A stretch of DNA of 40,117 nucleotides, taken from an uncultured Eubacteriales bacterium. GTDB taxonomy: Bacteria; Bacillota; Clostridia; Oscillospirales; Oscillospiraceae. The translations under genes were made by a program, and so were the position numbers. The stretch is from NCBI GenBank assembly GCA_900319695.1, contig ONPN01000018.1:1-40117 (forward strand), read 5' to 3'. Shown piece by piece: positions 1-40,117 of the stretch. The notes under the pieces were generated by a model that searched no databases, was not told where the DNA came from, and was given only the letters and a program-made list of their open reading frames with translations. Each line of letters starts with the position of its first letter. Position 1 is the stretch's first letter.

Positions 1-1452
1 GTCGGCATCGGCAGCTATACCATCGACTACACAACCGACGGCAGCGATCACTATGAGCTCGCCAGGTTCAGCCAGAGTCACGCGAAGGTGCTCAAATGGC
101 AGAGCGTGGACATCGACTGGATCGTCACCGGCGGCACGATCATCATACGCGGCAGCGGCAACGTCTGGCTGGGCGAGGTCGTCGCGCTGACGGAGGACGG
201 GAAAATCATCCCAGCGCGCGCCAATCCCGCGGAGCTTACGGACGAGCAGGAGCTCTGCCCGGAAAAATATACCTTCCTCAACTCCAGCTACTTCGATGAG
301 ATCTACCATGCCCGCACGGCCTGGGAACAGCTCGAGGGCATACAGCCCTATGAGATCACCCACCCGCCCCTGGGCAAGACCATCATCGGCCTCGGTATCC
401 GCCTCTTCGGCATGACGCCCTTCGGCTGGCGCTTCTCGGGGACGCTCTTCGGCGTGCTGATGCTGCCTGCGCTCTATATCCTCGCTAAAAAGCTCTTCGG
501 CGGGAGTATCGTCCCGGCGGCCTGCACGGCGCTGATGGCGACGGACTTCATGCACTTTGTTCAGACGCGCATCGCCACCATCGACACCTACGCCGTTTTC
601 TTCACCCTGCTGATGTACCTGTTCATGTACCTCTTCCTCAGCGAGGGGCGGCTGCGTGACCTTGCCCTCTGCGGCGTGAGCTTCGGTCTCGGCATTGCCA
701 GCAAGTGGACCTGCTTCTATGCCGGGGCGGGCCTCGCGGTGATCTGGCTGTGCTGGGTTGTCGGCGGGCTGCGCACGCGAAGCCTGGACTGGAAGGGCTT
801 TGTAAAAAACGCGCTCTTTTGCGTCGTGTTTTTTATCCTTGTCCCGGCGGCCATCTATTACTTTTCGTACCTGCCCTACGGGGCCGCGCGGGGGATCACA
901 AATCCCTTCTGCCGCGACTATCTGCGCATCGTGCTGGATAATCAGCGCTATATGTTCAGCTATCACTCCGCCCTTGTGGCGACGCACCCCTACGACTCGC
1001 GCTGGTATCAGTGGATTCTGGACATCCGGCCCATCCTGTACTATCTGGAGTATCTGCCGGACGGGCGGGTGTCGAGCTTCGGCGCCTTTGTAAACCCCGT
1101 CCTCTGCTGGGGCGGGCTGATGGCGCTGTTTGTGCTGGGGTATCTCGCTGTCATGCGGCGGGATCGGGCCTCGGCGTTCATCCTGGTGGGGTATCTCGCG
1201 CAGCTTCTGCCCTGGGTCTTCGTGACGCGCCTGACCTTCGCCTATCACTACTTCCCGTGCACGATCTTTCTGGCCCTGGCCCTTGGCCGATGCTTCGACG
1301 TTGACGAGCGTAACTTACCCTACGGGAAGGTGCTGACCGCCGCCTTCGTACTGATGAGCTTTGCGGTGTTCGTTCTGTTCTATCCCAAGCTCGCGGGCGT
1401 ACCCGTCACCAAAGGCATCCTCCGCTCCTGGCTGCCCACCTGGCCGTTTTAA
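1..1452 (+). CDS. PMT/GT39-type membrane glycosyltransferase, 5'-truncated by window edge
   Basis: The reading frame is open from base 1, so the start lies outside the window; 483 residues are visible. The product resembles protein O-mannosyltransferase / ArnT-like (GT39, GT-C fold) enzymes, which transfer a sugar from a polyprenyl-phosphate carrier on the outer face of the membrane. The family's acidic motif is seen as YFDEIYHARTA (D99-E100 of the visible part) followed by HPPLGK in the first extracytoplasmic loop, then about eight to nine hydrophobic segments to the C-terminus. The part before the DE motif (visible residues 1-85) is beta-rich and probably an extracytoplasmic accessory domain, which is unusual at this position and suggests a longer multi-domain protein. 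A strong terminator follows the stop. Acceptor and sugar donor cannot be told from sequence. Confidence 0.85.
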   Translation, partial: VGIGSYTIDYTTDGSDHYELARFSQSHAKVLKWQSVDIDWIVTGGTIIIRGSGNVWLGEVVALTEDGKIIPARANPAELTDEQELCPEKYTFLNSSYFDEIYHARTAWEQLEGIQPYEITHPPLGKTIIGLGIRLFGMTPFGWRFSGTLFGVLMLPALYILAKKLFGGSIVPAACTALMATDFMHFVQTRIATIDTYAVFFTLLMYLFMYLFLSEGRLRDLALCGVSFGLGIASKWTCFYAGAGLAVIWLCWVVGGLRTRSLDWKGFVKNALFCVVFFILVPAAIYYFSYLPYGAARGITNPFCRDYLRIVLDNQRYMFSYHSALVATHPYDSRWYQWILDIRPILYYLEYLPDGRVSSFGAFVNPVLCWGGLMALFVLGYLAVMRRDRASAFILVGYLAQLLPWVFVTRLTFAYHYFPCTIFLALALGRCFDVDERNLPYGKVLTAAFVLMSFAVFVLFYPKLAGVPVTKGILRSWLPTWPF

Positions 1453-1459
1453 ACACAAT

Positions 1460-1487
1460 GAGCCCCTCGGGTTTTCCCGAGGGGCTC
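1460..1487. terminator. bidirectional rho-independent terminator
   Basis: A perfect 12-bp stem (GAGCCCCTCGGG / CCCGAGGGGCTC, loop tttt) lies between two convergent genes. It has T-rich sequence on the left and AAAATCTTT on the right, so it can serve both the glycosyltransferase (+) and the reductase (-). Confidence 0.85.
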
Positions 1488-1513
1488 AAAATCTTTATGG
1501 GGTTTTGTGAAAA

Positions 1514-3549
1514 CTATATTCTCATGCAGACGTCCCAGGCGCGCCAGATGACGGTGCGCAGGTTGCCGATGGCAACGCAGTCGCCGACTCTGTGGACGTG
1601 CGGGGCCTTCGGGCCGACGGGCGCGGGAACGAAGCCGATGCCGTTGATGACGGCGTCGCACTCGCAGCGGAAGGTCTCGGTCGGGGTCTTGATGGTGCAG
1701 TAGCCGTCGCCGATTTCGGTGATGGTGCTGTGCAGGTAGACGGGGACCTTGTGGTACTCCATCGCGTCGCGCAGGAAGGAGGTGTTGGCAAGGCAGGTGG
1801 CCTGAGCGGCGACCAGGTCGTTGCCGTACTCGACGATGACGGGGTGCTTGCCGGCGAGAATGAGGTCGTAGGCCGCCTCGCAGGAGGACTGGCCGCCGCC
1901 GAGGAAGACGATCTTGTCGCCCTCCACGCTCTTCTCACGCAGGAGCTCGCGGAAGGAGTGGGTCTTGTCGAAGCCCTTGATCTGGGGCATGGTTCTGGGC
2001 ACGGAGCCGGTGCAGACGATGATCTCATCGAAGCCGCGGCGGATGGTGCCGAGATCGTTGACCTCGGTATTGAAGCGAACCTCAATGCCGGCCTTGGCGA
2101 TCTCTCTCTTGTACCAGGCGATGAGCTCCTTGTCGTTCTCCTTGAAGGTCATGGCGGAGGCCGTGAGGAACAGGCCGCCGAGCTGGTCTTCCTTCTCGAA
2201 GATCACGGGGTTGTGGCCGCGCTTTTTCAGAACCAGCGCGCACTCCATGCCGCCGACGCCGCCGCCGATGATCGCAACCTTCTTGGGATGCTTCGTCGGG
2301 ACGATCTTGTAGCGGTTGTGCTGCATGGTGGGCGGGTTCAGAGCGCAGCGGCCCAGGTGCAGGGAGTCGCCCAGGGACTGCATGTTCTCGGTGCCGTTTT
2401 GTGGCAGCGGATGCAGGGACGGATGTCCTCCTCGTGACCGGTGCGGATCTTGGTGACCCAGTTCTCATCGACCAGATTCTGGCGCGCGATGGCCACGGCG
2501 TCAAGTCTGCCCGCGGCGATCTCCTCGGCGGCCTTGACCGGGTCCATACGACCAGCGCAGGCGACGGGGATGTCAATAAACTGACGGATATGCTCGACGT
2601 CCTCGAGGTTGCAGTTGTCGGGCATGTACTGTGGCGGGTGAGCCCAGTACCAGGCGTCGTAGGTGCCGTTGTCGCAGTTGAGGAAGGCGTAGCCGGCGTC
2701 CTGGAGGATCTTGACGGCCTTCTCGGACTCGGACATATCGCGGCCGAATTCCTCAAACTCCTCGTAAGGCATCGCGCCCTTGCGCCAGCCTTTTGTGCAG
2801 GAGCGGACGGAGTAGCGCAGGGAGACGGGGAAGTCGTCCCCGGCCTGCCGGTGGATCTCCTGGACGATCTCGGTGGCGAAGCGCAGGCGGTTTTCAAGGC
2901 TGCCGCCGTACTGGTCGGTACGGAAGTTCATGTTCGCGATGGCGAACTGGTCGAGGTTGTAGCCCTCGTGCACGGCGTGGATCTCAACGCCGTCGACGCC
3001 GGCCTCGCGCAGCTTCTTGGCGGTGGCGCCGAAGTGCCAGACCATCTCCTGGATCTCCTCAATGGTGAAGGGACGGGAGTTGAAGTTGTCGGCCCAGCGG
3101 TTGGGGGTGGCGGAGGCGGAGGCGCAGGCGTACTGCACGTCGACGACGGGGCTTGCCAGCTTGTTGAGCAGATCGTTGCGGCCCAGGGCTGCCATCCAGG
3201 GCGTGACCGCCATGGAGCGGCCGAAGCCGCCGGCCAGCTGGATGAAGAGCTTGCCGCCGGTCTTGTGGTACTCGTCCATGTAGGGCTTGAGCACACGGTA
3301 CATCTGACGGTTGGAGTCCAGCCACTTGCGGCCCATGGTGTCGCGGATGACCTGCATGCCGGGCAGGACCAGACCGACGCCGTCCTTGGCGCGCTGGAGC
3401 AGGAAGTTTGCGGCCTCTTCGTCAAAGTGAGACGGCTCCAGCCAGCCGAACAGGGTCGTGCCGCCCATGGAACACTGTACGATGCGGTTCGGGATCTCTA
3501 CCTCTCCGATCTTAAACGGAGTAAACAGAGCTTCATACTTTGGATTCAT
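1514..3549 (-). pseudogene. Old-yellow-enzyme / 2-enoate reductase family protein, frameshifted
   Basis: Two overlapping frames encode the halves of one flavoenzyme of the 2,4-dienoyl-CoA / 2-enoate reductase type. Residues 1-390 from 3549 form the FMN TIM barrel, with the family segment RTDQYGGSLENR. The second frame, from about 2395 to 1514, carries the 4Fe-4S-to-FAD/NAD part with the Rossmann motif GGGVGGMECA and a second dinucleotide motif FLGGGQSSCEA. The join is in a run of four A (minus strand) just after CIRCH; one extra A would restore a single frame of about 678 residues reading CIRCHKNG. After repair, Cys-x2-Cys and a distal Cys (GRCALNP) are present, but the third Cys expected three residues after the second is not evident. 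The start at 3549 has an AAGGGG site 7 nt upstream. The small membrane gene before it is probably co-transcribed. The change may be a true mutation or a homopolymer error in the assembly. Confidence 0.8.
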
Positions 3550-3590
3550 AGTTTAACCCCTTTTTCATTTGTTTTCTGAATTCGGTCGGA

Positions 3591-3797
3591 TTACGGGAGC
3601 AGCGCCTTCACAAAGTGGATGGGCCATCCGAGCAGATCACCGAGCAGACGGACCTTATCCAGAATCGCCAGATAGGTGTCTTCACCCAGAATGCCGAACA
3701 GCTTCTCCTGCGCCTCGTCGGTGCTCAGCAGCTTGAACAGGCCGAAGCCCACGCAGCCGAAGCACACAAGGACCAGAAACTTCTTGATGATCTTCAT
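3591..3797 (-). CDS. small single-pass membrane protein, function unknown
   Basis: This is a 68-residue protein with a basic N-terminus (MKIIKK) and one hydrophobic segment at about residues 7-24, followed by a short amphipathic tail. A GCAGGAGG ribosome site stands upstream of the ATG, and a consensus sigma-A promoter (3854-3882) lies just before it. The reductase gene starts 41 bp downstream on the same strand with no terminator between, so the two probably form one transcript; the small protein may anchor or assist the reductase, but this is inference from position only. I do not recognise a family. Confidence 0.7.
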   Translation of the reverse strand: MKIIKKFLVLVCFGCVGFGLFKLLSTDEAQEKLFGILGEDTYLAILDKVRLLGDLLGWPIHFVKALLP

Positions 3798-3853
3798 ATG
3801 GAAATTTCCTCCTGCTGTGAAAATTTGATGGTTTTTGCATTTTTGCTGTGAAT

Positions 3854-3882
3854 ATTATACTGATTTTGCCCCCATGCGTCAA
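3854..3882 (-). promoter_or_regulatory. sigma-A promoter for small membrane protein and reductase
   Basis: Read on the minus strand: TTGACG, 17-bp spacer, TATAAT. It is the best consensus promoter in the window and sits about 55 bp upstream of the start at 3797. Confidence 0.8.
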
Positions 3883-3957
3883 TCCCCTTTGTGCCGATTT
3901 GAACAAAAGAGGGAAAATTGTAAGGGGAGGAGAATCAAAAAAGCGGGCGAAATTCTA

Positions 3958-3986
3958 TGTACAAATCAGAGAAAAACTGTTATAAT
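3958..3986 (+). promoter_or_regulatory. sigma-A promoter for nucleotidyltransferase-galE
   Basis: TGTACA, 17-bp spacer, TATAAT, 35 bp upstream of the start codon at 4022. It is divergent from the promoter at 3854-3882. Confidence 0.6.
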
Positions 3987-4021
3987 AAAACATCATTTTT
4001 AACGATAACCGAGGTGTTTGT

Positions 4022-4930
4022 ATGCGCCAGCCTACCCTTGTGATTCTGGCTGCCGGGATGGGCAGCCGCTTCGGCGGACTCAAGCAGATCATGCCTGTGG
4101 ACGATGCGGGCCACGCCATCATTGATTTTTCCCTCTTTGACGCCTACCGCGCGGGCTTTCGTCAGGTCGCCTTCATCATCAAGAAGGAGATCGAGGCCGA
4201 CTTCAAGGCAGCCGTCGGTACGCGCATGGAGAAGTACTTTGACGTGAAATATGTCTTTCAGAGTACCGACATTCTGCCCGAGGGCTATACCCTCCCCGAG
4301 GGCCGCGTCAAACCCTGGGGCACGGGCCACGCGGTGCTCTGCTGCCGGGGCGTGGTGGACGGGCCCTTCGCCGTCATCAATGCCGACGACTTCTACGGCC
4401 CGACCGCGTTCAAGGCTCTCTACGATTTTCTCGCCGCCGACCGCCCGGAGAACGAGCACGCCATGGTCGCCTATCTCCTGCGCAACACCGTGACGGAGAG
4501 CGGCTACGTCTCCCGCGGCATCTGCCGGGTGGAGGACGGCTGCCTCACCGACGTGGTGGAGCGCGTACATATCGAAAAGCGCGGCGAGGACGCGGCCTAT
4601 ACCGAGGACGGGGAGCGCTGGTTCGATCTGCCCGGCGATGTGCCCGTGTCCATGAACTGCTGGGCCTTCGGGCGCTCCATGCTCGATGAACTGTATGCCC
4701 GCTTCCCCAAATGGCTGGACGAAAGTCTGCCCGTCAACCCGCTGAAAGCGGAATACTTCCTGCCCTCTGTCGCCAACGCCTGCATCAAGGATGGCAGCGC
4801 CTCCGTGCGCGTCCTGCCCTGCCATGAGCAGTGGTACGGCATGACCTACAAGGAGGATGCGGAGAGCGTGAAGGCCGCCATCCGGGCCATGCGTGAAAAG
4901 GGCGTCTATCCCGAAACACTGTTAGATTAA
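4022..4930 (+). CDS. NDP-sugar nucleotidyltransferase family protein
   Basis: This 302-residue protein is predicted to join a sugar phosphate to a nucleoside triphosphate, giving an activated sugar in the cytoplasm. The N-terminal signature LAAGMGSRFGGLKQ (residues 9-22) is the nucleotide-binding loop of sugar nucleotidyltransferases, and the INADDF segment (D122-D123) is the likely metal-binding site. The distal part has no left-handed beta-helix, so it is a single-domain enzyme. A GAGGTG ribosome site precedes the ATG by 7 nt. galE follows 19 bp later on the same strand, which fits a role in UDP-sugar supply, and a membrane glycosyltransferase lies 2.5 kb upstream. The exact sugar is not readable from the sequence. 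Confidence 0.8.
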   Translation: MRQPTLVILAAGMGSRFGGLKQIMPVDDAGHAIIDFSLFDAYRAGFRQVAFIIKKEIEADFKAAVGTRMEKYFDVKYVFQSTDILPEGYTLPEGRVKPWGTGHAVLCCRGVVDGPFAVINADDFYGPTAFKALYDFLAADRPENEHAMVAYLLRNTVTESGYVSRGICRVEDGCLTDVVERVHIEKRGEDAAYTEDGERWFDLPGDVPVSMNCWAFGRSMLDELYARFPKWLDESLPVNPLKAEYFLPSVANACIKDGSASVRVLPCHEQWYGMTYKEDAESVKAAIRAMREKGVYPETLLD

Positions 4931-4949
4931 TTGATAAAGGAGAAACAAC

Positions 4950-5966
4950 ATGAATGTTCTTGTTACCGGCGGCGCGGGCTATATCGGCAGCCATACCTGT
5001 GTGGAGCTGTTAAACCGCGGTTACGGCGTCGTCGTCATCGACAACCTGGTCAATTCCAACCCCAAGGCCATCGAGCGCGTGGAGCAGATCACCGGCAAAA
5101 AGGTGGCCTTCTACGAAAACGACGTGCGCGATCGCGCGGCGCTCGACCGCATTTTTGAAAAGCACGACATAGGCTGCGCCATCCACTTCGCGGGACTCAA
5201 GGCCGTGGGCGAGTCGGTGGCCATGCCGCTGGAATACTACGACAACAACCTGTATTCCACCATCCGCCTCTGCGAGGCCATGCGCGACCACGGCGTACAC
5301 GACATCGTGTTCTCCTCCTCCGCGACGGTCTACTCCGGCGACAACGAGGTGCCGCTCAGGGAGACCAGCAAAACCGGCAACTGCACCAACCCCTACGGCT
5401 GGACCAAGTACATGTCCGAGCAGATCCTGCGCGATACGGCCAAGGCGGTGGACGACTTCTCCGTCTCCCTCCTGCGCTATTTCAACCCCATCGGCGCACA
5501 CGCCAGCGGCCTGATCGGCGAGGACCCACGCGGCATCCCGAATAACCTCATGCCCTTTATCGCCCAGGTCGCCGTAGGCCGCCGCGACCATCTGAGTGTC
5601 TTCGGCAGCGACTACGATACCCCGGACGGCACCGGCGTGCGCGACTACATCCACGTCGTCGACCTCGCGCGCGGCCATGTCTGCGCCATCGAGTACATGA
5701 TGAAGCACCGCGGCGAGAATGTCTTCAACCTCGGCACCGGCACGGGCTACAGCGTGCTGGATATGGTCAAGGCATTTGAGCGCGTCACCGGCGTGAAGAT
5801 CCCCTATGAGATCGTGGACCGCCGCCCCGGCGACCTCGCCACCGTGTACTCGAGCCCCGACAAGAGCGCGCAGCTTTTGGGCTGGAAGGCGGAGTACACG
5901 CTCGACGACATGTGCCGCGACACCTGGGCCTGGCAGTCGAAGAACCCGATGGGCTACGAATCCTGA
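4950..5966 (+). CDS. galE: UDP-glucose 4-epimerase GalE
   Basis: GalE interconverts UDP-glucose and UDP-galactose using tightly bound NAD. The 338-residue length matches the family. The Rossmann motif GGAGYIG is at residues 7-13, the catalytic Ser124 lies in SSSATVY, and the Y149-x3-K153 pair is in NPYGWTKYM; these positions equal those of the Escherichia coli enzyme. The start has an AAAGGAG site 8 nt upstream. It is the second gene of a two-gene operon with a nucleotidyltransferase and is closed by a strong terminator at 5978-6016. Together they supply galactose-type donors for surface glycans or allow galactose use through the Leloir pathway. Confidence 0.95.
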   Translation: MNVLVTGGAGYIGSHTCVELLNRGYGVVVIDNLVNSNPKAIERVEQITGKKVAFYENDVRDRAALDRIFEKHDIGCAIHFAGLKAVGESVAMPLEYYDNNLYSTIRLCEAMRDHGVHDIVFSSSATVYSGDNEVPLRETSKTGNCTNPYGWTKYMSEQILRDTAKAVDDFSVSLLRYFNPIGAHASGLIGEDPRGIPNNLMPFIAQVAVGRRDHLSVFGSDYDTPDGTGVRDYIHVVDLARGHVCAIEYMMKHRGENVFNLGTGTGYSVLDMVKAFERVTGVKIPYEIVDRRPGDLATVYSSPDKSAQLLGWKAEYTLDDMCRDTWAWQSKNPMGYES

Positions 5967-5977
5967 GTTTGAAGTCT

Positions 5978-6016
5978 GGAGAGTGAAGGTTCGGTATCCT
6001 TCACTCTCCGTTTTTT
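5978..6016 (+). terminator. rho-independent terminator after galE
   Basis: A perfect 12-bp stem (GGAGAGTGAAGG / CCTTCACTCTCC, 8-nt loop) is followed by a run of seven T. Confidence 0.9.
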
Positions 6017-6104
6017 TGCGGAAAATGCGGGGAAGACTTTCCGGCCGAGAAAAGAGACGCCGCCGGGGATTGGAAAAGATTGCCGATGCGGCGCGAAAAA
6101 AGGC

Positions 6105-6133
6105 TTGTGTTTTCAGGCTGATTCTGCTACTAT
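6105..6133 (+). promoter_or_regulatory. sigma-A promoter of the scaffold-GGGtGRT operon
   Basis: TTGTGT, 17-bp spacer, TACTAT. Transcription would start near 6139, giving a leader of about 115 nt before the start codon at 6255. Confidence 0.7.
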
Positions 6134-6138
6134 AGGGG

Positions 6139-6229
6139 ACGCAAGGGAATGAAGTGCTCCCTGGGAAAACCGAACCGCTGTAAAAACAGCTGATGGCTTC
6201 TGCCTTGAAGCAGGGGCATCGGCTTTTTT
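6139..6229 (+). promoter_or_regulatory. attenuator leader / candidate riboswitch with intrinsic terminator
   Basis: The leader contains a GGGA..TCCC hairpin near 6145-6161, an unpaired GGGAAAACCGAACC stretch, then the hairpin GCTGT-aaaa-ACAGC (6177-6190). This hairpin shares bases with the next stem, GCTGATG (6189-6195) pairing with CATCGGC (6217-6223), which contains an inner CTGC/GCAG stem and is followed by six T (6224-6229). The last structure is a rho-independent terminator placed between promoter and gene, and the overlap with the preceding hairpin gives a ready switch. The elements GGGAA and CCGCTGTAA are reminiscent of the cobalamin riboswitch core, but the leader is short and the match is weak, so the ligand is not assigned. 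A covariance-model search would decide. Confidence 0.55.
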
Positions 6230-6254
6230 GATACTTACACAGGAGGAATGGCCT

Positions 6255-6947
6255 ATGAATTACACCGCGGAAGTTACGCACATGTGTCCTGTCGCCAAGG
6301 GCGCATACCACGGTCCTGCCCCGATCCCCGAGGAGGGAAAATGGGTGCAGGCCAAAGAGATCGGAGATATCTCCGGCTTTACCCACGGCGTGGGCTGGTG
6401 CGCTCCCCAGCAGGGCGCCTGCAAGCTGACGCTCAACGTCAAGGACGGCATCATCGAGGAGGCCCTCGTCGAGACGCTCGGCTGCTCCGGCATGACCCAC
6501 TCCGCCGCCATGGCTTCGGAGATCCTGATCGGCAAGACCCTACTTGAGGCGCTGAACACCGACCTCGTGTGCGACGCGATCAACACCGCCATGCGCGAGC
6601 TGTTTCTGCAGATCGTCTACGGCCGTACCCAGAGCGCCTTCTCCGAGGGCGGCCTGCTGGTCGGCGCTTCGCTGGAGGATCTCGGCAAGGGTCTGCGCTC
6701 CCAGATCGGCACGATGTTTGCCACCAAGGAGAAGGGCCCGCGTTATCTGGAGATGACCGAGGGCTACTGCTCCAAAATGGCGCTCAACGCCGACGGTGAA
6801 ATCATCGGCTACGAGTTCATCAGCCTCGGCAAGATGATGGACTTCATCAAGGGCGGCATGGACGCGAACGAAGCGCTCAAGAAGGCCACCGGCCACTACG
6901 GTCAGTGGGACGCGGCCGTCAAGTACATTGACCCGCGCAAGGAATAA
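6255..6947 (+). CDS. IscU/NifU-like iron-sulfur scaffold-family protein (GGGtGRT partner)
   Basis: This 230-residue cytoplasmic protein is related to iron-sulfur cluster assembly scaffolds (IscU/NifU N-terminal fold). Conserved-looking cysteines are in GWCAPQQGACK and LGCSGMTHSA, the latter resembling the GCxxS scaffold signature. It is longer than a plain IscU (about 125 residues). The ATG at 6255 is chosen because an AGGAGG site lies 8 nt upstream; an in-frame TTG further upstream would fall in the terminator tail. The GGGtGRT gene follows after 14 bp. This two-gene pairing recurs in anaerobes, but the cellular role of the pair is not established; the leader above suggests metabolite-controlled expression. 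Confidence 0.75.
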   Translation: MNYTAEVTHMCPVAKGAYHGPAPIPEEGKWVQAKEIGDISGFTHGVGWCAPQQGACKLTLNVKDGIIEEALVETLGCSGMTHSAAMASEILIGKTLLEALNTDLVCDAINTAMRELFLQIVYGRTQSAFSEGGLLVGASLEDLGKGLRSQIGTMFATKEKGPRYLEMTEGYCSKMALNADGEIIGYEFISLGKMMDFIKGGMDANEALKKATGHYGQWDAAVKYIDPRKE

Positions 6948-6961
6948 GGGAGGAGCAGACG

Positions 6962-7963
6962 ATGGCATTATTTGAAAACTACGACCGCCGGATCGGCAAG
7001 ATCAACGGCGTGCTGGCCGAGTACGGCATCGCTTCCGTTGAAGAAGCCCGCGAGATCTGCAAGGCCGCCGGCTTCGATCCCTACGAGATCGCCAAGGGCA
7101 TCCAGCCCATCTGCTTTGAGAACGTCTGCTGGGCCTACTGCGTCGGCGCGGCCATCGCCCTCAAGTCCGGGGCGAAGAACGCCGAGGAGGCCGCCCGCGC
7201 CATCGGCATCGGCCTGCAGAGCTTCTGCATCGACGGCTCCGTCGCCGACAACCGCAAGGTCGGCATCGGCCACGGCAACCTCGCCGCCATGCTGCTGAGC
7301 GACGAGACCAAGTGCTTCGCCTTCCTCGCCGGACACGAGTCCTTCGCTGCCGCCGAGGGCGCCATCGGCATCGTCCGTAACGCCAATAAGGTCCGCAAGC
7401 AGCCCCTGCGCGTCATCCTCAACGGTCTTGGCAAGGACGCCGCCCAGATCATCTCCCGCATCAACGGCTTCACCTACGTCCAGACCCAGTACGACTACTT
7501 CACCGGCGAGCTGAAGATCGTCCGTGAGATCCGCTACTCCGAGGGCGAGCGCGCCAACGTCCGCTGCTACGGCGCGGACGACGTGCGCGAGGGCGTGGCC
7601 ATCATGCACGCCGAGGGCGTCGACGTCTCCATCACCGGCAACTCCACCAACCCCACCCGCTTCCAGCACCCGGTCGCGGGCACCTACAAGAAGGAGTGCG
7701 TGGAGCAGGGCAAGAAGTACTTCTCCGTGGCCTCCGGCGGCGGCACGGGCCGCACGCTGCACCCGGACAACATGGCCGCCGGCCCCGCCTCCTACGGCAT
7801 GACCGACACCATGGGCCGTATGCACTCCGACGCCCAGTTTGCCGGTTCCTCCTCCGTCCCCGCGCATGTGGAGATGATGGGCTTCCTCGGCATGGGCAAC
7901 AACCCAATGGTTGGCGCGACCGTCGCCGTGGCCGTGGCCGTGCAGAACAGCCTGAAAGCGTAA
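6962..7963 (+). CDS. GGGtGRT family protein
   Basis: This 333-residue protein carries the name-giving motif of the family, SGGGTGRTLHPDNMA, at about residues 259-273. It is predicted cytoplasmic, with no signal peptide or membrane segment. Glycine-rich segments and conserved Cys residues (ICFENVCWAYC) suggest nucleotide or metal handling, but the biochemical function of the family is not known to me. A GGAGGAG site lies upstream of the ATG. It is co-transcribed with the scaffold-like gene, so an Fe-S related task is the best inference. Transcription ends at the shared hairpin 7992-8027. Confidence 0.85.
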   Translation: MALFENYDRRIGKINGVLAEYGIASVEEAREICKAAGFDPYEIAKGIQPICFENVCWAYCVGAAIALKSGAKNAEEAARAIGIGLQSFCIDGSVADNRKVGIGHGNLAAMLLSDETKCFAFLAGHESFAAAEGAIGIVRNANKVRKQPLRVILNGLGKDAAQIISRINGFTYVQTQYDYFTGELKIVREIRYSEGERANVRCYGADDVREGVAIMHAEGVDVSITGNSTNPTRFQHPVAGTYKKECVEQGKKYFSVASGGGTGRTLHPDNMAAGPASYGMTDTMGRMHSDAQFAGSSSVPAHVEMMGFLGMGNNPMVGATVAVAVAVQNSLKA

Positions 7964-7991
7964 TTCGATTCTTCCCAAAGAAATCATAAAA

Positions 7992-8027
7992 ACGGGTATC
8001 AAGCCAGAAACCTGGTTTGATACCCGT
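7992..8027. terminator. bidirectional terminator between convergent operons
   Basis: A 16-bp perfect stem (ACGGGTATCAAGCCAG and its complement, 4-nt loop) is flanked by AAAA on the left and TTTTT on the right. It serves the GGGtGRT operon (+) and the methionine operon (-). Confidence 0.9.
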
Positions 8028-8030
8028 TTT

Positions 8031-8921
8031 TTATGCTTCGTCCTGCCTGATCCTGTCCATGATCCTGGCGATCAGGGCCGTGCGGCCGAAGGACGTGACG
8101 AGGTAATAGCCGTCCACCCAGGGACGCATACGGCGGGCAAAGTCGACGGAAATCTCCACCGCCAGATCCTCCGCCTCCTCTCGGGTAAGGCCCGCATAGC
8201 GCTCAATGATTTTCTCATCCACGCTGATCCCGGCGATCTCATTGTGCATGAAAAGGGCGTTCCGCTGACTGACGATGGGCATGATCCCGCCGAGAATTTT
8301 GCCCTTGAGGGTTTCACGCGCAAGTTTGAGATGCTCCAGCGCCTCTTCACTCAGAACTGGCTGGGTCAGAAAGCCCTCCGCGCCGTTTTCCTCCTTCTCC
8401 TTTGCAAGGTTCAACTGGATCGGAAAACTGCGGGCGTTGACGTTGAGCGCCCCGAACACCCGGAAGGGCCGCGGCAGCTCTGTCTGCCCGAGCCTGGAGA
8501 CATAGCCGATCATCTTCCGCGAGTTGAGGTTATACACGCCCTTGACCGCCTCGCGCTCGGCCCGCGGGATGGGGTCGCCCATGACGATCAGGACGTTTTG
8601 GACACCCTCGGCGCAGAGACCCAGGAGCAGCGCCCGCGCCGCGTTGAGGTTGCGATCCCGGCACGCCAGATGGGGCAGGGCTTCGACGCCGAGCTCCCTC
8701 TGCAGCTTACAGGCCAGAAGGCTCGAGTCCATGCGGGGCCGGGCGACCGGGCAGTCGGCCAGCGTGATGATGTCCGCGCCTGCGTCGCGCAGCGCCGCCG
8801 CTTTGCGCATATAGTCCGCCGTGTCCGCAAGCTCCGGCGGGTCCAGCTCCACGGCGAAGGGGCGGCGCGCCGGGTCGCACAGGGCCTCCCAGAAGGGGTT
8901 TTGTGTCTCTGTCTCTCTCAT
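8031..8921 (-). CDS. metF: Methylenetetrahydrofolate reductase family protein MetF
   Basis: The 296-residue TIM-barrel flavoprotein is predicted to reduce 5,10-methylene-THF to 5-methyl-THF, the methyl donor for MetH. The N-terminal segment AVELDPPE carries the catalytic-type Glu of the family, and VLIVMGDPIP matches the conserved GDP-containing strand. Its ATG overlaps the metH stop by four bases (ATGA), showing translational coupling. It is the last gene of the operon. The protein lacks the Cys-rich zinc C-domain found in some clostridial MetF/MetV sets, and no MetV-like partner is present here, so the electron donor is open. Confidence 0.85.
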   Translation of the reverse strand: MRETETQNPFWEALCDPARRPFAVELDPPELADTADYMRKAAALRDAGADIITLADCPVARPRMDSSLLACKLQRELGVEALPHLACRDRNLNAARALLLGLCAEGVQNVLIVMGDPIPRAEREAVKGVYNLNSRKMIGYVSRLGQTELPRPFRVFGALNVNARSFPIQLNLAKEKEENGAEGFLTQPVLSEEALEHLKLARETLKGKILGGIMPIVSQRNALFMHNEIAGISVDEKIIERYAGLTREEAEDLAVEISVDFARRMRPWVDGYYLVTSFGRTALIARIMDRIRQDEA

Positions 8922-11263
8922 CCCAGCACCTGCCTTGCAATCTCCACGCTCTGTCTGGCGTCCTTCGCGTAGTAATCCGCGCCGATCTCGGCGGCGTACT
9001 CCGGCGTCAGTACCGCGCCGCCGACCATGATCCTGCAGTCAAGCCCCGCCTCGCGGAGCGCGCGTATGGTCTCCTCCATGCTGACGACCGTGGTGGTCAT
9101 CAGCGCCGAGAGGCCGACGAGCTTCACATGCTCCCGACGGACGGCTTCGACGATCTCCTTTGCCGGCACGTCGCGCCCGAGGTCAATGACCGTGTAGCCG
9201 TAGTTTTCCAGTACGACGCGCACAATGTTTTTGCCTATATCGTGGATGTCCCCGTGTACCGTGGCGAGGACGAGTCGGCCCTTGCTGACGCTCTCTCCGC
9301 CGCGCGAGGCGATGCGCCGCTTGATGAGCTCAAAGCCCTCGCAGGCGGCGTTGGCCGCGCTGATGAGCTGGGGCAGGAAAATCTCCTGCTTGTCGTAGCG
9401 CTCGCCCACCCGGTCCAGAGCCGGGATCAGAAGCGTGTTCACCACATCCATCTCGCCCATGGTCTCGAGCGCTTTCTCCGTCAGCGCCGCCGTCTCGTCC
9501 CTGAGCCCGCGCATGATCGCGTCGGCGAGGGACATGGAGGCGACGGGCTTTGACGCCTCCGCCGGGGCCGCGTCGGCAAAGCGGCGGATGAAGCCTTCCG
9601 CGGCCACGTCCTCCCCGGAGAGCACCCGGAAGGAGGCCACCGCGTCCATCACGGCGCGCTGGTTGGGGTTGACGATGGGCAGGTCCAGCCCCGCCTGCAT
9701 GGCCTGGGTCAGAAAGCTGACCGTGACCTGCTCCCGCGCCGGGAGACCGAAAGAGATATTGCTCACGCCGAGGACCGTATGAAGGCCCAGCTCTTCGGTA
9801 ACGCAGCGCACCGCGCGCAGGGTCTCGCGCGCCTGCTCCTGCTGGGCCGAGACCGTGAGCGTCAGACAGTCGATCAGCACGTCGCTCTTCGGAATGCCAT
9901 AAGAAAGCGCCGCGCTTAAGATCCGTTCCGCGATCTCCACCCGCGCCCGCCATGTCTGGGGGATGCCGCCCCGGTCCATGCAGAGGCCCACGACCGCCGC
10001 GCCGTACTTTTTGCACAGGGGCAAAACGGCATCCAGCACGTCCTGCTCGCCGTTGACGGAGTTCACGATCGCCTTGCCGCTCACGACCCGCAGCGCCGCT
10101 TCCAGCGCCTTCGGATCGGAGGAGTCGAGCATCAGCGGCAGATCGGTCACGCCCTGTAAGGCTTTCACCACACGCGGCAGCAATTCAACCTCATCAATGC
10201 CCGGGAGACCCACATTAACGTCCAATATTTCCGCTCCGGCGTCCTGCTGCTCCACACCGCGCTCCACAATGTAGCCCATGTCGCCCTCGCGCAGGGCCTG
10301 CTGAAAGCGTTTCTTGCCGGTGGGGTTGATGCGCTCGCCGATCACATGCACGCCGCCAAAAGCCACGGCGCGGGTCCCGGAGCAGACGCCGCTTTGAAGC
10401 GGCACGGCGGGTGCGTCCGGCACTGTCTCCGGCAGGGCGTCGTTGAGCGCGCGGATAAACTCCGGCGTCGTGCCGCAGCAGCCGCCGAGGATGTATACAC
10501 CCAGATCCAGCGCCGGGACAAGCTCGCGCGCAAACTCGTCGGGCGTAATGTGGTATGCGCCGGTGGCGGGGTCTGGCAGACCGGCGTTCGGTTTCAGGAT
10601 CAACGGCCTGTCCGTCCAGCGCCGCAGCTCCCGCACCAGCGGCAGCAGCTCCTTCGGGCCGAGACTGCAGTTGAAGCCCAGCGCGTCCACGCCGAGGCCC
10701 GTCAGCGTCAGAGCCATGGAGGCGACGGTGGTTCCGACAAAGGTCCGGCCGCTCTGCTCGAAGGTCATCGTCACCCAGACGGGCAGCTTCGTGTGCTCCT
10801 TCGCGGCGAGGACGGCGGCCTTGACCTCATACAGGTCGCTCATGGTCTCGATCACCACGAGATCGGCCCCGGCCTCCTCACCGGCGGCCATGATCTCCCG
10901 GAACACGTCATAGGCTTCTTCAAAGCGCAGCGTGCCGAGAGGTTCCAGAAGCTGGCCGAGCGGCCCCACATCCAGCGCCACCTTCACGGGGAGATCCCCG
11001 GCGGCGCTTTTGGCGCAGCGAACGGCGGCATGGATGAGCTCGGCGGGAGAGTGGCCGCAGCGGGCGGATTTGAAGCGGTTCACGCCGAAGGTGTTGGCGT
11101 AGATCACGCGGCTGCCCGCCTCGATATAGGCGCGGTGCACGGCGGCGATTTTCCCGGGCTCGGTGAGATTCCAGAGCTCGGGCAGCTCGCCCGTTTTGAG
11201 CCCCGCGGCCTGGAGCATGGTGCCCATGCCGCCGTCCAAAAGCAGAATGTCAGATCGTTCCAC
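8918..11263 (-). CDS. metH: Cobalamin-dependent methionine synthase MetH, three-module form
   Basis: The enzyme moves a methyl group from methyl-THF via cobalamin to homocysteine. Domains in order: homocysteine-binding barrel (about 1-290) with zinc Cys in GFNCSLGP and GGCCGTTP; pterin-binding barrel (about 305-560) with HVIGERINPTG; cobalamin cap and B12-binding domain (about 585-781) with the DxHxxG motif in VHGDIHDIGKN, His about 674, donating the lower ligand. The fourth, AdoMet-dependent reactivation module of the classical enzyme is absent and is encoded as a separate protein just upstream. I prefer the GTG at 11263, because an AAAGGA site lies about 11 nt upstream and it overlaps the previous gene by 14 bp; an ATG at 11299 without a ribosome site would give 793 residues. 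Confidence 0.93.
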   Translation of the reverse strand: MERSDILLLDGGMGTMLQAAGLKTGELPELWNLTEPGKIAAVHRAYIEAGSRVIYANTFGVNRFKSARCGHSPAELIHAAVRCAKSAAGDLPVKVALDVGPLGQLLEPLGTLRFEEAYDVFREIMAAGEEAGADLVVIETMSDLYEVKAAVLAAKEHTKLPVWVTMTFEQSGRTFVGTTVASMALTLTGLGVDALGFNCSLGPKELLPLVRELRRWTDRPLILKPNAGLPDPATGAYHITPDEFARELVPALDLGVYILGGCCGTTPEFIRALNDALPETVPDAPAVPLQSGVCSGTRAVAFGGVHVIGERINPTGKKRFQQALREGDMGYIVERGVEQQDAGAEILDVNVGLPGIDEVELLPRVVKALQGVTDLPLMLDSSDPKALEAALRVVSGKAIVNSVNGEQDVLDAVLPLCKKYGAAVVGLCMDRGGIPQTWRARVEIAERILSAALSYGIPKSDVLIDCLTLTVSAQQEQARETLRAVRCVTEELGLHTVLGVSNISFGLPAREQVTVSFLTQAMQAGLDLPIVNPNQRAVMDAVASFRVLSGEDVAAEGFIRRFADAAPAEASKPVASMSLADAIMRGLRDETAALTEKALETMGEMDVVNTLLIPALDRVGERYDKQEIFLPQLISAANAACEGFELIKRRIASRGGESVSKGRLVLATVHGDIHDIGKNIVRVVLENYGYTVIDLGRDVPAKEIVEAVRREHVKLVGLSALMTTTVVSMEETIRALREAGLDCRIMVGGAVLTPEYAAEIGADYYAKDARQSVEIARQVLG

Positions 11264-11918
11264 AGGTTTTCCCGTCCTTTCTGTAGGCGCAAGTGTCATG
11301 CAGGCTGCACACCGCGCAGCCCCTGGGCCGCATGGCCTGGGGCCTGTCCGACACGCCGATCAGAGCCGTGACGGACTTCTGCGGCAGCATGAGGCCGCTG
11401 TCGGTCAGGGTCACGCCGATGCGCCGCGTCACGTCCAGCGAGGCAAAGAGCTCGCGCTGCTGACTGAGAGGCATGTCCCCGTAGCCGGGGCTGAAGCGGT
11501 CGGTCAAATACCGGGGCGCAAATTCGGCGGCAAGGTCGTCGCAGAGATTGTCGCACACGTTCTCGATCGCCGCGCTGCCGCAGGCGTCCAGAATCAGCGC
11601 CCCTGCCATGTCGACGGCCTGGGTGCGGCGGATCAGGCGTTCGACGGAATTGCCCAGCGTCGCCGCCATGAGGATGACCTGATCGCAGTCTTTGAGCAGC
11701 GCGCGGACCGATTCGCCCTCGAGCCGAAAGCAGGCTCCGGCGAGGGAGAAGTCCGGCAGGAGAGGGAAGAGCTTCCAGACGGCGCGGGGCTCCGCCTCGG
11801 CTTTGAGCGCCTCGGCCCGGCGCTGAAGCTCAGCTTCAAGCGCATCGTCCGCCGTGTCCCGGCAGCCCAGATACCGCAATACCTGGCCCCGGTCGATACC
11901 GGTGAGTTTCGCGTCCAT
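11250..11918 (-). CDS. Stand-alone MetH reactivation-domain protein
   Basis: This 222-residue protein matches the vitamin B12-dependent methionine synthase activation domain, which binds AdoMet and re-methylates cobalamin that has been oxidised during turnover. The family signature is visible as DRFSPGYGDMPLSQQ followed by SGLMLPQKSVTALIG. The C-terminus carries a Cys cluster (GCAVCSLHDTCAYRKDGKTCG), typical of the clostridial free-standing form and possibly a metal or Fe-S site for electron input. It overlaps metH and follows the MerR-type gene by 12 bp, so it is the second gene of the operon. It supplies in trans what the neighbouring MetH lacks. Confidence 0.88.
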   Translation of the reverse strand: MDAKLTGIDRGQVLRYLGCRDTADDALEAELQRRAEALKAEAEPRAVWKLFPLLPDFSLAGACFRLEGESVRALLKDCDQVILMAATLGNSVERLIRRTQAVDMAGALILDACGSAAIENVCDNLCDDLAAEFAPRYLTDRFSPGYGDMPLSQQRELFASLDVTRRIGVTLTDSGLMLPQKSVTALIGVSDRPQAMRPRGCAVCSLHDTCAYRKDGKTCGTI

Positions 11919-11930
11919 GGCGGCACCTCC

Positions 11931-12734
11931 CTATGGCTCCGCGTCCTCGACCCGCAGGCGCACGCAGAACTGGAACAGGTAGCCGGTCTCCGAATAGGTG
12001 ACGCGGTAGAGATAGGCCGTGGTGTCCGATACCGGGCGCAGCCTGTTTTCCCTCAGGTAGAGGCGAACTTCATCAAGCTGCTCGTGACTGACGGTATAGA
12101 GATCCTCCACCTCGAGGAAGAAGCTGAGATAGCGGCCCTGCGGAAAGGCGCGGGCCGTCTCCGGAATTTTGATTTGTTCCTCCTCCAGCACCCGCTCATA
12201 GGTTCCGATCCCGATGCGTATGGGGATGCGCCTCGGCAGCTCCTCCATTTCAAAATACGCTTTCTCAATGCAGACGACGAAGGTGAACAGATCCACGTTC
12301 TCGACCCAGCGGCTCAGGCCGGGGTTCATGCGGTTAAACTCAAAATAGCAGTCGTATTTGGTTCCGAAGGATTCAATCAGACGGATCTCCCGCGGATTCT
12401 GCGCGTCCCGCTCGTAGTGCCGGTAGGTGAGGCGGAGCATCATCTCCCGGCGCTTGAGCTCCTCGATCTGCTTTTCCAGCGCCTCCAGCGTCTCCCGGTA
12501 ACCCTCGAGCAGCGCACCCGCGCCGTCGCAGCTGTAGGTCTCCCCGATCGTCTCCAGGGAGAGGTTCGCGCCGCGCAGCTTTCGGATATACAGCAGATTC
12601 AGAAAATCCGCGTTGGAATATTCATAATATCCATTTTCCGGATTGCAGTAGGGCCGCAGCAGATCCCGGTCCCGATACTTGCGTATGGTCTCGGAACTGA
12701 CGCCGGAAAGCCCTGACAGTAGGTTGATTTTCAT
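11931..12734 (-). CDS. MerR-family transcriptional regulator with ligand-binding C-domain
   Basis: This 267-residue regulator has an N-terminal MerR winged helix-turn-helix (residues 1-70: INLLSGLSGVSSETIRKYRDRDLL then NGYYEYSNAD), a coiled-coil dimerisation helix at about 75-110 rich in E/K/R, and a C-terminal domain of about 150 residues like the GyrI/BltR effector domains that bind small organic ligands. It has no Cys set for metal sensing. The ATG at 12734 follows an AAAGGCGGG site. It is the first gene of the methionine operon and is divergent from the secreted flavin reductase, whose promoter (12769-12799) has the long spacer and dyad that MerR proteins act on. It probably activates that gene in response to the reductase's substrate or a related compound. 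Confidence 0.82.
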   Translation of the reverse strand: MKINLLSGLSGVSSETIRKYRDRDLLRPYCNPENGYYEYSNADFLNLLYIRKLRGANLSLETIGETYSCDGAGALLEGYRETLEALEKQIEELKRREMMLRLTYRHYERDAQNPREIRLIESFGTKYDCYFEFNRMNPGLSRWVENVDLFTFVVCIEKAYFEMEELPRRIPIRIGIGTYERVLEEEQIKIPETARAFPQGRYLSFFLEVEDLYTVSHEQLDEVRLYLRENRLRPVSDTTAYLYRVTYSETGYLFQFCVRLRVEDAEP

Positions 12735-12768
12735 AAACTGCCCGCCTTTGGATTGTGAAATATGTCTA

Positions 12769-12799
12769 TTGACCCTGTACCGGGGGCAGGGTTTATCTT
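12769..12799 (+). promoter_or_regulatory. MerR-type promoter-operator for the secreted flavin reductase
   Basis: TTGACC (12769-12774), 19-bp spacer, TATCTT (12794-12799). The spacer holds the perfect dyad ACCCTG-N9-CAGGGT (12772-12792). A stretched 19-bp spacer with a dyad inside it is the hallmark of MerR-controlled promoters; the regulator is encoded 35 bp away on the other strand. Transcription runs toward 12855. Confidence 0.75.
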
Positions 12800-12854
12800 T
12801 ATAACAGTATGGATTATACCATATTTTGAATGAATTACAAGGAGGAGTGATTTC

Positions 12855-14897
12855 ATGTCTGAACTTTCCAGAAGAGATTTCCTTAAGGGTTCCCTGGCCG
12901 GCGCTGCCGCAGCGGCCCTGGCCGGGATCGGCCTCGGCGCGACCGCTTTCGCTGAGGGCGGCATCTACACCCCGGGCACCTACTCCGCTACCGCGCAGGG
13001 CATCGGTACCGTTACGGTTACCATGACCTTTGACGCAAACGCCATCACCGACGTGCAGGTTGACGTCTCCCAGGAGACCCCGACCATCGGCGGCAAGTAC
13101 GGCGCAGACCTGCAGAAGGCCATCATGGACGCGCAGGGCGCCGACATCGACGCCATCACCGGCGCGACCACCACTTCCGCCGCTGTCAAGAAGGCGACCG
13201 AAGCCTGCATCGCACAGGCCAAGGGTGAGGCCGTTGTCCTCGGCGGCACCGAGGCGGGCGACTATGAGGTTCCCGCTGAGCTGACCAAGGCAGAGGTCGA
13301 GGGCTCCAAGGCCGAGCTTTGGGCCATCACCCCCGACGAGGTCAAGGAATATGACATCGTTGTCGTCGGCGCGGGCGCCGGCGGTGTTCCCGCTGCGGGC
13401 GTCGCGGCCGAAGCCGGCGCGAGCGTGGCGCTGCTCCAGAAGGAAGCCAGCGTCGTCTCCCAGGGCAACTGCGCCTCCGCCATCATCAAGGAGAAATCCA
13501 CCCCCGCCGGCATCCAGAAGTGGGTCCACCACACCAACAGCCTGAACAACTGGCGCTCCAACGAGAAGCTCCTGCGCGCCTACGCCGAGCACTCCGAGGA
13601 AGCCCTGCTCTGGTACTGGAACCGCGCCGGTCTCACCACCGAGACCGAGTACGGCGACGGCTCCAAGATCGACTCCAACACCGACTGCGCCCAGCTCCTC
13701 AACGACGGCAAGGGCCTGTTTGCCTACATGAGCACCAGCCAGGATCTGACCGGGGTGTGGCAAGATCGCCAGGACACCTACGACTACGGCGATGACCACT
13801 GCTACTTCATGGCTCCGTGGATCGGCCCGAAGCCCCAGAACGTCGGCAACGTCCTGCAGAACGTCCTGGACAACGTCAAGGCCAAGTGCCCGAACCTGGA
13901 GGTCTTCTATCAGACGCCCGGCGTGCAGCTCGTCAAGGACGGCGACAAGGTCGTCGGCGTTATCGGCAAGACCGCTGACGGCAAGTACATCCAGTTCAAC
14001 GCAAAGAAGGGCGTCATCCTCGCCACCGGCGACTACATGAACAACGACGCCATGGTCGCCCGCTGGTGCCCTGACACCTTTGACTACGACAAGAAACAGT
14101 ACCACAAGACCGGCGACGGCCACGTCATGGCCATTGCCGCCGGCGCGAAGATGGAGCCGCTCGGCCACACCAAGATGATGCACGACTTCGACTCCGCCCA
14201 GATGTATGAGGAGCCCTTCCTCTATGTCAACATGGACGGCGAGCGCTTCACAAACGAGTACACCGGCTTCGTCTACATGGGCAACCTCACCAAGTTCCAG
14301 CCGAAATTTAAGGGCAGCAACGTCGACGCCAACCACCCCGACGGCTCCAAGGGCTGGTACTGCCAGGTCTACGACAGCAGCTACATGGATTGGCCCGCTG
14401 AGGACTTTGTCAGCAGACGCTGGGATCCCGATTCCATGCTCAAGTACATCCCCGGCGCGGTTGAGAACCCGCAGGGCGTGTTTGTCGAGCTGATCGACGC
14501 CCACAAGTGCGACACGCTGGATGAGCTGGCCGCAGAGCTGGACATCCCCGCCGACACCTTCAAGGCCACTGTCGAGCGCTACAACGAGCTGTGCGAGAAG
14601 GGCGAGGACGCTGACTTCGGCAAGCCCGCCAAGTACATGAAGCCCATCAAGACCGCTCCGTTCTGGGCCATCCGCAAGCACATCCGCGTCAGCTCCATCG
14701 ACTCCGGCGTCATGACCAACGAGTTTGGCCAGGCGCTTGACGCCGACGGCAAGGTCATTGACGGCCTGTACTGCGTCGGCAACCTGGGCGGCCCGTTCTA
14801 CGGCGGCGCGGATTATCCGTTCCACCAGACCGGCCTGTCCCTCGGCCGCTGCTACACCTTCGGCTACATCGCCGCCAAGCACGCCGTCGAAGGCTGA
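12855..14897 (+). CDS. Tat-exported, FMN-flavinylated fumarate-reductase-like flavoprotein
   Basis: The 680-residue protein is predicted to act outside the membrane as a terminal reductase for an organic electron acceptor. Residues 1-33 are a twin-arginine signal (SRRDFLKG, Ala-rich core, AFA cleavage site). Residues 36-120 form an FMN-binding domain with the flavinylation motif DAITGATTTS (99-108), Thr105 being the likely covalent FMN site. From about 165 (EYDIVVVGAGAGGVPAAG) it is a fumarate reductase / urocanate reductase-type FAD domain ending in DGLYCVGNLGGPFYGG. Such proteins need ApbE-type FMN transferase and an extracytosolic electron chain, which are not in this window. The substrate cannot be read from the sequence; the divergent MerR regulator suggests substrate induction. 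An AGGAGG site lies 9 nt upstream of the ATG and the gene ends at its own terminator. Confidence 0.9.
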   Translation: MSELSRRDFLKGSLAGAAAAALAGIGLGATAFAEGGIYTPGTYSATAQGIGTVTVTMTFDANAITDVQVDVSQETPTIGGKYGADLQKAIMDAQGADIDAITGATTTSAAVKKATEACIAQAKGEAVVLGGTEAGDYEVPAELTKAEVEGSKAELWAITPDEVKEYDIVVVGAGAGGVPAAGVAAEAGASVALLQKEASVVSQGNCASAIIKEKSTPAGIQKWVHHTNSLNNWRSNEKLLRAYAEHSEEALLWYWNRAGLTTETEYGDGSKIDSNTDCAQLLNDGKGLFAYMSTSQDLTGVWQDRQDTYDYGDDHCYFMAPWIGPKPQNVGNVLQNVLDNVKAKCPNLEVFYQTPGVQLVKDGDKVVGVIGKTADGKYIQFNAKKGVILATGDYMNNDAMVARWCPDTFDYDKKQYHKTGDGHVMAIAAGAKMEPLGHTKMMHDFDSAQMYEEPFLYVNMDGERFTNEYTGFVYMGNLTKFQPKFKGSNVDANHPDGSKGWYCQVYDSSYMDWPAEDFVSRRWDPDSMLKYIPGAVENPQGVFVELIDAHKCDTLDELAAELDIPADTFKATVERYNELCEKGEDADFGKPAKYMKPIKTAPFWAIRKHIRVSSIDSGVMTNEFGQALDADGKVIDGLYCVGNLGGPFYGGADYPFHQTGLSLGRCYTFGYIAAKHAVEG

Positions 14898-14927
14898 TCG
14901 AACGAGATTAACCCCATAGCATAACAG

Positions 14928-14957
14928 ACACCCTCCGGACATTCGCCCGGAGGGTGT
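14928..14957. terminator. terminator between convergent reductase and aquaporin genes
   Basis: An 11-bp perfect stem ACACCCTCCGG / CCGGAGGGTGT with an 8-nt loop and a short T tail on the plus side. Confidence 0.85.
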
Positions 14958-14976
14958 TTTGAATGTGGGATAATGC

Positions 14977-15663
14977 TTACTTCTCGAGGTAGTTGTAGCA
15001 GCACGCAGCGAGGGCGGCGCCCACCAGGGGACCGACGATGAAGACCCAGACGCAGGCGAAGGGCGCTGCGTTGCCGGAGATGGCCGCGACGATCGCGGGG
15101 CCGATGCTGCGGGCGGGGTTGACCGAGGTGCCGGTCAGGCCGATGCCGAGGATGTGCACGCCGGTGAGCGTGAGGCCGATGACCAGACCGCCGAAGGAGC
15201 CGTGGCCCGCCTTGCCGGAGGTGACGCCCAGGATGCAGAGGACAAAGATGAAAGTCAGCACGATCTCAACCAGCAGACCCGCGACAGCAGAGCCGTTCAC
15301 GCCGCCGAGACCGTTGGAGCCGAAGCCGCCGGTCATGTCCTGCACGCCGCCGAGCTTGAAGATCAGCGCCAGCACGGCAGCGCCGACCAGCGCGCCGACG
15401 CACTGGGCGATGATGTAGCCCCAGAAATCCTTCTTGTCCATCCGGCCCGCGAGCAGGACGCCGAGGGAGACGGCGGGATTGATATGACAGCCGGAGATGT
15501 TGCCCACGCAGTAGGCCATCGCCACGATGGACAGGCCGAAGGCGAGGGCGGTGAGGATGTAGCCGCCGCCGGCCGCCGCGTCGCAGCCGACCAGCATGGC
15601 CGTGCCGCAGCCGAGGACGACGAGCGTGCAGGTGCCGATGCACTCAGCAAGGTATTTTTTCAT
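14977..15663 (-). CDS. Aquaporin (MIP family), AqpZ-like
   Basis: This 228-residue channel has six membrane helices and two half-helices with the signature boxes HINPAVSLG (about residue 60-68) and TSVNPARSIG (about 179-188). A His in the fifth helix (LTGVHILGIG) and the Arg of the second NPA box match the narrow selectivity filter of water-specific AqpZ rather than the wider glycerol facilitators, so water transport is the best prediction. The extended loop after helix 3 (VQDMTGGFGSNGLGGVNGSAV) is characteristic of many Firmicute homologues. It has its own promoter (15696-15724) and an AGGGGAGG site, so it is separate from the carbonic anhydrase gene upstream. Confidence 0.88.
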   Translation of the reverse strand: MKKYLAECIGTCTLVVLGCGTAMLVGCDAAAGGGYILTALAFGLSIVAMAYCVGNISGCHINPAVSLGVLLAGRMDKKDFWGYIIAQCVGALVGAAVLALIFKLGGVQDMTGGFGSNGLGGVNGSAVAGLLVEIVLTFIFVLCILGVTSGKAGHGSFGGLVIGLTLTGVHILGIGLTGTSVNPARSIGPAIVAAISGNAAPFACVWVFIVGPLVGAALAACCYNYLEK

Positions 15664-15695
15664 GGAAAGAACCTCCCCTTATTTAAGATACCAGT

Positions 15696-15724
15696 ATTGT
15701 AGCACCGCTGCTCCGGGACTTCAA
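15696..15724 (-). promoter_or_regulatory. sigma-A promoter of the aquaporin gene
   Basis: Minus strand: TTGAAG, 17-bp spacer, TACAAT, about 33 bp upstream of the start codon at 15663. Confidence 0.65.
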
Positions 15725-15741
15725 TACGTTAGTTCAAAAAA

Positions 15742-16293
15742 TTATAGCCACTCCACCTCGCCGCTGCGGATGTCGTAGACCGCGCCGCGAACCTCAAGTC
15801 CGGGGGCCGGGATCTCGGGGTGCTCCTTAAATTCATGCCGAATGACCTCGACCGCGTGCAGGACGTTGAGACGGCAGGCTTTGTCGGGATCGCGCTCCTC
15901 GCCCGCGGCGAGCAGGATCTCGTCCGTGATGTAGCGGATAAAGCCGTCGCCCCCGCCGGAGAGGGCCGCGCCCACCGCGCCGCAGCCGGTGTGGCCCAGG
16001 ACGATGATGAGCGGACAGTGCAGGTGCGCTGCGGCGTACTCAATGCTGCCGAGCTGGTGGCGGTCCAGAACATTGCCCGCCACGCGGATGGTGAAGAGCT
16101 CCCCGAGCCCGGCGGCAAAAATGACCTCGGGGATCACGCGGGAGTCCGAGCAGGCGATCACGATGGCGTGGGGATGCTGGCCGTTGTCGGCGGTGTCCAG
16201 ACGCGCGGCGGCGGATGTGTCCCCGAAGGCGTCTCCCCTCAGATAGCGGCGGTTGCCCTCGCAGAGTCTGGCGATCATCTCTTTGCTTTCCAT
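15742..16293 (-). CDS. Beta-class carbonic anhydrase
   Basis: This 183-residue cytoplasmic zinc enzyme interconverts CO2 and bicarbonate. Zinc ligands are Cys48 in the CSDSR motif, His101 and Cys104 in HTGCGAVGAA; the Asp50-Arg52 dyad of the active site is intact. The start is the ATG at 16293, which has an AGGAGG site 7 nt upstream; a longer frame to 16368 has no ribosome site. A TATAAT hexamer is seen at 16327-16332 with only a poor -35 box. It sits next to the aquaporin but is transcribed separately. Bicarbonate supply for carboxylases is the usual role in anaerobes. Confidence 0.93.
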   Translation of the reverse strand: MESKEMIARLCEGNRRYLRGDAFGDTSAAARLDTADNGQHPHAIVIACSDSRVIPEVIFAAGLGELFTIRVAGNVLDRHQLGSIEYAAAHLHCPLIIVLGHTGCGAVGAALSGGGDGFIRYITDEILLAAGEERDPDKACRLNVLHAVEVIRHEFKEHPEIPAPGLEVRGAVYDIRSGEVEWL

Positions 16294-16455
16294 GGCGATT
16301 CCTCCTGTATCTGTAATGATAGAGATATTATAGATTATCCGGCTCGAAAAGGAAAGAAGAGACGGCATTTATTTTTACAAACTCTATACAAAAAACAAAT
16401 ATCTTATGGTATACTGTCATACATGCGCGAACGGCGCAGGGGAGAGGAAGAGGCG

Positions 16456-17706
16456 ATGATGGACAGATACAGACAAATTTTGGCGCTGCTCTTATGCGCG
16501 GCGCTCTTTTTCGCAGCGGCCGTGCCGGGCTTTGCGGAGGATACTTCGGCGGAGAAAGCGGAGCTGCCGGCCGCTGAGGCGCAGGCCGGGTCTGCGGAGG
16601 AAGCGCCGGAAGAGAAGCCGGGCCTGCTGGATAACGCGGCGCTGACCGGGCTGGTAGAGGGCTTCCTCCAGGAGCGGGGCATCCCCACGGAGCGGGTCGG
16701 CATCGGCCTGTACTACCCCGAGACGGGGGAGGAGTGGTTCTATAACCCCGACACCTGGTTCTACCCCGCGAGCGTATACAAGGTCCCGCTCATGATGATC
16801 CTGGCCGAGCGGCTCAGCGCGGGCATGATCTCGGAGGACGAGGTGATCGCCGGTCTGCCCCTGGATACGCTTTTTGACTACATCATCGTCCACTCCAATA
16901 ACGACTACGCGCATGAGGTGCGCCGTTTCCTCGGCGGGGACGAGGCCTGGCGCGAGGAGGCCAAGCAGTACGCGGGCCTTTCCGACGACTACTACGACCC
17001 CGATTACATGGACTACTGCTACTTCACGCCGCGATACATCACGCGCGTGGTGGAGACGCTCTACAGCGATCCCGAGCGCTTTCCCAAGGTGCTCGACAAT
17101 ATGCTGATGGCCGATCCGACCCACTATTTCCAGCAGCAGCCGGAGATGTACGACATCAAAATCGCGCAGAAGTACGGCAGCTACATCGACATGCAGAACA
17201 CGAACTGGAACCACACCACCGGCATTATCTACACGCCCCATCCCTTCATCCTCACAGTCATGACGGAAAATGTCACGGGTTATGAGTATGTGCTGGGCAG
17301 ATTCGCGGTGCTCTTCAAGGACTATATCCTGAGCCTTGAGGACAAGGTTGAGCCCTTTGTTGAGGAACGGGCGATCGAGCAGGCGCAGGAGGCGGAACAG
17401 CTTGCCGCCGAACAGGCCGCGGCGGAGGCCGCCGAACAGGCCGCGCGCGCCGAGGCGGAGCGTCAGCTTGCGCTGACCGCGCAGGCGGAACAACAGGCCG
17501 TGCAGGATCGCGCAGAGCAGGAACGTGCGGCAAAGCATCTGATGTACAGCCTGGCCGCTACCCTGGGCGCGGTGCTTGTGCTGGGGATCCTGGGCGCGGT
17601 GCTGGTCAAAGGCGTCAAAAAGAAAAAGCGCTACGAGGGCTACCGCCGCCGCTTCGAGGAGGAGCTGCGTCAGGAGGCTCTTGAGCGAGAGCGCGAGACG
17701 CGATAA
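16456..17706 (+). CDS. Membrane-anchored class A beta-lactamase-like serine hydrolase
   Basis: The 416-residue protein has a Sec signal (residues 1-28, AFFAAAVPGFA), an acidic low-complexity linker (30-60), and a penicillin-recognising domain (about 62-295) with SVYK (Ser106-Lys109), SNN (147-149) and KYG (239-241), the three active-site motifs of class A enzymes. A coiled coil of Ala/Glu/Gln follows (305-360), then a membrane helix (363-384) and a basic cytoplasmic tail. An exposed enzyme tethered by a C-terminal helix is unusual; true secreted beta-lactamases lack this. It may be a peptidoglycan-directed or beta-lactam-sensing protein rather than a resistance enzyme. A TATACT hexamer is at 16410-16415. 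The next gene starts 16 bp downstream. Confidence 0.85.
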   Translation: MMDRYRQILALLLCAALFFAAAVPGFAEDTSAEKAELPAAEAQAGSAEEAPEEKPGLLDNAALTGLVEGFLQERGIPTERVGIGLYYPETGEEWFYNPDTWFYPASVYKVPLMMILAERLSAGMISEDEVIAGLPLDTLFDYIIVHSNNDYAHEVRRFLGGDEAWREEAKQYAGLSDDYYDPDYMDYCYFTPRYITRVVETLYSDPERFPKVLDNMLMADPTHYFQQQPEMYDIKIAQKYGSYIDMQNTNWNHTTGIIYTPHPFILTVMTENVTGYEYVLGRFAVLFKDYILSLEDKVEPFVEERAIEQAQEAEQLAAEQAAAEAAEQAARAEAERQLALTAQAEQQAVQDRAEQERAAKHLMYSLAATLGAVLVLGILGAVLVKGVKKKKRYEGYRRRFEEELRQEALERERETR

Positions 17707-17722
17707 GGACAGGGATGAACGC

Positions 17723-18526
17723 ATGAAAAGACTGATCTCTCTCCTCCTGGCTCTGTGTCTGATCTTCACCCTCTGCGGCTGCAGGGGCAAATTCCGTTAC
17801 GGCGTCAACGCGGTGGAGGTCCTGGTACAGCAGGACTATTCCCTCGCCTTCCGCAACAACGACCCCCTCTATTTCTATGTGACCGCGGCGCTGAGCGTCC
17901 TGGCCGCAGAGGGACGGGTCGATCAGCTTGCAAACAAGTGGCTGGGCAGCTCCGCCCTCAACTACGCCAAGCAGGCGGACGCGCTGGAAAAGCTCGTCTC
18001 GCCGGAGCCGCAGGATCTCATTGTCGGCATGGACATCAACGCCTTCCCCTTCTCCTATCTCTCCAACGGCGAGTTCTGGGGGTTGGACGTGGAGCTTGCG
18101 ATGGCGGTGTGCGAAAAGCTCGGCTGGACGCTCAAGATGCAGGCCATCGAAAAGGAAAACGTGTATGTGGAGCTCTCCTCCGGCAACATCGACGTGGCCT
18201 GGGGCGGCATCGCCCTGGACCCCGCGGAGGCCGCGGAGGGCAAGTACACCCAGTATGGGCCCTATATCCATAACGACATTGTGATCGCGACAAGAAACGG
18301 CTCCGCCGTGTGGAACAAAATGCGCCTGGGCGGGCGCAAGATGTGTATGCCCTCTACCCCGGAGGCCCTGCAGGCGCTGGAGCAGGACCCGCGCCTTGTA
18401 AAGCGCCTGGGTCAGATCACGCGCCTCGCCGGCGGCACGACCGAGTGCTTTGAAAATCTCTACGCGGGCAAATGCGATGTGGTGCTTACCGACAGTACCG
18501 CCGTGGATTACTTCAACTGCCATTGA
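17723..18526 (+). CDS. Solute-binding-like lipoprotein with tail-before-head domain order
   Basis: This 267-residue lipoprotein has a signal of about 17 residues and a lipobox-like LCGC (Cys20). Residues 98-267 match the first lobe of family 3 amino-acid-binding proteins (LIVGMDINAFPFSYL, then FWGLDVELAMAVCEKLGW and GNIDVAWGGI). Residues 36-75 (SLAFRNNDPLYFYVTAALSVLAAEG, ending NKWLG) look like the very last helices of the same family, which normally come after the part at 98-267. The order is therefore permuted, or the gene is the scar of a tandem pair. There is no ABC permease or ATPase nearby, so a sensory or orphan binding role is more likely than transport. It belongs to the operon beginning at 16456; a diguanylate cyclase follows two genes later. 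Confidence 0.75.
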   Translation: MKRLISLLLALCLIFTLCGCRGKFRYGVNAVEVLVQQDYSLAFRNNDPLYFYVTAALSVLAAEGRVDQLANKWLGSSALNYAKQADALEKLVSPEPQDLIVGMDINAFPFSYLSNGEFWGLDVELAMAVCEKLGWTLKMQAIEKENVYVELSSGNIDVAWGGIALDPAEAAEGKYTQYGPYIHNDIVIATRNGSAVWNKMRLGGRKMCMPSTPEALQALEQDPRLVKRLGQITRLAGGTTECFENLYAGKCDVVLTDSTAVDYFNCH

Positions 18527-18540
18527 TCGGAGGACAGCGT

Positions 18541-18822
18541 ATGACCTATGAAGAAGCCAAAACGGCGGTCACGCCCGGACGCTACCGCCACTTCAAGGGC
18601 CGCGAGTACGAGGTGATCGGCATTGTCCGCCACTCCGAGACGGAGGAGCCGCTGGTGCTGTACAGAGCGCTGTATGGGGATTTCGGCCTCTGGGTGCGCC
18701 CGGCCGATATGTGGAATGAGAAAGTCGAGCGGGACGGAAAAACCTTTACTCGCTTTGAGAAAGCGCCGGAAAACCGACAGACGGAACAGGGGACACACTC
18801 AGAGCATAAAGCCGAAGAATGA
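18541..18822 (+). CDS. DUF1653 domain protein
   Basis: This 93-residue cytoplasmic protein matches DUF1653: PGRYRHFKGREYEVIGIVRHSET, then LVLYRALYGDFGLWVRPADMW and a final FxRFEK. The last 20 residues are charged and probably disordered. An ATCGGAGG site precedes the ATG, and the gap to the upstream lipoprotein gene is 14 bp, so it is an operon member. The family has no known biochemical role. Confidence 0.85.
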   Translation: MTYEEAKTAVTPGRYRHFKGREYEVIGIVRHSETEEPLVLYRALYGDFGLWVRPADMWNEKVERDGKTFTRFEKAPENRQTEQGTHSEHKAEE

Positions 18823-18893
18823 AATGACGAAGGATCTATCCCGGGGTCTTTAGCAAACTTTCCGGTAGAGATCCTTTTGAAAAGAGGGATGTC

Positions 18894-20004
18894 ATGGAGA
18901 AGGTCAAGCACGTTCTGTTTCACTCCTGGTATGTCCTGGAGACTTTGGAGGATCGCATTTACCATATCATTCTGGACGTCGCGGTGTTTATTTCGGTGAT
19001 TTCCGTTGTGGCGGGGTTGATTCAGTCCCTGCCGCCCGTGTCCATGGTGATGACGGTTCTGATCCTCATCTATCTGATCATCATACAGTACATCACGATA
19101 CGCCATCCCAAGTATTCCAAATACTGCCGGGTCGCGCTGCTGCTGGGCTTCAACCTGGTGCTGTTCCCGATCTGCTTCTTTGCCTCCGGCGGCGTATACA
19201 GCGGGATGATCCTGTTTTATCTGATCGGCTTGAGCATGTGCGCGATGCTGGTGCGCGGCAACACGGGAGGCATCCTCTTTGTGCTCTCGCTTCTGGTGCT
19301 TGAGTTTTCGATTACGATCTCCGGCCTCTTTCCGCAGTGGGTGGAGCCGATGACGCCCAAGCAGCATCTGAGCGATATGAAGATCACCCTGCTGCTGACC
19401 GCCATGGCGCTGTACGCCATCTTCGTGCTGATCCTGCGCGCCTATGACAAGGAGCGCCGACAGAACGAGGCTCTGGTGGAGAAGCTGCGCAACATGTCGG
19501 TGAAGGACGCGCTCTCCGGGCTCTACAACCGGCGGGAGCTGTTCCGCCGCCTGGAGCTCATGTACAGCGGCGCCCCGAAAGAGCGGACGGAGACGCTCAG
19601 CCGAGCGGGACACTATATCGCCATGTTTGATGTGGACGACTTCAAGAGTATCAACGACACATACGGCCACAGCGTGGGCGACAGAGTGCTCTCAACAATA
19701 TCCCATGTGCTTTACGATATGGTCAATCCCCGAAACGGGGAGCTCAGCGCCCGCTACGGCGGGGAGGAGTTCGTCAGCGTCCTGGCTGCGCAAAGCATGA
19801 ACGAGGCCTATGAGCGGGTGAACCGCGCGCGAGAGCGGGTTTCCGAGCTGCGTTGGGAGGGACATACCGGGCCTGACCGTCAGCATCAGCGGCGGCATCC
19901 TCTCCTGCGAGGATTACACCGACCTGAATCAGACCATGCACGATGTGGACGAGCTGCTGTATAAGGCTAAGGCAGACGGGAAGAATCGGATCTGCTGCGA
20001 ATAA
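18894..20004 (+). pseudogene. Membrane GGDEF diguanylate cyclase, frameshifted near the C-terminus
   Basis: Residues 1-185 hold about six membrane helices; a short coiled coil leads to a GGDEF domain (from about 203, KDALSGLYNRREL) with FDVDDFKSINDTYGH and the active-site motif GGEEF at 289-293, so cyclic-di-GMP synthesis from GTP would be expected. At about 19856-19862 (tgggaggga) one extra G breaks the frame; the intact reading RWEDIPGLTVSISGG continues in the next frame through DELLYKAKADGKN to the stop at 20002-20004. Without the shift the protein has 369 residues. No I-site RxxD is clear before GGEEF. The break removes the last 45 or so residues of the cyclase fold and would probably inactivate it, unless it is an assembly error. 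Last gene of the 16456 operon. Confidence 0.8.
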
Positions 20005-20009
20005 AGACA

Positions 20010-20044
20010 CCCGCACGGCTTTTGAGCCGTGCGGGTTCGTTTTT
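20010..20044. terminator. terminator after the cyclase gene, shared with preA-like gene
   Basis: A 10-bp perfect stem CCCGCACGGC / GCCGTGCGGG with loop ttttga and tail TTCGTTTTT. It lies directly between two convergent genes. Confidence 0.9.
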
Positions 20045-20045
20045 C

Positions 20046-21542
20046 TCATTTCCTCGTTATGCGTTTTCGGCTGGAGCTGATCGCGTGCTCCGGACAGACC
20101 AGAAGACAGAGGTGACAGCCGACGCACTTGCTCCCGTCGAGGATCGGTCGGCGGTCCGCGCCGAGGCGTATGGCCTGATGGCCGCCGTCCGCGCAGGAGA
20201 TGGCGCAGCGGCCGCAGCCGATGCACTTTTCGCGGTGAAACTTGGGGAAGAGGATGGTATCCCTCTCGAGAACGTCCGTCGTCTCGCTGACAGAATCGAG
20301 GGCGAGACCGCGCGCGGCCCCCACGCTCTCCAGCCCCTTTTCGGCGAGGTAGAGATTGAGACCGGCCTTGAGATCGTCGATGATGCGGTAGCCGTACTGC
20401 ATGACGGCCGTCGTGACCTGCACACTGCCCGCGCCGAGAAGGATGAACTCCAGCGCGTCCTGCCAGGTCTCCACGCCGCCCATGCCGCTCAGGTGCATCC
20501 CGGCGAGGGACGGATTCTTGGCCAGTTCCGCGATGAAGCGCAGGGCGATGGGCTTGACGGCATTGCCGCTGTAGCCGCCGAGCGCAGACATGCCGTGAAC
20601 CGCCGGAGAGGAGACATAGGTGTGGGGATTGACGCCGATGATGCTCTTGATGGTGTTGATGGCGGCGATGCCGTCCGCGCCGCCGCGCCTGGCCGCCTCG
20701 GCGGCCTCACTCATCTTTGCCACATTCGGCGTGAGCTTGGCGAGGATGGGCAGATTTGTGCCGCGCCTGGCGGCGCCGGTGAAGCGCTCCACCAGTGCGG
20801 GGACCTGACCGATGTCGGAGCCGAGCCCCTCGTCCGCCATGTTCGGGCAGGAGAAATTGAGTTCGACGGCGTCGGCGCCGTTTTCCTCGCACAGGCGGGA
20901 GAGCTCTTCCCACTCCGTCTCGTTCTGACCCATGATGGAGGCCAGAATGACTTTGTTCGGGTAGTTTTTCTTGAGCTGCCGGAAGATCGCCATATTTTCC
21001 GCCACGCTGTGGTCGGAGAGCTGCTCGATATTCTTGAAGCCGATGATGCTGCCGCTCGGGCCGGTGAGGGCGGAGTAGCGGGGCGAGGCCTCATGAATCT
21101 CGAAGGAGCAGATCGTCTTGAAGGCGACGCCCGCCCAGCCGGCCTCAAAGGCGCGGGCGCACATGTCGTAGGTGCTGCCCACGACGGAGGAAGAGAGCAG
21201 GAAAGGATTCTCCAGCGGCACGCCGCAGAGCTCCGCGCGCAAGCGTTCGTCGTCGGTCGGCGCGGGGAGCTCCAGGGCCGGCTTGACCTCGTCGCGCAGA
21301 CGGGCCATCAGCGCGCGGATCGGGACCTCGCCCGGGCGCACACAGGCCGCCTCGCAGGGGACGGGACAGCCGGGACAGGGATTGCTTTCCGGAAAGCGGT
21401 AGGCCGCTGCCTTTTCGTTGTCAAACCAGATGCTGCGCAGGAGCGAAGCAATGTCGAGTTTACCGCAGGCAGCCGTACAGGGCGCGTCCTGGCACAGCGC
21501 GCAGCGGATCATGTCCGAGCGGAGCAGGATTCTTTCAAACAT
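20046..21542 (-). CDS. PreA-like dihydropyrimidine dehydrogenase subunit with extra N-terminal Fe-S domain
   Basis: The 498-residue enzyme combines three parts. Residues 10-85 carry a Cys-rich domain (C14, C17, C22, C26 and C56, C59, C63, C67) of the type that begins PreT/GltD-like subunits. Residues 100-420 form a dihydroorotate dehydrogenase-like FMN barrel with the catalytic-type Cys in LNFSCPNMADEG. The C-terminus has two 4Fe-4S ferredoxin motifs (CIGCGRCAISC and CVGCHLCLLVC). In standard PreTA the first domain sits in the NADH subunit; here it is fused to the PreA core and no FAD/NADH subunit is adjacent. The start at 21542 has a GGAGGAA site. Reduction of uracil/thymine or a related amide ring is the likely reaction, with an unknown electron donor. 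Confidence 0.85.
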   Translation of the reverse strand: MFERILLRSDMIRCALCQDAPCTAACGKLDIASLLRSIWFDNEKAAAYRFPESNPCPGCPVPCEAACVRPGEVPIRALMARLRDEVKPALELPAPTDDERLRAELCGVPLENPFLLSSSVVGSTYDMCARAFEAGWAGVAFKTICSFEIHEASPRYSALTGPSGSIIGFKNIEQLSDHSVAENMAIFRQLKKNYPNKVILASIMGQNETEWEELSRLCEENGADAVELNFSCPNMADEGLGSDIGQVPALVERFTGAARRGTNLPILAKLTPNVAKMSEAAEAARRGGADGIAAINTIKSIIGVNPHTYVSSPAVHGMSALGGYSGNAVKPIALRFIAELAKNPSLAGMHLSGMGGVETWQDALEFILLGAGSVQVTTAVMQYGYRIIDDLKAGLNLYLAEKGLESVGAARGLALDSVSETTDVLERDTILFPKFHREKCIGCGRCAISCADGGHQAIRLGADRRPILDGSKCVGCHLCLLVCPEHAISSSRKRITRK

Positions 21543-21584
21543 AGTATTCCTCCTGTGGAACAAGGCGGATGTGTTTCCTGTGCG

Positions 21585-21845
21585 TCAATAATCGAAACCG
21601 GAGTGAAGAACCTCTTTTGTGTTCACGTCAATGATGTAATGATATTCATGCTCCCAGGTTTCAAAATCCACCTCATAGACGCCATGCTCGCGCTCCACAT
21701 CCACGTCGTAGACCTGGGACCGGGTCAGCCCGGCATCATTGAGGGCAATTTGTAAAATGGCATTGCGCCGATGGACAAGAAAACCGACGAGGGAGGCGAC
21801 AAGGATCAGAATGACGACAAGGCTGATGATGATTTTCTTTTTCAT
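21585..21845 (-). CDS. Small membrane-anchored PepSY-type protein
   Basis: This 86-residue protein has a basic N-terminus and a membrane helix (residues 4-24), then a PepSY-like domain: ALNDAGLTRSQVYDVDVE, YEVDFETWEHEYHYIIDVNTKEVL. PepSY domains are extracytoplasmic and are often inhibitors or chaperone-like partners of peptidases. The ATG at 21845 has AAGGAG 7 nt upstream; a frame extension to 21887 lacks a site. It is related in domain type to the double-glycine PepSY protein at 24453-24716 but uses a membrane anchor. A perfect palindrome (21881-21914) overlaps its promoter region. Confidence 0.75.
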   Translation of the reverse strand: MKKKIIISLVVILILVASLVGFLVHRRNAILQIALNDAGLTRSQVYDVDVEREHGVYEVDFETWEHEYHYIIDVNTKEVLHSGFDY

Positions 21846-21880
21846 TTCGTACTCCTTATAAAGAACATGGATAATACTAT

Positions 21881-21914
21881 TTTTCAATAAAAAGTCGACA
21901 CTTTTTATTGAAAA
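21881..21914. promoter_or_regulatory. perfect AT-rich palindrome upstream of the membrane PepSY gene
   Basis: TTTTCAATAAAAAGT (21881-21895), loop CGAC, and its exact complement (21900-21914). On the minus strand a TATTAT -10-like hexamer lies just inside its proximal edge, so it could be an operator covering the promoter. It could also end stray transcription in either direction, since the arms end in T/A runs. Confidence 0.5.
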
Positions 21915-21967
21915 GATGCCACTTATGAGACGGCCGGCCGCCTCTTAACACCCCTGAATAAAGCAAG

Positions 21968-22009
21968 AAGGTCTGTCGGGAGCGTATGGATGCGCTCCCG
22001 ACAGACCTT
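21968..22009 (-). terminator. terminator of the LysM gene
   Basis: A perfect 17-bp stem (AAGGTCTGTCGGGAGCG and its complement, 8-nt loop) lies 10 bp after the stop of the gene at 22019-22219. The minus-side tail is CTTGCTTTATT. Confidence 0.8.
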
Positions 22010-22018
22010 CCTTTGGGA

Positions 22019-22219
22019 TCAGTACATGACCTTGACCTGCTGCCCGGCCTTGAGGGCGTCAGGATTGGTGATGCTGTTCCACTTCATCAGCTGCTCCTTC
22101 GTGACATGGTACTTGTCGGCGATGGACTGGACGGTGTCGCCGGGCTGAACGAGATAGCGCAGAATGGTGCCGCCGGAGACCTGCTCCAGAGCGTCGTCAG
22201 CGAGTTTGGTCATAGACAT
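22019..22219 (-). CDS. Double-glycine-leader LysM protein
   Basis: The 66-residue protein consists of a 17-residue leader MSMTKLADDALEQVSGG and a single LysM domain (residues 20-65: RYLVQPGDTVQSIADKYHV, then LMKWNSITNPDALKAGQQVKV). The leader has the LExVxGG pattern recognised by C39 peptidase domains of bacteriocin-type ABC exporters and has no hydrophobic Sec core. The mature product would be a free 49-residue peptidoglycan-binding module. The ATG at 22219 has GGAGG 8 nt upstream; an in-frame TTG upstream overlaps that site. It is controlled by the triple heptamer promoter 22285-22329 and ends at its own terminator. It shares leader and promoter type with the genes at 24453 and 32497. Confidence 0.85.
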   Translation of the reverse strand: MSMTKLADDALEQVSGGTILRYLVQPGDTVQSIADKYHVTKEQLMKWNSITNPDALKAGQQVKVMY

Positions 22220-22284
22220 GGTAGTTACCTCCAAAAAATTGTTTTTATTTGTTTTATTTGTTTGTTTTCCCTGCTTGCGGGATC

Positions 22285-22329
22285 ATCTTATCACAGCTTC
22301 TGTCACAGAAGTGTCACACAGGTGTCAGA
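22285..22329 (-). promoter_or_regulatory. heptamer-repeat activator promoter A (LysM gene)
   Basis: Minus strand: TCTGACA (22323-22329), TGTGACA (22312-22318) and TGTGACA (22301-22307) at exact 11-bp pitch, then 10 nt, then TAAGAT (22285-22290). There is no -35 box; the promoter-proximal repeat occupies that place. This is the layout of OmpR/PhoB/SARP-type activator sites. Confidence 0.75.
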
Positions 22330-24373
22330 GCCAGTGGCCGCACACCGGGCACTGATCCATGGCCAGCGAGACCTCCGCGCCGCATTCCGGGCACCAGACG
22401 GCCTCGTAGGTGCTGCCGTCGAGGTTGAAGGAGACATGCGTGCCAAGATAGCCGTCGCTCTGGGAGAGAACGTAATTGTCCGTCTCGTAGCCGTAGACAC
22501 TTATGGCCGTGGAGAGCTCGTTCTCCCAGTAGTTGGAGCCTGCCCAGCCGCCCTGGTCGTAATAGTTGGAACCTGCCCAGCCGCCCTGGTCGTAGCTGCC
22601 GTAGATGTCGACCTGGTAGATGTTGGCGTTGCTCAGACTGCCGTTGTAGTATACGGTGCAGCGGCTGCCGTCGACGAAGGTGCCGCTCACATTGCAGAGC
22701 CAGCTGTCGGCAAAGACCTGCACGCCGTTGTCACAGTTGATTGCGTATCCGCCGCCGCCCTCGTAGGCGGTGCCGCTCACCGATCCGGAGCTCGGCTGCT
22801 CGTAGCCGTACACGTCGATCTGGTAGACCGTGGACTCGCTCGGGTAACCGCTATAGTACACCGTGCAGCTCGCCCCGTCAAGGACGCTGCCGGAGACCCA
22901 GTTGACGAGCCAGGCGCTCAGGTGCAGGCCTGTGCCGTTCTGCAGGACCACATACACGGTAGAGGCTGTGTCGCTGTAGATCGTACCGCTCATCGCGCCG
23001 CTGCTCGGCTGCGGGGCGGCCTTGTTGCCCTGAATGTAGCAGTAGGTGATGTTGCTGCCGTTCCAGGTGACCCAGGCGGGCGCGCCGTAGTAGAGGTCGC
23101 CCACCACGTCGCAGATGTCCCAGGAGATCGTGGCGTTGACGCCCTCAATGCTGAGCGTCACGGTGCTGAAGGCCCAGTCGACGACGGTGCCGGAGTAGGT
23201 GCCGCTGGGGATGGTCTTGGGCTGCGCCTTGCCGCTGACATACATGTAGGCCGTGGAAGTGCGCGCGGTCTGGCCCTTGTAGTAGAAGGTGCAGTAGGCG
23301 CCCCAATTGTTCATGTCCTTGTCCACGTTGCCGATGTTGAGCGTGGTGCTGTACTCACCGCTGATGTTGGCGCGCGGGAAGACGTTGCGGAAATTTGCCA
23401 CCGTGTACTCGCCGCCGTTGGGTGCGACCAGGGTCCAGCTCAGGGACTCAAAGGCGTTGGCACAGGAGACAAAGACCGCGGTCCCGCCTTCGTTCTTGCT
23501 CTCGTTGGTGGGGTTCTTCGTGACACTGAGGTAGAGGGGCTGGGTGTTCTGCGCGGGCGCGGCCGCAGAGGCGGGCGTCAGCGTCGGAACCGGCTCCGCA
23601 GGGGCCGCGGGCGCTGCGGGCTGATCCACAACTTCAATCTTCGGAACGGGGAAGACCTCAGTCGGTTCTTTCCGGCCGGTGAACACCGCGTAGCTGTCGG
23701 CCAGGCGGGACAGCTGTCCCAGGTCCTCGGCCTTGATCCAGTCGAAGCTGGTATTGCTTCTCTCGGCCCCGGCAAAGGCCTCAACGCCGGCGGCGTTGTA
23801 CTGCTCGGGGGAGATGGTGATGCCGTTTGCGTCCGTGTGAGAGACGTTTCTCACGCCGTTTTCGGAGACGGTGTGTTCCACAGCGTAGGCCGCGTAGCCG
23901 ACGACGCCGTCCTTGAGGTGGTAGGCGCTCTTGCTGGTGTAGACCTCACGCGGGGAGAGCATGATGTTGTCGTAGAACATATACGACCAGGTGTCGGTCA
24001 CGGGGTCGTGATAGGTGTCGGTGCTGTCCGTGAGGATGTCGGGGAAGGACTCCTCGGGGTCCTTGTCAAGGGTGCACTCGTTCAGCGTACTGCCGTCCGC
24101 GCTGACCTCCCAGACCTTGAGGTTTGCCGAGCGGTCAATCTTATGCTGGTGCGCCGCGATGAACTCCAGGCAGCCGTTGTGGTTGAGATCTGCGACGGTG
24201 TAATACCAGGTGCCGCCGTCGTTCTGCTTGAGGGTATCCAGCTTCGACTGGATGAGGCCAAGCTGCGCGTCAATGTCGGGCGTCTCCGCGAGGGCCGCGC
24301 CGCTTCCGCAGACGGCCAGGGAAAACAGCATCGCCGCCGTCAGAAGAAAGCACAGGAAGCTCTTCTTGTTCAT
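22325..24373 (-). CDS. Large secreted Ig-like repeat protein with C-terminal zinc ribbon
   Basis: The 682-residue protein has a Sec signal (1-30, ending AALA), an N-terminal globular domain (about 31-245, with VADLNHNGCLEFIAA, an EF-hand-like DxNxNG calcium loop), a Pro/Ala linker (245-280), an Ig-like domain (about 283-385, SVTKNPTNESKNEGG to STAYMYV), then beta-rich repeats (two copies of about 65 residues, each with SGT, CTVYY, IYQ/VYQ, DVYG/DIYG), two copies of YDQGGWAGSNY, and finally a four-Cys zinc ribbon (C661, C664, C675, C678). The Ig-like domain is shared with the lipoprotein at 28454. A rubredoxin-like zinc knuckle on an exported protein is odd. It follows the PepSY gene by 79 bp and likely uses promoter B. 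The function is unknown; a surface or adhesion role is inferred. Confidence 0.8.
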   Translation of the reverse strand: MNKKSFLCFLLTAAMLFSLAVCGSGAALAETPDIDAQLGLIQSKLDTLKQNDGGTWYYTVADLNHNGCLEFIAAHQHKIDRSANLKVWEVSADGSTLNECTLDKDPEESFPDILTDSTDTYHDPVTDTWSYMFYDNIMLSPREVYTSKSAYHLKDGVVGYAAYAVEHTVSENGVRNVSHTDANGITISPEQYNAAGVEAFAGAERSNTSFDWIKAEDLGQLSRLADSYAVFTGRKEPTEVFPVPKIEVVDQPAAPAAPAEPVPTLTPASAAAPAQNTQPLYLSVTKNPTNESKNEGGTAVFVSCANAFESLSWTLVAPNGGEYTVANFRNVFPRANISGEYSTTLNIGNVDKDMNNWGAYCTFYYKGQTARTSTAYMYVSGKAQPKTIPSGTYSGTVVDWAFSTVTLSIEGVNATISWDICDVVGDLYYGAPAWVTWNGSNITYCYIQGNKAAPQPSSGAMSGTIYSDTASTVYVVLQNGTGLHLSAWLVNWVSGSVLDGASCTVYYSGYPSESTVYQIDVYGYEQPSSGSVSGTAYEGGGGYAINCDNGVQVFADSWLCNVSGTFVDGSRCTVYYNGSLSNANIYQVDIYGSYDQGGWAGSNYYDQGGWAGSNYWENELSTAISVYGYETDNYVLSQSDGYLGTHVSFNLDGSTYEAVWCPECGAEVSLAMDQCPVCGHWL
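22530..22594. repeat. 33-bp tandem repeat, two copies, inside the secreted protein gene
   Basis: Two near-identical 33-bp units encode the repeated peptide YDQGGWAGSNY. The unit is a multiple of three, so copy number can change without breaking the frame. Confidence 0.8.
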
Positions 24374-24452
24374 AATCTTCTCCTCTCAAATTCTCTTCCA
24401 TGCAGGCCTGCCGGGGGCGCTCAGGCTCCCGGCAAGCTCCTGTGAAATTCAA

Positions 24453-24716
24453 TCAGTCCCATTCCTTCTTGTACTTGAGGACATTGCCGTTGCCAGCGTC
24501 GATGTCGAACTCATACTCGAAGCCGTCCTTATAGAACGAGACCTCGAAGATCTGCCGGCCATGCTCGAAATCGGGTTCGACCTTTTTGATGAAGTCAAGC
24601 TGTTCTTTCTTGAGACCGGCCTTCTCCAGCGCCTTGGCCAGTGCCTCCTCCTGCGTGATGGTGCCGCCTGCCACGGTTTCCAGTTCCTGATCGTTAATCT
24701 TGTCGATGCTGCTCAT
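24453..24716 (-). CDS. Double-glycine-leader PepSY protein
   Basis: This 87-residue protein has an 18-residue leader MSSIDKINDQELETVAGG followed by a PepSY domain (residues 21-85: EEALAKALEKAGL, IKKVEPDFEHGRQIFEVSFYK, FDIDAGNGNVLKYKKEWD). The leader aligns with those of the LysM and SH3 proteins (DQELExVxGG with 22019 and 32497) and lacks a Sec core, so export by a peptidase-containing ABC transporter with cleavage after GG is predicted. A GAAAGGAG site precedes the ATG. It lies between the regulator gene (24811) and the large secreted protein and has promoter B directly upstream. PepSY domains often inhibit or guide peptidases, so it might act on surface proteases; this is inference. Confidence 0.85.
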   Translation of the reverse strand: MSSIDKINDQELETVAGGTITQEEALAKALEKAGLKKEQLDFIKKVEPDFEHGRQIFEVSFYKDGFEYEFDIDAGNGNVLKYKKEWD

Positions 24717-24773
24717 GATGAAATCTCCTTTCGTATATCGTGAAGTTTTTTGTTTTCTCTTGCTTACGGGCCT

Positions 24774-24807
24774 ATCATAACACAGCTTTTCTCACACAAC
24801 TGTCACA
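24774..24807 (-). promoter_or_regulatory. heptamer-repeat activator promoter B (PepSY gene)
   Basis: Minus strand: TGTGACA (24801-24807) and TGTGAGA (24790-24796), 11-bp pitch, 10 nt, then TATGAT (24774-24779). It lies in the gap just after the stop of the regulator gene. It aligns closely with promoter A even beyond the core (AAGCTGTG and, further on, GCAAG..AAAACAAA). Confidence 0.75.
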
Positions 24808-24810
24808 CAG

Positions 24811-25617
24811 TCACTCTTCCATGGCGTAACTGATCTCGTCCAGCTCCGCATGCATATACTCCGGCCAGCTGTATTGGTTCATGTAGTCGCCGAGGTAGTG
24901 ATATTTGGAGTCGCCCTTGTTTGCAAGCCAGTCGTAGAGATCGCACTCGATCCTGTCCGCGGCGATGGCAAGGCTGCCGCGCTGCTTGAGGATGATCCCG
25001 TTCAGGCGCAGGCGGGTGAAGGTGTTCTGCAGGTCCTGGCGCAGGTTGCTGAGATAGGAGGCCTTTTTGTCGGGGTCGCCGTCGTCCTCCCAGAGGCAGG
25101 CGATGATCTCGCCGTTCGTGGTCTGCGCGCCCCGGTTATTGACCAGCACGGCCACAAGCTCCTTGGTGCGCGAGTATTTGAAGGCCACGGGCTTGCCGTC
25201 CACAAAGAGCTCAAAATTGCCGAAGGTCTGCGCGAAGACGCGCCTCTGCTTCTTCTGTACCGCAGGATGGCGGAGGTCCTCCAGCTCCCGCTTCATCAGC
25301 GCCTGAGACGGAGGGGAGAGAAGGTAGCCGCTCGCGTGCTGACGCATGGCGTCAAAGCTCCTGTCCGTGTTCTCTGAGAGATAGATCAGATTGACGAGAG
25401 GGTAGAGCTCCTGGAGATACTGGCCGAGATCCAGTCCGTTCAGCTCCGGCAGCTCCGTCTCCAGCACGGCGACGTCGATCTCCTTTTCGCGGGCCGCCGC
25501 CAGAGCGGGCAGGCCGTTTTCAAAGGACAGCAGCTCCGCCTCCGGGGCGAGACCTGTCACCATCTGACCGACGGTCTGCAGAGATTCTGCGTCCTTGAGT
25601 ACGTTCAGAATGGTCAT
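24811..25617 (-). CDS. SARP/OmpR-type regulator with degenerate receiver domain
   Basis: The 268-residue protein starts with a CheY-like receiver fold (1-115) whose key residues are changed: the usual acidic pair is replaced (ILNVLKD), the phospho-acceptor Asp is Glu53 (VAVLETELPELNGLDL), and the conserved Lys is Ser101 (YLLSPPS). It is followed by an OmpR-type winged helix (about 132-225: FGNFELFVDGKPVAFKYSRTKELVAVL, CLWEDDGD, LSNLRQDLQ) and a short helical tail as in SARP activators. It is therefore likely phosphorylation-independent, perhaps constitutively active or controlled by a partner. Its ATG overlaps the stop of the upstream gene by four bases. Winged helices of this class bind heptamer repeats at 11-bp pitch, the pattern found at promoters A to D. 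Confidence 0.85.
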   Translation of the reverse strand: MTILNVLKDAESLQTVGQMVTGLAPEAELLSFENGLPALAAAREKEIDVAVLETELPELNGLDLGQYLQELYPLVNLIYLSENTDRSFDAMRQHASGYLLSPPSQALMKRELEDLRHPAVQKKQRRVFAQTFGNFELFVDGKPVAFKYSRTKELVAVLVNNRGAQTTNGEIIACLWEDDGDPDKKASYLSNLRQDLQNTFTRLRLNGIILKQRGSLAIAADRIECDLYDWLANKGDSKYHYLGDYMNQYSWPEYMHAELDEISYAMEE

Positions 25618-26123
25618 GTCTCGTCTCCTCTGACGGGCAGGGCGGAATCGGACACCCTGCGGACCTTTTGATGCTGCCGCTCTTCACTGCTCATCGTCAG
25701 GGGGTTGAGTCCTCCGACGAGGAGCATCTTGTCCCCGTGCGCGGCGGCCTCATGCAGGGGCCCGGCGCGCAGGTCCGCGATGACCAGGGCGGCAAAGCGG
25801 TCATAGTTATCCTCGTCGATCACAGGGAAGTGGTGCTGCATACGATACCAGTGCTTGGGGTCGAAGCGGAGCTCCCCGACATAGAGGCGATCAGCGGTGG
25901 CGGCCACGTCCTCGGGGCTCGCCTTCTGGCCCGCCACCGCGCCGATGTCGTCGCAGAAGAGCATGGCGTAGGCGCGCAGGATCTGGTCGCGGACGGTGTA
26001 GGTCCTGCCGTTGCGCTCCACGGACGTGTCCATAATTCTATAGTATGTATCCTGCGCCTCGTCGCTCTCCTCAAAACGGAGGATAGCCTCATAGAAGCGC
26101 CGGTCGATCAATGACTGTGTCAT
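25614..26123 (-). CDS. Uncharacterised protein coupled to the SARP-type regulator
   Basis: This 169-residue soluble protein is rich in charged residues, probably mostly helical in the first 90 residues (FYEAILRFEESDEAQDTYYRIMD), with HWYRMQHHFPVIDEDNYDRFAALVIADLRAG in the centre and a disordered tail. I recognise no family. It overlaps the regulator gene by ATGA, so the two are made together; it may be the partner that controls the degenerate receiver. An AAGGAG site precedes the ATG. Its promoter has a good TATAAT (26153-26158) but no -35 box and no heptamer repeats, so it is not autoregulated in the same way as A to D. Confidence 0.7.
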   Translation of the reverse strand: MTQSLIDRRFYEAILRFEESDEAQDTYYRIMDTSVERNGRTYTVRDQILRAYAMLFCDDIGAVAGQKASPEDVAATADRLYVGELRFDPKHWYRMQHHFPVIDEDNYDRFAALVIADLRAGPLHEAAAHGDKMLLVGGLNPLTMSSEERQHQKVRRVSDSALPVRGDET

Positions 26124-26196
26124 GCGAAATCTCCTTGCTGTGTGCTGCGCTCATTATAACACATTTCTTTCCGGCCTCATACCCATTTAAGAAAAA

Positions 26197-26363
26197 TTAA
26201 GGCAATACCGCATAATGCGGCAAGAGCAGATTCCGAGAAAAACCGGGTTCTGATGAAGGCAGTTTTTCGCTGGAATACTTTGTGTATTGCAAGAAAAAGT
26301 GACGAGATCAGGGCACGGTTTTTCCGGAAGATGCCGCAGGCGTATTGTGCGGTGTTGCCTTAA
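26197..26363. mobile_element. MITE-like element, copy 1 (167 bp)
   Basis: Terminal inverted repeats of 20 bp (TTAAGGCAATACCGCATAAT and ATTGTGCGGTGTTGCCTTAA, 18 of 20 matching) bound a non-coding, hairpin-rich body. TTAA at both ends may be a target duplication. Related copies are at 32828-32911 and 38937-39016. There is no transposase in the window, so it would move in trans. Confidence 0.7.
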
Positions 26364-26398
26364 GCATCATTCGGCGAGAGCGAATGCGCGGGGCTGCC

Positions 26399-27019
26399 TT
26401 ACTGTCCCGTCAGCCGCTTGGCGTAGCGCCCGTCCCCTTGCAGGACAAAGCCCATTTTCTCAAGATACTGCGCGTGCTCCGGACTGCCGCCGGGGCAGGA
26501 GAGTTCCCTGATCCCATGGGCGGGGAGCTGCGCGTAGAGAAAAGCGCCGACGGAGCTGTCCCGAAAGTCGGGGGAGGTATAGTCCAGGATCGCGTCAAAA
26601 CGCCCGCCGTCCCGTCGGCCCAGGAGCAGGCCCGCAGCCCGGTCGTCATAGAAGACGGCCCAGCCCTCTGCGGCCTGTGCGCCTTCGGGCGTGAGGGCGG
26701 GAAAGTAGCGCTCGATGTCGTGCCGGTACTTGGCGACAAACCAGGCGGTGAAGCCCTCCCCGACGCCAAGCGGCTGGATCTCGTAGCTTTTTCCGGAGGC
26801 ACGGCGGAGCTTGAACAGATGGTAGAGGTTGACGCACACCAGACAGCCGTTGAGCAGGGCCGTCGGATAGGAGCGGATCAGGATCGCGTAGGTCGAGAAG
26901 ACGGCGCTGCCGATCAGGTTGATCACACGCAGCCGCACCACCGAGGTCATAAGCATGGATACCAGAACCAGGAACGAGCCCAGATATCCGAACAGTTCCA
27001 GCATCATGGCACCGCTCAT
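26399..27019 (-). CDS. YgjV-like membrane domain fused to a GNAT-like domain
   Basis: The 206-residue protein begins with about three membrane helices (residues 5-75: LELFGYLGSFLVLVSMLMTS, INLIGSAVFSTYAILIRSY, LLNGCLVCVNLYHLFKL), matching the YgjV family of inner-membrane proteins. The cytoplasmic remainder (about 85-206) resembles the second half of an N-acetyltransferase fold: AAGLLLGRR, ILDYTSPDFRDSSVG, YLEKMGFV. The acetyl-CoA loop is not clearly intact, so activity is uncertain. An AAGGAGG site lies 7 nt before the ATG at 27019. It stands alone: the MITE is downstream and a hairpin array upstream. Confidence 0.75.
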   Translation of the reverse strand: MSGAMMLELFGYLGSFLVLVSMLMTSVVRLRVINLIGSAVFSTYAILIRSYPTALLNGCLVCVNLYHLFKLRRASGKSYEIQPLGVGEGFTAWFVAKYRHDIERYFPALTPEGAQAAEGWAVFYDDRAAGLLLGRRDGGRFDAILDYTSPDFRDSSVGAFLYAQLPAHGIRELSCPGGSPEHAQYLEKMGFVLQGDGRYAKRLTGQ

Positions 27020-27110
27020 TTCATCGCCTCCTTGTCATAGTGCGGTAATTACAAAAATTATATCATACTTGTCCGGAGAGCGCCAGTCCTGTTGTAAAAA
27101 GTTTCGGACT

Positions 27111-27383
27111 GAACATGGAAGGGAGGTCGCGGCCGCTTCATAAGTTCTCCGGGGAGTTCAGAGGGGCCTCAGCCCCTCTGATTTTTCGCCTCGCAAGGCG
27201 AAAAATCAATTTAATCCGTTTTTTCCGGGGGCGTGTACCTCGGAAAAAACTCTTCTCAGCCTGCAAGTGTGCGAGCGTCCCCCACAAGCGAGTGCGCGCA
27301 GCAGGCTGCAATCCTTCTCGTTTCACAAAAATGCCCAATGGCATTTTTGTGAAACGAACGTGGAAGGGAGGTCGCGACCGCTT
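27111..27383. repeat. hairpin array bounded by 28-bp direct repeats
   Basis: The 28-bp sequence at 27111-27138 recurs at 27356-27383 with two differences. Between them lie five inverted repeats: 27159-27180 (9-bp arms), 27180-27207 (12-bp arms, perfect), 27218-27250 (10-bp arms), 27258-27307 (7-bp arms) and 27319-27356 (17-bp arms, perfect, CGTTTCACAAAAATGCC). No reading frame is credible here. The block fills most of the 443-bp gap between divergent genes and ends at the EamA promoter. Confidence 0.7.
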
Positions 27384-27410
27384 GTGTTTTGAGGCGAAGT
27401 GTGTTATACT
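27382..27410 (+). promoter_or_regulatory. sigma-A promoter of the EamA transporter gene
   Basis: TTGTGT, 17-bp spacer, TATACT, about 53 bp before the start at 27463. The -35 box touches the end of the second 28-bp repeat. Confidence 0.65.
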
Positions 27411-27462
27411 GCGCCGCGCGGTTTTGGTGGAGCCGAAAACTACGAAAGAGTGGGGGAACGGA

Positions 27463-28359
27463 ATGAGCGGAGTATCCGAACGAAAAGGCCTGCTGGCGGC
27501 CACGATCTGCCAGCTCTTCTGGGGCCTGAGCTTTATGGCCTCGCGCATCGCCCTGAATACCGCGCCCGTGATTGTGCTGCTCAGCCACCGTTTTCTCACG
27601 GCCTTTCTCGTGATGAGTCTCTTCGCCGTGACAGGCATCGCCGACTGCCGTCTGCGGGAAAAGCCGATCCGGCCGCTGCTGATCCTGGGACTCATGGAGC
27701 CGGTGATCTACTTCTTCGGTGAACAGTACGGCATTCTCCATTCGACGACGATCTTCTCCGGCGTTATGATCTCCATGATCCCAATCTTCAGCATTTTGGC
27801 TGCCGTGCCGGTTTTAAAGGAGAAGCCCACCATGGGGCAGACGCTGTTCAGCCTTCTTTCTCTGTGCGGTGTGATCGGCATCGGCCTTCTCAACCGCAGC
27901 AGCGGGACGCTGGACTGGATCGGCGTGCTGGCGCTGCTGGTGGCGGTCTTCTCCGCCGTGGTCTATACGCTGCTCAACCGCGGCATCTCCCGGAGCTACA
28001 CTTCCTTTGAGCGCAGCTACAGCATGCTCGGGATCGGGGCCGTTGTCTTCACCGCCCTGGCGCTTATCTCCGTGCGCGGGGATATGGCGGCCTATGTCCG
28101 ACCTCTGCGCTCGCCGGACTACACGGCGGCGGTGCTGTATCTGGCAATTTTGTGCTCCGTGGTCTGCTATTTTCTTTCAAGCTACAGCCTGTCCGTGCTC
28201 AGCGTGGCGCGGGCGACGGTCTTCGCCAATCTCACCACCGCGGTATCGGTTCTCGCCGGGGCGCTCATCCTGCATGAGCCTCTGCCTCCGCTCGGTGCGC
28301 TGTGCTGTGTATTGATCCTGACCGGCATCTACGGCGTGCAGCGCACGGCAAATACTTGA
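27463..28359 (+). CDS. EamA/DMT-family drug-metabolite transporter
   Basis: This 298-residue inner-membrane protein has ten predicted helices in two EamA repeats (about 8-138 and 148-285). Typical EamA features are the opening LFWGLSFMASRIAL and the second-repeat end SLSVLSVARATVFANLTTAVSVLAGALILHEPL. These transporters export amino acids, nucleotide precursors or other metabolites; the substrate is not predictable. The ATG at 27463 has a G-rich weak ribosome site (GGGGGAACGG); a long in-frame extension upstream runs through the hairpin array and is not credible. The stop overlaps the -35 box of the next gene's promoter. Confidence 0.88.
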   Translation: MSGVSERKGLLAATICQLFWGLSFMASRIALNTAPVIVLLSHRFLTAFLVMSLFAVTGIADCRLREKPIRPLLILGLMEPVIYFFGEQYGILHSTTIFSGVMISMIPIFSILAAVPVLKEKPTMGQTLFSLLSLCGVIGIGLLNRSSGTLDWIGVLALLVAVFSAVVYTLLNRGISRSYTSFERSYSMLGIGAVVFTALALISVRGDMAAYVRPLRSPDYTAAVLYLAILCSVVCYFLSSYSLSVLSVARATVFANLTTAVSVLAGALILHEPLPPLGALCCVLILTGIYGVQRTANT

Positions 28360-28384
28360 ACGGGACGCCTGTCTATGGTATTAT
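28356..28384 (+). promoter_or_regulatory. sigma-A promoter of the Ig-like lipoprotein gene
   Basis: TTGAAC, 17-bp spacer, TATTAT. Unlike its neighbours at 29879 and 32433 it has a -35 box and no TGTGACA heptamers. Confidence 0.6.
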
Positions 28385-28453
28385 CAGTAAAGACTGAAAC
28401 CTTTTGCCAGATCTATTCGTCGTATGAATGAATCGAACAGTCGAGGTGATACC

Positions 28454-29875
28454 ATGAATACGAAACGCGCTCTCTGTATTCTTTTCATTGTGGTTTTGGC
28501 GTTCTCCCTCTGCGGCTGTCAGGAAAAGACCGTGACGCCCATCCCGGCGGGAGGCGCCCAGACGCAGCCGAGCCCGACGCCCGTGGACATCTTTCTGACC
28601 ACGCCGGAGCCCACGCCCGCTGTCATCCTGACACCCGCCCCAATGCAGACCGCCGCCCCGATACAGACGGCGGCCCCGGTCTGGACGGCAGCGCCCGTAC
28701 AGACGGCAGCCCCGGTGCAGACGGCCGCGCCTTTCCAGATGCCGGTCTCGACGCCCGCCCAGACCCAGACGAGGACCAACCTGCCTGTTATCACCAAGAA
28801 CCCCACAGACGAGATCGTGGAGGCGGGCGGCTCCTGCTGGTTCGTGGCCAAGTATGACAACGCCAAATGGGCGGTCTGGCACTTTGTGAGCCCCAGCGGG
28901 ACGGACTATACCTACGACCAGATCAACACGGTTTTCCCGGGGCTGGAGGTCACCAAGGGCTACGCCAGCACGACGCAGCTCAAGAACATCCCGGCCGACA
29001 TGAACGGCTGGCGGACCTACTGCCGCTTCAGCAATGACTACGGCTCGGTCGATACGAGCTCCGCCGCCATCACCGTCAAGGGCTCGAGCGCGCCGACGGG
29101 CTTCGCGGCGATCCCGGCAAACACCACGGCGGCGGCGTCCGCACCCGGCGCGCCCACTGTGACCAAGAGCCCCACGGATGAGACCGTGGAGCCGGGCGGC
29201 TCCTGCTGGTTCGTGGCCAAGTATGAAAACGCCGTCTATGCCGAGTGGCACTTCGTCAGTCCCGACGGATTGATGGATGTGGACTACAGCCGGATCAACA
29301 GCCTTTTCCCGGGGCTGGAGGTCACCAAGGGCTACGCCAGCACGACGCAGCTCAAGAACATCCCGGCTGACATGAACGGCTGGAAGGCCTACTGCCTGTT
29401 CACCAACAATATCGGCACCACCAAGAGCGGCGCGGCGACCATCTATGTCAGGAGCGCGGCAAAGACGACCCAGACCCAGACACCGCCGAACCTGAGACAG
29501 ACCGGCACGGGCCAAACCACCTTTAATCAGACGCAGACTTTGACAAGCGCCGACCCCTATGCGGGCACCTATGTCTGCGGCCGCGCCGCCATGATTATCC
29601 GGGGCGGCCCGCAGGTCTACAGCGTGGAGGTCAACTGGGGCAGCAGCTATGCCGAGCACAGCACCTGGAACTTCTCGGGAAGCTTCGGCTCCAACGGCGT
29701 TCTGAACTACACCGGCGCCAGCCGCATCAACGTCCTGTATACCGACCAGACCCACCACAGCGACACCCTGGTCTACAGCGACGGCAGCGGCAGCCTGGTT
29801 TGGTCCAACGGCGTGATCATCTGGATCGACAACAAGGAAAACGCCGCGGACGGGATGAGCTTTGCCAAGACCTGA
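28454..29875 (+). CDS. Ig-like repeat lipoprotein
   Basis: The 473-residue protein has a lipoprotein signal with lipobox SLCGC (Cys23 or so), a Pro/Thr/Ala/Gln stalk containing repeated QTAAPV units (about 55-110), and two Ig-like domains of about 100 residues: TKNPTDEIVEAGGSCWFVAKY, and TKSPTDETVEPGGSCWFVAKY. A Thr/Gln linker leads to a C-terminal beta domain (about 370-473, DPYAGTYVCGRAAMIIRGG). The Ig-like domain (KNPT, GG, W..VSP.G..YT, FP, STTQLKNIPADMN.W..YC.F) also occurs once in the secreted protein at 22325. It is anchored to the outer face of the membrane and reaches into the wall. The ATG at 28454 has GAGGTG 7 nt upstream. A binding or adhesion role is inferred. Confidence 0.82.
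   Translation: MNTKRALCILFIVVLAFSLCGCQEKTVTPIPAGGAQTQPSPTPVDIFLTTPEPTPAVILTPAPMQTAAPIQTAAPVWTAAPVQTAAPVQTAAPFQMPVSTPAQTQTRTNLPVITKNPTDEIVEAGGSCWFVAKYDNAKWAVWHFVSPSGTDYTYDQINTVFPGLEVTKGYASTTQLKNIPADMNGWRTYCRFSNDYGSVDTSSAAITVKGSSAPTGFAAIPANTTAAASAPGAPTVTKSPTDETVEPGGSCWFVAKYENAVYAEWHFVSPDGLMDVDYSRINSLFPGLEVTKGYASTTQLKNIPADMNGWKAYCLFTNNIGTTKSGAATIYVRSAAKTTQTQTPPNLRQTGTGQTTFNQTQTLTSADPYAGTYVCGRAAMIIRGGPQVYSVEVNWGSSYAEHSTWNFSGSFGSNGVLNYTGASRINVLYTDQTHHSDTLVYSDGSGSLVWSNGVIIWIDNKENAADGMSFAKT
28932..29383 (+). repeat. pair of 80-bp near-identical direct repeats within the lipoprotein gene
   Basis: 28932-29011 and 29304-29383 differ at one base. They encode FPGLEVTKGYASTTQLKNIP and following residues in each Ig-like domain, while the flanking domain sequence has diverged. 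This points to recent gene conversion between the two domains. Confidence 0.85.
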
Positions 29876-29878
29876 GGG

Positions 29879-29912
29879 TGTGACACTTCTGTGACATCGC
29901 GTTTGCTATGCT
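29879..29912 (+). promoter_or_regulatory. heptamer-repeat activator promoter C (DUF975 gene)
   Basis: TGTGACA (29879-29885) and TGTGACA (29890-29896), both perfect, 11-bp pitch; 10 nt later TATGCT (29907-29912). No -35 box. It starts 4 bp after the lipoprotein stop codon. Confidence 0.78.
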
Positions 29913-29976
29913 TGCCTCACAAAGCATGAGACAACAAAATCAAACATAAATATAAAAATATAAAGGAGGATTTATC

Positions 29977-30666
29977 ATGTGGACAATTGCAGAAATCAAA
30001 GAGAGAGGAAAGAGAGCCTTTAAGGGCAACTACTGGCTGTGCGTACTGGTGGCGTTCCTAATGGCAGTTTTCACTACCGGCGCCTCCGCCGCGACCTCGC
30101 GCAAGACCCAGGAGATCGACATCGAGGGAACCTTCGGCAGCATGAGCCCGGAGGATCAGCTCGCTGTCGCGCTGGTTGTCCTCGGCGTGATCGGCGTCGT
30201 TCTGGTGATCGGCCTGCTGATCCGCGTCTTTGTGGCCAACCCCATCAACGTCGGCGGCAATGCCTTCTTCATGAGCAACGTCGATGAGACCCCCGCGCCC
30301 TTCGGCATGATCAAGCTCGGCTTCCAGCACTACTGGCACAACTTTGCGACCCTGTTTCTCCGTGACCTCTACCTCTGCCTGTGGTCGCTGCTGTTCATCG
30401 TCCCCGGCATCATCAAGGGCTACTCCTACCGCATGGTGCCCTACATCCTCGCGGATGAACCCGAGCTCTCCGCCAACGAGGTCATCACCAAATCCCGCCA
30501 GATGATGGACGGCAACAAGTGGCAGGCCTTCCTGCTGGATCTCTCCTTCATCGGCTGGATCCTGCTCGGCATCCTGACCCTCGGCCTCGGCCTCATCTTC
30601 TGGACGGCCCCCTACATGTACAATGCCAACGCCGCCCTCTACCTCAAGCTGAGAGACGAGGCGTAA
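29977..30666 (+). CDS. DUF975 family integral membrane protein
   Basis: This 229-residue protein starts with the family signature MWTIAEIKERGKRAFKGNYW and has about five hydrophobic helices, including VVLGVIGVVLVIGLLIRVFV and LCLWSLLFIVPGIIKGYSYRMVPYILAD, the second being the conserved core of DUF975. The segment NPINVGGNAFF and the amphipathic LSANEVITKSRQMMDGNKW match the family. Function is unknown; members often accompany stress or secretion genes in Firmicutes. An AAAGGAGG site precedes the ATG. Its promoter (C) is of the shared heptamer type, which links it to the double-glycine protein genes. It is closed by a strong terminator. Confidence 0.85.
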   Translation: MWTIAEIKERGKRAFKGNYWLCVLVAFLMAVFTTGASAATSRKTQEIDIEGTFGSMSPEDQLAVALVVLGVIGVVLVIGLLIRVFVANPINVGGNAFFMSNVDETPAPFGMIKLGFQHYWHNFATLFLRDLYLCLWSLLFIVPGIIKGYSYRMVPYILADEPELSANEVITKSRQMMDGNKWQAFLLDLSFIGWILLGILTLGLGLIFWTAPYMYNANAALYLKLRDEA

Positions 30667-30691
30667 GCACAGCGCAGTGAAAGGAAAACAG

Positions 30692-30730
30692 CGCCCGCCG
30701 CATCGGAACATGATGCGGCGGGCGTTTTTT
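30692..30730 (+). terminator. rho-independent terminator after the DUF975 gene
   Basis: A 13-bp GC-rich stem (CGCCCGCCGCATC and complement, 7-nt loop) is followed by TTTTTT. Confidence 0.9.
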
Positions 30731-30782
30731 GTTCAGCGCAAAATACGGCTTCCCATTGCTTTTGAGCCGCTTGTTGAGTATA

Positions 30783-30839
30783 CTTATACTGGTCTCCCAT
30801 AAAACGGCTTAAAGCCGCTTTATAGGAGACCAGTATAAG
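30783..30839. repeat. 57-bp imperfect palindrome
   Basis: Arms of 28 bp around a single central A pair with only two mismatches, beginning CTTATACTGGTCTCC. It lies in the 266-bp gap between the DUF975 terminator and the HD-APH gene. The length exceeds that of an ordinary terminator and no T tail follows; it may be a repeat element or a large operator. The rest of the gap shows nothing clear. Confidence 0.75.
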
Positions 30840-30932
30840 CGGGGCAAGCGCGAAACATGGCAAATTGCTCCCCATAAATTCGAGAATTTATTGAGAAGCG
30901 ATAAAAAAACCTACAGGGGAGGAAAACGCGCC

Positions 30933-32411
30933 ATGATGAATCGACTGGAAGAGGCCATAATTTACGCGACGATCATGCACCAGGGGAAGATTCGCAAGTT
31001 CAGAGGCAGCCCGTATATCCTGCATCCGATCGAGGTGGCGCAGATCCTGTCTACCATCACGGATGACGAAGAGGTCATCACAGCCGGTATTCTGCACGAT
31101 ATTGTGGAGGCGACGGACGGTACGCTCGAGGAGATCAAAAAAAGATTCGGAGAGAGAGTGGCCTTGCTGGTCAATTCAGACTCGGAATTGGAATATGCGG
31201 AGGAAGAGCGCAGCGCCAGTTGGAAACGGCGCAAGGAGGAGTCTTTGCTGCTGCTGAAGAACAGCCAGGATATCGGCGTACAGATGCTGTGGCTTGCGGA
31301 TACCCTTTCAAACATTCGCTCCCTTGCCGGGATTTATTCCGAGCGCGGCGACGCCCTGTGGGAGGCGCTCAATCAGCGCGACCCCGACATACAGCGCTGG
31401 TATTATCAGAGCGTCGCGGAGCTGCTGGAGCTCCAGCTCAACAAGACGGGCGCGTTTAAGGAACTGGTCAAGCACATCAACTTCATGTGGCCGGGAACCT
31501 TTGATTCGGACAAGGCCAGATATAAAAAATATAAAGAGGTCTCTGTCGAGGGCTGTATGCTCATCGGCCGCGGCGCCAAGGGAGAGGTCTACCGCTACGA
31601 CGACGAGCTGGTCATCAAGGTCTTCAACCGGCGCAACACCTATCACGACGTGGAGCGGGAGATCGCCCTCAGCCGCAAGGCGTTTGTGATGGGTATCCCG
31701 ACCGCGATCTCCTTCGGCATCGTCTCCGTCGGCAATCGCTACGGGGCCATGTATGAGCTGGTGGATTCGGACACCATTTCCAAATACATCGCGGCAAACC
31801 CCGGACAGGTGGAGACTTATGCAAAGATGATGGCGGAGCTGGCCCACACGATCCACGCCATTGAGGTGACGCCGGAGGACGGCTTCCCGGATGCCGCTGA
31901 GAAGCTGCGCGATTATATCAGGAGCGGACTTGAATATGACAACGAAGCCCTCGCCGAAAAGTGCATGCGGCTGGTCGACACGCTTCCCGCGGCGAATACC
32001 ATGATCCACGGCGATTTTCATACCAACAATGTGTTCCTGCAGAGGGGAGAACCCCTGCTGATCGACATGGACCGCCTCTCTATGGGACACCCCATGGCAG
32101 AGATCTGTTCCCTGTATTATTTCTATGTGGTCCTGGGGGAGGATGATCCCACGGTCGTTGAGGACTTCATGGGCTTTTCCTATGATATTGCCAGACAGTT
32201 CTTCGACCTTTTCCTGCGATATTATCTGGATACGGAGGATGAAAGCAGACTGCGGGATGTGAAGGATAAAGCGGCTGTTTTGGCGTATATGCGCATGATA
32301 CACAGAATACGCAAAAAGGGAAAGCCCTCCGGAAAAGAAAAGAGAGCAATTGAACGCTGTGTGGAAAAGATCGGAGAGCTTGCCGCCCGCCTGGACAGCC
32401 TCGCGTTTTGA
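30933..32411 (+). CDS. HD-domain / aminoglycoside phosphotransferase-like fusion protein
   Basis: The 492-residue cytoplasmic protein has two parts. Residues 1-170 resemble the HD hydrolase domain of RelA/SpoT enzymes (GSPYILHPIEVAQIL with His31, AGILHDIVEAT with His55-Asp56), which removes pyrophosphate from (p)ppGpp. Residues about 205-490 are an APH/choline-kinase-type kinase: glycine loop LIGRGAKGEVYRY with VIKVF, catalytic loop IHGDFHTNNVFL, metal Asp in LIDMDRLSMGHP. No synthetase, TGS or ACT domain is present. The fusion suggests a nucleotide-signal-linked small-molecule kinase; the substrate is unknown. The ATG at 30933 follows GGGGAGG by 10 nt (a second ATG is adjacent). It is not obviously in an operon. 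Confidence 0.85.
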   Translation: MMNRLEEAIIYATIMHQGKIRKFRGSPYILHPIEVAQILSTITDDEEVITAGILHDIVEATDGTLEEIKKRFGERVALLVNSDSELEYAEEERSASWKRRKEESLLLLKNSQDIGVQMLWLADTLSNIRSLAGIYSERGDALWEALNQRDPDIQRWYYQSVAELLELQLNKTGAFKELVKHINFMWPGTFDSDKARYKKYKEVSVEGCMLIGRGAKGEVYRYDDELVIKVFNRRNTYHDVEREIALSRKAFVMGIPTAISFGIVSVGNRYGAMYELVDSDTISKYIAANPGQVETYAKMMAELAHTIHAIEVTPEDGFPDAAEKLRDYIRSGLEYDNEALAEKCMRLVDTLPAANTMIHGDFHTNNVFLQRGEPLLIDMDRLSMGHPMAEICSLYYFYVVLGEDDPTVVEDFMGFSYDIARQFFDLFLRYYLDTEDESRLRDVKDKAAVLAYMRMIHRIRKKGKPSGKEKRAIERCVEKIGELAARLDSLAF

Positions 32412-32432
32412 AGGTGCTTTTGATAAGTATTG

Positions 32433-32466
32433 TGTGTTGCTTTTGTGACAGAAGCAGTGCTATAGT
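32433..32466 (+). promoter_or_regulatory. heptamer-repeat activator promoter D (SH3 gene)
   Basis: TGTGTTG (32433-32439, weak) and TGTGACA (32444-32450, perfect), 11-bp pitch; 10 nt later TATAGT (32461-32466). The motif continues as GAAGC after the second repeat, as in promoter A. Confidence 0.7.
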
Positions 32467-32496
32467 GTAATCACAAAATTGAAAGGAGACAGAACC

Positions 32497-32760
32497 ATGT
32501 CTGACAAAGAAATCATCATCGATCAGGAGCTTGAAAACGTAAGCGGCGGCGATTATCGCATCGTCAACACCGGAGACTACAGAAACGCAGCGATCAGAAG
32601 CGAACCCAGTCTGAGCGCCGCGGTCATCGGCTCGCTTCCGAACGGCACAGCCGCGAATACGACGGGGAGATTTGTGCGCGCGGACGGCCGCAACTGGGCC
32701 GAGATCAACTACCCGATGTGGGGATGGATCAAAGGAAGCATCCTCGGATATGACTACTGA
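32497..32760 (+). CDS. Double-glycine-leader SH3-type protein
   Basis: This 87-residue protein has an 18-residue leader MSDKEIIIDQELENVSGG followed by a bacterial SH3-like domain (residues 20-85: YRIVNTGDYRNAAIRSEPSL, VIGSLPNGTAANTTGRFVRAD, WAEINYPMWGWIKGSILG). The RSEPSLSAAVIGSLPNG pattern is the usual SH3b start, and the W-I-K end closes the barrel. SH3b domains bind peptidoglycan peptides. The leader lacks a Sec core and matches the leaders at 22019 and 24453, so peptidase-ABC export is predicted. An AAAGGAG site lies 9 nt before the ATG at 32497. Promoter D precedes it and a strong terminator follows, so it is monocistronic. Confidence 0.87.
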   Translation: MSDKEIIIDQELENVSGGDYRIVNTGDYRNAAIRSEPSLSAAVIGSLPNGTAANTTGRFVRADGRNWAEINYPMWGWIKGSILGYDY

Positions 32761-32781
32761 TACTGAAACCTCATGAAAGGC

Positions 32782-32830
32782 GCTGCCTCTCAATAGCTTG
32801 TTTTGCTATTGAGAGGCAGCGTCTTTATTT
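32782..32830 (+). terminator. rho-independent terminator after the SH3 gene
   Basis: A perfect 16-bp stem (GCTGCCTCTCAATAGC and complement, 7-nt loop) with the tail GTCTTTATTT. Confidence 0.92.
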
Positions 32831-32911
32831 AGGCAACACCGCACAATCCGCCTTCGGCGCCTCCTGGAAAAATTGTGCTCTGATTTTGTCACTTTTTCTT
32901 GCAATACACAA
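32828..32911. repeat. MITE-like element, copy 2, truncated
   Basis: Begins with TTTAGGCAACACCGCACAAT and matches the reverse complement of copy 1 (26197-26363) through the internal block GTCACTTTTTCTTGCAATAC, then similarity stops and no second terminal repeat is found. It abuts the SH3 terminator, as expected for insertion into a gene end. Downstream to 32973 only a small hairpin (CCAAATC-aaa-GATTTGG) is seen. Confidence 0.65.
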
Positions 32912-32973
32912 TCCGATTCGCTTCGCTCACATGTATAAGTTCGCGTAGCCAAATCAAAGATTTGGACGCTCAC

Positions 32974-33062
32974 TTAAGTATTCCGACGGCGATGAGCCGC
33001 CTGGCGCGCCTCATCCTCGTTGGGGGTGATATAATCCACCAGCGGCAGGTGATGCGCAGCCC
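32974..33062 (-). pseudogene. PfkB-type sugar kinase remnant
   Basis: A frame on the minus strand ending at 32974 reads HHLPLVDYITPNEDEARQAA. The string LVDYITPNE.EA is typical of the mid-region of ribokinase/PfkB family kinases. No start, ATP-binding DTxGAGD motif or remaining fold is present, so about 25 recognisable residues survive. It sits between the truncated MITE and the terminator of the acyl-CoA synthetase gene, which fits deletion debris. Confidence 0.45.
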
Positions 33063-33077
33063 CCTGTCGTTTACCGG

Positions 33078-33107
33078 AAAAAGAGTCCGGCGAAAAATCG
33101 TCGGACT
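33078..33107 (-). terminator. terminator of the acyl-CoA synthetase gene
   Basis: Minus strand: AGTCCGACGA stem with its near-complement TCGCCGGACT (loop tttt), then CTTTTT. It is 20 bp after the stop at 33128. Confidence 0.75.
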
Positions 33108-33127
33108 TTTGTCGGCTCTGTGAACCA

Positions 33128-34753
33128 TCAGGTCTCTTCCTGCATGCGGCGCTGAAAAATTTTCTTCAGCTCCAGCATATCGATTTTGCCGCTTCCCAAA
33201 AGCGGAAATTCCCGAAAAACCTGGAAGCGGGAGGGGATTTTATATTTTGACAGCCGCGTCGCAAGTCTCGCTTTGGCCGCCTCCTCCTGAAAACGCATGC
33301 CCTGCCTGATCTTTACGCAGGCCCCGACCTCTTCCCCGAAAAAGTCACTTGGGTAGCCGATCACCCGCACATCTTCGATTTCCTCCAGCTCAGACACGGC
33401 CATCTCCACCTCCTGCGGCATGATGTTCTCTCCGCCGCGGATGATGAGGTCCTTGTACCTTCCCTCGAAGCACAGATAGCCGTCCTCGCGGAAGCGGCCG
33501 ATATCCCCCGTGTGCAGGAAGCCGTCCGCATCCATGCTGTAGTCTGCCAGCGATACATTGTAAAAGCCCAGCATCAGATGCTCGCCCCGGGTCAGGATCT
33601 CCCCCGGTACGCCCGGCGGGCACAACGCGCCGGTTTCATGGTCCACGATTCTGACCTCCGTATCATACAGCGGCATGCCCACCGTATGCAGCAGGTTTTC
33701 CCGGCTCTCTCCGTAAACCGTCACACTGACGGGGGCAATCTCACTCAGGCCGTAGGCAACCACAAAATGGTTTTGCGGAAGTGTTTTTATGAACATATCC
33801 ATCTGCTTTTCCGCCGCGGTGGCCCCGGCCAGGAAGGTGCAGCGAAGGGACGCAAAGTCCGCAGGATCAAAGCTCCGGTTATTCAGCAGCGCGATAAACA
33901 TGGTGGGGACGGAATGCAGCAGGGTGCATTTTTCCTCGCGCATGATCCGGATGAGCGTAGCCGTGCGGATATTTTCCGGTATAAACAGCAGCGCCCCGGT
34001 CAGCATGCAGGGAAACAGGCACACCACCAGTCCCATGATATGGAACAGCGGCACGATCAGCAGATTCCGGTCCCGCTCGGTCACATACTGGCAGACAACC
34101 TGTTTTTCCGATGCCTTCAGAAGTGAGCGGGAGGAGTGGATCACACCCTTCGGCTTTCCGGTCGAGCCGGAGGTAAAGAGCATGGCGCAGGGCGCGTCCG
34201 CATATCCCGGCTCCCGATACAGCTCTTTGATTGCAGCATATTCCCCGAAGCGCTCTTTGAAATTCTGCGGCTTGCGGAAGGAATACACGCCCTTTACAGC
34301 CAAGCCGGGTGCCTGCCGGAGCTTGTTGAGAAAGCTGTCCTCCTCGTCCAGATCAGCGATCTCCCCGTAGCACAGAAAGCACATGTCGCCTATGACGGCC
34401 GTGGCGCCGATTTCCCGCGCGATCTGCCCGGGATTGATCAGCATTGCGACCGCACCGAGCTTCTGCAGGGCCAAAAAGGTCAGCACCCAGTTGACGCTGT
34501 TTGCGCCGCAAAGCCCGACATGCGCCCCCGCCCCGACGCCGAGAAGCGCGAGATCGTGGGCGATGATCTGCGAAGCCATATCCATTTCGCGCCAGGTATA
34601 GGTCGTACCGTCCTCCTGTTTCAGCACAGCCTGATCTGGCCTTGTGTTTACCTGCCGCTGCAGAAGCTCCTTTACGGAAAGCTCTGTAAGCTCACTCCAT
34701 TCGTTTTTTCCGGTGCCGCCGTTTTCATTTCCGCACAGAATCGTTGCTGTCAT
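33128..34753 (-). CDS. AMP-forming acyl-CoA synthetase / ligase family protein
   Basis: The 541-residue enzyme belongs to the ANL adenylating superfamily: it activates a carboxylic acid with ATP and passes it to CoA. Motifs: P-loop-like FTSGSTGKPKGV (about residue 195), YGLSEIAP (A5), LHTGDIGRFREDGYLCFEGR with KDLIIRGGENIMPQEVE (hinge, A7-A8), and the catalytic Lys in LGSGKIDM (A10). No carrier-protein or reductase domain follows. Chain length and acid are not predictable; medium-chain or aromatic acids are typical for this subgroup. AAAGGAGC precedes the ATG. No beta-oxidation genes are adjacent, so the pathway is open. Confidence 0.9.
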   Translation of the reverse strand: MTATILCGNENGGTGKNEWSELTELSVKELLQRQVNTRPDQAVLKQEDGTTYTWREMDMASQIIAHDLALLGVGAGAHVGLCGANSVNWVLTFLALQKLGAVAMLINPGQIAREIGATAVIGDMCFLCYGEIADLDEEDSFLNKLRQAPGLAVKGVYSFRKPQNFKERFGEYAAIKELYREPGYADAPCAMLFTSGSTGKPKGVIHSSRSLLKASEKQVVCQYVTERDRNLLIVPLFHIMGLVVCLFPCMLTGALLFIPENIRTATLIRIMREEKCTLLHSVPTMFIALLNNRSFDPADFASLRCTFLAGATAAEKQMDMFIKTLPQNHFVVAYGLSEIAPVSVTVYGESRENLLHTVGMPLYDTEVRIVDHETGALCPPGVPGEILTRGEHLMLGFYNVSLADYSMDADGFLHTGDIGRFREDGYLCFEGRYKDLIIRGGENIMPQEVEMAVSELEEIEDVRVIGYPSDFFGEEVGACVKIRQGMRFQEEAAKARLATRLSKYKIPSRFQVFREFPLLGSGKIDMLELKKIFQRRMQEET

Positions 34754-34807
34754 ATGGAAAAAGCTCCTTTATTCATGTAAATGCCGCTGCCGGCAGCGAT
34801 ACCGGCG

Positions 34808-35359
34808 TTAAACGTTGGCCCGGTCGAGCAGGACGCCGAGTTCCTTTGCCGCCTTTTCCGCATCGTCGGTATAAATTGTATGGTCGCAAAAGCCGACCGC
34901 CTGTTTTTCCTGCGCGGCCACGTCCATGCGGGCCGAGACCTCAAAGGGGCTGCGGGCCGTCGCCTCGTAGCGCCTGCGCAGCACGGCGTCGTCAGATGGG
35001 GCCATGTACACGCAGACTGCCTCCGGCATGTTCGCCTTGAGCTGGGCGGCGCGCGGGACCTCGAGATTCAGCACCACGTTTTTCCCCGCGTCGAGCTGCT
35101 CCCGCACTAGCCGACGGGAGGTGCCGTAGTCGTTGCCGGCAAACTCGGTGCACTCCAGAAGCTCGCCGGATTCTTTCATGGCGTTCCAGCCCTCGAGATC
35201 GTAAAACCAGAAGCCGACGCCGTCCTGCTCGCCGCTCTTCCTCTTGCGGGCGGTGACGGGAACCACGCTGCCAATATCGGTCCGACCGTCGAGCACCTGC
35301 CCGACGATCTCTTTCAGTCCCGCACCGGAGGGACCGGAGATCACAAACACTCTGCCCAT
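34808..35359 (-). CDS. Guanylate-kinase-like protein with degenerate P-loop
   Basis: The 183-residue protein follows the guanylate kinase fold: SGPSGAG start, then VPVTARKRKSGEQDGVGFWF (GMP-binding region with the Arg and the GE.DG pattern), GELLECTEFAGNDYGTSRRLV and DAGKNVVLNLE. The Walker A loop reads GPSGAGLKE, so the usual Lys15 and Thr17 (G-K-x-T) are Leu and Glu. This should weaken ATP phosphate binding, and a true housekeeping Gmk normally exists elsewhere, so this may be a regulatory or specialised paralogue. It has a good promoter (35391-35419) and a GGGAGG site. The acyl-CoA synthetase gene starts 54 bp downstream and may be co-transcribed. Confidence 0.78.
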   Translation of the reverse strand: MGRVFVISGPSGAGLKEIVGQVLDGRTDIGSVVPVTARKRKSGEQDGVGFWFYDLEGWNAMKESGELLECTEFAGNDYGTSRRLVREQLDAGKNVVLNLEVPRAAQLKANMPEAVCVYMAPSDDAVLRRRYEATARSPFEVSARMDVAAQEKQAVGFCDHTIYTDDAEKAAKELGVLLDRANV

Positions 35360-35390
35360 AGCTGCCTCCCGTGAAATTCATAGTTTAATT

Positions 35391-35419
35391 ATTATACTGG
35401 ATTTGCGGGCGCTTTGCAA
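35391..35419 (-). promoter_or_regulatory. sigma-A promoter of the guanylate-kinase-like gene
   Basis: Minus strand: TTGCAA, 17-bp spacer, TATAAT, 31 bp upstream of the start codon. Confidence 0.7.
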
Positions 35420-35503
35420 GTGAGAAGGGCAGAATATGTGTGAACGTTTCGGTAGTGTTACGATTATATTCATGTTAACGATGGCGAAATGTGGGTCACC
35501 GCC

Positions 35504-35532
35504 TTGCGCGTTCGTACCGCTTGCCTTATAAT
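35504..35532 (+). promoter_or_regulatory. sigma-A promoter of the EFR1-Nudix-deformylase operon
   Basis: TTGCGC, 17-bp spacer, TATAAT, 45 bp upstream of the start at 35578. Confidence 0.7.
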
Positions 35533-35577
35533 GAACGTATGCGAAGACGCAAACCCGCTTGAGAGGAGTTTTGGACC

Positions 35578-36318
35578 ATGATATTCTATTTTACCGGCAC
35601 GGGCAATTCGCTGTACGCAGCGCAGAAGCTCGCGGATGAAGGCGAGGAAATCATCTCTATCATTGACGCTCTGCGCAGGAAAGCCTTTCACTATGTCCTG
35701 AAAGAGAAGGAGAAGCTCGGCTTCGTGTTCCCGGTCTATTTCTATACCGTAAGCGACCCCGTTCTGGAGTTCGTCCGGAATCTCAAGGTAGAGAACGCGG
35801 GCTTTGTCTATGCCGTCATTCCCTGCGGGGCGAGCATCGGCCCGGCCGGCGGCTTCCTCAAACAGGAGCTTAAACAGCGGGGTCTTGAGCTTCAGCGGGT
35901 GGACGCGCTGGTCGTGCCAGACGGCGCGCTGATCTTTTATGACATTGACTCCCCGGAGAAGATGCAGGCAAAGCTGGAAGACGCGACACAGGAGCTTGCC
36001 TCCATCAAGCAGGCGATCGACCGGCATAGCGGCAATAAGATCACCGGCAGCGCCGCCCTCGGGAAAGCGGGCCTTGCCGCCTATCACGCCTGTATGAGCA
36101 CCAGAAAATTCCATGCGGAGGCCACCTGCATAGCCTGCGGAAAGTGCGCGGCAAACTGTCCCAGCGGCGCCATCAGCATGGTGGACGGCCGCCCGGTATG
36201 GACGAAAAGCAAATGCCTCAAATGCTGCGCCTGCATCAACCGCTGCCCGGTCTCTGCCATTCAGTACGGCAGAAAGACTGTCAAACGCGGCCGCTATGTG
36301 AATCCGGTTTTGAAATAA
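35578..36318 (+). CDS. EFR1-family flavodoxin-ferredoxin protein
   Basis: This 246-residue soluble electron carrier starts with a flavodoxin-like FMN fold (YFTGTGNSLYAA phosphate loop at residues 4-15) and ends with two 4Fe-4S motifs, CIACGKCAANCPSGAI (about 183-198) and CLKCCACINRCPVSAI (about 212-227). An unusual run CLKCCAC places an extra Cys in the second cluster. EFR1 proteins are common in strict anaerobes and are thought to couple flavin and Fe-S electron transfer, without an assigned partner. GAGAGGAG precedes the ATG. The Nudix gene follows 4 bp after the stop. Confidence 0.9.
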   Translation: MIFYFTGTGNSLYAAQKLADEGEEIISIIDALRRKAFHYVLKEKEKLGFVFPVYFYTVSDPVLEFVRNLKVENAGFVYAVIPCGASIGPAGGFLKQELKQRGLELQRVDALVVPDGALIFYDIDSPEKMQAKLEDATQELASIKQAIDRHSGNKITGSAALGKAGLAAYHACMSTRKFHAEATCIACGKCAANCPSGAISMVDGRPVWTKSKCLKCCACINRCPVSAIQYGRKTVKRGRYVNPVLK

Positions 36319-36322
36319 GGAG

Positions 36323-36724
36323 ATGAAGACTGTGCATGTTGTCGCGGCTGTCATCCGGGACGGCGACAGGATCTTTGCCACCCAGCGCGGATACGGAGAG
36401 CAGAAGGACGGCTGGGAGTTTCCCGGCGGAAAGATCGAAGCGGGGGAGACGCCGCAGCAGGCGCTTGCGCGCGAGATTCGGGAAGAGCTGGACACCGGCA
36501 TCACGGTCGGCGATTGCCTTACAAGCATCGAATACGACTATCCCACGTTTCATCTGAGCATGCAGTGCTTCTGGGCGACGATCTGCGACGGGGAGCCCGT
36601 GCTGAAGGAGCACGAAGCGGCAAAATGGCTCTGCGCGGAGGAACTGGACAGTGTGGCCTGGCTTCCGGCAGACTTGACGGTGATACCGCTTGTGAAAGAG
36701 AAGCTGACGACGCATTGTGCATGA
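36323..36724 (+). CDS. MutT-type Nudix hydrolase
   Basis: The 133-residue protein has a complete Nudix box GGKIEAGETPQQALAREIREEL followed by DTG, fitting GX5EX7REUXEEXGU. The context WEFPGGKIE and the length match (deoxy)nucleoside triphosphate pyrophosphohydrolases that clear 8-oxo-dGTP. Start choice is uncertain: homologues usually begin MKTV.VVAAVI, but AAGGAG touches this ATG directly, while a GTG at 36332 has a normal 9-nt spacing. The gene lies between EFR1 and the deformylase-like gene in a tight operon. Sanitation of oxidised nucleotides beside redox proteins is plausible but inferred. Confidence 0.88.
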   Translation: MKTVHVVAAVIRDGDRIFATQRGYGEQKDGWEFPGGKIEAGETPQQALAREIREELDTGITVGDCLTSIEYDYPTFHLSMQCFWATICDGEPVLKEHEAAKWLCAEELDSVAWLPADLTVIPLVKEKLTTHCA

Positions 36725-36738
36725 AGGAGCGACGCACC

Positions 36739-37149
36739 ATGATTAAACCCATTATGAAGGACCCGATCTTTCTCGCACAGAAATCCGCTGAGGCGGGACC
36801 GGCGGACGCGCCCGTCGCGGCGGATCTGCTGGACACGCTGCGCGCCCATGCAGATGGCTGTGTGGGCATGGCAGCCAATATGATTGGCAGCGCAAAGCGG
36901 ATCATCGCCTTCGACAACAACGGACAATACATGATGATGTACAATCCCGTGATCGTCAAGTGCTCCGGTCCGTATGAGGCGGAAGAGGGCTGCCTCTCGC
37001 TGACAGGCACGCGAAAGGCAAAACGCTGGCGCTCCATCAAGGTACAATATCAGAACGAGGCGTTCCAGACCCGCCTCAAAACCTTCACAGGCTGGACGGC
37101 CCAGATCATCCAGCATGAGATCGATCACTGCAACGGAATATTGATATAA
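36739..37149 (+). CDS. Peptide-deformylase-like metalloprotein
   Basis: The 136-residue protein carries the three deformylase motifs: VGMAANMIG (residues 42-50), EGCLS (83-87) and QHEIDH (125-130). Zinc/iron ligands Cys85, His126, His130 and the catalytic Glu127 are intact. In motif 1 the normally invariant Gln of GxGxAAxQ is Met48; this Gln contacts the substrate formyl oxygen, so activity may be altered. Such variants are common as second copies in Firmicutes beside a canonical Def. The start at 36739 follows AAGGAG by 9 nt. It is the third gene of the 35578 operon, which ends at the hairpin 37151-37202. Confidence 0.82.
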   Translation: MIKPIMKDPIFLAQKSAEAGPADAPVAADLLDTLRAHADGCVGMAANMIGSAKRIIAFDNNGQYMMMYNPVIVKCSGPYEAEEGCLSLTGTRKAKRWRSIKVQYQNEAFQTRLKTFTGWTAQIIQHEIDHCNGILI

Positions 37150-37150
37150 T

Positions 37151-37202
37151 AAAACTCCGTACACCCGGCACGATTTGCGTACCGTCTGTACGGAGCTTTA
37201 TA
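37151..37202. terminator. hairpin terminator, repeat copy 1
   Basis: AAAACTCCGTAC and GTACGGAGCTTT enclose GGCACGATTTGCGTACCGT. It separates convergent genes. Nearly the same 52-bp sequence is at 39483-39535, so this is a repeated unit rather than a unique terminator. Confidence 0.75.
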
Positions 37203-37204
37203 CT

Positions 37205-38392
37205 TTACCTGGACTTGCGGAACATAAAAGCACGCGCGGCCCGAATGGCGATCTTGTAGGGGAGGGGCCGCAGCGCCCGGTCGGCCTCCTGCAGATTGTC
37301 CCGGATCGGGATATTCTGCGGACAGTGCTGCTCGCATTTGCCGCAGCGGACGCACTGAGAGGCAAAGGCCGGTTCCTTTGTCAGGCCCACCGTCTGGATA
37401 AACTGGCTGCGCCCGGCGGACTTGGATTCGGAGAACATGGTGTTATAGCTGCGGAAAATGCCGGGGATGTCCACACCCTTGGGACATGGCATACAGTACC
37501 GGCAGCCGGTGCAGCCGACCTTCTCCTTCTCACGGATGGCACGCTTGACCTTTTCCAGCGTTTCAAAATCCGCCTCCGTGAAGGCGCCCGCTTCGGCCTC
37601 GCTTGCCGTGCGGCAGTTTGCCTCCACCATCTCAACGGAGTTCATGCCGGACAGAACGACGGTGACCTCCGGCTGATTGTACAGCCAGCGAAGACCCCAT
37701 TCCGCCGGGCTCCAGCTGCGGGCGCTCTCCTTCATGGCCTGCTTTGCCGCCTCGGGCAGCATGTTGACCAGCTTCCCGCCACGCAGCGGCTCCATGATCA
37801 TCACCGCAAGGCCCTTTGCCGCGGCGGCCTGCAGACCGGCCTTGCCGGCCTGGGAGACCTCGTCCAGATAGTTATACTGGATCTGACAGAAATCCCAGTC
37901 ATAATCGTTCAGTATTCTCAGAAAATTTTCGGTGTTCCCGTGATAGGAGAAGCCGATGTTGCGGATCGCGCCGCTCTGCTTCTTCTCTGCGATCCAGTCC
38001 AGAATACCGACCTTCTTGAGCTTTTCCCACATGGCCACGTCGGTCAGATGGTGCATGAGGTAATAATCGACGTAGTCCGTGCGCAGGCGGCTCAGTTCCT
38101 CATTGAAATAGCGGTCCAGGGCCGCGCGGTTTCCAACCAGGTACTGGGGCAGCTTGGTCGCCAGCTTGACCTTTTCGCGGATGTGGTTGCGCTCAAAGAT
38201 TTCGCCCACAGCGGCCTCGCTGCCGGGGTAGATATAGGCGGTATCATAGTAGTTGACCCCGGCCCGGTAAGCGGCCATGAGCTCCTTCTCGGCCTTGTCG
38301 ACGTCGAGGCCGCTGCCCTTCCTGGTAAAGCGCATGCAGCCGTAGCCCAGAATGCTCAGTTCGTTTCCTTTTCGATCTTTTCTGTATTGCAT
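37205..38392 (-). CDS. Aldo/keto reductase with C-terminal ferredoxin domain
   Basis: The 395-residue protein has an AKR barrel (about 1-285) with the catalytic set YYDTAYIYPGSE (Asp and Tyr), KLATKLPQ (Lys) and YYLMHHL (His), followed by two 4Fe-4S motifs, CTGCRYCMPCPKGVDIPG and CVRCGKCEQHCPQNIP. This fused form is widespread in Clostridia and probably takes electrons from ferredoxin or a flavin partner instead of, or in addition to, NADPH. The start at 38392 is chosen from GGAGG 7 nt upstream; an extension to 38413 runs into the upstream gene. It follows the rubrerythrin-like gene by 17 bp, suggesting a redox-stress operon. Confidence 0.92.
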   Translation of the reverse strand: MQYRKDRKGNELSILGYGCMRFTRKGSGLDVDKAEKELMAAYRAGVNYYDTAYIYPGSEAAVGEIFERNHIREKVKLATKLPQYLVGNRAALDRYFNEELSRLRTDYVDYYLMHHLTDVAMWEKLKKVGILDWIAEKKQSGAIRNIGFSYHGNTENFLRILNDYDWDFCQIQYNYLDEVSQAGKAGLQAAAAKGLAVMIMEPLRGGKLVNMLPEAAKQAMKESARSWSPAEWGLRWLYNQPEVTVVLSGMNSVEMVEANCRTASEAEAGAFTEADFETLEKVKRAIREKEKVGCTGCRYCMPCPKGVDIPGIFRSYNTMFSESKSAGRSQFIQTVGLTKEPAFASQCVRCGKCEQHCPQNIPIRDNLQEADRALRPLPYKIAIRAARAFMFRKSR

Positions 38393-38409
38393 CTGATTGC
38401 CTCCCTCGG

Positions 38410-38796
38410 TCAAAGCAGCGCCATCACCATGTCGCCGTGCCTGTGCTCATCGTTTTTGACGCTCTCCACTTCGGAAAAACGCGCCGCCGCGGAGCTGTAC
38501 TTTTTCTCCGCGTCATATTCTCCCTTCGCAATCATCGGGTACAGCTTCTTCCTGCCGATGACCCTGTACAGGAGCGGAAGCAGAACCGCTTTCGTGCTTT
38601 TCGGCTTAAGCACCTCGCCGGTCATGGCTTTGAAGACAGCGGCGTGCCTGCCTTCTTCGGCGGCAAGCTGACGAAAGACATCGGCGTCTTTTTCCTCGGT
38701 CACCGTTTTCGCCAGCGCGTTATACATTTTCACGGCGTCCAGCTCTCCCTGCTGCGCTTTGAGAAGTACTTTTCTCTCTTCCTTTGAAATGGACAT
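38410..38796 (-). CDS. Rubrerythrin/ferritin-like diiron protein
   Basis: The 128-residue protein is a four-helix ferritin-like fold with carboxylate/His ligands spaced as in rubrerythrin: QGELDAVKMY, AAEEGRHAAVF, KGEYDAEKKY and NDEHRHGDM. The rubredoxin domain of full rubrerythrins is missing. Peroxide reduction or iron handling under oxygen exposure is the likely role. A GCAGGAGGGA site precedes the ATG. The Fe-S aldo/keto reductase lies directly downstream on the same strand and could supply electrons; this is inference from synteny. Confidence 0.82.
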   Translation of the reverse strand: MSISKEERKVLLKAQQGELDAVKMYNALAKTVTEEKDADVFRQLAAEEGRHAAVFKAMTGEVLKPKSTKAVLLPLLYRVIGRKKLYPMIAKGEYDAEKKYSSAAARFSEVESVKNDEHRHGDMVMALL

Positions 38797-38936
38797 CTTG
38801 ATCCCTCCTGCATGTTGAAACGGGTGAAGGGGCTTCCGTTTGCCTTCCGCTAAAAGTCACTTTAAACGGAAAATATTGTAATTCTTATAACTATTTATAG
38901 TATATACGGCAAGCAAAGCTGTGTAAAGCAAAATTT

Positions 38937-39016
38937 TTAAGGCAATACCGCATAATTCGGCAAGAGCACATTTTTTCCGAAAGATGCCGAAGAAGGATTG
39001 TGCGGTGCTGCCTTAA
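38937..39016. mobile_element. MITE-like element, copy 3 (80 bp)
   Basis: Terminal repeats TTAAGGCAATACCGCATAAT and ATTGTGCGGTGCTGCCTTAA (17 of 20 pairing) surround a 40-bp core that folds back on itself. It is about half the length of copy 1 and looks like an internal-deletion derivative with both ends kept. It lies upstream of the rubrerythrin-like gene in an 814-bp gap without intact genes. Confidence 0.7.
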
Positions 39017-39254
39017 AATGATACCCGCACTTTGTTTTAGCGTGAGCCTGTGAAATAATGTGCTTATGGTAAATCTGACGGCGGCGTCGTCCGCGTCACG
39101 ATCAAACTACAGGAGGCTTGAGACACAGATGCAGGAACTTGACAGGGAGCTGCTTTCCTGGATCAAGCAGGCCTATATGTTTTCCGAGCGGAAATAACAG
39201 GGAAGCGAGAAAGCGGCACTGACGGACATTTTGTGCCGGGCGGCGGAAAAGAAT

Positions 39255-39428
39255 ATGATACGGACATCAGAAAACATGAAGGCGCGGGCCATGAACGACG
39301 CGGAACAGAGAAAAGCGGCGAGGAAATTTGTACAGGACTGGACAGGCAGGGGAGACGAGAAGCAGGACACGCAGCGCTTCTGGATTCAGCTCCTGCGCGA
39401 GGTGCTGGGCGTGGACGCGGCGGAACAA
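39255..39428 (+). pseudogene. N-terminal remnant of an MmeI/YeeA-type DNA methyltransferase
   Basis: A 58-residue stretch reads RKAARKFVQDWTGRGDEKQDTQ then RFWIQLLREVLGVD, matching the first helices of large type IIG (MmeI-like) restriction-modification enzymes, in which the F..W.GRG.EK..TQ.FW..LL..VLG pattern is typical. Homology stops at about 39428, where the frame runs into unrelated sequence and the repeated hairpin at 39483. Same-frame sequence upstream contains a TAA at 39195. The remaining 800 or more residues are gone, so this is debris of a lost restriction system. Confidence 0.6.
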
Positions 39429-39482
39429 GCTGATTATGGACTACGGCGGGATAGAGACGTATTATCGGTAGCTTCGTATAAC

Positions 39483-39535
39483 AAAAACTCCGTACTCTCG
39501 GCACGATTTGCGTACCGTTTGTACGGAGTTTTGTA
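39483..39535. terminator. hairpin terminator, repeat copy 2
   Basis: AAAAACTCCGTAC and GTACGGAGTTTT enclose GGCACGATTTGCGTACCGT. About 45 of 52 bases equal the hairpin at 37151-37202. Flanking A and T runs let it stop transcription from both sides. Confidence 0.75.
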
Positions 39536-39610
39536 TATTTCTCTACACGCTCAGCAAATTGTTTTGCAGGGACAGCGCGAGCTTCCGCACACCCTTCTGA
39601 CCGAGCTTTT

Positions 39611-40117
39611 TTATCGTTTCAAATCCTCGCTCAGATCCTCCGGGACGCCGCGCGGGCCGCGGACGGCGAAGATGCGGTAGGTTTCGTTCAACACCTCAAA
39701 GGTGAAGCGCCTGGGATCGTAGCGCTTCAGCAGGCGGATCTTCATCAGGCTCCTGATCGTCAACCCCTCGCGCCGGAACTGATAGGGGATGTCCGTCTCA
39801 GTCACCCTGCACTTATACAGGATCGCCGAAACAGGCGCGCCCACATACATGAAAACAATGTCGCCCTTCTTGATGCCCGCGCCCTGCTTCCAGTCGATCT
39901 CCTTTTTGTCGTCGAAAGCGTGGACAATATCAAAGTACTTCGGATTGGAGGGGATCAGCCACTCCTTCGGCGGACGGGTCGCCTGTTTCGTTTTGGCGGA
40001 GGCGGTGACCTGATAGCTTTTGTCGATCCAAGCGCATATCTCCTCAAGCGCCACCGTGCCGTCGAGCAGAATGGAGACCCAGCTGCCGCGGCTGATATGA
40101 TAACCGGGAAAATACCC
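39611..40117 (-). CDS. MmcQ/YjbR-EVE domain fusion protein, 5'-truncated by window edge
   Basis: The frame is open to the right edge, so the N-terminus is missing; 168 residues are visible. Residues 1-40 of the visible part (GYFPGYHISRGSWVSILLDGT, then EEICAWIDKSYQVT) are the end of an MmcQ/YjbR (CyaY-like fold, DNA-binding) domain. The rest (about 50-168: EWLIPSNPKYFDIVHAFDDK, KKGDIVFMYVGAPVSAILYKCRV, RFTFEVLNETYRI) is an EVE/PUA-like domain, a fold that reads modified bases in nucleic acid. The fusion is known in Firmicutes; its position beside a methyltransferase remnant is suggestive of a former defence or DNA-modification context. Confidence 0.85.
   Translation of the reverse strand, partial: GYFPGYHISRGSWVSILLDGTVALEEICAWIDKSYQVTASAKTKQATRPPKEWLIPSNPKYFDIVHAFDDKKEIDWKQGAGIKKGDIVFMYVGAPVSAILYKCRVTETDIPYQFRREGLTIRSLMKIRLLKRYDPRRFTFEVLNETYRIFAVRGPRGVPEDLSEDLKR

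Follow-up and report, generated by a model that had tools for sequence, protein, structure and literature searches.

The best reading of our data is that the genome under study, that of an uncultured gut bacterium, encodes a regulated, Sec-independent secretome of small proteins predicted to be of wall-binding and inhibitor type. The leaders, domains, exporter, synteny, shared operator and co-occurrence were computed directly; the interpretation that unites them, in which the cargo with a double-glycine (GG) leader is exported and belongs to a regulon, is held with considerable confidence. For the three such proteins in the window, i.e., the whole analysed stretch of 40,117 nucleotides, cleavage and export by a C39-peptidase ABC route are very likely, judging from sequence. 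The features concerned are as follows.

22019..22219, minus strand: small LysM protein with GG leader (Pfam LysM 2e-15, residues 22-64)
22301..22318, minus strand: perfect operator match, 81 bp upstream of the LysM start codon
22312-22329, minus strand: second operator match before the LysM gene, 1 mismatch, overlapping the first
22325..24373, minus strand: 682-aa protein with hydrophobic N-terminus, homologs of which adjoin the exporter in relatives
24453..24716, minus strand: small PepSY protein with GG leader (Pfam PepSY 3.3e-9, residues 20-82)
24790..24807, minus strand: operator with one mismatch, 73 bp upstream of the PepSY start codon
24811..25617, minus strand: OmpR/PhoB-like response regulator, candidate activator at the operator (Response_reg 8.2e-8)
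25614..26123, minus strand: 169-aa protein, wherever found in the exporter loci searched accompanied by the regulator
29879..29896, plus strand: perfect operator match, 80 bp upstream of the DUF975 gene
29977..30666, plus strand: DUF975 membrane protein without GG leader (DUF975 1.9e-28)
32433..32450, plus strand: degenerate operator with three mismatches, 46 bp upstream of the SH3 start codon, weak when taken alone
32497..32760, plus strand: small SH3_3 protein with GG leader (Pfam SH3_3 1.8e-6, residues 30-80)

Leader proteins of the window and the genome

The first-pass annotation had described three proteins with a common GG leader, no Sec signal and a different domain behind each leader; open reading frames, Pfam matches and hydropathy agreed with this description. 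Their coordinates were retained and the strands, absent from that annotation, were added; read on the plus strand, 22019-22219 and 24453-24716 gave unrelated peptides. The leader MSMTKLADDALEQVSGG precedes the LysM domain, MSSIDKINDQELETVAGG the PepSY domain and MSDKEIIIDQELENVSGG the SH3 domain, and all three Pfam domains start C-terminal to the GG. Against curated bacteriocin families, the best score of the window proteins was 14.0 bits (CTB family), under the cut-off of 32, and no nitrile-hydratase- or Nif11-like precursor families were among their matches.

A leader DNA pattern gave nine matches in the genome and none in the reversed control, and all nine were short open reading frames bearing the leader. 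Since the pattern was drafted with the window leaders in view, the three window matches are not independent evidence, whereas the other six are. A wider pattern gave 90 matches against 22 in the reversed control; three of the 40 retrieved were new leader genes, and about 35 of the 90 lay outside the inspection, so that the resulting total of 13 small GG-leader proteins is a lower bound; the genome is 79% complete. As anticipated by the annotation, it thus encodes further short proteins that combine this leader with other domains. None of the 13 had a Sec-like hydrophobic stretch in its first 40 residues by hydropathy: the peak 15-residue mean ranged from -0.43 to 1.09, whereas two window proteins whose N-terminus is hydrophobic reached 3.37 and 2.47.

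Members of the GG-leader class have a short leader at their N-terminus, which ends in GG or at times in GA or GS; according to the available text of PMC6959990 and PMC7018657, positions -4, -7, -12 and -15 are hydrophobic. The three window leaders conformed to this rule at -4, -7 and -12. Position -12, which our search patterns had left free, was hydrophobic in 12 of 13 own-genome, 68 of 68 related and 42 of 45 named-locus leaders, compared with 6 of 15 controls. Position -15 was hydrophobic in 10 of 13 own-genome leaders but in only 21/63 and 13/42 leaders elsewhere. The leaders match the published recognition rule, position -15 standing out in the own-genome set alone.

Across loci, 126 cargo rows were collected, of which 120 were aligned and scanned against Pfam and NCBIfam; the doubtful entries L151, L280:1913-2404 and four rows of L283 were excluded. 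These 120 proteins matched 32 Pfam families, and no classical wall hydrolase or peptidase was among the 25 families listed. Compared with the earlier term “wall-acting”, “wall-binding or inhibitor-type” therefore fits better. Nitrile-hydratase- or Nif11-like precursor families were likewise absent from the 25 NCBIfam families listed for the 120 cargo proteins. In addition, zinc-ribbon and Cys-rich proteins were observed among the cargo.

Exporters and their association with the cargo

Searches revealed two full C39-peptidase ABC exporters in the genome and a weak third C39 match on contig C81. The bacteriocin-type export route proposed in the annotation, which presupposed a C39 transporter, gains support from these two exporters and the 13 leader proteins, as far as sequence can tell. 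The exporter on contig C92 is of NHLM type according to both ABC cut-offs: its ABC1 component with the C39 peptidase scored 927.9 bits (curated cut-off 853.3) and ABC2 scored 728 bits (cut-off 709.4). The HlyD-like subunit remained below its cut-off (27 versus 156.2 bits), the piece being a 139-aa protein that aligned to model positions 1-48 only. The Cys, His and Asp of the C39 domain, which we take to be catalytic, were invariant across nine aligned domains. The C92 exporter adjoins a protein that has a GG leader and two wall-binding repeats of the CW_7 family (CW_7 6.1e-30); no tailoring enzyme was seen by eye in the stretch of contig read, and no operator was found at the locus at ≤2 mismatches.

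Among the genomes of the genus, all of them incomplete drafts, 20 of 37 had an exporter over the cut-off and 17 did not. GG-leader genes were present in all 20 exporter-bearing genomes. In the 17 others, no intact GG-leader gene was found by the PepSY and SH3 searches or by the strict pattern, to which VQGG and VVGG leaders are invisible. Strict-pattern matches inside long or antisense open reading frames were dropped, including those inspected in exporter-free genomes; two of the three matches of G006, the second of G044, the second of G050 and the third of G039 lay outside the inspection. On an rpoB tree, which was poorly resolved and built without G005, G007, G020, G025 and G033 (no usable rpoB), on average 2.4 of three independent pairs on well-supported branches pointed in the same direction and none in the opposite one, a number of pairs with which significance is unreachable. 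A broken PepSY-GG copy in G028 was considered as a mark of exporter loss, but the exporter-bearing G031 and G033 also carry interrupted copies, and the idea was abandoned.

At the level of loci, LysM and/or CW_7 GG genes were present in 17 of 24 exporter loci, and PepSY-GG and SH3-GG genes adjoined exporters in loci L244 and L250. In four of the 24 no GG-leader gene was found, among them that of G037 with the best-scoring exporter (1050.7 bits), and only 23 of 80 named exporter loci had candidate cargo passing the filter. As for the window proteins, homologs of the LysM protein adjoin the exporter in relatives, relatives with PepSY and a GG leader were found, and the SH3 protein had homologs in four other genomes, all four exporter-bearing.

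The block 22019-26123, which comprises the 169-aa gene, the response regulator, the PepSY gene, the surface protein and the LysM gene, corresponds to blocks adjoining the exporter in relatives. The regulator and the 169-aa gene, the product of which matched no significant Pfam family, occurred in 15 of 105 exporter loci. One exporter-adjacent homolog of the 682-aa protein had the operator upstream; an Ig-like repeat was noticed in the 682-aa protein itself by eye, with no Pfam support. The cargo had earlier been described as single genes spread over 10 kb. This description needs amendment: some of the genes have an operator in common, and a portion of the window shows synteny with the exporter locus of relatives.

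Shared operator and its candidate regulator

The common operator, TGTGACA-N4-TGTGACA, was located upstream of part of the cargo genes, which encode several domain types. Exporter loci contained 27 distinct sites, 24 of them upstream of GG-leader genes, and 11 of these 24 genes had escaped the leader scan. In the own genome, the operator was found at only 5 of 13 cargo genes, even allowing three mismatches, and a genome-wide search at two mismatches gave 17 sites compared with 9 in the reversed control. Several own cargo genes (e.g., on C50 and C91) have ordinary-looking promoters by eye; thus, only part of the set carries the shared operator. The DUF975 gene is a probable member of the regulon.

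The regulator encoded at 24811-25617 exceeded the Pfam cut-off for Response_reg, while Trans_reg_C remained under it (14.9 versus 26.2). Its structure model (pLDDT 89.7, pTM 0.54) had DrrB, PrrA and PhoP as best Foldseek matches (E 2e-11 to 4e-10), and the modelled fold is that of a receiver domain with a winged-helix effector, as in OmpR/PhoB proteins. The conserved phospho-acceptor Asp is replaced by Glu (position assigned by eye); among seven close homologs aligned, the site was D in four, S in two and A in one. Close homologs were found only in exporter-bearing genomes, and the regulator was absent from 7 of the 20 exporter-bearing genomes of the genus. Two counts bear on its link to the operator: sites were present at 27 of 65 versus 0 of 16 cargo genes, and 88 sites occurred in 13 of 13 regulator-bearing genomes versus 10 sites in 7 of 47 genomes without it. 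This co-occurrence suggests that the regulator is likely linked to the TGTGACA repeats and may bind them.

Possible role of the cargo and known systems

According to the export-plus-regulon reading, an NHLM-type exporter, in this genome most likely that of contig C92, would carry the three window proteins. The atypical OmpR/PhoB-like regulator would recognise and bind direct TGTGACA repeats spaced by one helical turn, and would activate the cargo genes and, in some relatives, also the exporter operon. The leader, of about 15-22 residues, would dock on the C39 domain via its hydrophobic positions, the domain would cleave behind Gly-Gly, and the short chain would be pumped outside and fold there. 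LysM, CW_7 and SH3 modules would bind peptidoglycan without cleaving it, and PepSY would serve as an inhibitor-type module. The likeliest net effect would be a non-covalent wall coat guarding the producer, for example against lytic enzymes and proteases; the binding is a prediction, this protective role is proposed tentatively, with more doubt than confidence, and the zinc-ribbon and Cys-rich cargo is a poor fit to such a coat.

The same route may instead serve offence, with LysM, CW_7 and SH3 modules targeting the walls of rivals and the activity residing in the unclassified and Cys-rich cargo. Bacteriocins are the classic users of GG leaders and C39 exporters (available text of PMC6959990 and PMC7018657), Bacteriocin_IIc was matched at E ≤0.001 by one of the 120 cargo proteins, and genomes hold many distinct cargo genes, as in the array seen in G015. 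However, the recognised modules bind or inhibit, and the 25 of 32 Pfam families listed include no toxin or hydrolase domain, which leaves this use possible but rather unlikely. Ordinary envelope upkeep or surface display, neither shield nor weapon, such as guiding wall hydrolases or helping to assemble a surface layer together with the block's large secreted proteins, is judged unlikely: it agrees with the two large proteins with hydrophobic N-termini among the cargo genes, one of which has homologs in 11 of 15 regulator-bearing loci, and with the perfect operator at the DUF975 gene, but the lack of the exporter in 17 of 37 genomes indicates that it is dispensable in the group. That the GG ending is no export signal, the proteins being cytoplasmic or handled by non-C39 machinery, is very improbable; export of the window proteins is deduced from sequence and the cytoplasm would be a natural place for zinc-ribbon cargo, yet the leaders fit at -12, cargo and exporter are linked by co-occurrence and synteny, and the cargo domains act outside the cell.

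GG-leader export is familiar chiefly from bacteriocins and signal peptides. LysM, SH3 and CW_7 domains are those of Sec-exported autolysins and phage lysins, in which they are usually joined to a catalytic domain; here, they stand alone, with no catalytic domain attached, and a GG leader takes the place of the Sec signal. The NHLM/NHLP export systems (TIGR03794, TIGR03796, TIGR03797; Haft et al., 2010, PMC2887384) resemble the present one in that the C92 ABC1 and ABC2 exceed the curated cut-offs. In the available text of that paper, however, the substrates are precursors of modified peptides, bear long leaders of nitrile-hydratase- or Nif11-like type and are encoded beside tailoring enzymes, and “LysM” is absent from its main text; the leaders here are short and the cargo consists of wall-binding domains. 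PCAT1-CtA, ComAB/BlpAB and RtgAB, as far as covered by the available parts of PMC6959990 and PMC7018657, have in common with our system the -4/-7/-12/-15 rule, the GG site and the C39-ABC exporter, and RtgAB also has coregulated cargo; their cargo comprises signalling and competition peptides, whereas LysM, CW_7, SH3 and PepSY domains occur here, with an OmpR/PhoB-like regulator instead of an Rgg-type one. No LysM, CW_7, SH3 or PepSY cargo of a C39 exporter was found in the full-text literature searched, which included few subscription papers, and none of the possible precedents PMC11322243, PMC3482391 and PMC5524665 qualified on the parts available.

C39-type export of surface proteins would be an unusual, non-standard route. 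There is about an even chance that in some gut Clostridia a peptide-bacteriocin exporter serves as a general route for small proteins of wall-binding, inhibitor and metal-binding type, a modular kit that would form a dedicated, transcriptionally wired, Sec-independent secretome. A common leader and, in many species, a common operator would unite its members, and any small domain could be recruited by acquiring both. If the GG route carries folded wall-binding domains, Sec-based secretome prediction overlooks some of the surface proteins of gut Clostridia; leader and operator jointly would then be a practical means of listing such proteins, and the cargo range of C39 exporters would become directly testable with small, well-known domains. 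Among the cargo there is also a beta-rich family, with no PDB match at E ≤0.001, for which a structure model of pLDDT 66.9 was obtained.

Double-glycine-leader proteins and exporters of the genome

The first-pass annotation proposed that three small window proteins with an N-terminal double-glycine (GG) leader and no Sec signal are exported by an ABC transporter carrying a C39 peptidase domain. The reading frames of all three were confirmed, a Sec-like hydrophobic stretch was present in none of them, and in each a recognised domain lies behind the GG:

22019–22219, minus strand: LysM domain, residues 22–64 (Pfam 2e-15)
24453–24716, minus strand: PepSY domain, residues 20–82 (Pfam 3.3e-9)
32497–32760, plus strand: SH3_3 domain, residues 30–80 (Pfam 1.8e-6)

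A second PepSY-like protein with a hydrophobic N-terminus (21585–21887, minus strand; 22.7 bits against a Pfam cut-off of 24) adjoins the LysM gene, and PepSY-type domains seem to have two exit routes inside 3 kb, the GG leader and the hydrophobic N-terminus. Directly upstream of the SH3 gene, an HD-domain protein is fused to an APH-type kinase domain (30891–32411, plus strand).

The predicted further short proteins with the same leader and other domains were also found. In the whole genome (2.82 Mb, 96 contigs, 79.3% complete, the window being contig C39), a strict leader DNA pattern gave nine matches, against none for the reversed control, and all nine were short leader-bearing ORFs; the matches were taken without a length limit, and every one proved small. 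A wider pattern gave 90 matches (reversed control, 22), of which 40 were fetched, yielding three further leader genes. Together with a CW_7 protein on contig C92, the genome encodes at least 13 such cargo proteins, about 35 of the 90 wide matches lying outside the reading. Their mature parts are 39–89 residues long and are distributed as follows:

LysM: contigs C39, C91 and C42 (Pfam)
SH3: contig C39 (Pfam)
SH3-like: contigs C28 and C32 (by eye; no Pfam SH3 match)
PepSY: contig C39
Two CW_7 repeats: contig C92
Zinc-ribbon-like: contigs C50, C94 and C89 (mostly under Pfam cut-offs)
Unclassified: contig C48 and the second GG-leader protein of contig C32

Leader docking in other C39 exporters involves hydrophobic residues at −4, −7, −12 and −15 (PMC6959990, PMC7018657). 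Our searches imposed −4, −7 and the GG, leaving −12 and −15 free. Position −12 was hydrophobic in 12 of the 13 own leaders, 68/68 leaders of relatives and 42/45 from named loci, against 6 of 15 controls (pattern matches deep within long ORFs). Position −15 was hydrophobic in 10/13 own leaders, but only in 21/63 from relatives and 13/42 from named loci; the flanking positions of the own leaders were rarely so (−13, 3/13; −14, 1/13; −16, 1/11).

As the annotation had stated, the window holds no exporter; the expected C39-peptidase transporters were found elsewhere in the genome, where a profile search detected two full ones and a weak third match. Contig C92 encodes an NHLM-type exporter pair (ABC1, 927.9 bits, cut-off 853.3; ABC2, 728 bits, cut-off 709.4), with a short HlyD-like gene scoring far under its cut-off and the GG-leader CW_7 gene immediately upstream. 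The second, on contig C49 (ABC1, 819.8 bits, below the cut-off), stands in a lanthipeptide-type cluster (L015, G000:C49:16000–33689) with a LanM-like enzyme (298.3 bits, cut-off 304), a radical-SAM enzyme resembling RiPP methyltransferases, and a long-leader, lanthipeptide-like GG precursor. The Cys, His and Asp of the C39 domain were invariant across nine aligned domains.

Co-occurrence of cargo and exporters

Within the genus, ABC1 exceeded its curated cut-off in 20 of 37 genomes. Each of the 20 carries one or more GG-leader genes, in 19 of them by the strict pattern after reading of the matches and in G024 through a VQGG LysM and a VVGG PepSY protein outside that pattern. No intact GG-leader gene was found by the strict pattern and the PepSY/SH3 searches in the 17 genus genomes without an over-cut-off ABC1; one of these, G028 (57% complete), carries a PepSY-GG gene broken by an in-frame stop, but G031 and G033, which do have the exporter, contain interrupted copies as well. 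The difference (19/20 vs 0/17) gave a Fisher p of 1e-9, uncorrected for kinship, and a tree-aware analysis pointed in the same direction with just three independent pairs. Outside the genus, G037 had the best-scoring exporter, yet no true leader matches, and G041, with an exporter slightly under the cut-off, encodes GG-leader zinc-ribbon-like proteins with longer leaders.

Among 24 exporter loci read (that of contig C92 and 23 from relatives), 17 had a GG-leader LysM and/or CW_7 gene: 15 at first reading, their domains assigned partly by eye in agreement with Pfam scans, and those of G024 and G031, confirmed by Pfam. A GG-leader gene was absent at four of the 24 (L118, L122, which spans only 7.8 kb, L130 and L133). 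Among named exporter loci, the best 80 were examined, most of them from MAGs of gut or rumen Clostridia, and 23 had filter-selected candidate cargo. The LysM/CW_7 cargo cluster with the closest exporters and are no general trait of NHLM exporters. A PepSY-GG gene lies near the exporter at L244 (Pfam 5.7e-14) and an SH3-GG gene at L250 (Pfam 2.4e-8); thus every domain type of the window is found beside such an exporter somewhere.

Putative shared operator and candidate regulator

The window LysM and PepSY genes are each preceded by TGTGACA-N4-TGTGACA, a direct repeat whose units recur every 11 bp, hereafter the putative operator. With up to three mismatches, the window contains 10 matches at six places over both strands, against 1.59 expected, a number reached by none of 100 shuffles; a copy with three mismatches precedes the SH3 gene, and a perfect copy the DUF975 gene at 29977. 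Perfect copies number four in the whole genome, ahead of the LysM, DUF975 and contig C48 GG-leader genes and on contig C10, where no gene was seen behind; at up to two mismatches the sites are less clean (17 vs 9 in the reversed control). At that threshold, the operator precedes 3/13 cargo genes of the own genome, 24/68 of relatives (shuffled expectation 0.00) and 7/45 of named loci. Exporter loci contained 27 operators (up to two mismatches, overlaps merged by hand), of which 24 precede GG-leader genes, two (G007, G034) a gene for a small membrane protein lying upstream of the exporter, and one a homolog of a 682-aa window protein. The leader scan had overlooked 11 of those 24 genes; thus the operator foretold cargo beyond that scan.

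The candidate regulator adjoins the PepSY gene on the same strand:

24811–25617, minus strand: OmpR/PhoB-like response regulator

OmpR/PhoB-type regulators often bind direct repeats, and they were the nearest matches to the structural model (pLDDT 89.7, pTM 0.54). Close homologs (identity at least 68%, E < 1e-120) occurred in 13 of 60 genomes, namely 13/20 exporter-bearing and 0/17 other genus genomes and 0/23 outside; distant paralogs are spread more widely. Nine of these 13 genomes have the regulator and an exporter on one contig. The operator (up to two mismatches) preceded 27/65 cargo genes in regulator-bearing genomes, against 0/16 in exporter-bearing genomes lacking the regulator. Genome-wide, at up to one mismatch, 88 motif matches, the gene behind being read for part of them, covered 13/13 regulator-bearing genomes (reversed control, 4), against 10 in 7 of the 47 others (control, 8), four of them in G009. 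That genome (65% complete; no exporter or regulator found) has three of its four operator-like sites on a contig encoding a tandem PepSY protein (L306, G009:C27). The usual phospho-acceptor position is Glu in the window regulator and variable among homologs, so that, judging from the sequence, activation may be kinase-independent.

The window block 26123–22019 comprises, in order, a 169-aa protein without assignment, the regulator, PepSY-GG, the 682-aa protein and LysM-GG. Relatives repeat this block beside an exporter, the PepSY slot usually being filled by other GG cargo; thus the window carries what elsewhere is the cargo half of an exporter locus. A search of 105 exporter loci found both the regulator and the 169-aa gene in 15, two of which (L119 and L222) are apparently one place; at L135 the pair lies on the strand opposite to the exporter. 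Homologs of the 682-aa protein turn up at 11 of the 15 and at four additional loci lacking the regulator.

Proposed role of the cargo

In the proposed working, the regulator would switch on and the cargo genes, in some species also the exporter genes, would be transcribed; the leader would dock on the C39 domain, which would cut after the GG, and the exported cargo would fold outside the cell and bind peptidoglycan. Pfam scans of 120 GG-leader proteins, drawn from the own genome, relatives and named loci, returned LysM (32), CW_7 (12), SH3_3 (4), PepSY (3), Bacteriocin_IIc (1) and scattered zinc ribbons; no classical wall hydrolase or peptidase was among the 25 listed of 32 families, in a set limited to mature lengths of 25–200 residues, so that longer cargo escape the tally. 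The recognised modules are binders or inhibitors rather than cutters, and for this reason we favour a protective coat of the producer, an account that leaves out the zinc-ribbon and Cys-rich cargo. Use of the cargo for attack, or for plain upkeep, is in each case a real rival to the protective coat. This exporter class and GG leaders are already known; as far as the searched literature, with few subscription papers, shows, the wall-binding cargo, the candidate regulator and the putative operator are new.

Several other cargo were observed. A beta-rich GG-leader family of about 107–124 residues (L128:14663–15082, L228:1166–2072, L226:4035–4955) lies near exporters, frequently with the operator; its model (pLDDT 66.9) matched nothing in the PDB at an E-value of 0.001 or lower. 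In the own genome, a one-mismatch operator (L335, G000:C94:32612–32629) is followed by a short ORF resembling the C-terminal end of this family, perhaps a remnant, and a two-mismatch operator (L336, G000:C14:6086–6103) by an ORF of 35 residues whose GG-like leader was overlooked by the leader scan, possibly a fourteenth cargo gene. A LysM protein at L135:12325–12702 (minus strand) has two consecutive GG-leader-like segments ahead of its domain. Genome G015 carries GG-leader arrays (L141–L144) with near-identical leaders of the ALNDELLDKVSGG type and short, unrelated, mostly Cys-rich mature parts.
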